Assembly (NCBI GenBank): GCA_903919035.1
Contig: CAIXGY010000144.1
Span: 1 to 36,643 of the forward strand
DNA from: an uncultured Planctomycetaceae bacterium
GTDB lineage: Bacteria; Planctomycetota; Planctomycetia; Pirellulales; UBA1268
DNA length: 36,643 nucleotides
Direction of reading: 5' to 3'
This document shows, in pieces, positions 1 through 36,643 of the stretch. Made by a program: the position numbers and the translations under genes. The stretch's first letter is position 1, and every line of letters begins with the position of its first letter. The notes below the pieces were generated by a model. That model worked only from the letters and a program-made list of their open reading frames with translations. It did not search any database and was not told the DNA's origin.

Positions 1-128
1 AGACGGCACGGGCAGCCCCGACGCCGGGACAGGCGCGGTGACGCGCGAGGATCACGTGGGATCCGTATCAGAGGCTGTGGTCAGGGCCGCGCGGGCCGGG
101 ACGTTCGCGGATCGTGTTGCGCCGCGGA

Positions 129-2132
129 TCACGTTCCCGCCGCGGCCCGCAAGTCGGCCAGTTCGCGGGCAAAGCCACCGGAGAGGATCGGAAACCGACA
201 CCAGGTCTTCGGATCGAGATTTTCGTCGTCGAGGTGAAACGACGGGGCATACCGCTCCCGCTTCCACTGGTTGCGGCTCCAGAGCGTGAAGAATCGCTCC
301 GTCCACGCCGCGAGCTGCCGCGGGTCATGGTCGGGAAACTCGACCTGCAACCGCTGCCACGCCTCGAGCGGGGTCTGCTTGTCGCGGATCGCCGACCGCT
401 CCACGCGATCGAGCACGTCGTAGGGCATGAGGTCCGCCTCGTCCGTCTGACCGGCGGCCGGCGGCCGCAATTCGGCAGTCGGCGCCTGGACGTTCACCGC
501 GCCGAGCGCAGGAATCGCCCCGAGTCCTGCGGGGCCGGATCGCTCGAGCCACTCGAGCCACTTCCGCAGGTAGGCCTTGTCGATGCCGGCCAGAGGCGCG
601 ATTCCACCGGATGTGTCACCGTCCATCGTCGCGTAGCCGACGGCCGCCTCGGAGCGGTTGCTCGTCGAGAGCAAGAGCGCGCCCTGCAGGTTCGCGAGCA
701 TCCAGACGCCCGGCGAGCGAGCCCTGGCCTGCACGTTCTGCAGCGCGACGTCGTCGCGATCCCAGGAGAGCGGCCTCCCCAGGGCGACGGCCGCAAGCCG
801 TTCGTAGCCGCGGACGAGCGGCTCCACGTCGAACTCGTGGAACGTGGCTCCGATCGCCGCCGCCACGCCGCGGGCCGCGGCGCGGGTGACGGGGCCGGAG
901 TGCGCGGTCGACTGATACACGCAGGTGAGCAGTCCGCCGATAAGCGACCGGATCGCGGCCTCACGATCCGGCGGGAGACCGGCGACGAGATCCACCCGCC
1001 CGAGCCGCGTCGCGACCGCGGACGGGGCCGACTCGACGGCTGCCAGCCGGATCGCCAGGCCCACGAGGCAGGCGACCGCCGAGGAATCGACCCCTCCGCT
1101 GGCCGAGACGACGGCTCCGCGCGAGCGGCTCTTCCGTAGATAGTCGAAGAGACCCAGGGCCACGGCCCTCGCGAACTCCTCCTCCTTGACGTGCGGACCC
1201 CGCTCCCAGGCGTCGCGGCGGTCGCCGCCGGCGTCACGCGTTGGCGTCAACGCCGGTGGTGCGAAGCCCACGGCCACGCGGGCCGCGCCGTCGTCCACCG
1301 GCTCGGGGGCCGACATCCGGGCCTGGACGAGCCGATTCGCGTCGAGATCCACGACGGCCGCCGTCAACGCCGCATCGCCGAACGTGAACCGCCGCCCCGC
1401 GGCCACCACGGCCCCGCCGCTGGCCACGATCACGCCGCCGTCGTAGATGGCGCGGCCCGCCTCGTTGCCGACGAGATTCGCATAGACGTAGGCGGTGCCG
1501 TAGGCCCGGGAGCCCTCGGTGACGAAACGCCTGCGGATCTCGTCCTTGCCGAAGGCGAAGTGGCTCGCCGACGGGTTGAGAATCACGTCCACGCCGCGGG
1601 CCGCGAGTCGGGCTCCCGGGCGATCGGCCACCCAGGCGTCTTCGCAGATCTCGAAGCCTACGCGGACACCGCCGCAATCGAACCGCAGGTCACCGATCGG
1701 CACGGCGTTTCCGTCGATTGCGAGCGTGTCGATCCGGCCCGCCGGCCAGGGGCGAAACCAGCGTGGCTCGTAGTGGATACCCTCCCCGGCGAGGTGCTGC
1801 TTGCAGACGATCCCCGCGAGCCGGCCGTCGGCCACCACGGCCGCCCCGTCGTAGACCGCATTCTCAAACCGCACCGGCAGGCCGATCGCGACGGCGATGC
1901 CGCGGGTCTGCGGAACGAGCTCGCCGAGCACCCGCCACGCCATGTGGGCCGTGCCCGGCGCAAGAAACGCGTCCTCGCAGCCGTAGCCCGAAATGCAGAG
2001 CTCGGGCAGGCAGAGGATCGACACGCCCGCAATCCGCGCAGCCTCGATGGCCGCCAGGATCCGGTCACGATTGCCGTCCCAATCGAGCGGCGTCTGGTTG
2101 AGGGCGCAACCGCCCAGGCGGATCAGGTGCAT
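129..2132 (-). CDS. nadE: Glutamine-dependent NAD+ synthetase
   Basis: This cytoplasmic enzyme makes NAD+ from deamido-NAD+, ATP and ammonia, taking the ammonia from glutamine. The 667-residue protein has the two-domain layout of the long, glutamine-using form. Residues 1 to about 270 are a nitrilase-type amidase with a plausible triad of Glu44 (in LPELCISGY), Lys111 and Cys163 (in CEDAW). From about 320 comes the synthetase domain, whose ATP-binding P-loop SASGGVDSS lies at 343-351. The ATG at 2132 opens directly into the beta strand typical of the amidase fold; no clear Shine-Dalgarno sequence precedes it. It is the last gene before the left edge and lies 147 bases downstream of speA, with a hairpin repeat between them, so it may be transcribed separately. 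The family assignment is firm. Confidence 0.95.
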   Translation of the reverse strand: MHLIRLGGCALNQTPLDWDGNRDRILAAIEAARIAGVSILCLPELCISGYGCEDAFLAPGTAHMAWRVLGELVPQTRGIAVAIGLPVRFENAVYDGAAVVADGRLAGIVCKQHLAGEGIHYEPRWFRPWPAGRIDTLAIDGNAVPIGDLRFDCGGVRVGFEICEDAWVADRPGARLAARGVDVILNPSASHFAFGKDEIRRRFVTEGSRAYGTAYVYANLVGNEAGRAIYDGGVIVASGGAVVAAGRRFTFGDAALTAAVVDLDANRLVQARMSAPEPVDDGAARVAVGFAPPALTPTRDAGGDRRDAWERGPHVKEEEFARAVALGLFDYLRKSRSRGAVVSASGGVDSSAVACLVGLAIRLAAVESAPSAVATRLGRVDLVAGLPPDREAAIRSLIGGLLTCVYQSTAHSGPVTRAAARGVAAAIGATFHEFDVEPLVRGYERLAAVALGRPLSWDRDDVALQNVQARARSPGVWMLANLQGALLLSTSNRSEAAVGYATMDGDTSGGIAPLAGIDKAYLRKWLEWLERSGPAGLGAIPALGAVNVQAPTAELRPPAAGQTDEADLMPYDVLDRVERSAIRDKQTPLEAWQRLQVEFPDHDPRQLAAWTERFFTLWSRNQWKRERYAPSFHLDDENLDPKTWCRFPILSGGFARELADLRAAAGT

Positions 2133-2161
2133 GCGTCACGTCGATCTTCGGGACTGGTTCA

Positions 2162-2258
2162 GCGAGGGTCTGCCCATGCCGTCGAGCCGACGCCGAGTCG
2201 GCGGCGCCCAGGATGGGCGTCGCGAACGTCCGGCGAGAGTGCATGGGCAGACCCTCGC
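2162..2258. repeat. Intergenic structured repeat, copy 1
   Basis: A perfect 18-base inverted repeat (2162-2179 against 2241-2258) closes a 61-base interior. The interior has a GCCGAC/GTCGGC hairpin (2186-2202) and a CGCCCA-GGA-TGGGCG hairpin (2205-2219). Bases 2208-2257 align without gaps to 28995-29044 with 39 of 50 identical, so this belongs to a dispersed family. It sits between the speA stop and the nadE start, on the same side relative to transcription as copy 2. No U-run follows it, so it is not a classic intrinsic terminator. Function is unknown; a REP-like element or a structured RNA segment is possible. Confidence 0.7.
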
Positions 2259-2279
2259 GAGCCCCGCGCGATCCGCACC

Positions 2280-4199
<1,920 letters not shown>

Positions 4200-4290
4200 C
4201 AAGAGGCTCCAGCCTGGACGGTGCCGCCGATCTGCCGGCCGCACCGTTCGTCAGTGTAGCGTCGGCGCCCGTGCGGGCCACGCCGCCCGG

Positions 4291-5568
4291 TCAGGCGAAC
4301 AATTCCCCGATCACCTTTCCGGAGTTGGCGATCTTCATCGGGCGGCCGTTCTTGGCCGTGAAGGTGGTCTCGAGCGAGATGCCCATGGCCTTGAGCACGC
4401 TCGCCATGAGATCCTGGGAGCTGAAGGGCTCGGAGGTCACCTCCTTCCCGTCGGCGCTCGTCTCGCCCACGACCAGGCCGCGCCGGAAGCCGCCGCCGCC
4501 GACCACCGCGCTCCAACTCCGCGCCCAGTGATCGCGGCCCCCGCCACCGTTGATGTTCGGAGTCCGGCCGAACTCGCCCATCCAGACGATGACGGTGTCG
4601 TCCAGCATGCCCCGTTCGGCGAGATCCGCCACGAGCGCCGCCATCGCCCGGTCGAGATCCGGCAGCTTCCGCTGTGACAAGGTGTCGAAGATGCCGGCAT
4701 GGTTGTCCCAACCACCGAGATCCACCTCGACGAACGGCACGCCCGCCTCGACGAGCCGTCGCGCCATGAGGCAGCCCCGGGCGAAACTGCTGGTGCCGTA
4801 CCGCTCCTGCACCTCCCGGGGCTCCTTCGCGACCTGGAAGGCGTCCATCTGCGGGCTCGTCACGAGCTTCACCGCCTTCTCGACGACCCGCCGATGGTCG
4901 TCGGCCGCACCGCCGCGCTGCTCCGCGATGAAGCGGCTCTCGATCGTGTTCAGCATCGCCAGCCGTCGCTCCAGCCGCGCCTTGTCGACGCCCATCTCGA
5001 GATTGCGGACGTTGCCGTTGGAGTCGACCGCGAACGGCGCCCACGTCATCCCGAGGAATCCCGGCCCCACGCTCCCTCCGCCCACCGACACGAAGGGTGG
5101 AATCTCGAGGTCTGGCGCCTGGTCCGCGAGTTCGTGGGCGATCACCGCCCCGTAGCTCGGATAATCCACGCTGGGATTCGGAACATAGCCGGTGTGCATG
5201 TAATAGCGACCCCGCGTGTGGTCGGCCTCGCGGGTGCTCATCGACCGCACGATTGCCAGGTGGTGCATCTGCTTGGCCAGCAGCGGCAGGTGCTCGCAGA
5301 TCTGCACGCCGTCCGCGCTCGTCGGGATCGGCTTGAACGGCCCCCCCGTCGCGGCGCCCGGCTTCAAGTCCCAGATGTCGATCGTGCTGGGACCGCCCCC
5401 CATCCACAGCATGATGGCCGCCTTGCGACGCTTCCGCATGACGGGAGCGTTGGCCAGCAGCGTGTTCGTGAAGTCGACGGCAGGGGAGGCCAGGGCCGCA
5501 GCGCCCGCCACATGGGACAGAAAATGCCGCCGGCTCATGCCGGCGGGAAACGGCGGAAGGAGGGACAT
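4291..5568 (-). CDS. DUF1501 family protein with Tat signal
   Basis: This is a 425-residue member of the DUF1501 family, which has an alkaline phosphatase/sulfatase-like fold and is heavily expanded in Planctomycetes. The N-terminus carries a twin-arginine export motif (SRRHFL, residues 12-17) and an alanine-rich hydrophobic stretch, so it is probably exported folded. The family signature MLWMGGGPSTIDIWDLKPG follows near residue 53. Later conserved pieces include GGWDNHAGIFDTLSQRKLPDLD and WMGEFGRTPNINGGGGRDHW, whose Asp, His and Glu residues may bind metal. AGGAG lies 7 bases before the ATG. The gene lies 118 bases downstream of the DUF1549/DUF1553 gene; this pairing is a recurring planctomycete arrangement. 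The substrate is unknown. Confidence 0.9.
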   Translation of the reverse strand: MSLLPPFPAGMSRRHFLSHVAGAAALASPAVDFTNTLLANAPVMRKRRKAAIMLWMGGGPSTIDIWDLKPGAATGGPFKPIPTSADGVQICEHLPLLAKQMHHLAIVRSMSTREADHTRGRYYMHTGYVPNPSVDYPSYGAVIAHELADQAPDLEIPPFVSVGGGSVGPGFLGMTWAPFAVDSNGNVRNLEMGVDKARLERRLAMLNTIESRFIAEQRGGAADDHRRVVEKAVKLVTSPQMDAFQVAKEPREVQERYGTSSFARGCLMARRLVEAGVPFVEVDLGGWDNHAGIFDTLSQRKLPDLDRAMAALVADLAERGMLDDTVIVWMGEFGRTPNINGGGGRDHWARSWSAVVGGGGFRRGLVVGETSADGKEVTSEPFSSQDLMASVLKAMGISLETTFTAKNGRPMKIANSGKVIGELFA

Positions 5569-5686
5569 GGGACAGCTCCTGGGGGGTGACGCTGGAGACC
5601 GCGGATGCTCCGCCTCGCGACCGTGACCGGCGGTCGGTCGGCCCGGCCCCGGTCCGCGGGGCTTGGACGACCCGGCGGTCGTACCG

Positions 5687-7390
5687 TCAGTGATTCAAGA
5701 TGAATTCGTTGGAGTTGAGCACGGCCCACCAGACGTCCTGAAGGGCTTCGGCCACGTTGCCCCGCCGGGCGGCCACCAGCGCCGAGGCGGACTTGATTTC
5801 CTGGGCGGTCGGCCTGCGGGCGAGCGCGGCGAGGTAGAGCGCGTTGATCCGGGCGGCGTCGGTGCCGTCGCTCGAGACGATGCGATCGAGAAAACCCCCT
5901 CCGCCGAGGCTCGTCGCCCGGGTGACGAGGTCGCCGTTGAACATCATCAGCACCTGCGGGATCGACCCGTTGAAGGTGGTCGACTCGTCACCCTCGTCCG
6001 TGCCGAAGGCCACGACGAACTGCGACAGCCAGGCGTCCTTCGTCTTGGCTGCGTCCTCGGCCCGCGCGGTCTTGTCGGCCTCGGTGGCCGTCAACAGCGA
6101 CTCGTAGAGCTGCTCGGCGGTCAACTGCCGGAGATAGAAGCGGGTGAATGCCGGCTTTTCGCCGCGCGACGGGTCGTCGGACCTGTTCCGACGCGTGCCG
6201 CGGCTCGAGAGGGCGTACGGCTCCGAGAGCACGATCCACCGCATGAGTTCCTTGAGGTCGAAACCCTGCTCCTGAAAGCGATCCGCCAGTCCGCCGAAGA
6301 GTTCGGGATGCGACGGGGGATTGTGGTCGCCCAGGTCGTCCACGGGCTTGGTGAAGCCCGAGCCGAGGAAGTGGGCCCACAGACGATTGACGATCGCCCT
6401 GGGAAACAAGGGGCTCGAGCGGATGAGTGTTGCGAGTTCTCGACGGCGGTTCACGCCATAGGGCGTGCCGTCGGCCATCGTCGCCGGCAGATAGCCGCTC
6501 CGCGAGATCTCCGTGCCATCGATGAACACGGGGTAGGCCACCTTCAGGACGCCGTTGCGCAGCTCGTAGAACAATTCCGCCTCCTGCGGATTTCCACCTT
6601 CGCCGGCCCAATCGGAGTCGACCAACTCGACATACCGCACGTCGTCACCCCCTTCGCGCCGCCGCAAGGCCTGCGTCTGTCGAAAGAAGGCGTTCAGCTC
6701 CCAAAACTGGTTTTGCTTGCCCTTGTTGAAGGGATGATTGTGGCACTGCGTGCACTGCACCTGCAGGCCCAGGAAGATCTGCGCGGTCTTCGCCGTGGCC
6801 TGCACGCCGTTGTCGACGCCCATCTCCTCCATCTTGCCGCTGAGGAAATTCGTCGCGCCGTTGAAGCCCTCGACCCCCTCGCGATTCGTGGTGGCGCCCG
6901 TGGCCGTCACGAGCTCCTCCATGAACCGGTCATACGGCATGTTCCTGGCCAGCACACGCCGCAGCCACTGCCGCATGCCCGGCCGGTTCACGAGTTCGTT
7001 CGTCGTGTCGCGGCCGACGAGAATCGTGGTCCAGACGTCGGTGAAATGGCGGGCATATTCCTCGACGTACTCGGCACCGAGCAGTCGGGAAACCAGCGCA
7101 TCGCGCTTCGCCGGCGACCTGTCCTCCAGATACGCCCGCAACTCCTCCCGGGTCGGCACCCTGCCGACGAGATCGAGATGCACGCGTCGGCACCACTCTC
7201 CGTCGGTCGCCCGAGGGGACGGCTCGAGTTCGGCCTCGGCCCACGCGGATGCGATCCGCTCGTTGATGAAAGCCACCGCTCCGGTGTCGCGATCCTCGGC
7301 AGCACCGCCGGACCCGATGGCCGCGAACCCCCATGCGGCCACGAACAGGCCGGATCTCCACGCCCGATGCCGAGAGGGCGACGCGTGCAT
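5687..7390 (-). CDS. DUF1549/DUF1553 domain secreted protein
   Basis: This 567-residue protein has a hydrophobic N-terminal stretch (about 11-31) that looks like a signal peptide. DUF1549 occupies roughly 40-250, with the characteristic RRVHLDLVGRVPTREEL. DUF1553 occupies the C-terminal half, with RAIVNRLWAHFLGSGF and, near the end, LYLAALARRPTAQE. Inside DUF1549 is CTQCHNHPF (Cys213, Cys216, His217), matching the CXXCH haem-attachment pattern, so a c-type haem is possible but unproven. I chose the ATG at 7390 because it precedes the signal peptide directly; a TTG at 7423 is an alternative. The function of these pairs is not established. An outer-layer or carbohydrate-related role is often guessed from their expansion in Planctomycetes. 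The gene follows rplQ by 80 bases with no visible terminator. Confidence 0.9.
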   Translation of the reverse strand: MHASPSRHRAWRSGLFVAAWGFAAIGSGGAAEDRDTGAVAFINERIASAWAEAELEPSPRATDGEWCRRVHLDLVGRVPTREELRAYLEDRSPAKRDALVSRLLGAEYVEEYARHFTDVWTTILVGRDTTNELVNRPGMRQWLRRVLARNMPYDRFMEELVTATGATTNREGVEGFNGATNFLSGKMEEMGVDNGVQATAKTAQIFLGLQVQCTQCHNHPFNKGKQNQFWELNAFFRQTQALRRREGGDDVRYVELVDSDWAGEGGNPQEAELFYELRNGVLKVAYPVFIDGTEISRSGYLPATMADGTPYGVNRRRELATLIRSSPLFPRAIVNRLWAHFLGSGFTKPVDDLGDHNPPSHPELFGGLADRFQEQGFDLKELMRWIVLSEPYALSSRGTRRNRSDDPSRGEKPAFTRFYLRQLTAEQLYESLLTATEADKTARAEDAAKTKDAWLSQFVVAFGTDEGDESTTFNGSIPQVLMMFNGDLVTRATSLGGGGFLDRIVSSDGTDAARINALYLAALARRPTAQEIKSASALVAARRGNVAEALQDVWWAVLNSNEFILNH

Positions 7391-7470
7391 CGTTGGTTCG
7401 CCTGCGAAACGGCTACCCACCAACGGAATTCTACCGCACCGCGGACCGCAGCCTCAAACGGCGGGCGCCG

Positions 7471-8034
7471 TCAGCGGGCCGACTCGACCCGCGGAGCCGC
7501 CGGGGCGACAGACTCGGCGCCGACGAACTCGAGCACCGCCCTGGGCCCTGCGTCTCCGAGCCGGGGTGCGGCGAGTTTCAGGATCCGCGTATATCCGCCG
7601 GGGCGGTCGGCGAACCGGGGAGCGACCCGCTCGAACAGCACGCGAGCCGCCCGCTTGTCGCCGAGCAGTTGCACGACCCGCCGCCGGGCCTTGACCGCCG
7701 GTGCCATGGCCCGAGCCCAGCGCTGCCACTGTTCGCCCTGCCGCCACTGCTTCCATTCGGCAGAGTCGCGCACCGCAGACGTGGCGAATTCGCCGGCCTT
7801 GCCCTGCGCAACCAGGCCATGCTTGGCGATCGTCACGCACCGCTCCACGAGCGGCCGCACTTCCTTGGCCTTCGCCAGGGTGGTCACGATCCGCCCCGGC
7901 ACCTTGGCGGCGCCCGGCTCGTCGGCCTCCCGCTCCTGCTCCGTCAGGAGCAGGGCGCTGGCGAGGTTCCGGAGGAGGGCCCGCTGGTGCGACGGGCTCC
8001 GGCCGAGGACGCGGCCCTTGCGGCGGTGACGCAT
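7471..8034 (-). CDS. rplQ: 50S ribosomal protein L17, enlarged
   Basis: L17 is part of the large ribosomal subunit near the exit tunnel, and the last gene of the alpha-type block. The start MRHRRKGRVLGRSPSHQRALLRNLA and the end block RFADRPGGYTRILKL are unmistakable. At 187 residues it is far longer than the usual 115-130. The excess sits in two insertions: a short one near residues 33-48, before the TTLAKAKEVRP helix, and one of about 40 residues near 72-115, rich in Trp, Gln and Arg (EWKQWRQGEQWQRW). A 20-residue tail follows the core. The order rpoA-rplQ is standard. The spacer to rpoA contains a short tandem duplication. Confidence 0.95.
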   Translation of the reverse strand: MRHRRKGRVLGRSPSHQRALLRNLASALLLTEQEREADEPGAAKVPGRIVTTLAKAKEVRPLVERCVTIAKHGLVAQGKAGEFATSAVRDSAEWKQWRQGEQWQRWARAMAPAVKARRRVVQLLGDKRAARVLFERVAPRFADRPGGYTRILKLAAPRLGDAGPRAVLEFVGAESVAPAAPRVESAR

Positions 8035-8046
8035 GACGTGAATTCC

Positions 8047-8090
8047 CTGTCTGTGATCGAAATGACTGTCTGTGATCGAAAATGACTGTC
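8047..8090. repeat. Short tandem duplication in rpoA-rplQ spacer
   Basis: A 19-base unit (8047-8065) is followed directly by a 20-base near-copy (8066-8085), differing by one added A. A third partial copy, CTGTC, covers 8086-8090. It lies in the 75-base spacer between the rpoA stop and the rplQ ATG. It looks like slipped-strand duplication of spacer DNA. Whether it affects rplQ translation cannot be told. Confidence 0.8.
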
Positions 8091-8109
8091 GGGCGGTGGG
8101 TCCGGCAAA

Positions 8110-9099
8110 TCAAACGCCCGCGCCGGCGGGCAGATTCATCCCCAGGCTCAAGCCCAGTTCCCGCAACTTGTCTTCCAGTTCCTGAAGCGTGGTCTCGCCG
8201 AGGTTCCGCATCTCGAGCAGTTCGGTGCGGGACCTCGACACCAGATCGCGAAGCGTGGCGATGCCGGCCTCCTCCAGGCAGTTGTTGGCCCGGAGCGAAA
8301 GCCGCAGGTCGGAGACGAGCATGCCCAACCGGCTCTCCAGCGGCGCCTCGACGCTGAACAGTCCGGCCGCGGCGGGCAGGCTGACCGCCGGCCCGGGCTG
8401 CGTGTAGCCGACGAACGGGTTGAGATGCTTGCGGAGGATCTTCGCGGCCTCCACGAGCGCCATCTCCGGCGTCACGGTGCCGTTCGTCCAGATTTCCATG
8501 GTGAGCTTGTCGTAGTTGGTCTTCTGACCGACGCGGGTCTCCTCGACCTCGTACTTCACCCGCGTCACGGGACTGAACACGGCATCCACCGGGATGATGC
8601 CGATCTCGGGGGCAGCCTGGCTCTGCTCGCCCGCGGGCAGATACCCTCGGCCGTTCTCGACGACCATCTCGATCTCGAACGGCACGTCGTCGGAGAGCGT
8701 CGCCAGCACGAGATCCTTGTTGACGATCTCCACCGCCTCGTCGGTCTGGATGTCGCCGGCCGTCACGGGGCCCTTCGTGGACTTCTCCAGGCGGATCACG
8801 CGGGTGGTGTCGCTGTGATTCTTCACCACGAGACTCTTCACCGCCAACACGATGTCGGTCACGTCCTCGACCACGCCCTTGATGGTCGTGAACTCGTGCA
8901 GCGCGCCGCCGACCTTGATCTGGGTGACCGCACTGCCTTCCAGGCTCGACAGCAGCACCCGGCGCAGACTGTTGCCCACGGTGGTCCCGAAGCCACGCTC
9001 GAAGGGCTCCGCCACGAACTTGCCGTAGGTCGGCGTCAGCGACTTGTGGTCAGCCGTGACCGAACCCGGAAGCTCCAGACCGCGCCAGCGGATGTGCAT
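8110..9099 (-). CDS. rpoA: DNA-directed RNA polymerase alpha subunit
   Basis: The alpha subunit dimerises to start RNA polymerase assembly and contacts UP elements and activators through its C-terminal domain. The 329-residue protein matches the usual length. The N-terminal domain includes the assembly signature [23 protein letters not shown] at about residues 32-54. The C-terminal domain starts near 255 and contains the helix-hairpin-helix region [39 protein letters not shown] in recognisable form. Gene order rpsM-rpsK-rpsD-rpoA-rplQ is canonical. Nothing is unusual. Confidence 0.97.
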
Positions 9100-9148
9100 G
9101 CGTTTCTCCTTTTGCGTGAGCGAGCGTGACGCGAGCCGACAGGCCGCA

Positions 9149-9775
9149 TCACTTGGAACACAATTCGATGATCAAGTTGGCCTGCACCGGGATCGAGACA
9201 TCTTCCGCTGCCGGAAGGCGATCGACCCGAGCCTCCGGAACAGCGCCGTCCCCACGGGACAGAAAATCGGGGACATCGCGCCGGAACTCCGCGAGCGCCC
9301 CGTGCACCAACTGCAGGCTCTTCTTGCGATTCTTGACGCGCACCAGGTCGCCGGCCTTCACCAGGTAGCTCGGCACGTCGACGCGGCGACCGTTGATCGT
9401 GATATGGCCGTGCATGACCATCTGCCGGGCCGCGGCCCGCGACATCGCGAACCCGAGCCGATGCACGACGTTGTCCAGCCGTCTCTCGAGCAGCGACATG
9501 AGCGTTTCGCCGGTGTTCCCCTTGCCCCGCACGGCGCGAGCGAAGTAGGTGCGAAACTGACGTTCGAGCACGCCGTAGTAGTGCTTGACCTTTTGCTTCT
9601 CCCGCAGCCGCAGGCCGTAGTCGGTGGCCTTGCTTCGCCGCTTCTGGACCATGCCCGGCGGCGTGGCCCGACGCTCCAGGGCGCACTTCGGCGTGTCGCA
9701 CCGACTGCCCTTGAGAAACAGCTTCAGGCCGTCGCGGCGACAGAGCCGGCAGACCGGTCCGGTGATTCGTCCCAT
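9149..9775 (-). CDS. rpsD: 30S ribosomal protein S4, zinc-type
   Basis: S4 is a primary 16S rRNA binder that begins assembly of the 30S body, and in several bacteria it represses its own operon. The 208-residue length is normal. The N-terminus carries Cys9, Cys12, Cys26 and Cys31, the zinc-binding set of the C+ form of S4. The S4 RNA-binding domain follows from about residue 95 ([14 protein letters not shown] and [22 protein letters not shown]). It lies 28 bases after rpsK. Autoregulation by S4 is known in other groups, but no leader pseudoknot was recognised here. Confidence 0.96.
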
Positions 9776-9803
9776 CGTTCAGGTTCCTCGTGCAACTTCC
9801 GCT

Positions 9804-10181
9804 TCAGACTCGGCGCTTTTTCGGCGGCCGGCACCCGTTGTGCGGCAGCGGAGTGATGTCTTCGATGCTTTTCACGTTCATGCCGGCAGCCACGAGGGCG
9901 GTGATCGCACTCTCGCGACCACTGCCAGGGCCTTTGACGCGAACCTCGAGATCCTTGACCCCGAATTTCGCCGCCTTTTCCGCAGCCTGCTGTGCGGCAC
10001 ACTGCCCGGCGAACGGCGTGCCCTTGCGACTCCCCTTGAAGCCGCACGTGCCGCCGCTCGCCCAACAGAGCGTGTCTCCTCGCGAATCGGTGATCGTCAC
10101 GGTCGTGTTGTTGAAGCTCGCCGTGATGAAGGCGATGCCCGACGTGACGCTCTTTTTCTTGGCTTTTGCTGTCTTGGACAT
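9804..10181 (-). CDS. rpsK: 30S ribosomal protein S11
   Basis: S11 lies on the platform of the small subunit and helps shape the E site and Shine-Dalgarno contacts. The 125-residue protein has the normal size and shows the family segments [39 protein letters not shown]-like residues, and the basic C-terminus [15 protein letters not shown]. It sits between rpsM and rpsD in standard order, with spacers of 27 and 28 bases, so it is surely cotranscribed with them. Confidence 0.96.
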
Positions 10182-10208
10182 GGAACGGCCTGCTTCTCCC
10201 GCCGATGA

Positions 10209-10592
10209 TTACTTGAGATCCTTGACGCCCTTCTTGCCAGCCACCGTCTTCTTCGGTCCCTTGCGGGTGCGGGCATTCGTCCGCGTCCGCTGGCCGCGAA
10301 CCGGCAGACCCCGACGATGCCGCAGGCCCCGATAGCTGCCGATGTCCTTGAGGCGCGAGATGTTTTGGGCCACCTGCCGCCGCAACTGCCCCTCGGCCAC
10401 GTAATCCTTGTCCAGCAGCGCGGCCAGCCTGGCGAGTTCATCCTCGTGGAGGTCGCGGGCCTTGCCGAGCGGATCGACGCCGGCTTTGTGGCACAGCTCC
10501 CGGGCGACCCGTGGGCCAACCCCGTAGAGGTACTGGAGCGAATAGATGGTCTGCTTCTCGGCGGGGATGTCGACGCCCATCAAACGCGGCAT
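10209..10592 (-). CDS. rpsM: 30S ribosomal protein S13
   Basis: S13 sits in the head of the small subunit and contacts the P-site tRNA and the large subunit. I place the start at the ATG at 10592, which gives MPRLMGVDIPAEKQ and 127 residues, matching the family. An open frame extends 18 codons further up, but those residues match nothing in S13. The helix-turn segment TIYSLQYLYGVGPRVARELC and the basic C-terminal end RTRTNARTRKGPKKT are clear. It follows rpmJ by 118 bases, a slightly long gap for this cluster, in which I see no further gene. Confidence 0.96.
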   Translation of the reverse strand: MPRLMGVDIPAEKQTIYSLQYLYGVGPRVARELCHKAGVDPLGKARDLHEDELARLAALLDKDYVAEGQLRRQVAQNISRLKDIGSYRGLRHRRGLPVRGQRTRTNARTRKGPKKTVAGKKGVKDLK

Positions 10593-10710
10593 GGCTGAGT
10601 ATCCGAAGACGAACCGATCCCGATGGATGCTTGGTCGGACATCCATTCGCCGCCGGCGCCCTGGCGCGGAACGCCCGCGCCCGTGCGATCACGGCCTTCC
10701 CCGCCCATCC

Positions 10711-10824
10711 TCACCCCTGCCGCTGCTTGTGGCGGGGATCGGCGCAGACCACGAACACCACGCCGCGACGTCGGACGATCTTGCACTTCTCGCACATGCG
10801 ACGGACGCTGGCGCGGACCTTCAT
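10711..10824 (-). CDS. rpmJ: 50S ribosomal protein L36, zinc-type
   Basis: L36 is the smallest large-subunit protein and binds 23S rRNA through a zinc ribbon. The 37-residue frame begins [20 protein letters not shown] and ends HKQRQG. Cys11, Cys14, Cys27 and His32 give the complete zinc set of the C+ form. It is the first gene of the second block of the cluster and has its own likely promoter about 60 bases upstream. infA, which often sits between map and rpmJ, is absent here. Confidence 0.95.
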
Positions 10825-10884
10825 GGAATTCCGTGGTACGACCGACCACGCTGCGGCAGGTGAGGGGAACTAGGGGAGCCCCAA

Positions 10885-10914
10885 ACTATAATTCACGGTT
10901 CCGGGGCGTCACAA
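10885..10914 (-). promoter_or_regulatory. Probable sigma70 promoter for rpmJ-rplQ
   Basis: On the minus strand, TTGTGA (10909-10914, 4 of 6 to consensus) is followed after 18 bases by TATAGT (10885-10890, 5 of 6). It lies in the 134-base gap between map and rpmJ. Transcription would begin near 10878, giving a leader of about 55 bases. The AT-rich -10 stands out in this GC-rich sequence. It would let rpmJ, rpsM, rpsK, rpsD, rpoA and rplQ be transcribed apart from the upstream block. Confidence 0.6.
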
Positions 10915-10958
10915 GGGGGTGGCAGGAACTCCGGAAAATCCGGCCGTTCGGGCACGAT

Positions 10959-11768
10959 TCAGGCGACAGACTCGGCTGCTCCGACGCTCTCCCCCTGGGC
11001 GGGCGGTGCCGTCAGCACGAGCGGCCCCTCGTCCGTGATGGCCACCGTGTGCTCGAAGTGGGCGCTGGGCTTCCCGTCGACGGTGGACTGCGTCCAGTGG
11101 TCGGCCAGCACCCGAACCTTCTTCGACCCCAGATTCACCATCGGCTCCACCGCGATGACGAGTCCCGGCTCCAGCGTGAAGTCGTGATTCCGCCGGAAGG
11201 CGGGCGTGCAGAAGTTCGGCACCTGGGGATCCTCGTGCATGCTCCGGCCGATGCCGTGCCCGACGAAGTTTTCCACGACGGAAAACCCATGATCCCGGAC
11301 GTACTTCGCCATTTCGGTGGCCACGTCACTCCAGCGCTCGCGGACGGCCATGAGTTGAATCGCCAAGGCGAGCACGCCGGCCGTGCAGTCGAGCAGCCGC
11401 CGCACGTCGGGCGCGACCGTGCCGACGGGGTGCGTATAGGCAGAATCGCCACACCACCCGCCGACACTGCACCCGGTGTCGACGCTCACCACGTCGCCCT
11501 CCTGCAACACACGCGGCCCCGGGATCCCGTGCACCACCTCGTCGTTCACGGAGATGCAACAGGCTGCGGGAAACGGCGTCTTGCCCGGCACTCCCTTGAA
11601 CAGGGCAACCGCTCCCTGACGGGCGAAGTAGGCGTCGACGGCAGCATCGATGTCGGCGGTGGTCGCACCAGGACGAACGAGTTTGGCCGCCTCCTGGTGG
11701 GCGCCCCAGACGACGAGACCGGCCCGACGCATGAGTGCGATTTCACGGGGCGACCGGAGATTGACCAT
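10959..11768 (-). CDS. map: Methionine aminopeptidase, type I
   Basis: This dinuclear metal enzyme removes the initiator methionine from new proteins. With the ATG at 11768 the product has 269 residues and starts MVNLRSPREIALMRRAG, as type I enzymes do; a longer open frame to 11834 would cross into the adk end. The metal ligands are visible in order: Asp in VSVDTGC, Asp in GWCGDSAYTHPVG, His in GHGIGRSMHEDP, Glu in VIAVEPMVN and Glu in ITDEGPLVLT. It follows adk, in the usual secY-adk-map order. A possible extended -10 promoter lies about 45 bases upstream of the start. Confidence 0.95.
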   Translation of the reverse strand: MVNLRSPREIALMRRAGLVVWGAHQEAAKLVRPGATTADIDAAVDAYFARQGAVALFKGVPGKTPFPAACCISVNDEVVHGIPGPRVLQEGDVVSVDTGCSVGGWCGDSAYTHPVGTVAPDVRRLLDCTAGVLALAIQLMAVRERWSDVATEMAKYVRDHGFSVVENFVGHGIGRSMHEDPQVPNFCTPAFRRNHDFTLEPGLVIAVEPMVNLGSKKVRVLADHWTQSTVDGKPSAHFEHTVAITDEGPLVLTAPPAQGESVGAAESVA

Positions 11769-11810
11769 GAGGGACGATCCGATTGGCGGTGAGAACGGCA
11801 GAGTCGTTCG

Positions 11811-11819
11811 AGTATACCA
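11811..11819 (-). promoter_or_regulatory. Possible extended -10 promoter for map
   Basis: The minus strand reads TGGTATACT, an extended -10 (TGn followed by TATACT, 5 of 6 to consensus), in the short gap between adk and map. No good -35 lies at 16-18 bases. Transcription would begin about 36 bases before the map ATG. This is a weak, sequence-only suggestion. Confidence 0.35.
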
Positions 11820-11830
11820 ACCTCGAGGGG

Positions 11831-12409
11831 TCACCCGCGGATCCGCGCGCGGCGGCGAAACCGGTCGATCGAGACCCTGATCCGCTCGAAGATCTCGTCG
11901 GCGGTTCCGAGGCCGTCGATGCTGGCAAGTTTCCCCTGACGGCCGTAGTACTCCAGCAGCGGCGCCGTCTGTTCCTCGAAGCTCATGATCCGGCGGGAGA
12001 AGATCTCCGGGTCGTCGTCGGCACGTTTCCGGGCCAGCATCCGCCGCACCAACTCGTCCCGCGGCACCGCCAACTCGATCACACCATCCACGCTGATCGC
12101 CCGACGCTCCAGCATGTCGTCGAGCGTCTCCGCCTGCGGCACGGTGCGAGGAAACCCGTCGAGCAGGCAGCCGTCACGGCAGTCCGGGGCCATGAGCCGG
12201 CCGCTGACCATGCCCACGATCAACGGATCGGGCACGAGCTGGCCGGCCTGCATGAACCGCGCCGCCTCCAGCCCCTCCGGCGTGCCGGCCCTCACCGCCG
12301 CCCGCAACATCTCACCCGTCGAGAGGTGCGGCACACGGAGCAGCCCCGAGAGCCGCTGGCACTGCGTGCCCTTGCCGGCCCCGGGGGGCCCGATGAGGAT
12401 GATTCGCAT
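11831..12409 (-). CDS. adk: Adenylate kinase, short-LID form
   Basis: Adenylate kinase interconverts ATP and AMP with two ADP. The 192-residue protein begins MRIILIGPPGAGKGTQ, placing the P-loop GPPGAGKGT at residues 7-15. The AMP-binding helix region (LSTGEMLRAAVRAGTPEG) and DGFPRTVPQAE follow. Between ARKRADDDPEIFSRRI and the next core helix there is no room for the long LID with its cysteine zinc site, so this is the short form. It sits between secY and map, the classic position in the spc block. Confidence 0.95.
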   Translation of the reverse strand: MRIILIGPPGAGKGTQCQRLSGLLRVPHLSTGEMLRAAVRAGTPEGLEAARFMQAGQLVPDPLIVGMVSGRLMAPDCRDGCLLDGFPRTVPQAETLDDMLERRAISVDGVIELAVPRDELVRRMLARKRADDDPEIFSRRIMSFEEQTAPLLEYYGRQGKLASIDGLGTADEIFERIRVSIDRFRRRARIRG

Positions 12410-12487
12410 GGCGTGCCCCCCGCTCGCTGGTGGCCGTCCGGGGCGCCGTTGATCGACCGCGCTGCGAAGCCGGCCGCTGCGGCTCTG

Positions 12488-13855
12488 TCAGCCCTTCTCC
12501 AATAGCCCGCCGTAGTTTCGCATCACGAGGTGGCTGTCGATCTTCTGCACGAGATCGAATGCCACGCTCACCGCGATGAGCAGTCCGGTGCCGCCGTAGA
12601 AGCTCGCGATCTGGGGCTGGATCCCCAAAAAACCGCTGACGATCGTGGGAATCACCGCAACCAGCGAGAGGAAGCCCGCGCCGACGTAGGTGATCCGCTC
12701 CATCACCCGCTCCAGATAGTCGGCCGTCCGCTTGCCCGGGCGATAGCCTGGGATGAAGGCGCCGAAATTCTTGAGATTGTCGGCCATCTCCTTCGGATTG
12801 AACGTGATGGCGGTCCAGAAGTAGCAGAAGAAGTAGATGAGGGCGATGTAGCACAGATTGTAGAGATACGACTCGCCCCGGGTGAACGACATGTGGAGCT
12901 TCTGGAGCAGGGAGCTCGCCGGGAATGCCGAACTCAGGTACTGGAAGATGAGCTGCGGGAACAGCAGCAGGGAACTCGCGAAGATGATCGGCATCACGCC
13001 CGCCTGGTTCACCCGCAGGGGCAGGTACTGCCGCGTGCCGCCGTACACCCGCCGACCTCGGACGTGCTTGGCCGACTGCGTCGGAATCCGCCGCTGGCCC
13101 TGCGTCATGAAGACGACGCCGGCGACCACGCCCACGAACAGGGCGGCCAGCACGAGTAGCGTCTCGATGCCGAGCTTGCCGCCGCCGCCGCCGAGCTCCC
13201 AACTCGTCTCCTGACCGAGGTCGTACAGGGCCATCGGCATGCCCGCCAGGATGCCGGCCATGATCAGCAGGCTGATCCCGTTGCCGATGCCGAATTCGTC
13301 GATCTGCTCCCCGAGCCACATCAGGAAAATGGTGCCCGCGGTCATGGTCATGACGGCCACGAACTGCCAGATGAAAGGCAGCCGCCCGTCGACGAGAAAC
13401 GCCGGAGAGATGAGGGACTGCTCGCCGACGCGGGCCGACGAGAGGAAGGCGACGTAGGCCCAACTCTGCACGATGCAGATGAGGACCGTGGCGTAGCGGG
13501 TGTATTCGTTGATCTTCTTCCGCCCCGCCTCGCCCTCCTTCTGGAGCCGCTCGAGCGGCGGCCAGACAGTGCCGAGCAGCTGGAAGATGATCGACGCCGA
13601 GATGTACGGCATGATGCCCAGGCCGAAAATCGTGGCCTGCGACAACTGGCTCGCCGAAAAGACCGCCACGGTCCGCAGCAGGTCGCCGATGCCGCCGCCC
13701 TTCTCGGGATCGGCGAAGGCGGCCATGGCCTGGGGATCGATGATCGGCAGCGGCACCTGCCAGCCGACCCGGTAGATGGCGAGCAGCCCGAGCGTGAGCA
13801 GGATCTTCTGCCGCAGTTCGGGAATCGTGAAGATGACGCGGAGCTTTTCCAGCAC
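12488..13855 (-). CDS. secY: Protein translocase subunit SecY
   Basis: SecY is the membrane channel of the Sec system and, with SecE and SecG, moves unfolded proteins across or into the cytoplasmic membrane. The 455-residue protein is of usual length and shows about ten hydrophobic segments. Family marks are the N-terminal LGLLAIYRVGWQVPLP, the plug/TM2 region ASIIFQLLGTVWPPLERLQKEGEAGRKKI in recognisable form, and a basic cytoplasmic loop with FIPGYRPGKRTADYL. It lies between rplO and adk in standard order. A glycine-rich stretch (GGGGGKLG) lies in a loop near residue 223. Confidence 0.96.
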   Translation of the reverse strand: MLEKLRVIFTIPELRQKILLTLGLLAIYRVGWQVPLPIIDPQAMAAFADPEKGGGIGDLLRTVAVFSASQLSQATIFGLGIMPYISASIIFQLLGTVWPPLERLQKEGEAGRKKINEYTRYATVLICIVQSWAYVAFLSSARVGEQSLISPAFLVDGRLPFIWQFVAVMTMTAGTIFLMWLGEQIDEFGIGNGISLLIMAGILAGMPMALYDLGQETSWELGGGGGKLGIETLLVLAALFVGVVAGVVFMTQGQRRIPTQSAKHVRGRRVYGGTRQYLPLRVNQAGVMPIIFASSLLLFPQLIFQYLSSAFPASSLLQKLHMSFTRGESYLYNLCYIALIYFFCYFWTAITFNPKEMADNLKNFGAFIPGYRPGKRTADYLERVMERITYVGAGFLSLVAVIPTIVSGFLGIQPQIASFYGGTGLLIAVSVAFDLVQKIDSHLVMRNYGGLLEKG

Positions 13856-13902
13856 GGTCGGGCCTCCTGGTGACGTCGCGCCGCCACGGACGCGGCCTTA
13901 CC

Positions 13903-14409
13903 CTACCTGCCGGCGGGCTTTTTCCGCGATGCCTTTCCGACGTTCCGCTGCACGGCCGCCGGGCCCGGGAGCACGGTCACCGTGCCGCCGGCGGCGATGA
14001 TCTTCTCCTTCGCCTGGGCACTGAACGCATGGGCCGACACCTTGAGCGGCTTCGAGAGCGTGCCCGTGCCGAGGATCTTGATGTCCTGCCAGATGCCCTT
14101 GGCGACGCCGGTCGACTTGAGCGTGGCAGGGGTCACGTCGCCGCCGGCGGCGAAAGACTCCTCCAACGCCGCGATGTTGACGGCCTTCACGATCCGTCCG
14201 TGCGCATTGTGGAAGCCACGCTTGGGGATTCGCCGGATGAGCGGCATCCCGCCCCCCTCGAAAATGCCCGCGGCGGACCAGCCGGCCAACTGTCCCTGGC
14301 CCTTGTTGCCCCGGCCCGCATAACGCCCGCGGCCGGAGCCCGGCCCTCGGCCCACGCGGAGCCGCCTCACGTTCTTGTGGATGCCGGAGTTGATGTCGTT
14401 GAGCTTCAT
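13903..14409 (-). CDS. rplO: 50S ribosomal protein L15
   Basis: L15 is a late-assembly large-subunit protein with a long glycine- and arginine-rich N-terminal arm threading into 23S rRNA. The 168-residue protein begins MKLNDINSGIHKNVRRLRVG and has the arm GRGPGSGRGRYAGRGNKGQG, then PLIRRIPKRGFHNAHG. It is slightly longer than the usual 145-150 through a basic tail. Only 28 bases separate it from rpsE upstream, leaving no space for rpmD, which is often found there. Confidence 0.95.
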   Translation of the reverse strand: MKLNDINSGIHKNVRRLRVGRGPGSGRGRYAGRGNKGQGQLAGWSAAGIFEGGGMPLIRRIPKRGFHNAHGRIVKAVNIAALEESFAAGGDVTPATLKSTGVAKGIWQDIKILGTGTLSKPLKVSAHAFSAQAKEKIIAAGGTVTVLPGPAAVQRNVGKASRKKPAGR

Positions 14410-14437
14410 GGATTGTCCGCCTTCAGATGGTCCGCTG

Positions 14438-14929
14438 TCAGGAGAGCGATACGCCGCGGAGCCGTTCGACGTCGGCCCGCGTCCGCAGTTGCTTGAGGGC
14501 CTGGAGCGCGGCCTTCACGAGATTCACCGGGTTCGTCGATCCGTGAGCCTTGGTGAGCACATCGTGGATGCCCGCCGACTCGCACACGGCCCGCACCGCG
14601 GCCCCGGCGATGATGCCGGTGCCCGGGCTGGCCGGCAGCAGGATCACCTTGGCCGTCTCGTAGCGGCCCTCGACGCGATGCGGGATCGTGCCCGACTCGA
14701 CCGGCACCTCGATCAGATTCTTCATCCCGTCCTTGATGGCCTTCTCGACCGCCGGCGGCACCTCGTTCGCCTTCGCGTAGCCACAGCCCACCTTGCCGCG
14801 GCCGTTGCCGACCACGACGAGTCCGGCGAAGCTGAACCGACGGCCGCCCTTCACCACGGTGGCGCAGCGCCGGACCTTCACGACCTTCTCGACGAACTCG
14901 CCCGTGCGGGATTCTTTGCCAGTCGCCAC
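14438..14929 (-). CDS. rpsE: 30S ribosomal protein S5
   Basis: S5 helps set decoding accuracy and mRNA unwinding in the small subunit. The 163-residue protein has the double-stranded RNA-binding-like N-domain (KVVKVRRCATVVKGGRRFSFAG and VVGNGRGKVGCGYAKANEVP) and the C-domain (LLPASPGTGIIAGAAVRAVCESAG). The length is normal. It follows rplR by 64 bases. The gene after it is rplO, not rpmD. Confidence 0.96.
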   Translation of the reverse strand: MATGKESRTGEFVEKVVKVRRCATVVKGGRRFSFAGLVVVGNGRGKVGCGYAKANEVPPAVEKAIKDGMKNLIEVPVESGTIPHRVEGRYETAKVILLPASPGTGIIAGAAVRAVCESAGIHDVLTKAHGSTNPVNLVKAALQALKQLRTRADVERLRGVSLS

Positions 14930-14993
14930 GTGTGTTCAGCCTCCGGTGATCGTTGTGCCTGATATCGGTCGATGCCGCATCTGCGTGCTGTTG

Positions 14994-15362
14994 TCAGAAT
15001 TCCAGTCCCGCCGCGCGAGCCGCATCGGCCAGGGCGGCCACGCGACCGTGGTAGCGAAACGCCCCCCGGTCGAAGCACACCTTCGACACGCCGGCCGCCT
15101 TCGCCCGCTCGGCCACGGCCCGGCCGATCGCCTCGGCAGCCTGCTTGTTTCCGCCGAACCCGACGCTCGAGCGGATCTGCTTGTCCATCGAACTGGCCGA
15201 CGCCAGCGTGCGGCCGGCCGCATCGTCGATGACCTGAGCGTAGATGTGCTTGTGCGTGCGGAAGATCGTGAGCCGCGGCCGCTCCGCGGTGCCCCGGATG
15301 AACCGGCGCACGCGATACGCGCGACGTTGCCGCTGGCGGAGGATCGTGCGGGAATGTTCCAT
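14994..15362 (-). CDS. rplR: 50S ribosomal protein L18
   Basis: L18 binds 5S rRNA and, with L5, anchors the central protuberance. The 122-residue protein shows the conserved core [20 protein letters not shown] near residues 28-47 and a C-terminal [26 protein letters not shown] in clear family form. It lies between rplF and rpsE in canonical order. Nothing is unusual. Confidence 0.96.
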
Positions 15363-15382
15363 CGATGCTGTCCTTACGTGCC

Positions 15383-15922
15383 TTACTTGGTGACGGCCTT
15401 GCCGGCCTTGCGGCGGACCTGCTCGTTCTCGTAGCGGATGCCCTTGCCCTTGTAGGGCTCCGGCTTCCGCAAAGCCCGCACCTCGGCGGCGAACTGGCCC
15501 ACCAGCTGCTTGTCGATGCCCTTGATCGAGATGTGAGTCTGGTCGGGGCAGGTCACCGTGAGCCCCGGCGGCACCGGCACCTGGAGTTCGTTCGCAAAGC
15601 CCACCCGCAACTGCAGCATGTTCTTCTGCAGGGCGGCGAGATAGCCCACGCCCACGATCTCGAGCTTCTTCTCGTACCCCTTCGAGACACCCTCCACCAT
15701 GTTGGCGGCGAGCGCCCGCGTCAGTCCGTGCACGGCCCGTGCGACGCGGTTGTCACCGTCTCTCGTCACGGTGATCGCCGAGGCGTCGACCGCCACGGTG
15801 ACGGCGGGATGGATCGCGTGCGCGAGTTTTCCAAGCGGCCCTTCGACGGTGAGCGTGCCGGCCGAAACGGCGGCCTTGACGCCCTTGGGGAGGGGAACCG
15901 GTGATTTTCCGATGCGGGACAT
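15383..15922 (-). CDS. rplF: 50S ribosomal protein L6
   Basis: L6 lies near the factor-binding site of the large subunit, next to the sarcin-ricin loop. The 179-residue protein begins [17 protein letters not shown] and contains two related half-domains. The C-terminal signature [22 protein letters not shown] is clear. It follows rpsH by 18 bases and precedes rplR by 20, so the three are surely cotranscribed. Confidence 0.96.
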
Positions 15923-15940
15923 CGCGGGGAACCTTTCCGA

Positions 15941-16336
15941 CTACCAGAGTTCGCAGAGCACTTCGCCGCCGAGCTTCCGCTGCCGGGCCTCCCGATCGCT
16001 CACCACGCCGCTCGACGTGGAGAGGATTGAGATGCCCATCCCGCCGAGCACCGGCTTGAGCCGCGTGGACCGGCTGTAGACCCGCCGCCCCGGCGTGCTG
16101 ACCCGCTTGATGTGGCGGATCAATCGCTCGCCATTGGGCCCGTACTTGAGCTCCAACTGCAGGTGCGGCACCGGCTGCGCCTCCACCTCGCGCCAATCCC
16201 AGATGAAGCCCTCGCGCTTGAGGACGTCGGCGACGCCGCGCTTCACCTTGGAAATCGGCACCTCGACCGTGGGCCGCTCGACGCGCACGGCGTTGCGGAT
16301 CCGGGTGAGCATGTCGGCGATGGGGTCGGTCATCAT
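15941..16336 (-). CDS. rpsH: 30S ribosomal protein S8
   Basis: S8 is a primary 16S rRNA binder in the central domain and, in E. coli, the translational repressor of the spc operon. The 131-residue protein contains TDPIADMLTRIRNA at its start and the C-terminal GGMGISILSTSSGVVSDREAR that contacts helix 21. Two adjacent ATGs (16336 and 16333) could both serve as the start. It lies between rpsN and rplF. An S8-binding mimic was not searched for by folding. Confidence 0.96.
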   Translation of the reverse strand: MMTDPIADMLTRIRNAVRVERPTVEVPISKVKRGVADVLKREGFIWDWREVEAQPVPHLQLELKYGPNGERLIRHIKRVSTPGRRVYSRSTRLKPVLGGMGISILSTSSGVVSDREARQRKLGGEVLCELW

Positions 16337-16366
16337 GTGGTCAGAACCCTCTCTTGAAATCCGGTG

Positions 16367-16552
16367 CTACCAGCTCGCCTTCCGCACGCCCGGGATGCAG
16401 CCCTGGTCCGCCAACTTGCGGAAACAGATGCGGCAGGTGCCGAACTTGCGATACACGGCCCGCGGGCGTCCGCAGAGCATGCAACGGCGGACCACCCGGG
16501 TGGAGTACTTCGGCTTGCGTGTGGCGGCTGCGATCTTCGATTTGCTGGCCAT
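16367..16552 (-). CDS. rpsN: 30S ribosomal protein S14, type Z
   Basis: S14 sits in the 30S head near the decoding region. This is the 61-residue zinc form (also called rpsZ), with Cys24, Cys27, Cys40 and Cys43 in two CXXC pairs (CMLC and CRIC). The C-terminus [11 protein letters not shown] is typical. The zinc-free form is about 90-100 residues and lacks these cysteines. It lies 30 bases after rplE and 30 before rpsH. Confidence 0.96.
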
Positions 16553-16582
16553 GGTCGTCTCGGTGTGATTCGGTCGCTCGGA

Positions 16583-17185
16583 TCAGGCGGCGGCGTCGCC
16601 GTCCTTCTTCAGCGGCATCCCCATCGCCCGCAGGAACTGCCGCGCCTCGTCGTCGGTGCGAGCCGTCGTGACGAGCGTGATGTGCATGCCCTGGGGGCGG
16701 GAGTATTTGTCGGGGTTGATCTCCGGAAACACCATCTGCTCGGAGAGCCCCAGGCTGTAGTTGCCGTGGCCGTCGAAGGCCGTGCTCGACAGGCCGCGGA
16801 AGTCGCGGACCCGAGGCAGGGCCAGCGACACCAACCGGTCGAGGAATTCGTACATCCGCCGGCCGCGGAGCGTCACCTTGCAGCCGATCGGCAGATTCTC
16901 GCGAAGCTTGAAGCCCGACACCGCCGCCTTGGACAGCGTGGCCACCGGCTTTTGGCCCGCGATCTGCGTGAGGGCACCGATGGCCTCTTCGAGATACTTC
17001 TTCTCGGTCGTGGCCACGCCCACGCCCATGTTGATCACGATCTTCTCGAGCTTCGGAATGGCGTGCGGGTTGGCACGGCCGAAGGCCTCGGCCAACTGGG
17101 GCCGCACGGTGTTCACGTAGTGCTCGAGCATCCGCGGCGTGCCCGCCGGTTCGACGGTCACAGCCGCCTTCGTCTTCTTTGCCAT
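16583..17185 (-). CDS. rplE: 50S ribosomal protein L5
   Basis: L5 binds 5S rRNA and contacts P-site tRNA from the central protuberance. Starting at the ATG at 17185 the protein has 200 residues, somewhat over the usual 180, because of a Lys/Ala N-terminal extension before the conserved core. The core includes PKLEKIVINMGVG and LRGRRMYEFLDRLVSLALPRVRDFRG in clear family form. An open frame reaches 17359, but those codons give an arginine-rich sequence antisense to rplX and unlike L5. Confidence 0.95.
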   Translation of the reverse strand: MAKKTKAAVTVEPAGTPRMLEHYVNTVRPQLAEAFGRANPHAIPKLEKIVINMGVGVATTEKKYLEEAIGALTQIAGQKPVATLSKAAVSGFKLRENLPIGCKVTLRGRRMYEFLDRLVSLALPRVRDFRGLSSTAFDGHGNYSLGLSEQMVFPEINPDKYSRPQGMHITLVTTARTDDEARQFLRAMGMPLKKDGDAAA

Positions 17186-17232
17186 CTCGATCGCCCTTCG
17201 TCGTTCCGTTGCCTGGAGTATCGTTCCGCGGA

Positions 17233-17595
17233 TCACCCGCGGGCCTTGGCAGCCTTGGGCCGCCGCACCACGCCCTGCTCCGTGCCACACCGCCGGCAGA
17301 ACCGGACCTTGCCGCCGTCGGCAGCCACGCGTGCGCCGAGCCGCGCGGCCTTGCCGCACGAGGAACAGACGAGGAGCACGTTCGACGCCGCGATCGGCAT
17401 CTCCTTGCTCAACCGGCCGCCCTGCTGGTTTTTCTGGCTCCGCCGGATGTGGCGGTACACGCGGCCGACGCCCTCGACGACGACGCGGTCGCGGCCACCG
17501 GCCTCCGTGGCCGGCAACACCGACAGCACCTTGGCACGCGTCCCACGCGAGTTGCCCGTCCGCACCTCGACCGTGTCCCCTGCCTTGATCAACAT
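17233..17595 (-). CDS. rplX: 50S ribosomal protein L24 with cysteine pairs
   Basis: L24 starts large-subunit assembly and lies by the exit tunnel mouth. The 120-residue protein has the KOW motif near its start (IKAGDTVEVRTGNSRGTRAKVLSV), and then GVGRVYRHIRRSQKNQQGG. The C-terminal half carries Cys77, Cys80, Cys100 and Cys103, two CXXC pairs consistent with a zinc ribbon. The ATG at 17595 overlaps the rplN stop by one base (TGATG). A GTG at 17598 would overlap it by four; either fits translational coupling. Confidence 0.95.
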   Translation of the reverse strand: MLIKAGDTVEVRTGNSRGTRAKVLSVLPATEAGGRDRVVVEGVGRVYRHIRRSQKNQQGGRLSKEMPIAASNVLLVCSSCGKAARLGARVAADGGKVRFCRRCGTEQGVVRRPKAAKARG

Positions 17596-17963
17596 CACAC
17601 CACCTCGCTCGCCAGGCTGACGATCTTCATGAAGTTCCGGTCGCGGAGTTCCCGCGCCACGGCCCCGAAGATGCGGGTGCCCTTCGGATTTTTCTCGTTG
17701 TCGATGATCACGCAGGCATTCGTGTCGAACCGCACGTAACTACCGTCGTCCCGGCGGGTCGGCTTCTTGCAACGCACCACCACCGCCTTGACGACGGCCT
17801 TCTTCTTGACTTCGCTGCCCGGGATCACGGTCTTCACGCTGCACACGATGATGTCACCGAGGCCGGCGGTCCGCTTGCGGCTTCCGCCGAGCACCTTGAA
17901 GCACATCACCTCTTTCGCGCCCGTGTTGTCGGCGACGACGAGCCGCGTCTGCATCTGGATCAT
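17595..17963 (-). CDS. rplN: 50S ribosomal protein L14
   Basis: L14 lies at the subunit interface and is the docking site of RsfS, which is encoded elsewhere in this window. The 122-residue protein has the usual length and begins [45 protein letters not shown] near the end is also diagnostic. Its start overlaps the rpsQ stop by four bases (17960-17963, ATGA), and its stop overlaps the rplX start, so the three genes are probably translationally coupled. Confidence 0.97.
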
Positions 17964-18322
17964 GTCGCGGGCCCTTCCTTGGTCTCGAGGGCGGCGGCGG
18001 CGGCGTCCTCGGCCTTGGCGGCCGTCTCACGCAGCCGGGTGGCGCGGGCGCCGCTCCGCAGCGAGGCGACGTCGACAGCCGTGCTCTTGGAGACCACCCG
18101 GACCAGCTCCCACCGCTTGAGGCGGCTGCGGGGCCGGCACTCGATGATCTCGACGAGGTCACCGGGCTGCGACTCGTCGTGCTCATCGTGCACGTGGCAG
18201 ACGGTCCGCCGGTGCTGGATGCGGCCGTACTTCGGATGGCGAACGACCCGCGGGATCTCCACGCGCCGCGTCTTCTTCGCGGCAGCGCTGGTCACCGTTC
18301 CTGTCTCGACTCGCTTGGGCAT
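17960..18322 (-). CDS. rpsQ: 30S ribosomal protein S17, extended
   Basis: S17 is a primary 16S rRNA binder in the 30S body. The OB-fold core is recognisable in [37 protein letters not shown] and [20 protein letters not shown]. The family usually ends near residue 85; this one has 120 residues, with an Ala/Glu-rich charged tail (about 86-120) that looks helical or disordered. It overlaps rplN by four bases at its 3' end and follows rpmC by 15 bases. Confidence 0.95.
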
Positions 18323-18337
18323 GAACCTGGTTCCTCG

Positions 18338-18691
18338 CTACTTCCCGCTCTGCGCCCGCTTCTTGATGGTCCGCCGCGCGGCCACCTCGCCCGGCGTTCG
18401 GGCCCGCACCTTGCCGCGTCCCACGGCGCGATGCTTCTTGGCATGCTTCTCGTGCTGCACGGCCTGACTTCCCGCACCGGCCGAGGCCGGCGTCTCGACC
18501 AGCGTGCCCCGCTGGGCCAGCACCGTCTGGCAGCGGGCGATGGTCCGACGGTGCTTCCGCACGGCCGCCGGGCTGGTGAGCTTTTCCGTCTGGGCCTGGA
18601 GCCGCAGCCGGAACAGCGTCTCCGCCGCGTCCTTCCAGACGAGCCGGATCTGCTCGTCGGCCATGTCGCGTAGTTCTCGTGCCTTGGTCAT
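18338..18691 (-). CDS. rpmC: 50S ribosomal protein L29, extended
   Basis: L29 lies at the tunnel exit, next to the docking site for trigger factor and SRP. Residues 1 to about 62 are the two-helix L29 core (KARELRDMADEQI, then LFRLRLQAQTEKLTSPAAVRKHRRTIARCQTVLAQR in recognisable form). The family is usually 60-70 residues; here 117 are encoded. The extra 55 form a His-, Lys- and Arg-rich tail with no motif I know. It sits between rplP and rpsQ as expected, so its identity is secure despite the tail. Confidence 0.93.
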   Translation of the reverse strand: MTKARELRDMADEQIRLVWKDAAETLFRLRLQAQTEKLTSPAAVRKHRRTIARCQTVLAQRGTLVETPASAGAGSQAVQHEKHAKKHRAVGRGKVRARTPGEVAARRTIKKRAQSGK

Positions 18692-18713
18692 GTCTGGTTT
18701 CCGTCGACTTGTC

Positions 18714-19130
18714 CTACATCGCCCGCCGTTTCACGAATCGCACCCGGATCGGCATCTTGTGCGCCAACCGCGCCATGCACACCCGCGCGGCCTCCTCGGT
18801 CACGCCGCCGATCTCGTAGAGGATCATGCCCGGCTTGATGACCGCGGCCCAATACTCCGGCTCCCCCTTGCCCTTGCCCATGCGGGTCTCGAGCGGGATG
18901 GAGGTCACCGACTTGTGGGGAAACACGCGCACGAACAGCCGCCCCTCCGTGCGGAGGTACTGCTGGGCCGCGATGCGGCCGGCCTCGATGGTCGCTGCTG
19001 GGAGCCAGCCCGGCTGCTCGGCCTGGAGGCCGAAGTCGCCGAACACCACGCGGTTGCCCCGCGTGGCCTCACCTCTTATACGACCTCTTTGGCTTTTTCG
19101 GTGCTTCACCCGCTTGGGCATCAGCGCCAT
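18714..19130 (-). CDS. rplP: 50S ribosomal protein L16
   Basis: L16 contacts A-site tRNA and organises the peptidyl transferase region. The 138-residue protein contains MPKRVKHRKSQRGRIRG at its start and later GRLFVRVFPHKSVTSIP and RMGKGKGEPEYWAAVIKPG. The ATG at 19130 is chosen because GAGGAG lies 7 bases upstream; an ATG at 19121 and a GTG at 19136 are alternatives. The first 62 bases lie inside rpsC in another frame, so its ribosome-binding site is within the rpsC coding sequence. That suggests rplP is translated by ribosomes finishing rpsC. Confidence 0.95.
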   Translation of the reverse strand: MALMPKRVKHRKSQRGRIRGEATRGNRVVFGDFGLQAEQPGWLPAATIEAGRIAAQQYLRTEGRLFVRVFPHKSVTSIPLETRMGKGKGEPEYWAAVIKPGMILYEIGGVTEEAARVCMARLAHKMPIRVRFVKRRAM

Positions 19131-19764
19131 CGCCACTCTCCTCGTACATGCCTTGGTTCACCCACACCTGAATCCCGATGTTGCCCTGCGCGGTCGGAGC
19201 CTCGCAGAAGCCGTAGTCGATCTTGGCCCGCAGCGTCGACAGGGGCATCGCACCGGCGATCGCCTTCTCGCACCGCGACATCTCCGCGCCGCCAAGCCGT
19301 CCCGCCAGCTGAATCTTCACGCCCTTCGCGCCCGCGTCCATCGTGGCGTCGATCGCCCGCTTGAGGGTGCGTCGAAAGGCAGCCCGCTTCGAAAGCTGGT
19401 CGGCGATGTCCTCGGCGATCAACTGGGCCTGGATCTCCGGGCGCCCGACCTCCTCGACCTTGAGGTTCACCCTCCGCCCGAGCAGCTCCTGGAGTTCATC
19501 CTGCAGGCGGTCCACCTCCTGCCCCTTACGGCCGATGATCACGCCCGGCCGCGCCGAGTGGAGGATCACCTTGACCTCGTCCCGCGTCCGCTCGATCTCC
19601 ACCTTCGGGATCGCAGCGGCGCGATACTTCGTCTTGAGGAACTTGCGGACCTTCACGTCTTCCAGCAGCAACGCCCTGAAGTCCTTCTTGGCGGCGTACC
19701 AGCGGCTCTTCCACGGCTCGGTGATGCCGGTGCGAAAGCCGACGGGATGTACTTTTTGGCCCAT
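19069..19764 (-). CDS. rpsC: 30S ribosomal protein S3
   Basis: S3 lines the mRNA entry channel and has helicase activity with S4 and S5. The 231-residue protein starts MGQKVHPVGFRTGITEPWKS at the ATG at 19764, which has GAGGAGG 5 bases upstream. A KH domain follows, with the loop ARPGVIIGRKGQEVDRLQDEL, and then the C-domain GAKGVKIQLAGRLGGAEMSR. The tail from about residue 208 (EESGDGADAQAGEAPKKPKR) is encoded over the start of rplP. An open frame to 19938 exists, but its extra residues are unrelated to S3. Confidence 0.96.
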   Translation of the reverse strand: MGQKVHPVGFRTGITEPWKSRWYAAKKDFRALLLEDVKVRKFLKTKYRAAAIPKVEIERTRDEVKVILHSARPGVIIGRKGQEVDRLQDELQELLGRRVNLKVEEVGRPEIQAQLIAEDIADQLSKRAAFRRTLKRAIDATMDAGAKGVKIQLAGRLGGAEMSRCEKAIAGAMPLSTLRAKIDYGFCEAPTAQGNIGIQVWVNQGMYEESGDGADAQAGEAPKKPKRSYKR

Positions 19765-19774
19765 GGTCGCCTCC

Positions 19775-20131
19775 TCACTCCCCGGTCGCGGCTGCGGTGG
19801 CGACCGTGTCGAGCGCCACCTTGATGTGCGACATCCGCCGCTTGATCCCGAACGCCTGGCCGCGCGACCGCGGCCGGATCCGCTTGAACATCGGCCCGCC
19901 GTCAACCCGGGCGTCCACGACCACGAGGTCGTCCACACCCGGAGCCTGCTGGTGCTCGGCGTTGCCCAACGCGCTCTTGATCACCTTCTCCAACATCCGC
20001 GCGCCGCGGTGAGGCTGGAAGCGGAGGATGTCGAGCGCCTCGTCGGCGAACTTGCCACGGACGAGATCCGCCAGCGCCCGCACCTTGCGGGCACTGATCC
20101 GGGCGTATTTGTGGGTCGCGGTATATGCCAT
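19775..20131 (-). CDS. rplV: 50S ribosomal protein L22
   Basis: L22 has a long beta hairpin lining the exit tunnel and touches all domains of 23S rRNA. The 118-residue protein begins MAYTATHKYARISARKVRALADLVRG and contains the hairpin region VDARVDGGPMFKRIRPRSRGQAFGIKRRMSHIKVAL in recognisable form. It lies between rpsS and rpsC in standard order, with a 10-base spacer to rpsC. Confidence 0.96.
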   Translation of the reverse strand: MAYTATHKYARISARKVRALADLVRGKFADEALDILRFQPHRGARMLEKVIKSALGNAEHQQAPGVDDLVVVDARVDGGPMFKRIRPRSRGQAFGIKRRMSHIKVALDTVATAAATGE

Positions 20132-20157
20132 GGGTCAGTCTCCGGGACGCCGGCCGT

Positions 20158-20451
20158 TCACTTGGCCGCCGCCGGCGTCGCCGCCTCCTTCACCTTCCCG
20201 CCGTGGCCGCGGAACGTCCGCGTCGGCGCGAACTCGCCGAGCTTGTGGCCCACCATGTCCTCCGTCACGAACACCTTCAGGTGCTGCTTGCCGTTATGCA
20301 CCATGAACGTGAGGCCGATGAACTCGGGCACGATCGTGCACGACCGCGACCAGGTCTTGATCGGATCCCGCTTGCCGGAGGAGAGTTGAGCCTCCACCTT
20401 CTCGAACACGCGCGGGTCGACGTACGGACCCTTTTTGGCACTGCGTCCCAT
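20158..20451 (-). CDS. rpsS: 30S ribosomal protein S19
   Basis: S19 sits in the 30S head and forms a complex with S13. The 97-residue protein begins [20 protein letters not shown] and contains [19 protein letters not shown] and [19 protein letters not shown], all diagnostic. It starts 5 bases after the rplB stop, which supports coupling of the two. Confidence 0.97.
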
Positions 20452-20456
20452 CTCGG

Positions 20457-21314
20457 TTACCTCAGTTTGATCTGGCCGTAGCGGCGGCTCTTCCGCCGGC
20501 GGATGATGAACGCGCTGGAAGGCTTCCGGGGCTTCCGGGTGCCGCCACCCTTGGCACTCTTGCCGGTCGGACTGACCGGATGCCGGCCGCCCTTCGTGCG
20601 TCCCTCGCCACCGCCGTGCGGATGGTCGATCGGGTTCATCGCCGTGCCGCGGACGTGCGGACGGATGCCCATCCAGCGGCTCCGCCCGGCCTTGCCGAGC
20701 CTGACGTTCATGTGCTCGGAGTTGCCGATGGCGCCGATCGTGGCCCGACAGGCTGCCGGCACGCGGCGAATCTCACCCGATGGGAGCGTGATCTGGGCCC
20801 ACTGGGCCTCGCGAGCCACGAGCACGGCCGACGAGCCGGCAGACCGGCAGAGCCGCCCACCGCGCCCCGCCTGCAATTCGATGTTGTGAATTTGCATGCC
20901 CAGCGGGATCGCCGACATCGGCAGGCAGTTGCCCACCTCGGGAGGCGCCTGATCGCCGCTCTGCACCGTCGCGCCGGCCACGAGGCCGTCAGGGGCGAGG
21001 ATGTAGCGCTTCTCGCCATCGGCGTAGTTGACGAGCGCCACACGGCAGGTGCGATTCGGATCGTATTGGATCGAATGCACCTTGCCGGGAACGCCGTCCT
21101 TGTTGCGGCGGAAGTCGACGAGACGGTAATGCTGTTTGTGACCGCCGCCGCGGTGCCGCGCCGTGATCTTGCCCTGGTTGTTGCGGCCGCCCGTCTTCTG
21201 CTTGCGGAACCGCAGCCCCTTGGGCACGGCGGCGCCCGGCGTCAGTTCGGCGAAGTCCGACACGCTCGCGCCGCGGCGGCCGGGACTGGTCGGGTTGTAC
21301 TGGCGGATGCCCAT
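20457..21314 (-). CDS. rplB: 50S ribosomal protein L2
   Basis: L2 is needed for subunit association and peptidyl transfer. The 285-residue protein is slightly longer than the usual 275. Key segments are [20 protein letters not shown] at the start, [22 protein letters not shown], and the catalytic-region loop [18 protein letters not shown], whose histidine (in HPHGGG) is essential in other bacteria. It lies between rplW and rpsS. Confidence 0.97.
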
Positions 21315-21342
21315 GGATGTGATCCGGTGCGACGTGCTCGGT

Positions 21343-21663
21343 TCAGAAGAGATTGATCTTGAAGTCGGGCTTGAGCTTCACGACGGCCTTCTTCCAGGCC
21401 TTCGTGCTCGTCCTCCGCAGCCGGCTGCGGCGCATCTTGCCCACGCGGTTCTGCACCGCGACCTTGTCCACCTTGACGGAAAACATCTCCTCGACGGCCC
21501 GGCGGATGTCGGCCTTCGTCGCTTCCGCCACGACCTCGAACGAGTAGGCGTTGTGACGCGTGGCCCGATGCATGCCCTTCTCGGTGACGAGGGGCCGGAG
21601 GATCACCTGATGCGGAGCGAGCCGGGGATTGAGGGCGGGCTGCGGGGGAACGGGGACGGCCAT
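21343..21663 (-). CDS. rplW: 50S ribosomal protein L23
   Basis: L23 marks the tunnel exit and docks trigger factor and SRP. The 106-residue protein has a short Pro-rich N-terminal lead, then the core [27 protein letters not shown] in clear family form and [19 protein letters not shown]. It begins 3 bases after the rplD stop and is followed by rplB. Confidence 0.96.
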
Positions 21664-21666
21664 GAT

Positions 21667-22368
21667 TTACGTCGCCTCCTTCTTCGCGGACCGCTTCGCG
21701 GCCGGCCGACGAGCGGCCTTCTTCTTGGCCGCGGGCTTGGGCTCCGCCTTGGCTGACGCCCGGAACGCATCCAAGGCCGCCTTCGTCATCACGATCGACC
21801 GCGGCCGGAGAATCGACCAGGCGTTCAACTCGGCAACCGGCGCCACCGACACTCCAGCGATGTTGCGGGCACTCTTCCAGACGTTGGCGTCGTGCTTCTC
21901 GGGGGCGACGAGAACGGTCTTCTCGCCCAGGCCGAGCGCCGCAAGCAGTCCCGACACGGCCTTCGTCCGCGGGGCCGCGACGGCGAGCGAGTCGACGAGC
22001 TTCACCTCGTCGTCGGCGATCCGCGAGGCCAGCGCCATCCGCGTGGCCGTCTGCAACGCCTTCCTCGGCATCCGCCAGCCGAAATCGCGGGGCCGCTTGG
22101 CGAAGATGTGACCGCCACCCCGTCGCGTGCCGCTCCGCCGTGCGCCAGCCCGGGCATTGCCCGTGCCCTTCTGGCGATACAGCTTCTTGGTCGAGCCGGC
22201 CACTTCGCCGCGCGTCTTGGTCTTCTGCGTGCCCTGGCGGGCCTTGGCCTGATACATGACGACGGCATCGTGCAGCAGCTGCTTGCTGACCTTCGGGGCC
22301 AGCTCGGCCGGATCGATCTCGTAGGAGCCGACCTGCTTGCCGGCCATGTCGTAGACGGCGAGGTTCAT
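21667..22368 (-). CDS. rplD: 50S ribosomal protein L4, Lys/Ala tail
   Basis: L4 lines the exit tunnel constriction and, in E. coli, represses the S10 operon at both transcription and translation. The family core is clear: TRGEVAGSTKKLYRQKGTGNARAGARRSGTRRGGG and HIFAKRPRDFGWRMPRKAL in recognisable form. At 233 residues it exceeds the usual 200-210 by a C-terminal Lys/Ala/Arg tail (from about 207). Its start overlaps the rplC stop by four bases (22365-22368). A possible attenuator in the rpsJ leader would suit L4-type control, but that link is inference. Confidence 0.96.
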   Translation of the reverse strand: MNLAVYDMAGKQVGSYEIDPAELAPKVSKQLLHDAVVMYQAKARQGTQKTKTRGEVAGSTKKLYRQKGTGNARAGARRSGTRRGGGHIFAKRPRDFGWRMPRKALQTATRMALASRIADDEVKLVDSLAVAAPRTKAVSGLLAALGLGEKTVLVAPEKHDANVWKSARNIAGVSVAPVAELNAWSILRPRSIVMTKAALDAFRASAKAEPKPAAKKKAARRPAAKRSAKKEAT

Positions 22369-23135
22369 TTGGCACCGGCCTTCTTCTTGCCGGTCGGAGC
22401 TGCCACCCCGACCTTCTTGATCTTGTTGGTCTCACGAACGAGCACGTAGCCGCCGATCGGGCCGGGCACGGCCCCCCGAATCACGATCAGATTTCGCTCT
22501 GCATCCAGGCTGACGAGCTTGACGTTTCGCATCGTCGATCGCTCGTTGCCGTAGCGACCGGCCATCCTCTTGCCCTTGAAGACGCGGGCCGGCGAGGTGT
22601 TCATGCTCGTGCCGCCTTGGTGCCGGTGCACCTTCTTCACACCGTGACTGGCGCGCTGCCCCTTGAAGCCGTGCCGCTTCATCACGCCGGCCGTGCCACG
22701 GCCCTTCGTGGTGCCGGTGACATCGACGAACCCGACGCCCTCGAAGACCGCGACGGTCATCACCGAGCCGACCTCGGCCCCTTCGTAGGCACCGCGCAAC
22801 TCGCGAACGAGACGCTTCGGCTCGCAGTTGGCCTTGGCCACGACCGCGGCACCCGCCTCCACCCGCCGCTTGGCCCGCCGTCCATCGAGCGTGGCCACCT
22901 GGCCGCGAACCGCCCGGCTTGCCAGGCGCCGCGGCTTGTCGAGGAAACCCAACTGCACGGCCGCGTAGCCGTCTCGATCGGGCGTCCGCACGGCGAGCAC
23001 GGGACACGGGCCGGCTTCGATCACCGTGACCGGCACCACGGAACCGTCGGCATCGAAAATCTGCGTCATGCCGACCTTGCGGCCGAGCAGGCCTTTGCGC
23101 CCTGCCTTCTCGGAGACCTTCGTCGATGCAGCCAT
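22365..23135 (-). CDS. rplC: 50S ribosomal protein L3, extended
   Basis: L3 starts 50S assembly and reaches into the peptidyl transferase centre. The 256-residue protein exceeds the usual 210-220, with about 14 extra N-terminal residues before KGLLGRKVGMTQIFDADG and further length inside and at the C-terminus. The loop KGQRASHGVKKVHRHQGGTS and the KGKRMAGRYGNERSTMRNVK stretch near residues 200-220 fit the family. It follows rpsJ by 211 bases, an unusually long gap holding a short tandem repeat. Confidence 0.96.
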   Translation of the reverse strand: MAASTKVSEKAGRKGLLGRKVGMTQIFDADGSVVPVTVIEAGPCPVLAVRTPDRDGYAAVQLGFLDKPRRLASRAVRGQVATLDGRRAKRRVEAGAAVVAKANCEPKRLVRELRGAYEGAEVGSVMTVAVFEGVGFVDVTGTTKGRGTAGVMKRHGFKGQRASHGVKKVHRHQGGTSMNTSPARVFKGKRMAGRYGNERSTMRNVKLVSLDAERNLIVIRGAVPGPIGGYVLVRETNKIKKVGVAAPTGKKKAGAK

Positions 23136-23297
23136 GGGTGTTCGCAGTCGCGACGGATTTCCCGGACGACCCCGGAGAGTCGTCGTCGATCCGCCTTCGG
23201 TTCACGCTCGAAGCCGTCGGCTACGGGAGCGCCAGGGGGTGAACCCGGGCCTTACCCGCAACGCCTTCCAAGCATGCCGTGCCGTGCGCTCCTAAAA

Positions 23298-23325
23298 GTT
23301 GAAATGCAGTGGTTGAAATGCGGTG
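23298..23325. repeat. 14-base tandem repeat in rpsJ-rplC gap
   Basis: Two 14-base units, GTTGAAATGCAGTG and GTTGAAATGCGGTG, sit head to tail with one mismatch, followed by a partial unit GTTGA. They lie just downstream of rpsJ in the 211-base gap before rplC. A GACGAC/GTCGTC hairpin also lies in this gap, near 23171-23190. No function is evident. Confidence 0.75.
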
Positions 23326-23346
23326 GTTGATCGGAAAACGGATGAA

Positions 23347-23673
23347 TCAGCGACTCGAAGCCTTGATCTTGATGTCGACGCCCGCGGGCAGGCTCAACTT
23401 GTTGAGCGCCTCGATCGTCTTGGCCGTGGCCTGGACGATGTCGATCACCCGCTTGTGGGTGCGGATTTCGTATTGCTGGCGGGCCTTCTTGTCGATGTGA
23501 GGGCTCGACAGCACCGTGTAGCGCTCGACCCTGGTGGGGAGCGGAATGGGGCCGTGGACCTCGGAATTGGTCCGCTTGGCCGTATCGACGATCTCCGCAG
23601 CGCTCTGATCGAGCACGGCGTGGTCGTAGGCCTCCATGCGGATGCGGATGATTTCCTGGGTCGGTCCGGCCAC
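23347..23673 (-). CDS. rpsJ: 30S ribosomal protein S10
   Basis: S10 is a 30S head protein and, as NusE, a transcription antitermination factor. The frame is open to 23814, but S10 is normally about 102 residues. I start at the GTG at 23673 because GAGGAG lies 9 bases upstream and the protein then begins [18 protein letters not shown], giving 108 residues. The core [20 protein letters not shown] and [11 protein letters not shown] is diagnostic. It is the first gene of the S10 block, about 170 bases below a strong promoter. Confidence 0.95.
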
Positions 23674-23845
23674 GGTCGCTGTCTCCTCGCTGTGCAGCCG
23701 CGCAGGGCCGCCCGCTCTTGTATCGATCGCAGGGCCGCGTCGGCAGGAGTCTGCCTCGCGACCCGGAAGAAAAGCCCTGCGGAGGGCCTTTTTCGCGACA
23801 TCCCCGGCGGCCAAGGCCGGCCGCGGTCATCGCTGCGGATTCGAG
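23674..23845 (-). promoter_or_regulatory. S10-operon leader with attenuator-like hairpin
   Basis: This is the predicted untranslated leader between the promoter start and the rpsJ GTG, about 170 bases long. On the minus strand it has a GCGGCC/GGCCGC hairpin (23807-23824). Next comes a stem GCCCT-CCGC-AGGGC flanked by A-U pairs and followed by TTTTCTT (23767-23793), which resembles an intrinsic terminator placed before the first gene. In E. coli the same operon is controlled by attenuation in its leader; whether the same occurs here is unknown. The stem has only five strong pairs plus a bulge. Confidence 0.45.
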
Positions 23846-23851
23846 CCACGA

Positions 23852-23880
23852 AATCTAAAAGCGCTCTGGCGACCTGTCAA
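23852..23880 (-). promoter_or_regulatory. Sigma70-type promoter of the S10 cluster
   Basis: The minus strand reads a perfect TTGACA (23875-23880), a 17-base spacer, and TAGATT (23852-23857, 4 of 6). Transcription would begin near 23845. It lies between the DUF1080 gene (ends 24013) and rpsJ, the expected place for the main promoter of the ribosomal cluster. A perfect -35 with ideal spacing is unlikely by chance in sequence this GC-rich. Confidence 0.75.
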
Positions 23881-24012
23881 CGCCCTGTATTTTCCGGGCT
23901 TCAGACGCCCCTCGGCCCGATCCGCTCGGAATTCCCGGCTCTCCACGTCCAACCGGCATGGAGGACGCCCGTGCCGTCTCGACGGCACACGCGAGGATGC
24001 GGGCCGGCCGGA

Positions 24013-24762
24013 TTACGGCAGTTTTGCGAGCCGAACGTTGCGGAATTCGGCCCACATCGGGGCGCCGGCGTGGAGTTGCAGGGCGATGATGCCCTTCTCC
24101 AGGGCGAGCGCCGGGTCGGCGTCCGTGAAGTCGAGAATCAGCCTGCCGTTGAGCCAGTGCCGGATGTGGTTGCCCTCGGCGCGGATGATCACGTCGTTCC
24201 AGTCGTCGATCCGCATGAGCGTCTCGAACTCGGCCTGATCGACGAGGTGTTCTGCCACCTTCTTTCCCCCGACGGCCTCCCAGGTGGCCCGCTCGCCGGT
24301 CTGGCAGATTCGCTTCCGCGCGCCCCCCTCGTCATAGATGAAACCCGTGACGTGGGGCATCGTGCGTTCGTTCCGCAACTCGTGCTGATAGCCCCGCACC
24401 ACCCACTTGTTCTTCGCCGTGTCGTCGGTGACCCTCCGGGAGCGGTATTGGATGCCCGAATTGTTCGTCGCCGAGCAGCGGTAGGAGAGCCGGAGTTCGA
24501 AGTCGCCGACCTCGCCCCCTTGCCAGACGAGGAACGTGTTGCCGTGAGCCACGTGCTCCGGCGTGGTCTCGCCGTGGATCACCCCGTCGCGAACGCTCCA
24601 CAGCCGCGGATCACCGTCCCAGCCGGCCAAGTCGGAGCCGTTGAACAGCATCTCCATGTCCGCCGGTTCGGCGGGTGCGGCCGTGGCCTGCCGAGCCTCG
24701 CCACGGGCCACGGCGCCGCACATCGAGCAGACGATCAACAGCGACGCAAAACGAGCGATCAT
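24013..24762 (-). CDS. Secreted DUF1080 (3-keto-disaccharide hydrolase-like) protein
   Basis: This protein of about 249 residues has an N-terminal signal peptide (IARFASLLIVCSMCGAVARG) and then a single DUF1080 domain, a concanavalin-like beta sandwich. Domain marks are MLFNGSDLAGWDGDPRLWSV, NSGIQYRSRR and WNDVIIRAEGNHIRHWLNG. Some members cleave 3-keto sugars; many are uncharacterised and very numerous in Planctomycetes. The ATG at 24762 is chosen because it starts at the signal peptide, although the frame is open to 24846. It lies 124 bases downstream of a second gene with the same domain. The substrate is unknown. Confidence 0.88.
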   Translation of the reverse strand: MIARFASLLIVCSMCGAVARGEARQATAAPAEPADMEMLFNGSDLAGWDGDPRLWSVRDGVIHGETTPEHVAHGNTFLVWQGGEVGDFELRLSYRCSATNNSGIQYRSRRVTDDTAKNKWVVRGYQHELRNERTMPHVTGFIYDEGGARKRICQTGERATWEAVGGKKVAEHLVDQAEFETLMRIDDWNDVIIRAEGNHIRHWLNGRLILDFTDADPALALEKGIIALQLHAGAPMWAEFRNVRLAKLP

Positions 24763-24886
24763 GGCTGGCGGTGCCTCTTGACACATGACGGGTGAATCGA
24801 CCGCAAGTTTACCAGTGCCACGACCGGCGGCGAAGCACGGGGACACCCGCCGAGGACCACCTGGACAGGGGGACGCGAGTCCGCAC

Positions 24887-26551
24887 CTACGGGAGCCGCG
24901 TCGGCTGCAGCGGCTCGATCGGCCGGACCCAGATCGATCGAAACTGCACCGGGTCGCCGTGATCCTGGAGCGTCAGCGGTAGGGCATCGGGATGCTTCTC
25001 GTACGCGGGCGGCCGGTGCCAGAACGTCTTGCCTCGGATCACGGTGTCGCTGTGGATCGCGATGCCGTTGTGGAGCACGCTGATCCGGCCCGGCGACTCG
25101 AGCGTGCCCTGGGAGGTGAATCGCGGCCGCGTGAAGAGGATGTCGTAGGTCTGCCACTCGCCGGGCTTCCGGCAGGCGTTCACCGCCGGAGGTTGCTGCT
25201 TGTAGAGGGCCCCGCACTGGCCGTCCGGATAGGTGCGCGGCCCATCCGAGCCGTCCTCGAACGAGTCGAGCACCTGGATCTCGTACGCACCCATGAGAAA
25301 CACCCCGGAGTTGCCACGGCCCTGGCCCGTGCCGGTCGCGGGGGAAGGACTGCGAAACTCGACGTGCACCTGGCAGTCGCCGAATGACGCCTTGGACACG
25401 ATCTGCCCCTTGCCGACAGTCACGACTCCATCGGCCACCGCCCAGCGTTCACCATTCTCCCAGGCGGCCATGTCACGGCCGTCGAACAGAACGACGGCGT
25501 CGGCCGGGATCGCGGCGGGCTTCTCCGGTGCCGGACCCGGATCGACCACCTGCGGCCGCGGCCACTCGATCGCCATCCGCCACTCGTCGCTGCCGTGCTT
25601 GGTGCCCCGAAGCTGCAGCCGGCGCCTGCGGATCGATTCGGTGATCCGCCGGGCTTCGGCCTCGGCCACCGCGATCGGAAGACCCTCGGGCGTGCCTGGC
25701 CGGGCGTGGCCTGCGGCCTCCCGGTAGGCGTCGCGGAGCAGCTTCATCCGCGCAGTCACCTCCGGCAGGAACGGCCGCAATTTCGCCGGCACATCGGGGT
25801 CGGCCGCCGCCGACTCGTCGCCGAGTCCGGCGATCACAGCCCGGCAGATCGCCCAGTGGCCGTCGTCGTTGGGGTGGATGCAATCCGGCGTGAAGGTCGC
25901 CTTCGGATCCTTCAGCCGCCGGGCCGCGAGCGCGGCCTTCATGGGCCCGTGGACGTCGATCACGGCCCACCCATCCGCCCGCTTGGCAAGCAGCCATTCG
26001 GCGTAGGCCGTCAGGACGGCGTCGTAGTCGGCGTCGCCCGCCGGTCCGGGATCATCCGGCTGCTTGTCGTAGATCGGGGGCGTGAGATGGATGATCGTCG
26101 CCCCCGCCTTCTCGACGGTGGCGTGCAGCCGCTCCATGCCCGCCTTGAACTTCGCGAAGCGGCCCTCGTCGAGCGGCAGGTACGTGCCGCAGTTCATGCC
26201 GTACATCGCGAGCACGAGATCGGGCCTCGTGACCCGCAGCACGCCGTCGAGGCGGTCGAACAGGTCGGGCCGCGGAAACGCCCCGCCGGCGTGCTGGACC
26301 TCGGTGAGGCCCGAGGTCGTCTCGCTGGACAGCCCCACGTTGACGACGTCGGCCTCGACGCCCCGCTCCTCCATCCAGGCCGCGAGGTCAGCCACCCAGC
26401 GGCCATCCTGGGTGATCGAGTCGCCAAGCACGACGATCCGCCGCGCATGCCGGAAAAGGTCGCCGGGATTCGCGGACTCTGCGGCTGCAGCCTGGACAAG
26501 TCCGGCGAGGATGACGATCGGGGCGGCGAGGGGACGGATGAGGCGGTGCAT
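24887..26551 (-). CDS. SGNH hydrolase fused to DUF1080 domain
   Basis: This secreted 554-residue protein joins two domains. After a signal peptide (about 1-25) comes an SGNH/GDSL hydrolase: block I GDSIT with Ser45 as nucleophile, YGMNCG near 117-122 in the place of the usual GxND block, and DCIHPNDDGH with Asp223 and His226 as the other catalytic residues. From about 351 is a DUF1080 domain (VVLFDGRDMAAWE, NSGVFLMGAYEIQVLDS, YPDGQCGALYKQQPP). An esterase, for example a sugar deacetylase, coupled to a sugar-binding or lyase domain is a reasonable guess. The next gene encodes another DUF1080 protein, which suggests a small carbohydrate-processing pair. Confidence 0.88.
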   Translation of the reverse strand: MHRLIRPLAAPIVILAGLVQAAAAESANPGDLFRHARRIVVLGDSITQDGRWVADLAAWMEERGVEADVVNVGLSSETTSGLTEVQHAGGAFPRPDLFDRLDGVLRVTRPDLVLAMYGMNCGTYLPLDEGRFAKFKAGMERLHATVEKAGATIIHLTPPIYDKQPDDPGPAGDADYDAVLTAYAEWLLAKRADGWAVIDVHGPMKAALAARRLKDPKATFTPDCIHPNDDGHWAICRAVIAGLGDESAAADPDVPAKLRPFLPEVTARMKLLRDAYREAAGHARPGTPEGLPIAVAEAEARRITESIRRRRLQLRGTKHGSDEWRMAIEWPRPQVVDPGPAPEKPAAIPADAVVLFDGRDMAAWENGERWAVADGVVTVGKGQIVSKASFGDCQVHVEFRSPSPATGTGQGRGNSGVFLMGAYEIQVLDSFEDGSDGPRTYPDGQCGALYKQQPPAVNACRKPGEWQTYDILFTRPRFTSQGTLESPGRISVLHNGIAIHSDTVIRGKTFWHRPPAYEKHPDALPLTLQDHGDPVQFRSIWVRPIEPLQPTRLP

Positions 26552-26696
26552 GGCGAGTGCGGCGCCGGCGTGGCGTCTTTCCAGGTGGCGAACAGGTGGC
26601 CATCGGCGCGACGCGGGCGCGGCTCTCCGTCGGCGACCATCGGCAAAGTATGGGACGGCCGTCGGCTGGTTCGCAAATCTGCGCCGACCCTGCCCG

Positions 26697-28796
26697 CTAC
26701 ACGAACGCCTCGGCCGTCTCCGCGGGCGCCGGGCCGTACTTCAGGGGCGCCATCGTGAAACTGGCGCGGCCCTGGCTGACGCTCCGCACCGCGGCCGAGT
26801 AGCCGAACATGCTCCCCAGCGGCGCCTCGGCCGTCAGCACGGTCACCCCGCCACGGATCTCCGTGCCGGTGATGATCGCCCGCCGCTGCTGCAGGTCGTT
26901 GATGACGTCGCCGAGGTGCTCCTCCGGCACGCTCACCTCCACCCGCATGATCGGCTCCAGGAGCACGCTGCCCGCCTCGGCGAGCATGCGGTCCACGGCC
27001 TCCGCCGCCGCCATGCGGATCGCCACGTCGGACGGCGGCGGATCGGGGATGGGGCTCTCGAGCACCGTGATCCGCACCGCCCAGAGCGGACAGCCCTTGA
27101 GGCCGCCGCGTTCGGCGCTCTCGCGGACGGCCTGGGTCATCGTGGCGGCCAACTCGGCGAGGCTCTCCGCCTCGGGAAACCAGCCCTGCTCCACGGTCAC
27201 GGAGCCCTGCGCCTCGACCGGCTCGGCCCGGATCGTGACGGCGGCCTGCAGCATCTGCCCGCCCACGAGCCGCGCGACGTTTCCAACGACCGTCACCGGC
27301 CTGGCCAGCGTCTCCTTGTAGCTGACCCGCGGCTTGTGGACGCGGCACTTGAGGTTGAAGTCCCGCTCCAGCCGATGACGGATCACCTCCAGATGAAGCT
27401 CGCCCATGCCGGAGATGAGCGTCTGGCCGGTCTCCTCGCTCTCGAGCGCGCGAAACGTGGGATCCTGCCGCTTCATCATCTCGAGCGTCTCGGCGAGCTT
27501 CTTCCGCTCGAGGCTCGTCTCGGGCTCGATCGCCATCGAAATCACCGTCTCGGGGAACTGGATCGTCTCCAGCACGATCGGGGCGGCGGCGTCGCAGAGC
27601 GTGTCGCCCGTGACGCTCGCCCGCGGCCCGATCACGCCCACGATGTCACCGGCGAAGGCCTCGGGGATCTGCTCGCGGCGGTCGGCCTGCACGTGCCAGA
27701 GCTGCGCGATGTTCTCCTTCTTCTGCTGCCGCGGATTCCAGGCCCGGCTGCCGGCCTTGAGCGTGCCGGAGTAGACCCGCACGAAATACAGGTCGCCGTG
27801 CTTCTCGGCGATGATCTTGAAGACGAGGCCGCAGAAGGGCTCCTGCGGATCTGCCCGGCGGACGGCGGTGGCGGCCGTCTTCGAGCCCGGGTCGACCCCC
27901 TCGACGGGCGGCACGTCGGCGGGGCTGGGCAGATACCAGGCGACCGCGTCGAGCACCGGCTGGACGCCGATGCAGTCGAGCGCCGATCCGGCGAGCACCG
28001 GCACGACCTGGCGGGCAATCGTCGCCCGGCGGATCGCCCGCCGCAACACCTCCGGCGGGATCGCCGCCTCGGCCATCACCAGTTCCGCCACCTCGTCGGA
28101 CAGATCGAAGAGCATCGAGACGAGGTGCTCGCGGTACTCGTTCGCCACGTCGGCGAGTTTGGGCGGGATAGGCCCCGCCTGCACGGCCGCGAGCGCCGCC
28201 CCGCCGGCGAGCGCCTCGTCCTTCGCGGGGAAGGTGAGCAGCTGCATCTCGACGAGGTCCACGATGCCGCGAAACGGATCCTTCACGTGCGGCGGCCCGA
28301 GCCCCAGCGGCACATGCAGCACCAGCGGCCTCGCGCCGAGCCGCTTCTCGATCTGATCCACCGTGCCGAAAAAGTCGGCCCCCTCGCGGTCGAGCTTGTT
28401 CACGAGCGCAAGCCTGGGCACGCCGTACTTGTCGGCCTGTCGCCAGACGGTCTCGCTCTGCGCCTCGACCCCCTCCCGGGCCGAAAACACGACGACCGCC
28501 CCGTCGAGCACCCGCAAACTCCGCTCCACCTCGGCCGTGAAGTCGACGTGGCCGGGCGTGTCGATGAGGTTCACCGTCACGTCCCGCCACTGGAATGACA
28601 CGGCCGCCGAGTAGATCGTGATCCCCCGCTCCTGCTCCTCGGGATCGAAGTCGGTGATCGTGGTGCCGCGATCCACCTCGCCGAGCCGGTGGCTGGTCTT
28701 CGTGAAGAAGAGCAGTCGCTCCGTGAGCGTGGTCTTGCCGGCGTCGATGTGGGCCACGATGCCGATGTTGCGGATGTGTTCCAGGGAGCGCTTCAT
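26697..28796 (-). CDS. fusA: Elongation factor G
   Basis: This translational GTPase has 699 residues and the five-domain EF-G layout. GTPase motifs are AHIDAGKT (15-22), the switch region ERGITIYSAA, DTPGH (79-83) and NKLD (133-136). The domain V segment LLEPIMRVEVSVPEEHLGDVINDL is typical. The switch I segment RGTTITDFDPEEQERG differs from the ATMDWMEQEQERG pattern of ordinary EF-G, and the end (FTMAPLKYGPAPAE) is unlike the usual FDHYEPVP. It is not next to rpsL, rpsG or tuf. It may therefore be an EF-G paralogue such as the translocation or recycling forms reported in Planctomycetes. The symbol is given for the family. Confidence 0.88.
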   Translation of the reverse strand: MKRSLEHIRNIGIVAHIDAGKTTLTERLLFFTKTSHRLGEVDRGTTITDFDPEEQERGITIYSAAVSFQWRDVTVNLIDTPGHVDFTAEVERSLRVLDGAVVVFSAREGVEAQSETVWRQADKYGVPRLALVNKLDREGADFFGTVDQIEKRLGARPLVLHVPLGLGPPHVKDPFRGIVDLVEMQLLTFPAKDEALAGGAALAAVQAGPIPPKLADVANEYREHLVSMLFDLSDEVAELVMAEAAIPPEVLRRAIRRATIARQVVPVLAGSALDCIGVQPVLDAVAWYLPSPADVPPVEGVDPGSKTAATAVRRADPQEPFCGLVFKIIAEKHGDLYFVRVYSGTLKAGSRAWNPRQQKKENIAQLWHVQADRREQIPEAFAGDIVGVIGPRASVTGDTLCDAAAPIVLETIQFPETVISMAIEPETSLERKKLAETLEMMKRQDPTFRALESEETGQTLISGMGELHLEVIRHRLERDFNLKCRVHKPRVSYKETLARPVTVVGNVARLVGGQMLQAAVTIRAEPVEAQGSVTVEQGWFPEAESLAELAATMTQAVRESAERGGLKGCPLWAVRITVLESPIPDPPPSDVAIRMAAAEAVDRMLAEAGSVLLEPIMRVEVSVPEEHLGDVINDLQQRRAIITGTEIRGGVTVLTAEAPLGSMFGYSAAVRSVSQGRASFTMAPLKYGPAPAETAEAFV

Positions 28797-28849
28797 GCGA
28801 ATCTCATGTGATGCTCGATCAGCCGTCCATCGCTTTGCTGCACGCCGTC

Positions 28850-28877
28850 ATGACAGGCGTCCCGCATCCCTGGTCAA
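28850..28877 (-). promoter_or_regulatory. Tentative promoter for the EF-G gene
   Basis: On the minus strand TTGACC (28872-28877, 5 of 6) is followed after 16 bases by TGTCAT (28850-28855, 4 of 6), about 55 bases ahead of the EF-G ATG. The -10 is poor, so this is only a possibility. It lies right beside the structured repeat that begins at 28879. Confidence 0.3.
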
Positions 28878-28878
28878 C

Positions 28879-29056
28879 TCGCCCAACGCGGCTTCGGGGA
28901 TGCTCGAATCCTCTCGGCCGGACGTTCACTCCGGGCATCCATGCCCTCTGTTCACTCGGAGGTGCCTGCGCTTCGCCCTCCGAGCGAGCGGAGGCCAGGA
29001 TGGCCGCAGCGAGCGTCCGGCGAGCGGGTGTGGGCAGCCCCGAGCCGGTTGGGCGA
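28879..29056. repeat. Intergenic structured repeat, copy 2
   Basis: Most of the 309-base argS/EF-G gap is one folded element. TCGCCCAAC (28879-28887) pairs exactly with GTTGGGCGA (29048-29056). CGGCTTCGGGG (28889-28899) then pairs with CCCCGAGCCG (29038-29047) with one bulge. Inside are GGGCAT-CC-ATGCCC (28933-28946), CTCGGAGG/CCTCCGAG (28955-28984) and GGCCA-GGA-TGGCC (28993-29005). Bases 28995-29044 match copy 1 (2208-2257) at 39 of 50 positions. The GGA-loop stem differs between copies at both paired positions. No gene or transposase is associated. Confidence 0.7.
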
Positions 29057-29105
29057 ACCGACGCCATGTCCGCACGAAACCCGTCTGCAAACCGTCGCGT
29101 CCCCA

Positions 29106-30977
29106 TCACATCCGCTCCACGGTGCCGATGCCGAGCAGCTCGAGGCCCGTGCGGAGCACGCGGCCGGTCAGGTCGCAGAGCGCGAGGCGGCTGGCCCGTT
29201 CCGGGCCCTCGGCCTTGAGCACTGGGTGCGTGTCGTAGAACGACGAGTAGCGGCCCGCCAGATCGTAGAGCCATGTCGTGAGCAGGTTGGGCCGGTAGTC
29301 GGCCTCCACGTCCTCGAGCACCTCCCCGAACCGCAGGAGGTCGAGCGCCAGGGCGCGCTCGGCGGGTTCCGCGATCCGCACCTCCGTCGCGGCAACACGC
29401 AGGGCATCGCGGTCGATGCCCCCCTTCGCAAAGATCCCCTCCACGCGGGCCACGGCGTACTGCATGTAGGCCGCCGTGTTGCCCGTGAGTTGAAGCATCT
29501 TGTCGAAGCTGAAGACATAGTCGGTGGTCCTGTTCTGGGACAGATCCGCGTATTTGATCGCGCCGATTCCCACCGTTTCGGCGACATGCCGCCGATCCTC
29601 GGCCGCGAGGGCCGCCCGCCCCTCGGCACCCAACTCGATCACCTGGCGGGCCCGCTCCACGCCCTCGTCGAGCAGCGCCTCGAGGCCCACGGTGTCACCC
29701 GCCCGGGTCTTGAAGGGCTTGCCGTCCTCGCCGAGCACCGTGCCGAAGCCGACGTGCACGAGATCGACGTCGGCGATCCCCGACAATCCCCAGCGACGCG
29801 CGGCATCGAACACCTGCTCGAAGTGCTCGCTCTGGCGGTGGTCGACCACGTACAGGATCCGGCTGGGCTTCCAGGTGTCGAGCCGCCAGCGGATCGTGGC
29901 CAGGTCCGTGGTCGCGTAGAGAAACGCCCCGTCGGCCTTGCGAATGAGGAGCGGCGGGGCATCGTCGCCCCGCAGGAAGACCCCGATGGCCCCGCGGCTC
30001 TCCCGCGCCAGACCCCGGGCCACGAGGTCGTCCACGGTCGCGGCGAGCATCGGCTGAAAGAAGCTCTCGCCGAGCCAGTGGTCGAACGTGACGTGCAGCC
30101 GCGCGTAGAGGCGGTCGATCTCCGCGCGGCAGACCGGCATGAACCGCTCCCACAGCGCGCGGTTCTCCGGGTCACCCTCGTGCAGCTTCGCCGTTTCGGC
30201 GAGTACCTCGCGGCCGGCCTCGGGATACCGCGCCGCGAGGGACGCCGCCGCGGGATCGGCGGCGAGTTCCTCCGGCTTCGCGTCGGCCACCTTCCGCACC
30301 AGGCGGTAGAGCCGGCCGAGTTCGGCGGTCGGGTCGGCCGCGAAGGCCTCGTCATCGCGACAGTGCTTCCAGCCCCAGAGGATCATCCCGAACTGCGTGC
30401 CCCAGTCGCCGAGGTGGTTGTCGGTGATCACGCGATGGCCGCGAAACCGGAGAATCCGGGCGAGGGCGTCGCCGATCACGGTCGAGCGGATGTGCCCCAC
30501 GTGCATGGGCTTGGCCACGTTCGGCGAACTGAAGTCGACGACGATGGTCTCGGGACGCTCCGTGCCACGGACCCCGAGCCGCGGGTCGGAGACGGCACGG
30601 GACAGGGCCGCCGCGAGGGCCTCGTCGCGGACGCGGACGTTGATGAATCCCGGCCCGACCGGATCGCCGGGTGGCAGGAAGAAGTCCGCGTAGGTCGGGG
30701 CTGCCGCGAGCCGCGCGGCGATGTCCGCGGCCAGATCGCGGGGCTTGCGGCCGGCCCGCTTCGCCAGCGCCATCGCCATGGTGCCCGAGTAGTCGCCGAA
30801 CTTCGCGTCGGCCGTCTGGCGGACCTGGTCGAGCAGGGCCGGCATCTCGTCGGCCGTCAGCGGGACGACGCCGTCGGCCGCGAGGCCGTCGAGCGCGGCG
30901 CGGAAACAGGACCGCAGTGCGGCGCGGAAGTCCACGCGGCCGCCGGCCGGCGGCCCGGGTTGGCCGTCGTCACTCAT
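29106..30977 (-). CDS. argS: Arginyl-tRNA synthetase
   Basis: This class I synthetase charges tRNA-Arg. The 623-residue protein begins MSDDGQPGPPAGGRVDF at the ATG at 30977; the open frame runs on to 31520 but there overlaps rsfS. The N-terminal additional domain typical of ArgRS is followed by the HIGH-type signature SSPNVAKPMHVGHIRSTVIGD near residue 130. Later come DGKPFKTRAGDTVGLEALLDE, in the place of KMSKS, and the C-terminal anticodon-binding helical domain with MQYAVARVEGIF. Its start overlaps the rsfS stop by four bases (ATGA, 30974-30977), so it is probably coupled to it. Confidence 0.95.
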   Translation of the reverse strand: MSDDGQPGPPAGGRVDFRAALRSCFRAALDGLAADGVVPLTADEMPALLDQVRQTADAKFGDYSGTMAMALAKRAGRKPRDLAADIAARLAAAPTYADFFLPPGDPVGPGFINVRVRDEALAAALSRAVSDPRLGVRGTERPETIVVDFSSPNVAKPMHVGHIRSTVIGDALARILRFRGHRVITDNHLGDWGTQFGMILWGWKHCRDDEAFAADPTAELGRLYRLVRKVADAKPEELAADPAAASLAARYPEAGREVLAETAKLHEGDPENRALWERFMPVCRAEIDRLYARLHVTFDHWLGESFFQPMLAATVDDLVARGLARESRGAIGVFLRGDDAPPLLIRKADGAFLYATTDLATIRWRLDTWKPSRILYVVDHRQSEHFEQVFDAARRWGLSGIADVDLVHVGFGTVLGEDGKPFKTRAGDTVGLEALLDEGVERARQVIELGAEGRAALAAEDRRHVAETVGIGAIKYADLSQNRTTDYVFSFDKMLQLTGNTAAYMQYAVARVEGIFAKGGIDRDALRVAATEVRIAEPAERALALDLLRFGEVLEDVEADYRPNLLTTWLYDLAGRYSSFYDTHPVLKAEGPERASRLALCDLTGRVLRTGLELLGIGTVERM

Positions 30978-31438
30978 CGCGAGGCCGCCCCCGCCACCGG
31001 CACCCGCTTCGCGTCGCTCCAGAGATGCTCGAGATCCCAGTAATCGCGCGATTCGGCGTCGAAGAGGTGGACCATGACGTCGCCGTAGTCGAGCACGATC
31101 CAGCGGCCCTCCTCGTAGCCCTCGCCGCCCCGCTTGCGATCGTGAAGATCGTGCTTCACGGCCTTCTCGATCTCGTCGGCCATGGCATGCATCTGCCGCC
31201 GACTCGAGCCGGTCGCCACCACGAAGTAATCGAACACGTCCGTCAGGCCGCGAAGGTCGAGCACGCGGACGTCGGTGCCGCGGGTCTCCTCCGCCACGCG
31301 GGCCGCCGCCAGCGCGAGTTCCCGCGCGCGATCGGGACGGGAGGCGGCGGGTTCCTTGCCGGCGATGGTCACGGTGCAGACGGTTCCACGAGACCCGGTG
31401 CCGACGCGGGATGTCTCCACCACGGCACCCACGATCAA
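30974..31438 (-). CDS. rsfS: Ribosome silencing factor RsfS
   Basis: RsfS binds L14 and blocks subunit joining when nutrients run low. The domain core runs from about residue 38 (RARELALAAARVAEETRG) through VLDLRGLTDVFDYFVVATGSSRRQMHAMADEIE and WIVLDYGDVMVHLFDAESRDYWDLEHLW in recognisable form. The 154-residue length includes about 35 non-conserved N-terminal residues. The likely start is a TTG at 31438 that overlaps the coaX stop (TTGA). In-frame GTG codons shortly downstream are alternatives, so the exact N-terminus is uncertain. It stands between coaX and argS. Confidence 0.9.
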   Translation of the reverse strand: MIVGAVVETSRVGTGSRGTVCTVTIAGKEPAASRPDRARELALAAARVAEETRGTDVRVLDLRGLTDVFDYFVVATGSSRRQMHAMADEIEKAVKHDLHDRKRGGEGYEEGRWIVLDYGDVMVHLFDAESRDYWDLEHLWSDAKRVPVAGAASR

Positions 31439-32250
31439 AGTTTATCGCGCACGCGTCCCGCCGCGAGGGCGATGCCCGCGAGGACGAGATCGGGCATCTC
31501 GACGGCGTCGGGCAGCGCATCGCGGACGACGCCCGCCGATCCGCCCGTGAGGATCACGTCAACGCCCCCGCCCAGGGCAGTCCGGGCCTCCGCGACCAGC
31601 CGGGAAACTGCACCCCGCATGCCCCAGCCGATCCCACAGGCGATCGCCGCCTGCGTGGAGCGTCCCGGTAACGGCGGCGGCGGCGCGGAATCGAGGGCCG
31701 CCACCTCGGGCAGGCGGCTCGTGCCCTCGGCAAGGGCTCGGGCCAGCAGGGCGGGCCCCGGCAGGATCGCGCCCCCGAGAAACTCGCCGGCCGACGACAC
31801 CATGTCCACCGTGGTGGCGGTGCCGCAGTCGACGACGATGACGGCGCGGCCAGGCCGCGCGGCGGCCGCCGCCGCTGCCGCACACACCCGGTCGATGCCC
31901 ACACGATCCGGCACGTCGACGGCGAGGGCCAGTGGCAGGTGGCCGCGATCGATCCGCCGCTGCCGCAGGCGCCTGGGGCCGGTGGCGGAGACGTCGGCGA
32001 CGGTGGCCTCGAGCCGGGCCGCCGCGGCCTCGTTGACCGCCGCGACGAGCAGCACCGCGTCACCCGGAGCGGCCGCCGCCAGCCAGCGCGAGAGATTCTC
32101 CGGCCGAAACTCCCGACTGGAGAAATCCTGCCGCCGACCGACGACGGGCAGGCGGCCCACGGCGCCGGCCTCGACGACCGCGGCCACCTTCGTTCGCGTG
32201 TTGCCGACGTCCGCCACGAGCACCGCGGCGTTGGACGGGACCGCGGTCAT
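31435..32250 (-). CDS. coaX: Type III pantothenate kinase
   Basis: CoaX phosphorylates pantothenate, the first step of coenzyme A synthesis, and is not feedback-inhibited by CoA. The 271-residue protein begins near VLVADVGNTRTKVAAV, whose DVGN loop binds ATP phosphate. VPDRVGIDRVCAAAAA and VVDCGTATTVDMV follow, with GGAILPG; these are the ASKHA-fold signatures of the family. The ATG at 32250 overlaps the obg stop by four bases. An open frame reaches 32511, but those codons lie inside obg. Its presence inside a ribosome-assembly operon is notable. Confidence 0.92.
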   Translation of the reverse strand: MTAVPSNAAVLVADVGNTRTKVAAVVEAGAVGRLPVVGRRQDFSSREFRPENLSRWLAAAAPGDAVLLVAAVNEAAAARLEATVADVSATGPRRLRQRRIDRGHLPLALAVDVPDRVGIDRVCAAAAAAAARPGRAVIVVDCGTATTVDMVSSAGEFLGGAILPGPALLARALAEGTSRLPEVAALDSAPPPPLPGRSTQAAIACGIGWGMRGAVSRLVAEARTALGGGVDVILTGGSAGVVRDALPDAVEMPDLVLAGIALAAGRVRDKL

Positions 32251-33248
32251 GGGGAGGATCTCCGCCGCTCCATCTCGGCGATGATGCTCCGCAACATGAC
32301 GTCGAGTCCCTGCCCCGTCACGGCGCTCACGCCGATCACCGCGCGGCCGATCTCGGCCTCGAGCGCCGCCCGAGCCTCCGGCGCACTGGGCAGTTCGCTC
32401 TTGCTCATCACCACGATCTCCGGACGGTCGCCGAGCGCGGGATCGTACATCACGAGTTCCGCGCGAATCGCGCGGTAGTTGGCCGCCGGCTCGCTGCCGT
32501 CCACCGGACACGGCTCGACGACGTGGACCAGGATGCCGGCCCGCTCGACGTGGCGGAGGAACTCGTGGCCGAGCCCGACTCCCGCGTGGGCCCCCTCGAT
32601 GAGTCCCGGCAGATCGGCGAGCACGAAACTCTTGTCGCGGGAAACCGCCACGATGCCCAGGATCGGCGCCTTCGTCGTGAACGCATAGTCGGCGATCTCC
32701 GGCCGGGCCCGCGAGAGCCGCGAGAGCAGCGTGCTCTTGCCCGCATTCGGCTTGCCGACGAGGCCCACGTCGGCGATCACCTTGAGCTCCAGCAGGAGTC
32801 GGCGGACCTCACCGGCCTCCCCGGCCGTGGCCTGCCGCGGGGCCCGATTCGTCGACGACTTGAAGTGCAGGTTGCCGCGGCCGCCGGTGCCGCCGCGTGC
32901 GGCCACGATCGACTCGCCCGGGGAGGCGAGATCCTTGAGGACGAGACCCGAGCCCTCGTCGATCACGAGCGTGCCGGGTGGCACGAGGAGCGTGAGATCC
33001 TCACCCCGGGCACCTTGGCAGTTCGCCGGACCGCCCGCGGTGCCTGGCTCGGCCTTCCACTGCCGCCGATGGGCCAGCGCCGCGAGCGAATCCACGCCGG
33101 CCCGAGCCTCGAGGATCACGCTGCCACCGTCGCCACCGTCGCCACCGTCGGGACCACCGAGTGGGACGTATTTCTCGCGCCGGAAACTGCACATCCCCCG
33201 GCCGCCTTGGCCGGCCATCACCTCGATGTGCACGCGATCGACGAACAC
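32247..33248 (-). CDS. obg: GTPase Obg/CgtA
   Basis: Obg is a GTPase for late 50S assembly and stress response. The 333-residue protein begins (V)FVDRVHIEVMAGQGGRG, the glycine-rich Obg fold, and has the G domain with GKPNAGKST and DLPGLIEGAHAGVGLGHEFLRHVE. The GTG at 33248 is preferred because GAGAGGT lies 9 bases upstream and the start matches the family; another GTG at 33302 falls within a hairpin. The G4 motif is SKSE (in VMSKSELPS) rather than NKxD. It overlaps coaX by four bases and lies downstream of rpmA in the common rpmA-obg order. Confidence 0.93.
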   Translation of the reverse strand: MFVDRVHIEVMAGQGGRGMCSFRREKYVPLGGPDGGDGGDGGSVILEARAGVDSLAALAHRRQWKAEPGTAGGPANCQGARGEDLTLLVPPGTLVIDEGSGLVLKDLASPGESIVAARGGTGGRGNLHFKSSTNRAPRQATAGEAGEVRRLLLELKVIADVGLVGKPNAGKSTLLSRLSRARPEIADYAFTTKAPILGIVAVSRDKSFVLADLPGLIEGAHAGVGLGHEFLRHVERAGILVHVVEPCPVDGSEPAANYRAIRAELVMYDPALGDRPEIVVMSKSELPSAPEARAALEAEIGRAVIGVSAVTGQGLDVMLRSIIAEMERRRSSP

Positions 33249-33290
33249 GACCCGACCACCTCTCGAGCCAGCGGGGCCACCACCGGCAAA

Positions 33291-33317
33291 CACGTCGGCC
33301 ACCGAGTCGCCGACGTG
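33291..33317. other. Hairpin in the rpmA-obg spacer
   Basis: A perfect 9-base inverted repeat, CACGTCGGC (33291-33299) and GCCGACGTG (33309-33317), with a 9-base loop lies in the 145-base spacer between rpmA and obg. No U-run follows on the minus strand. It could protect or separate the rpmA message, or be a regulator site; neither is supported further. Confidence 0.6.
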
Positions 33318-33393
33318 GCCCGTACCCCGCCGCGATCCACGAGGCCCGGACGCGGATCATCCCGCACGAACGCAGGGCCGACAGCCAGGCTCG

Positions 33394-33639
33394 TCAGCCG
33401 TTCACCACGTTCACCCGGCGACCCTCGCGGTCGAACGAGACGACACCATCGACGAGCGCAAAGAGCGTGAAGTCGGTGCCCATGCCCACGTTGCGGCCGG
33501 GATGAAACTTCGTGCCGACCTGGCGGACGAGGATGTTGCCGGCCCGAACGGCCTCGCCGCCGAACCGCTTCACGCCCCGACGCTGCGCATTCGAATCGCG
33601 GCCGTTGCGGCTCGAACCCTGACCCTTCTTATGTGCCAT
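33394..33639 (-). CDS. rpmA: 50S ribosomal protein L27
   Basis: L27 reaches with its N-terminus to the peptidyl transferase centre. Starting at the ATG at 33639 it has 81 residues and begins [20 protein letters not shown], the mature-type end without the cleaved Firmicutes extension. [25 protein letters not shown] and [16 protein letters not shown] are diagnostic. The usual upstream partner rplU (L21) is not here; a gene of unknown function is in its place. obg follows. Confidence 0.96.
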
Positions 33640-33699
33640 GACCGCAGCCTCCGCGAGCGACATCCGACCTTGATATCGAACCTTCCGGACCGACCACGG

Positions 33700-35388
33700 T
33701 CAAGGGTTCGACGCCTCGTTTTCGTACCGGAAGACCCAGGAGTGGTCAATGCCCTCCTCGACCGCCGCGGCCGCCGCGAACAGCCCGGGGCCCCGGGCTC
33801 CGAACAGGCCCCGCAGCAGGCGGGCGCGCGATTCCGGGTCGGCCTCCGCGGCGATGCTCGGCCGCACCGCATCGAACGCCGCCAGCGCGTCTCCCGCCAC
33901 GACGTCGCCCGGCGGCATCTCGATCGATTCGAGTGCCGCCAAGGTGCGAGCCAGGGCGACCTGTCGGGCCAGGGCGTCGACCCGCGGCCCCGCCGCACCG
34001 AACAGCCGCGCCGCCGCCGCCGCGCGGGCTGCCGGGGATCGCTCTGCCTCCAACGCTCGGACGATCTGGGCGAGCGCGGCGAGCGGCTGCTCCTTCACCG
34101 CCTCCGGCGTGAGATCCAGCTTCGCCAACGCGATCCGCCGGGCCGCATCCCGCTCGGCGTCGGTCGGCGCCGCCAAGGCCCGGGCGAGATCCTCGAAGGC
34201 CGCCACGCCCACGTCGCCGAACAGGCGGCGGACCGCACCTCCCCGCGCGGTCGGATCGCCGATCGAGGCGATCCTGCCGATCACGGTCTGGAGCGGAAGG
34301 AGGCTGATGCCGACGTCTCCTCCTGCCGGCTCGGTCGTCTCCACGGGCTCGAGCAGGTCGGACCACTGGAGTCCAAGATCGCGGAGCCCCTGCACCGGTT
34401 CGGCGGCATCGCGGCCCTGGATCCCGACCGCCTCGAGCAGCCGTGACCCGAGCGTCATCCGCTCGAACATGCCCGCGAAGCCCACGCTCATTTCCTCCTC
34501 GGCCTCGTCGCGGTCGTCGCCTGGCCGCCAGAAGTCGAGCCGCAGCGTGCGCAGCGCCTGCTCCATGGCGGATCCAGGGGGTGCCGCGGCGGTGATCGCG
34601 GCACCCGGCCGCGGCCGCCAGCGGAAGGCGTTGGTCAGGCCGCGAACGTAAATCGAGAAGAAGTCAATCCGGGGATCGACGTCCTCCCACGTCGCCACGC
34701 CCCAGCGCTCCTCGCCGGGACCGATCTCCTGGGCCACCATCTCCGCGCTGTCGAGCAGATCACGACCGCCGGCCTCGCGGGCGCGGATCGGCCCGAGCGC
34801 CGTGGGAATCACGCGGTCGAGGTAGGCCCGGTACGATGCGAGCCCCTCCCCTTCGGCGAGCGGCTCCCGACTCTCGAGCACGAACTGTGGGACGAACCGA
34901 ATCGGTTGCTCGAACGTCGTCGTGGAGCGCCGGGCGGCGTCGGTGGCGTCGATGTCGGGGCGCCGTCCGCCGGCGTTGCGAACGCGGTACACGAGATACC
35001 AGAGACGCTTCCGCTGCATCTTTGCTCCGGCCGTCGGCACGTCGACGTCGATCAGCCGCGGCGGCTTGAACGCGAACTCGAGATTCCAGACGTCGTGCAG
35101 ATGCTCGCGGTGACGACCACGGCCGACGAACGTCGTCTGCGGCGGGGCGTGGAGTGGCTTCCAGGCCATGTCGGCGCGGGCGACCGTGATATCGACCAGA
35201 TCGGCGCTGGACACGGTGTCCGTAGACGCAGCCGGCGCCCCGGGTGGCGCGGCAGGCGCCGGGATGACGGTGAGCGCACCGGGAGCCAACGGCCGAAATC
35301 CGGCGGCCCGATCCGCGGCCGGCGCCGCCAGGCCAACCGCCCAGACGAGGGCACAGGCCGCGACGGCGATCTGGCTCACCACCCGCAT
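33700..35388 (-). CDS. Secreted protein of unknown function
   Basis: I cannot assign a function. The 562-residue protein has a signal peptide (about 1-25) and a Pro/Ala-rich linker. A well-structured region (about 60-255) follows, with aromatic-rich conserved-looking stretches: HDVWNLEFAFKPPRLIDVDVP, RLWYLVYRVRNAG, FVPQFVLESREP, GVATWEDVDPR and FFSIYVRGLTNAFRWRP. Then come RLDFWRPGDD, an acidic patch DEAEEEM, a long Ala/Leu/Arg-rich helical stretch (about 300-540), and the end DHSWVFRYENEASNP. AGGAG lies 7 bases before the ATG at 35388. I suspect a planctomycete-specific envelope protein whose core was enlarged by the helical insertion; that is inference. It ends 60 bases before rpmA. Confidence 0.75.
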   Translation of the reverse strand: MRVVSQIAVAACALVWAVGLAAPAADRAAGFRPLAPGALTVIPAPAAPPGAPAASTDTVSSADLVDITVARADMAWKPLHAPPQTTFVGRGRHREHLHDVWNLEFAFKPPRLIDVDVPTAGAKMQRKRLWYLVYRVRNAGGRRPDIDATDAARRSTTTFEQPIRFVPQFVLESREPLAEGEGLASYRAYLDRVIPTALGPIRAREAGGRDLLDSAEMVAQEIGPGEERWGVATWEDVDPRIDFFSIYVRGLTNAFRWRPRPGAAITAAAPPGSAMEQALRTLRLDFWRPGDDRDEAEEEMSVGFAGMFERMTLGSRLLEAVGIQGRDAAEPVQGLRDLGLQWSDLLEPVETTEPAGGDVGISLLPLQTVIGRIASIGDPTARGGAVRRLFGDVGVAAFEDLARALAAPTDAERDAARRIALAKLDLTPEAVKEQPLAALAQIVRALEAERSPAARAAAAARLFGAAGPRVDALARQVALARTLAALESIEMPPGDVVAGDALAAFDAVRPSIAAEADPESRARLLRGLFGARGPGLFAAAAAVEEGIDHSWVFRYENEASNP

Positions 35389-35648
35389 GGAAACGCTCCT
35401 TGGCCTGGAAAGCATACAAAAACGCCGGATATCAGGCCCCTTGCGCCACCCAGGCGCACGCTCTGCCCAGTCGCTGCACTTTTTCTTGCTTGCCCATATT
35501 TCCCAAGCCAGACTTTCTTCCTGAACGGTTCGATGTCAGGAACGCTCGGAATTCACCGGGCCTCGGCCGAAGTTCTCCAAGGACGTCTGGGGCGTCGGCC
35601 GCCGACGTGATACACGCTCGTCTCGGCACATCGGGCCAACGGTTCGGC
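35389..35648. other. AT-richer intergenic region
   Basis: This 260-base stretch lies between the unknown secreted gene (minus) and the possible small gene (plus). It contains the lowest-GC sequence in the window (about 35410-35430 and 35475-35525), including runs of T and A and an imperfect GCTTG/CAAGC inverted repeat near 35486-35507. It probably holds the promoter of the secreted-protein gene, but I could not match a good -35/-10 pair. Confidence 0.4.
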
Positions 35649-35855
35649 ATGCTTCAGAAAAACCCCCTGTATCCGCCGCGCCCCGCCAGCCCGGACCAGG
35701 CACCCGTCCGGTCCGAGCGGCGCGCGGATCGTGCCGCCACCCGCTTTGTGTCGGCCGAGGACTTCGACCCCACGGGAATCCTGGCCGGCGTCGACCCGTG
35801 CGAATCCCGCTACTGGTGGCTGCCGGAACTCGGCGGCAACGACTCCGCCGGCTGA
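35649..35855 (+). CDS. Possible small protein, 68 residues
   Basis: This is the only plausible plus-strand gene. The frame is open further upstream; the ATG at 35649 gives MLQKNPLYPPRPASPDQAPV, then a charged stretch and an acidic, aromatic end with FDPTGILAGVDP and ESRYWWLPELGGND. The C-terminal half has few arginines and two adjacent tryptophans, unlike the Arg/Ala/Pro-rich shadow frames of this genome, which suggests real coding. No clear Shine-Dalgarno sequence is visible. It is divergent from the secreted-protein gene and convergent with the parA-like gene. I do not recognise the family. Confidence 0.4.
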   Translation: MLQKNPLYPPRPASPDQAPVRSERRADRAATRFVSAEDFDPTGILAGVDPCESRYWWLPELGGNDSAG

Positions 35856-35898
35856 TCCGTCATTCTGACGCGCGGACTGCCGGCTGACGCGTTGCGGA

Positions 35899-36643
35899 CT
35901 ATGCCGCGTGCCGCTCGCGGTCGACCACCGCGGATGCCGACTCGTCGATCTCCGCGGCCAATGCCGCGTAGTCGGCGGCTCCGTGGGAATCCGGGGCGTA
36001 GTCGAAGATCGACTGGCCGAAACTGGGCGCCTCGGCGAGTCTCACGTTGCGGCGGATTCGGCTCGCGAACACGCGGGCGTCGCGCCACGCGGGATGGGGC
36101 CGCTCCACCGTTCGCAAAAACGTCTCCACGTCTCGGCCGATTTCCGCGGCGAGACGCGTGCCCGACTCATAGAGGCAGAGCACGACTCCGAGCAGCCGCA
36201 GGCCAGGGTGCACGTGCGTGGCGACCAACTCGATGGTCTCGAGGAGTTTGCTCAAGCCGTGGAGGGCAAGGAAATGCGGCTGCAGGGGCAGCAAAACCTC
36301 ATCCACGGCGGCGAGCGCGTTGAGCGACAAGAGGCCGAGCGACGGGGGGCAGTCGACGATCATGTAGTCGAAGGCGGCGCCGGCCGCGGCCCGGCCCATG
36401 CAGCGGTCGTCCGTCGCGATCCGCTGCCGCAGGATCGTCTCCCGACCGGCAATCCCGGCGAGCGCCATGTCGACGGCCGACAGGTCGATGTGGGCCGGCA
36501 CGACCCACAGTCTGTCGGTCGCCTGGACGGTGGCGGCCGCCAACGGCAGCCCGCCGGTCAGCACGTCGAACGCCGAAGCCGGCGCCTGCGCCGGCTGCAC
36601 GCCGGCATGGAGCGTGGCATGGGCCTGCGGATCGAGATCGACG
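35899..36643 (-). CDS. parA: ParA/Soj-type ATPase, partial
   Basis: The gene runs off the right edge; 247 residues are visible. They begin VDLDPQAHATLHAGV, the ParA motif just after the missing N-terminal Walker A region. FDYMIVDCPPSLGLLSLNALAAVDEVLLPLQPH contains the Walker B-type aspartate and is typical of chromosomal ParA/Soj. The C-terminus has SRIRRNVRLAEAPSFGQSIFDYAPDSHGAADY, also family-typical. Such ATPases move or segregate DNA or other cargo together with ParB-like partners. No parB follows it on this strand; the next minus-strand gene is 510 bases away and unrelated. Whether it is the chromosomal or an orphan ParA cannot be told. Confidence 0.9.
   Translation of the reverse strand, partial: VDLDPQAHATLHAGVQPAQAPASAFDVLTGGLPLAAATVQATDRLWVVPAHIDLSAVDMALAGIAGRETILRQRIATDDRCMGRAAAGAAFDYMIVDCPPSLGLLSLNALAAVDEVLLPLQPHFLALHGLSKLLETIELVATHVHPGLRLLGVVLCLYESGTRLAAEIGRDVETFLRTVERPHPAWRDARVFASRIRRNVRLAEAPSFGQSIFDYAPDSHGAADYAALAAEIDESASAVVDRERHAA

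Follow-up and report, generated by a model that had tools for sequence, protein, structure and literature searches.

The gap between speA and nadE of an uncultured Planctomycetaceae bacterium carries a large hairpin, and the question raised by this locus is whether such a structure serves the genes beside it or belongs to a dispersed, mobile repeat. The window, i.e. the whole analysed stretch of 36,643 nucleotides, had been the subject of a sequence-only reading in which a perfect 18-base terminal inverted repeat was reported for this gap, together with a similar structure between argS and the EF-G gene. The two ends of the first structure (copy 1) are indeed exact reverse complements over exactly 18 nt, and a search of the window for perfect 18-nt two-arm inverted repeats at most 120 nt apart returned none besides copy 1, the two remaining 18-nt matches being single self-palindromes. 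The strong folding claimed for the gap was reproduced as well (z about -9 against shuffles); the fold of copy 1 was calculated at -82 kcal/mol, compared to -48.7 +/- 3.7 for shuffled sequences (z -8.96; 0 of 200 shuffles as low). The 50-base likeness to the argS/EF-G gap (copy 2) was recovered with 39 of 50 positions identical without gaps (2208-2257 against 28995-29044), the extended similarity between both copies covering 62 nt at 77%. The GGA-loop stems, CGCCCA/TGGGCG in copy 1 and GGCCA/TGGCC in copy 2, read exactly as reported. The features of the window are collected in Table 1.

Table 1. Positions of the repeat copies, terminal inverted repeats (TIR) and flanking genes in the window
Feature	Position	Strand	Basis
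TIR-element right end, cut by contig start	1..68	+	Motif search
nadE	129-2132	minus	
Repeat copy 1, shortened 97-nt version	2162..2258	+ (core, or model, strand)	Sequence; R1 match 2166-2254
Copy 1 outer stem P1, 5' strand	2162..2179	+	GCGAGGGTCTGCCCATGC, perfect 18 bp
Copy 1 arm A, single hairpin GCCGAC-GCCGA-GTCGGC	2186..2202	+	Sequence, model alignment
Copy 1 arm B apical hairpin CGCCCA-GGA-TGGGCG	2205..2219	+	Sequence, helix 7 of model
Copy 1 outer stem P1, 3' strand	2241..2258	+	GCATGGGCAGACCCTCGC, perfect 18 bp
speA	2280-4244	minus	
Probable decayed TIR by copy 2	28796..28817	-	17/22 against TACGGATCCCACGTGATCCTCG, compared by eye; TCA precedes
Repeat copy 2, argS/EF-G gap	28896..29041	+	R1 59.9 bits, E 1.6e-11

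The complete form of the repeat was deduced from a collection of loci in which full copies are mostly 128-140 nt long. In the full repeat of about 131 nt, a 17-bp outer stem (for example GGGGCTGCCCATGCCCC/GGGGCATGGGCAGCCCC) is followed by a short inner stem (GCCGG/CCGGC) and by two arms, whose apical loops are conserved and of the GGA type. Arms A and B each end in a small hairpin around GGA, and the whole folds as a three-way junction whose ends read GGGG...CCCC without a tag. A covariance model, R1, was built from 34 copies of other genomes, with the genome of the window excluded. The search with such a model, which had been proposed in the sequence-only reading, matched both window copies and many relatives, copies 1 and 2 being the two best R1 matches in the window (62.4 bits and E 4.4e-12 within the window for copy 1, well outside what chance would give). 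In the R1 alignment copy 1 shows a deletion of 40 positions in arm A, which measures about 45 nt in full-length copies and is here cut down to a 6-bp hairpin. Copy 2 was also scored on the minus strand (28898-29018), both of its arms being arm-B-like and in inverted orientation; it resembles two arm-B halves fused head to head.

Further copies, whose absence from the genome had been named as the observation that would speak against a repeat family, are plentiful. Searched by blastn with the hairpin, the genome of the window (3.46 Mb) yielded about 40 strong copies, many of them at contig ends, and each of the 21 further genomes searched within the genus also contained copies. With R1 (E <= 1e-6), 32 of the 36 genomes sampled from the same family (11 genera) gave matches, and the 160 genomes sampled from the other families of the order gave none. 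Most congeners carry dozens of matches per genome, with counts near or at least 56, which are lower bounds since at most 56 matches were scored for each genome. A contiguous sample of 0.79 Mb from congener G018 contained 12 R1 matches; 34 were found in 0.43 Mb of contigs from the genome of the window, selected in part because copies were already known on them. The repeat has thus been amplified to dozens of copies per genome within a single planctomycete family. No match to Rfam was found at the gathering threshold, and a relaxed threshold gave only scores far below gathering. A literature search, with most subscription papers outside its coverage, found no description of the repeat in Planctomycetes, and it apparently has not been described before.

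The suggestion that the structure is under selection was borne out by the pairing statistics of the 34 copies, based on a structure of 47 pairs. Paired cells amounted to 92.9%, and 144 cells carried changes on both sides. As many as 26 of the 47 pairs were changed on both sides, a number equalled in 0 of 500 shuffles and falling to 9-14 when the partners were slid by 1-3 columns; the copies are related, so these counts do not represent independent events. At paired positions outside this genome, G.T combinations outnumbered A.C combinations by 58 to 10, compared to about 90 and 57 when the letters were shuffled, as counted over 48 pairs including one whose base serves two helices and which is dropped from the 47-pair structure. 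These combinations, too, were counted in related copies and are not independent events; when examined by column, 26 columns still followed one direction and 4 the opposite one. A G.A/A.G tandem in arm B is kept between covarying pairs. The base pairing of the repeat is under selection, and the fold is constrained on one strand.

Two kinds of mobile DNA were found to carry the repeat. Many copies in the genome of the window sit inside elements bounded by inverted CGCGAGGATCAMGTGGGRTCCGTA; this terminal motif occurs there 103 times with at most 3 mismatches, against 0 occurrences of the reversed pattern. The elements range from 132 to about 450 bp in length, and the bases beside both ends read TNA, with the same N at both ends in 9 of 11 pairs from G018, G002 and G014 and in 5 of 8 pairs in the genome of the window. 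G018 shows the same arrangement; its elements have a TIR variant of their own and contain one hairpin. The window itself starts in such an element, the outer-stem end of a hairpin occupying positions 1-19 and the terminal repeat CGCGAGGATCACGTGGGATCCGTAT positions 44-68; the TCA target is formed by the last T of CGCGAGGATCACGTGGGATCCGTAT and the following CA. The inverted repeat near copy 2 is only a probable remnant, because its start coincides with the EF-G start codon. Around copy 1, the letters GATCGACGT..ATG of the nadE leader were dismissed as a right-hand TIR remnant, since the hairpin-less loci L152 and L154 carry them as well, and a left-hand candidate beside speA (TGCGGATC..GCGCGG) is too short for a claim. 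Throughout the genome of the window (G000) about 120 ends of TIR elements were counted, and many contigs end inside an element. Forms of 132 bp in which the hairpin core is missing and the foot of the outer stem is kept, as if the hairpin had been lost by deletion, were seen, for example in L043 (1501-1632; G000:C235), and C303 and C84 show a similar 132-bp spacing.

Elements of the IS1031 group (IS5 family) target TNA (PMC12016507), and like the MITEs of this group the TIR elements around the repeat have 3-bp TNA duplications (PMC12016507). A matching autonomous element, in contrast, was not found: the PF13340 and PF01609 loci of the genus included no partner with the same terminal repeats. 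The DUF4096 and DDE_Tnp_1 loci (PF13340, PF01609) were considered as an IS5/IS1031-group partner for the TNA elements and rejected, as they do not carry the TIR; DUF4096 transposases are present in only 4 of 22 genus genomes, none of them showing the TIR of the TNA elements.

The second carrier is an insertion sequence of about 1.57-1.64 kb with the TIR CAATCCTGTTCGGCACGG. Its transposase of 413 aa matches NF033592 above the cut-off (E 2e-52), which places it in the IS4 family, and contains the Y-x2-R-x3-E-x6-K signature of this family as YRLRWLIEMFFRTFK. Transposase signature, TIRs and duplications of 9-10 bp (9-13 bp being expected) all agree with this assignment. Near-intact copies were found in G002, G008, G012, G020 and G021, and a decayed one in the genome of the window (contig C192). 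In 5 of 5 near-intact copies of the genus, and in several decayed ones, a family hairpin is located about 85 nt past the transposase stop codon, always in the same orientation, preceded by a conserved linker and followed by the right TIR. The related IS of G059, of a different family (46% identical), has no hairpin at that place, which indicates that the IS probably acquired its hairpin ahead of the radiation of the genus.

The same IS is also found inside copies of the repeat. At 13 of 16 loci in the genus, with flanks read by eye, hairpin-apex sequence abuts the IS ends, the exceptions being G009 C48, G009 C65 and G017 C81. Exact apex duplications of 9-10 bp were identified in L121 and L311 (GCAGGATGC) and in L120 (CCATCCCTGG), and the rejoined sites of L121 and L311 score as members of the repeat family. 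The exact duplication of the apex and the 13 of 16 loci show that the hairpin loops are landing sites of the IS; the apex of arm B is its insertion site in copies other than copy 1. An IS cousin (51-59% identical) was seen in L313 and L325 of G015 at CCATGGAGG-like sites, and not in hairpins.

A fixed insertion point in a palindrome together with direct repeats is the pattern of REP-like IS targets. REP/BIME sequences are specific insertion sites of IS1397, IS621, ISKpn1, ISPsy8 and ISPpu9 (Tobes and Pareja 2006, PMC1525189); ISPsy8 inserts at the symmetry axis of the hairpin, and the halves of the broken palindrome lie on either side of the IS copies (PMC1525189). As in those systems, dispersed intergenic palindromes are hit here by one particular IS (PMC1525189). 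In contrast to the REP/BIME targets of 21-65 nt, the planctomycete palindrome has about 131 nt and two arms (PMC1525189), and unlike the ISs that target REP/BIME, the present IS belongs to the IS4 family, makes 9-10-bp duplications and carries a copy of its own target palindrome. ERIC/YPAL/NEMIS-type repeats are imperfect palindromes, 107-168 bp long, that lie between genes and fold stably as RNA (Delihas 2007, PMC2229807). The planctomycete repeat resembles them as an intergenic imperfect palindrome with a stable fold, limited to related hosts and non-autonomous (PMC2229807); it differs in being GC-rich, in lacking a terminal TA, in its restriction to one planctomycete family, in its preference for convergent gaps and in giving no match to an Rfam family. 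The repeat is classed here among the intergenic palindromic repeats, with one IS as its dedicated visitor, and works like REP/BIME and ERIC-type repeats.

The sequence-only reading had also considered a mobile palindromic family without a transposase of its own, and the dozens of copies per genome, the varying occupation of the orthologous gap and an element too small for a transposase gene fit this description. Most probably, the family is a non-autonomous REP/ERIC-like palindromic repeat which mobile DNA both carries and lands in. It would spread, at least partly, as cargo of the short TIR elements with 3-bp TNA duplications and of the IS4-family element, in which one copy lies between the transposase gene and the right end. 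The same IS lands in the arm tips of other copies and duplicates the 9-10-bp apex. The repeat itself may be passive or semi-passive and tolerated behind genes, and could give the IS safe and recurrent targets. Many genera have dozens of copies and no close relative of the IS, so transport by the IS cannot explain the whole family. Copy 1 is a shortened and probably immobile relic in the nadE leader, which may have arrived by the TIR-element or the IS route. No target duplication could be defined around stand-alone copies, copy 1 included, and no enzyme moving them was found; such copies may nevertheless be mobile at present.

These results add a large, structure-conserved family of palindromic repeats to the Planctomycetota, where repeats have scarcely been described, and tie it to one IS which is carrier and visitor at once, with copies that can be traced over dozens of species. 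The strand-specific pairing is relevant to the long-standing debate over what maintains such repeats, the host or their own mobility. The repeats also break metagenome assemblies; many contigs, including that of the window, start or stop in them.

The gene context was determined for 74 copies with both neighbours visible, using a simple, crude codon-based gene caller and copies that are not independent: 38 lie in convergent, 31 in co-directional and 5 in divergent gaps. As background, the 0.79-Mb sample of G018 has 64 convergent, 237 co-directional and 88 divergent gaps, counting those no shorter than 30 bp. Convergent gaps thus hold 51% of the copies compared to 16% of the gaps (odds ratio 5.4, P 8e-10), and divergent gaps are depleted (P 0.001). 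In co-directional gaps the folded strand was sense in 14 cases and antisense in 17 (P 0.72), and both window copies are antisense to their neighbouring genes, the core strand of copy 1 being antisense to speA and nadE. The direction of the effect is clear: the copies avoid promoters and are indifferent to the reading direction.

Strand-specific pairing, including the kept G.A tandem, combined with random orientation to host genes would indicate that the element is what selection acts on, rather than host mRNAs. This leads to a second reading, possible though doubtful, in which the repeat would be mobile in its own right: its single strand (DNA or RNA) would have to fold in order to be copied, an enzyme not yet known would move it, and the IS4-family element would have become its partner. 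Passive transport alone does not account for a constraint that tolerates G.T and avoids A.C. If this second reading were true, the IS would home to the arm tips, both would gain a harmless address behind genes, and a copy would be carried along.

A regulatory RNA element of the host, acting in mRNA 3' ends as a terminator or in processing or stability in a BIME- or ERIC-like manner, could account for the strong preference for positions behind genes, especially convergent pairs, for the avoidance of divergent gaps and for strand-specific pairing rules. Avoidance of promoters alone, however, yields the same context, and the indifference to sense and antisense in co-directional gaps speaks against an action on host mRNAs as the reason for the fold. 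Only 3 of 78 copies have five or more T among the 9 nt that adjoin one of their ends, and an intrinsic terminator was rejected for lack of a U-tract. As the speA-nadE copy is also missing from most congeners and both window copies are antisense, a host RNA element is considered rather unlikely.

Compensatory changes could also arise by template switching, the fold being a by-product of quasi-palindrome correction without selection. Such correction is known to act on long palindromes. The outcome would follow Watson-Crick pairing on either strand, which predicts neither the one-strand excess of G.T over A.C (58 against 10) nor a G.A/A.G tandem kept amid pairs that covary, and this origin is regarded as unlikely.

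A strand-specific fold, G.T tolerance and the conserved tandem G.A would fit a REP-like element moved as folded ssDNA by a Y1 (HUH) transposase that is unassembled in most genomes or lost, and some relatives do possess Y1 transposases. A search for Y1_Tnp (PF01797) gave no match in G000, and none in 15 of 21 congeners, though all carry the repeat, and mobilisation by a RAYT was rejected on this ground. In shape the repeat, with its approximately 131 nt and three-way junction, is also unlike a tagged REP of 20-40 nt. CGTC REPs likewise lack a dedicated transposase, and reports of GTAG REPs include the PVC superphylum (Di Nocera et al. 2013, PMC3733652). The planctomycete repeat is comparable to both as a high-copy extragenic palindrome downstream of genes (PMC3733652). 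GTAG/CGTC REPs have stems of 5-13 bp and a 4-nt tag, whereas the planctomycete repeat has a 17-bp outer stem and two arms (PMC3733652); the CGTC in its core (GAACGTCC) lies at the junction and is not a terminal tag as in CGTC REPs. In size, tag and enzyme the repeat departs from REPs mobilised by RAYTs, and a Y1 route is judged very improbable.

Finally, a conserved riboswitch-like nadE leader or an already described RNA family, suggested by the highly structured sequence in the leader, is hardly credible, as there is no credible Rfam match, the same hairpin stands beside unrelated genes genome-wide, the model strand is antisense to nadE, and the hairpin is absent there in most relatives. The closest named nadE relatives belong to planctomycete MAGs, several of them from lakes. 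The speA-nadE order is kept, and many relatives have 12-84 bp between the genes and no hairpin. In G008 and G011, the nearest congeners by nadE identity, a family hairpin lies in the gap, reversed compared to copy 1; G006 has a family hairpin upstream of nadE, and in G005 and G016 the gap is occupied by a different TIR element. The presence of the hairpin therefore varies between congeners, and it is not a conserved nadE switch. Copy 1 and the copies of G008 and G011 could go back to a single insertion that was later inverted where it lay, or to two independent ones.

The gap hairpin of G011 (L279, G011:C62) is split in arm B by an insert of about 110 nt starting near GGAGGCGAGGGGG, and the copy of G008 is intact. 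Another dispersed palindrome (ACAGGTTGAAAACCTGTGCTAC) adjoins congener hairpins in the flanks of L072, L078, L080, L268 and L271. A further repeat family, with repeated units around GGCTGCGGGACGGCAGAAGTCTCC that are intergenic in relatives, was observed in L148, L285 and L097.
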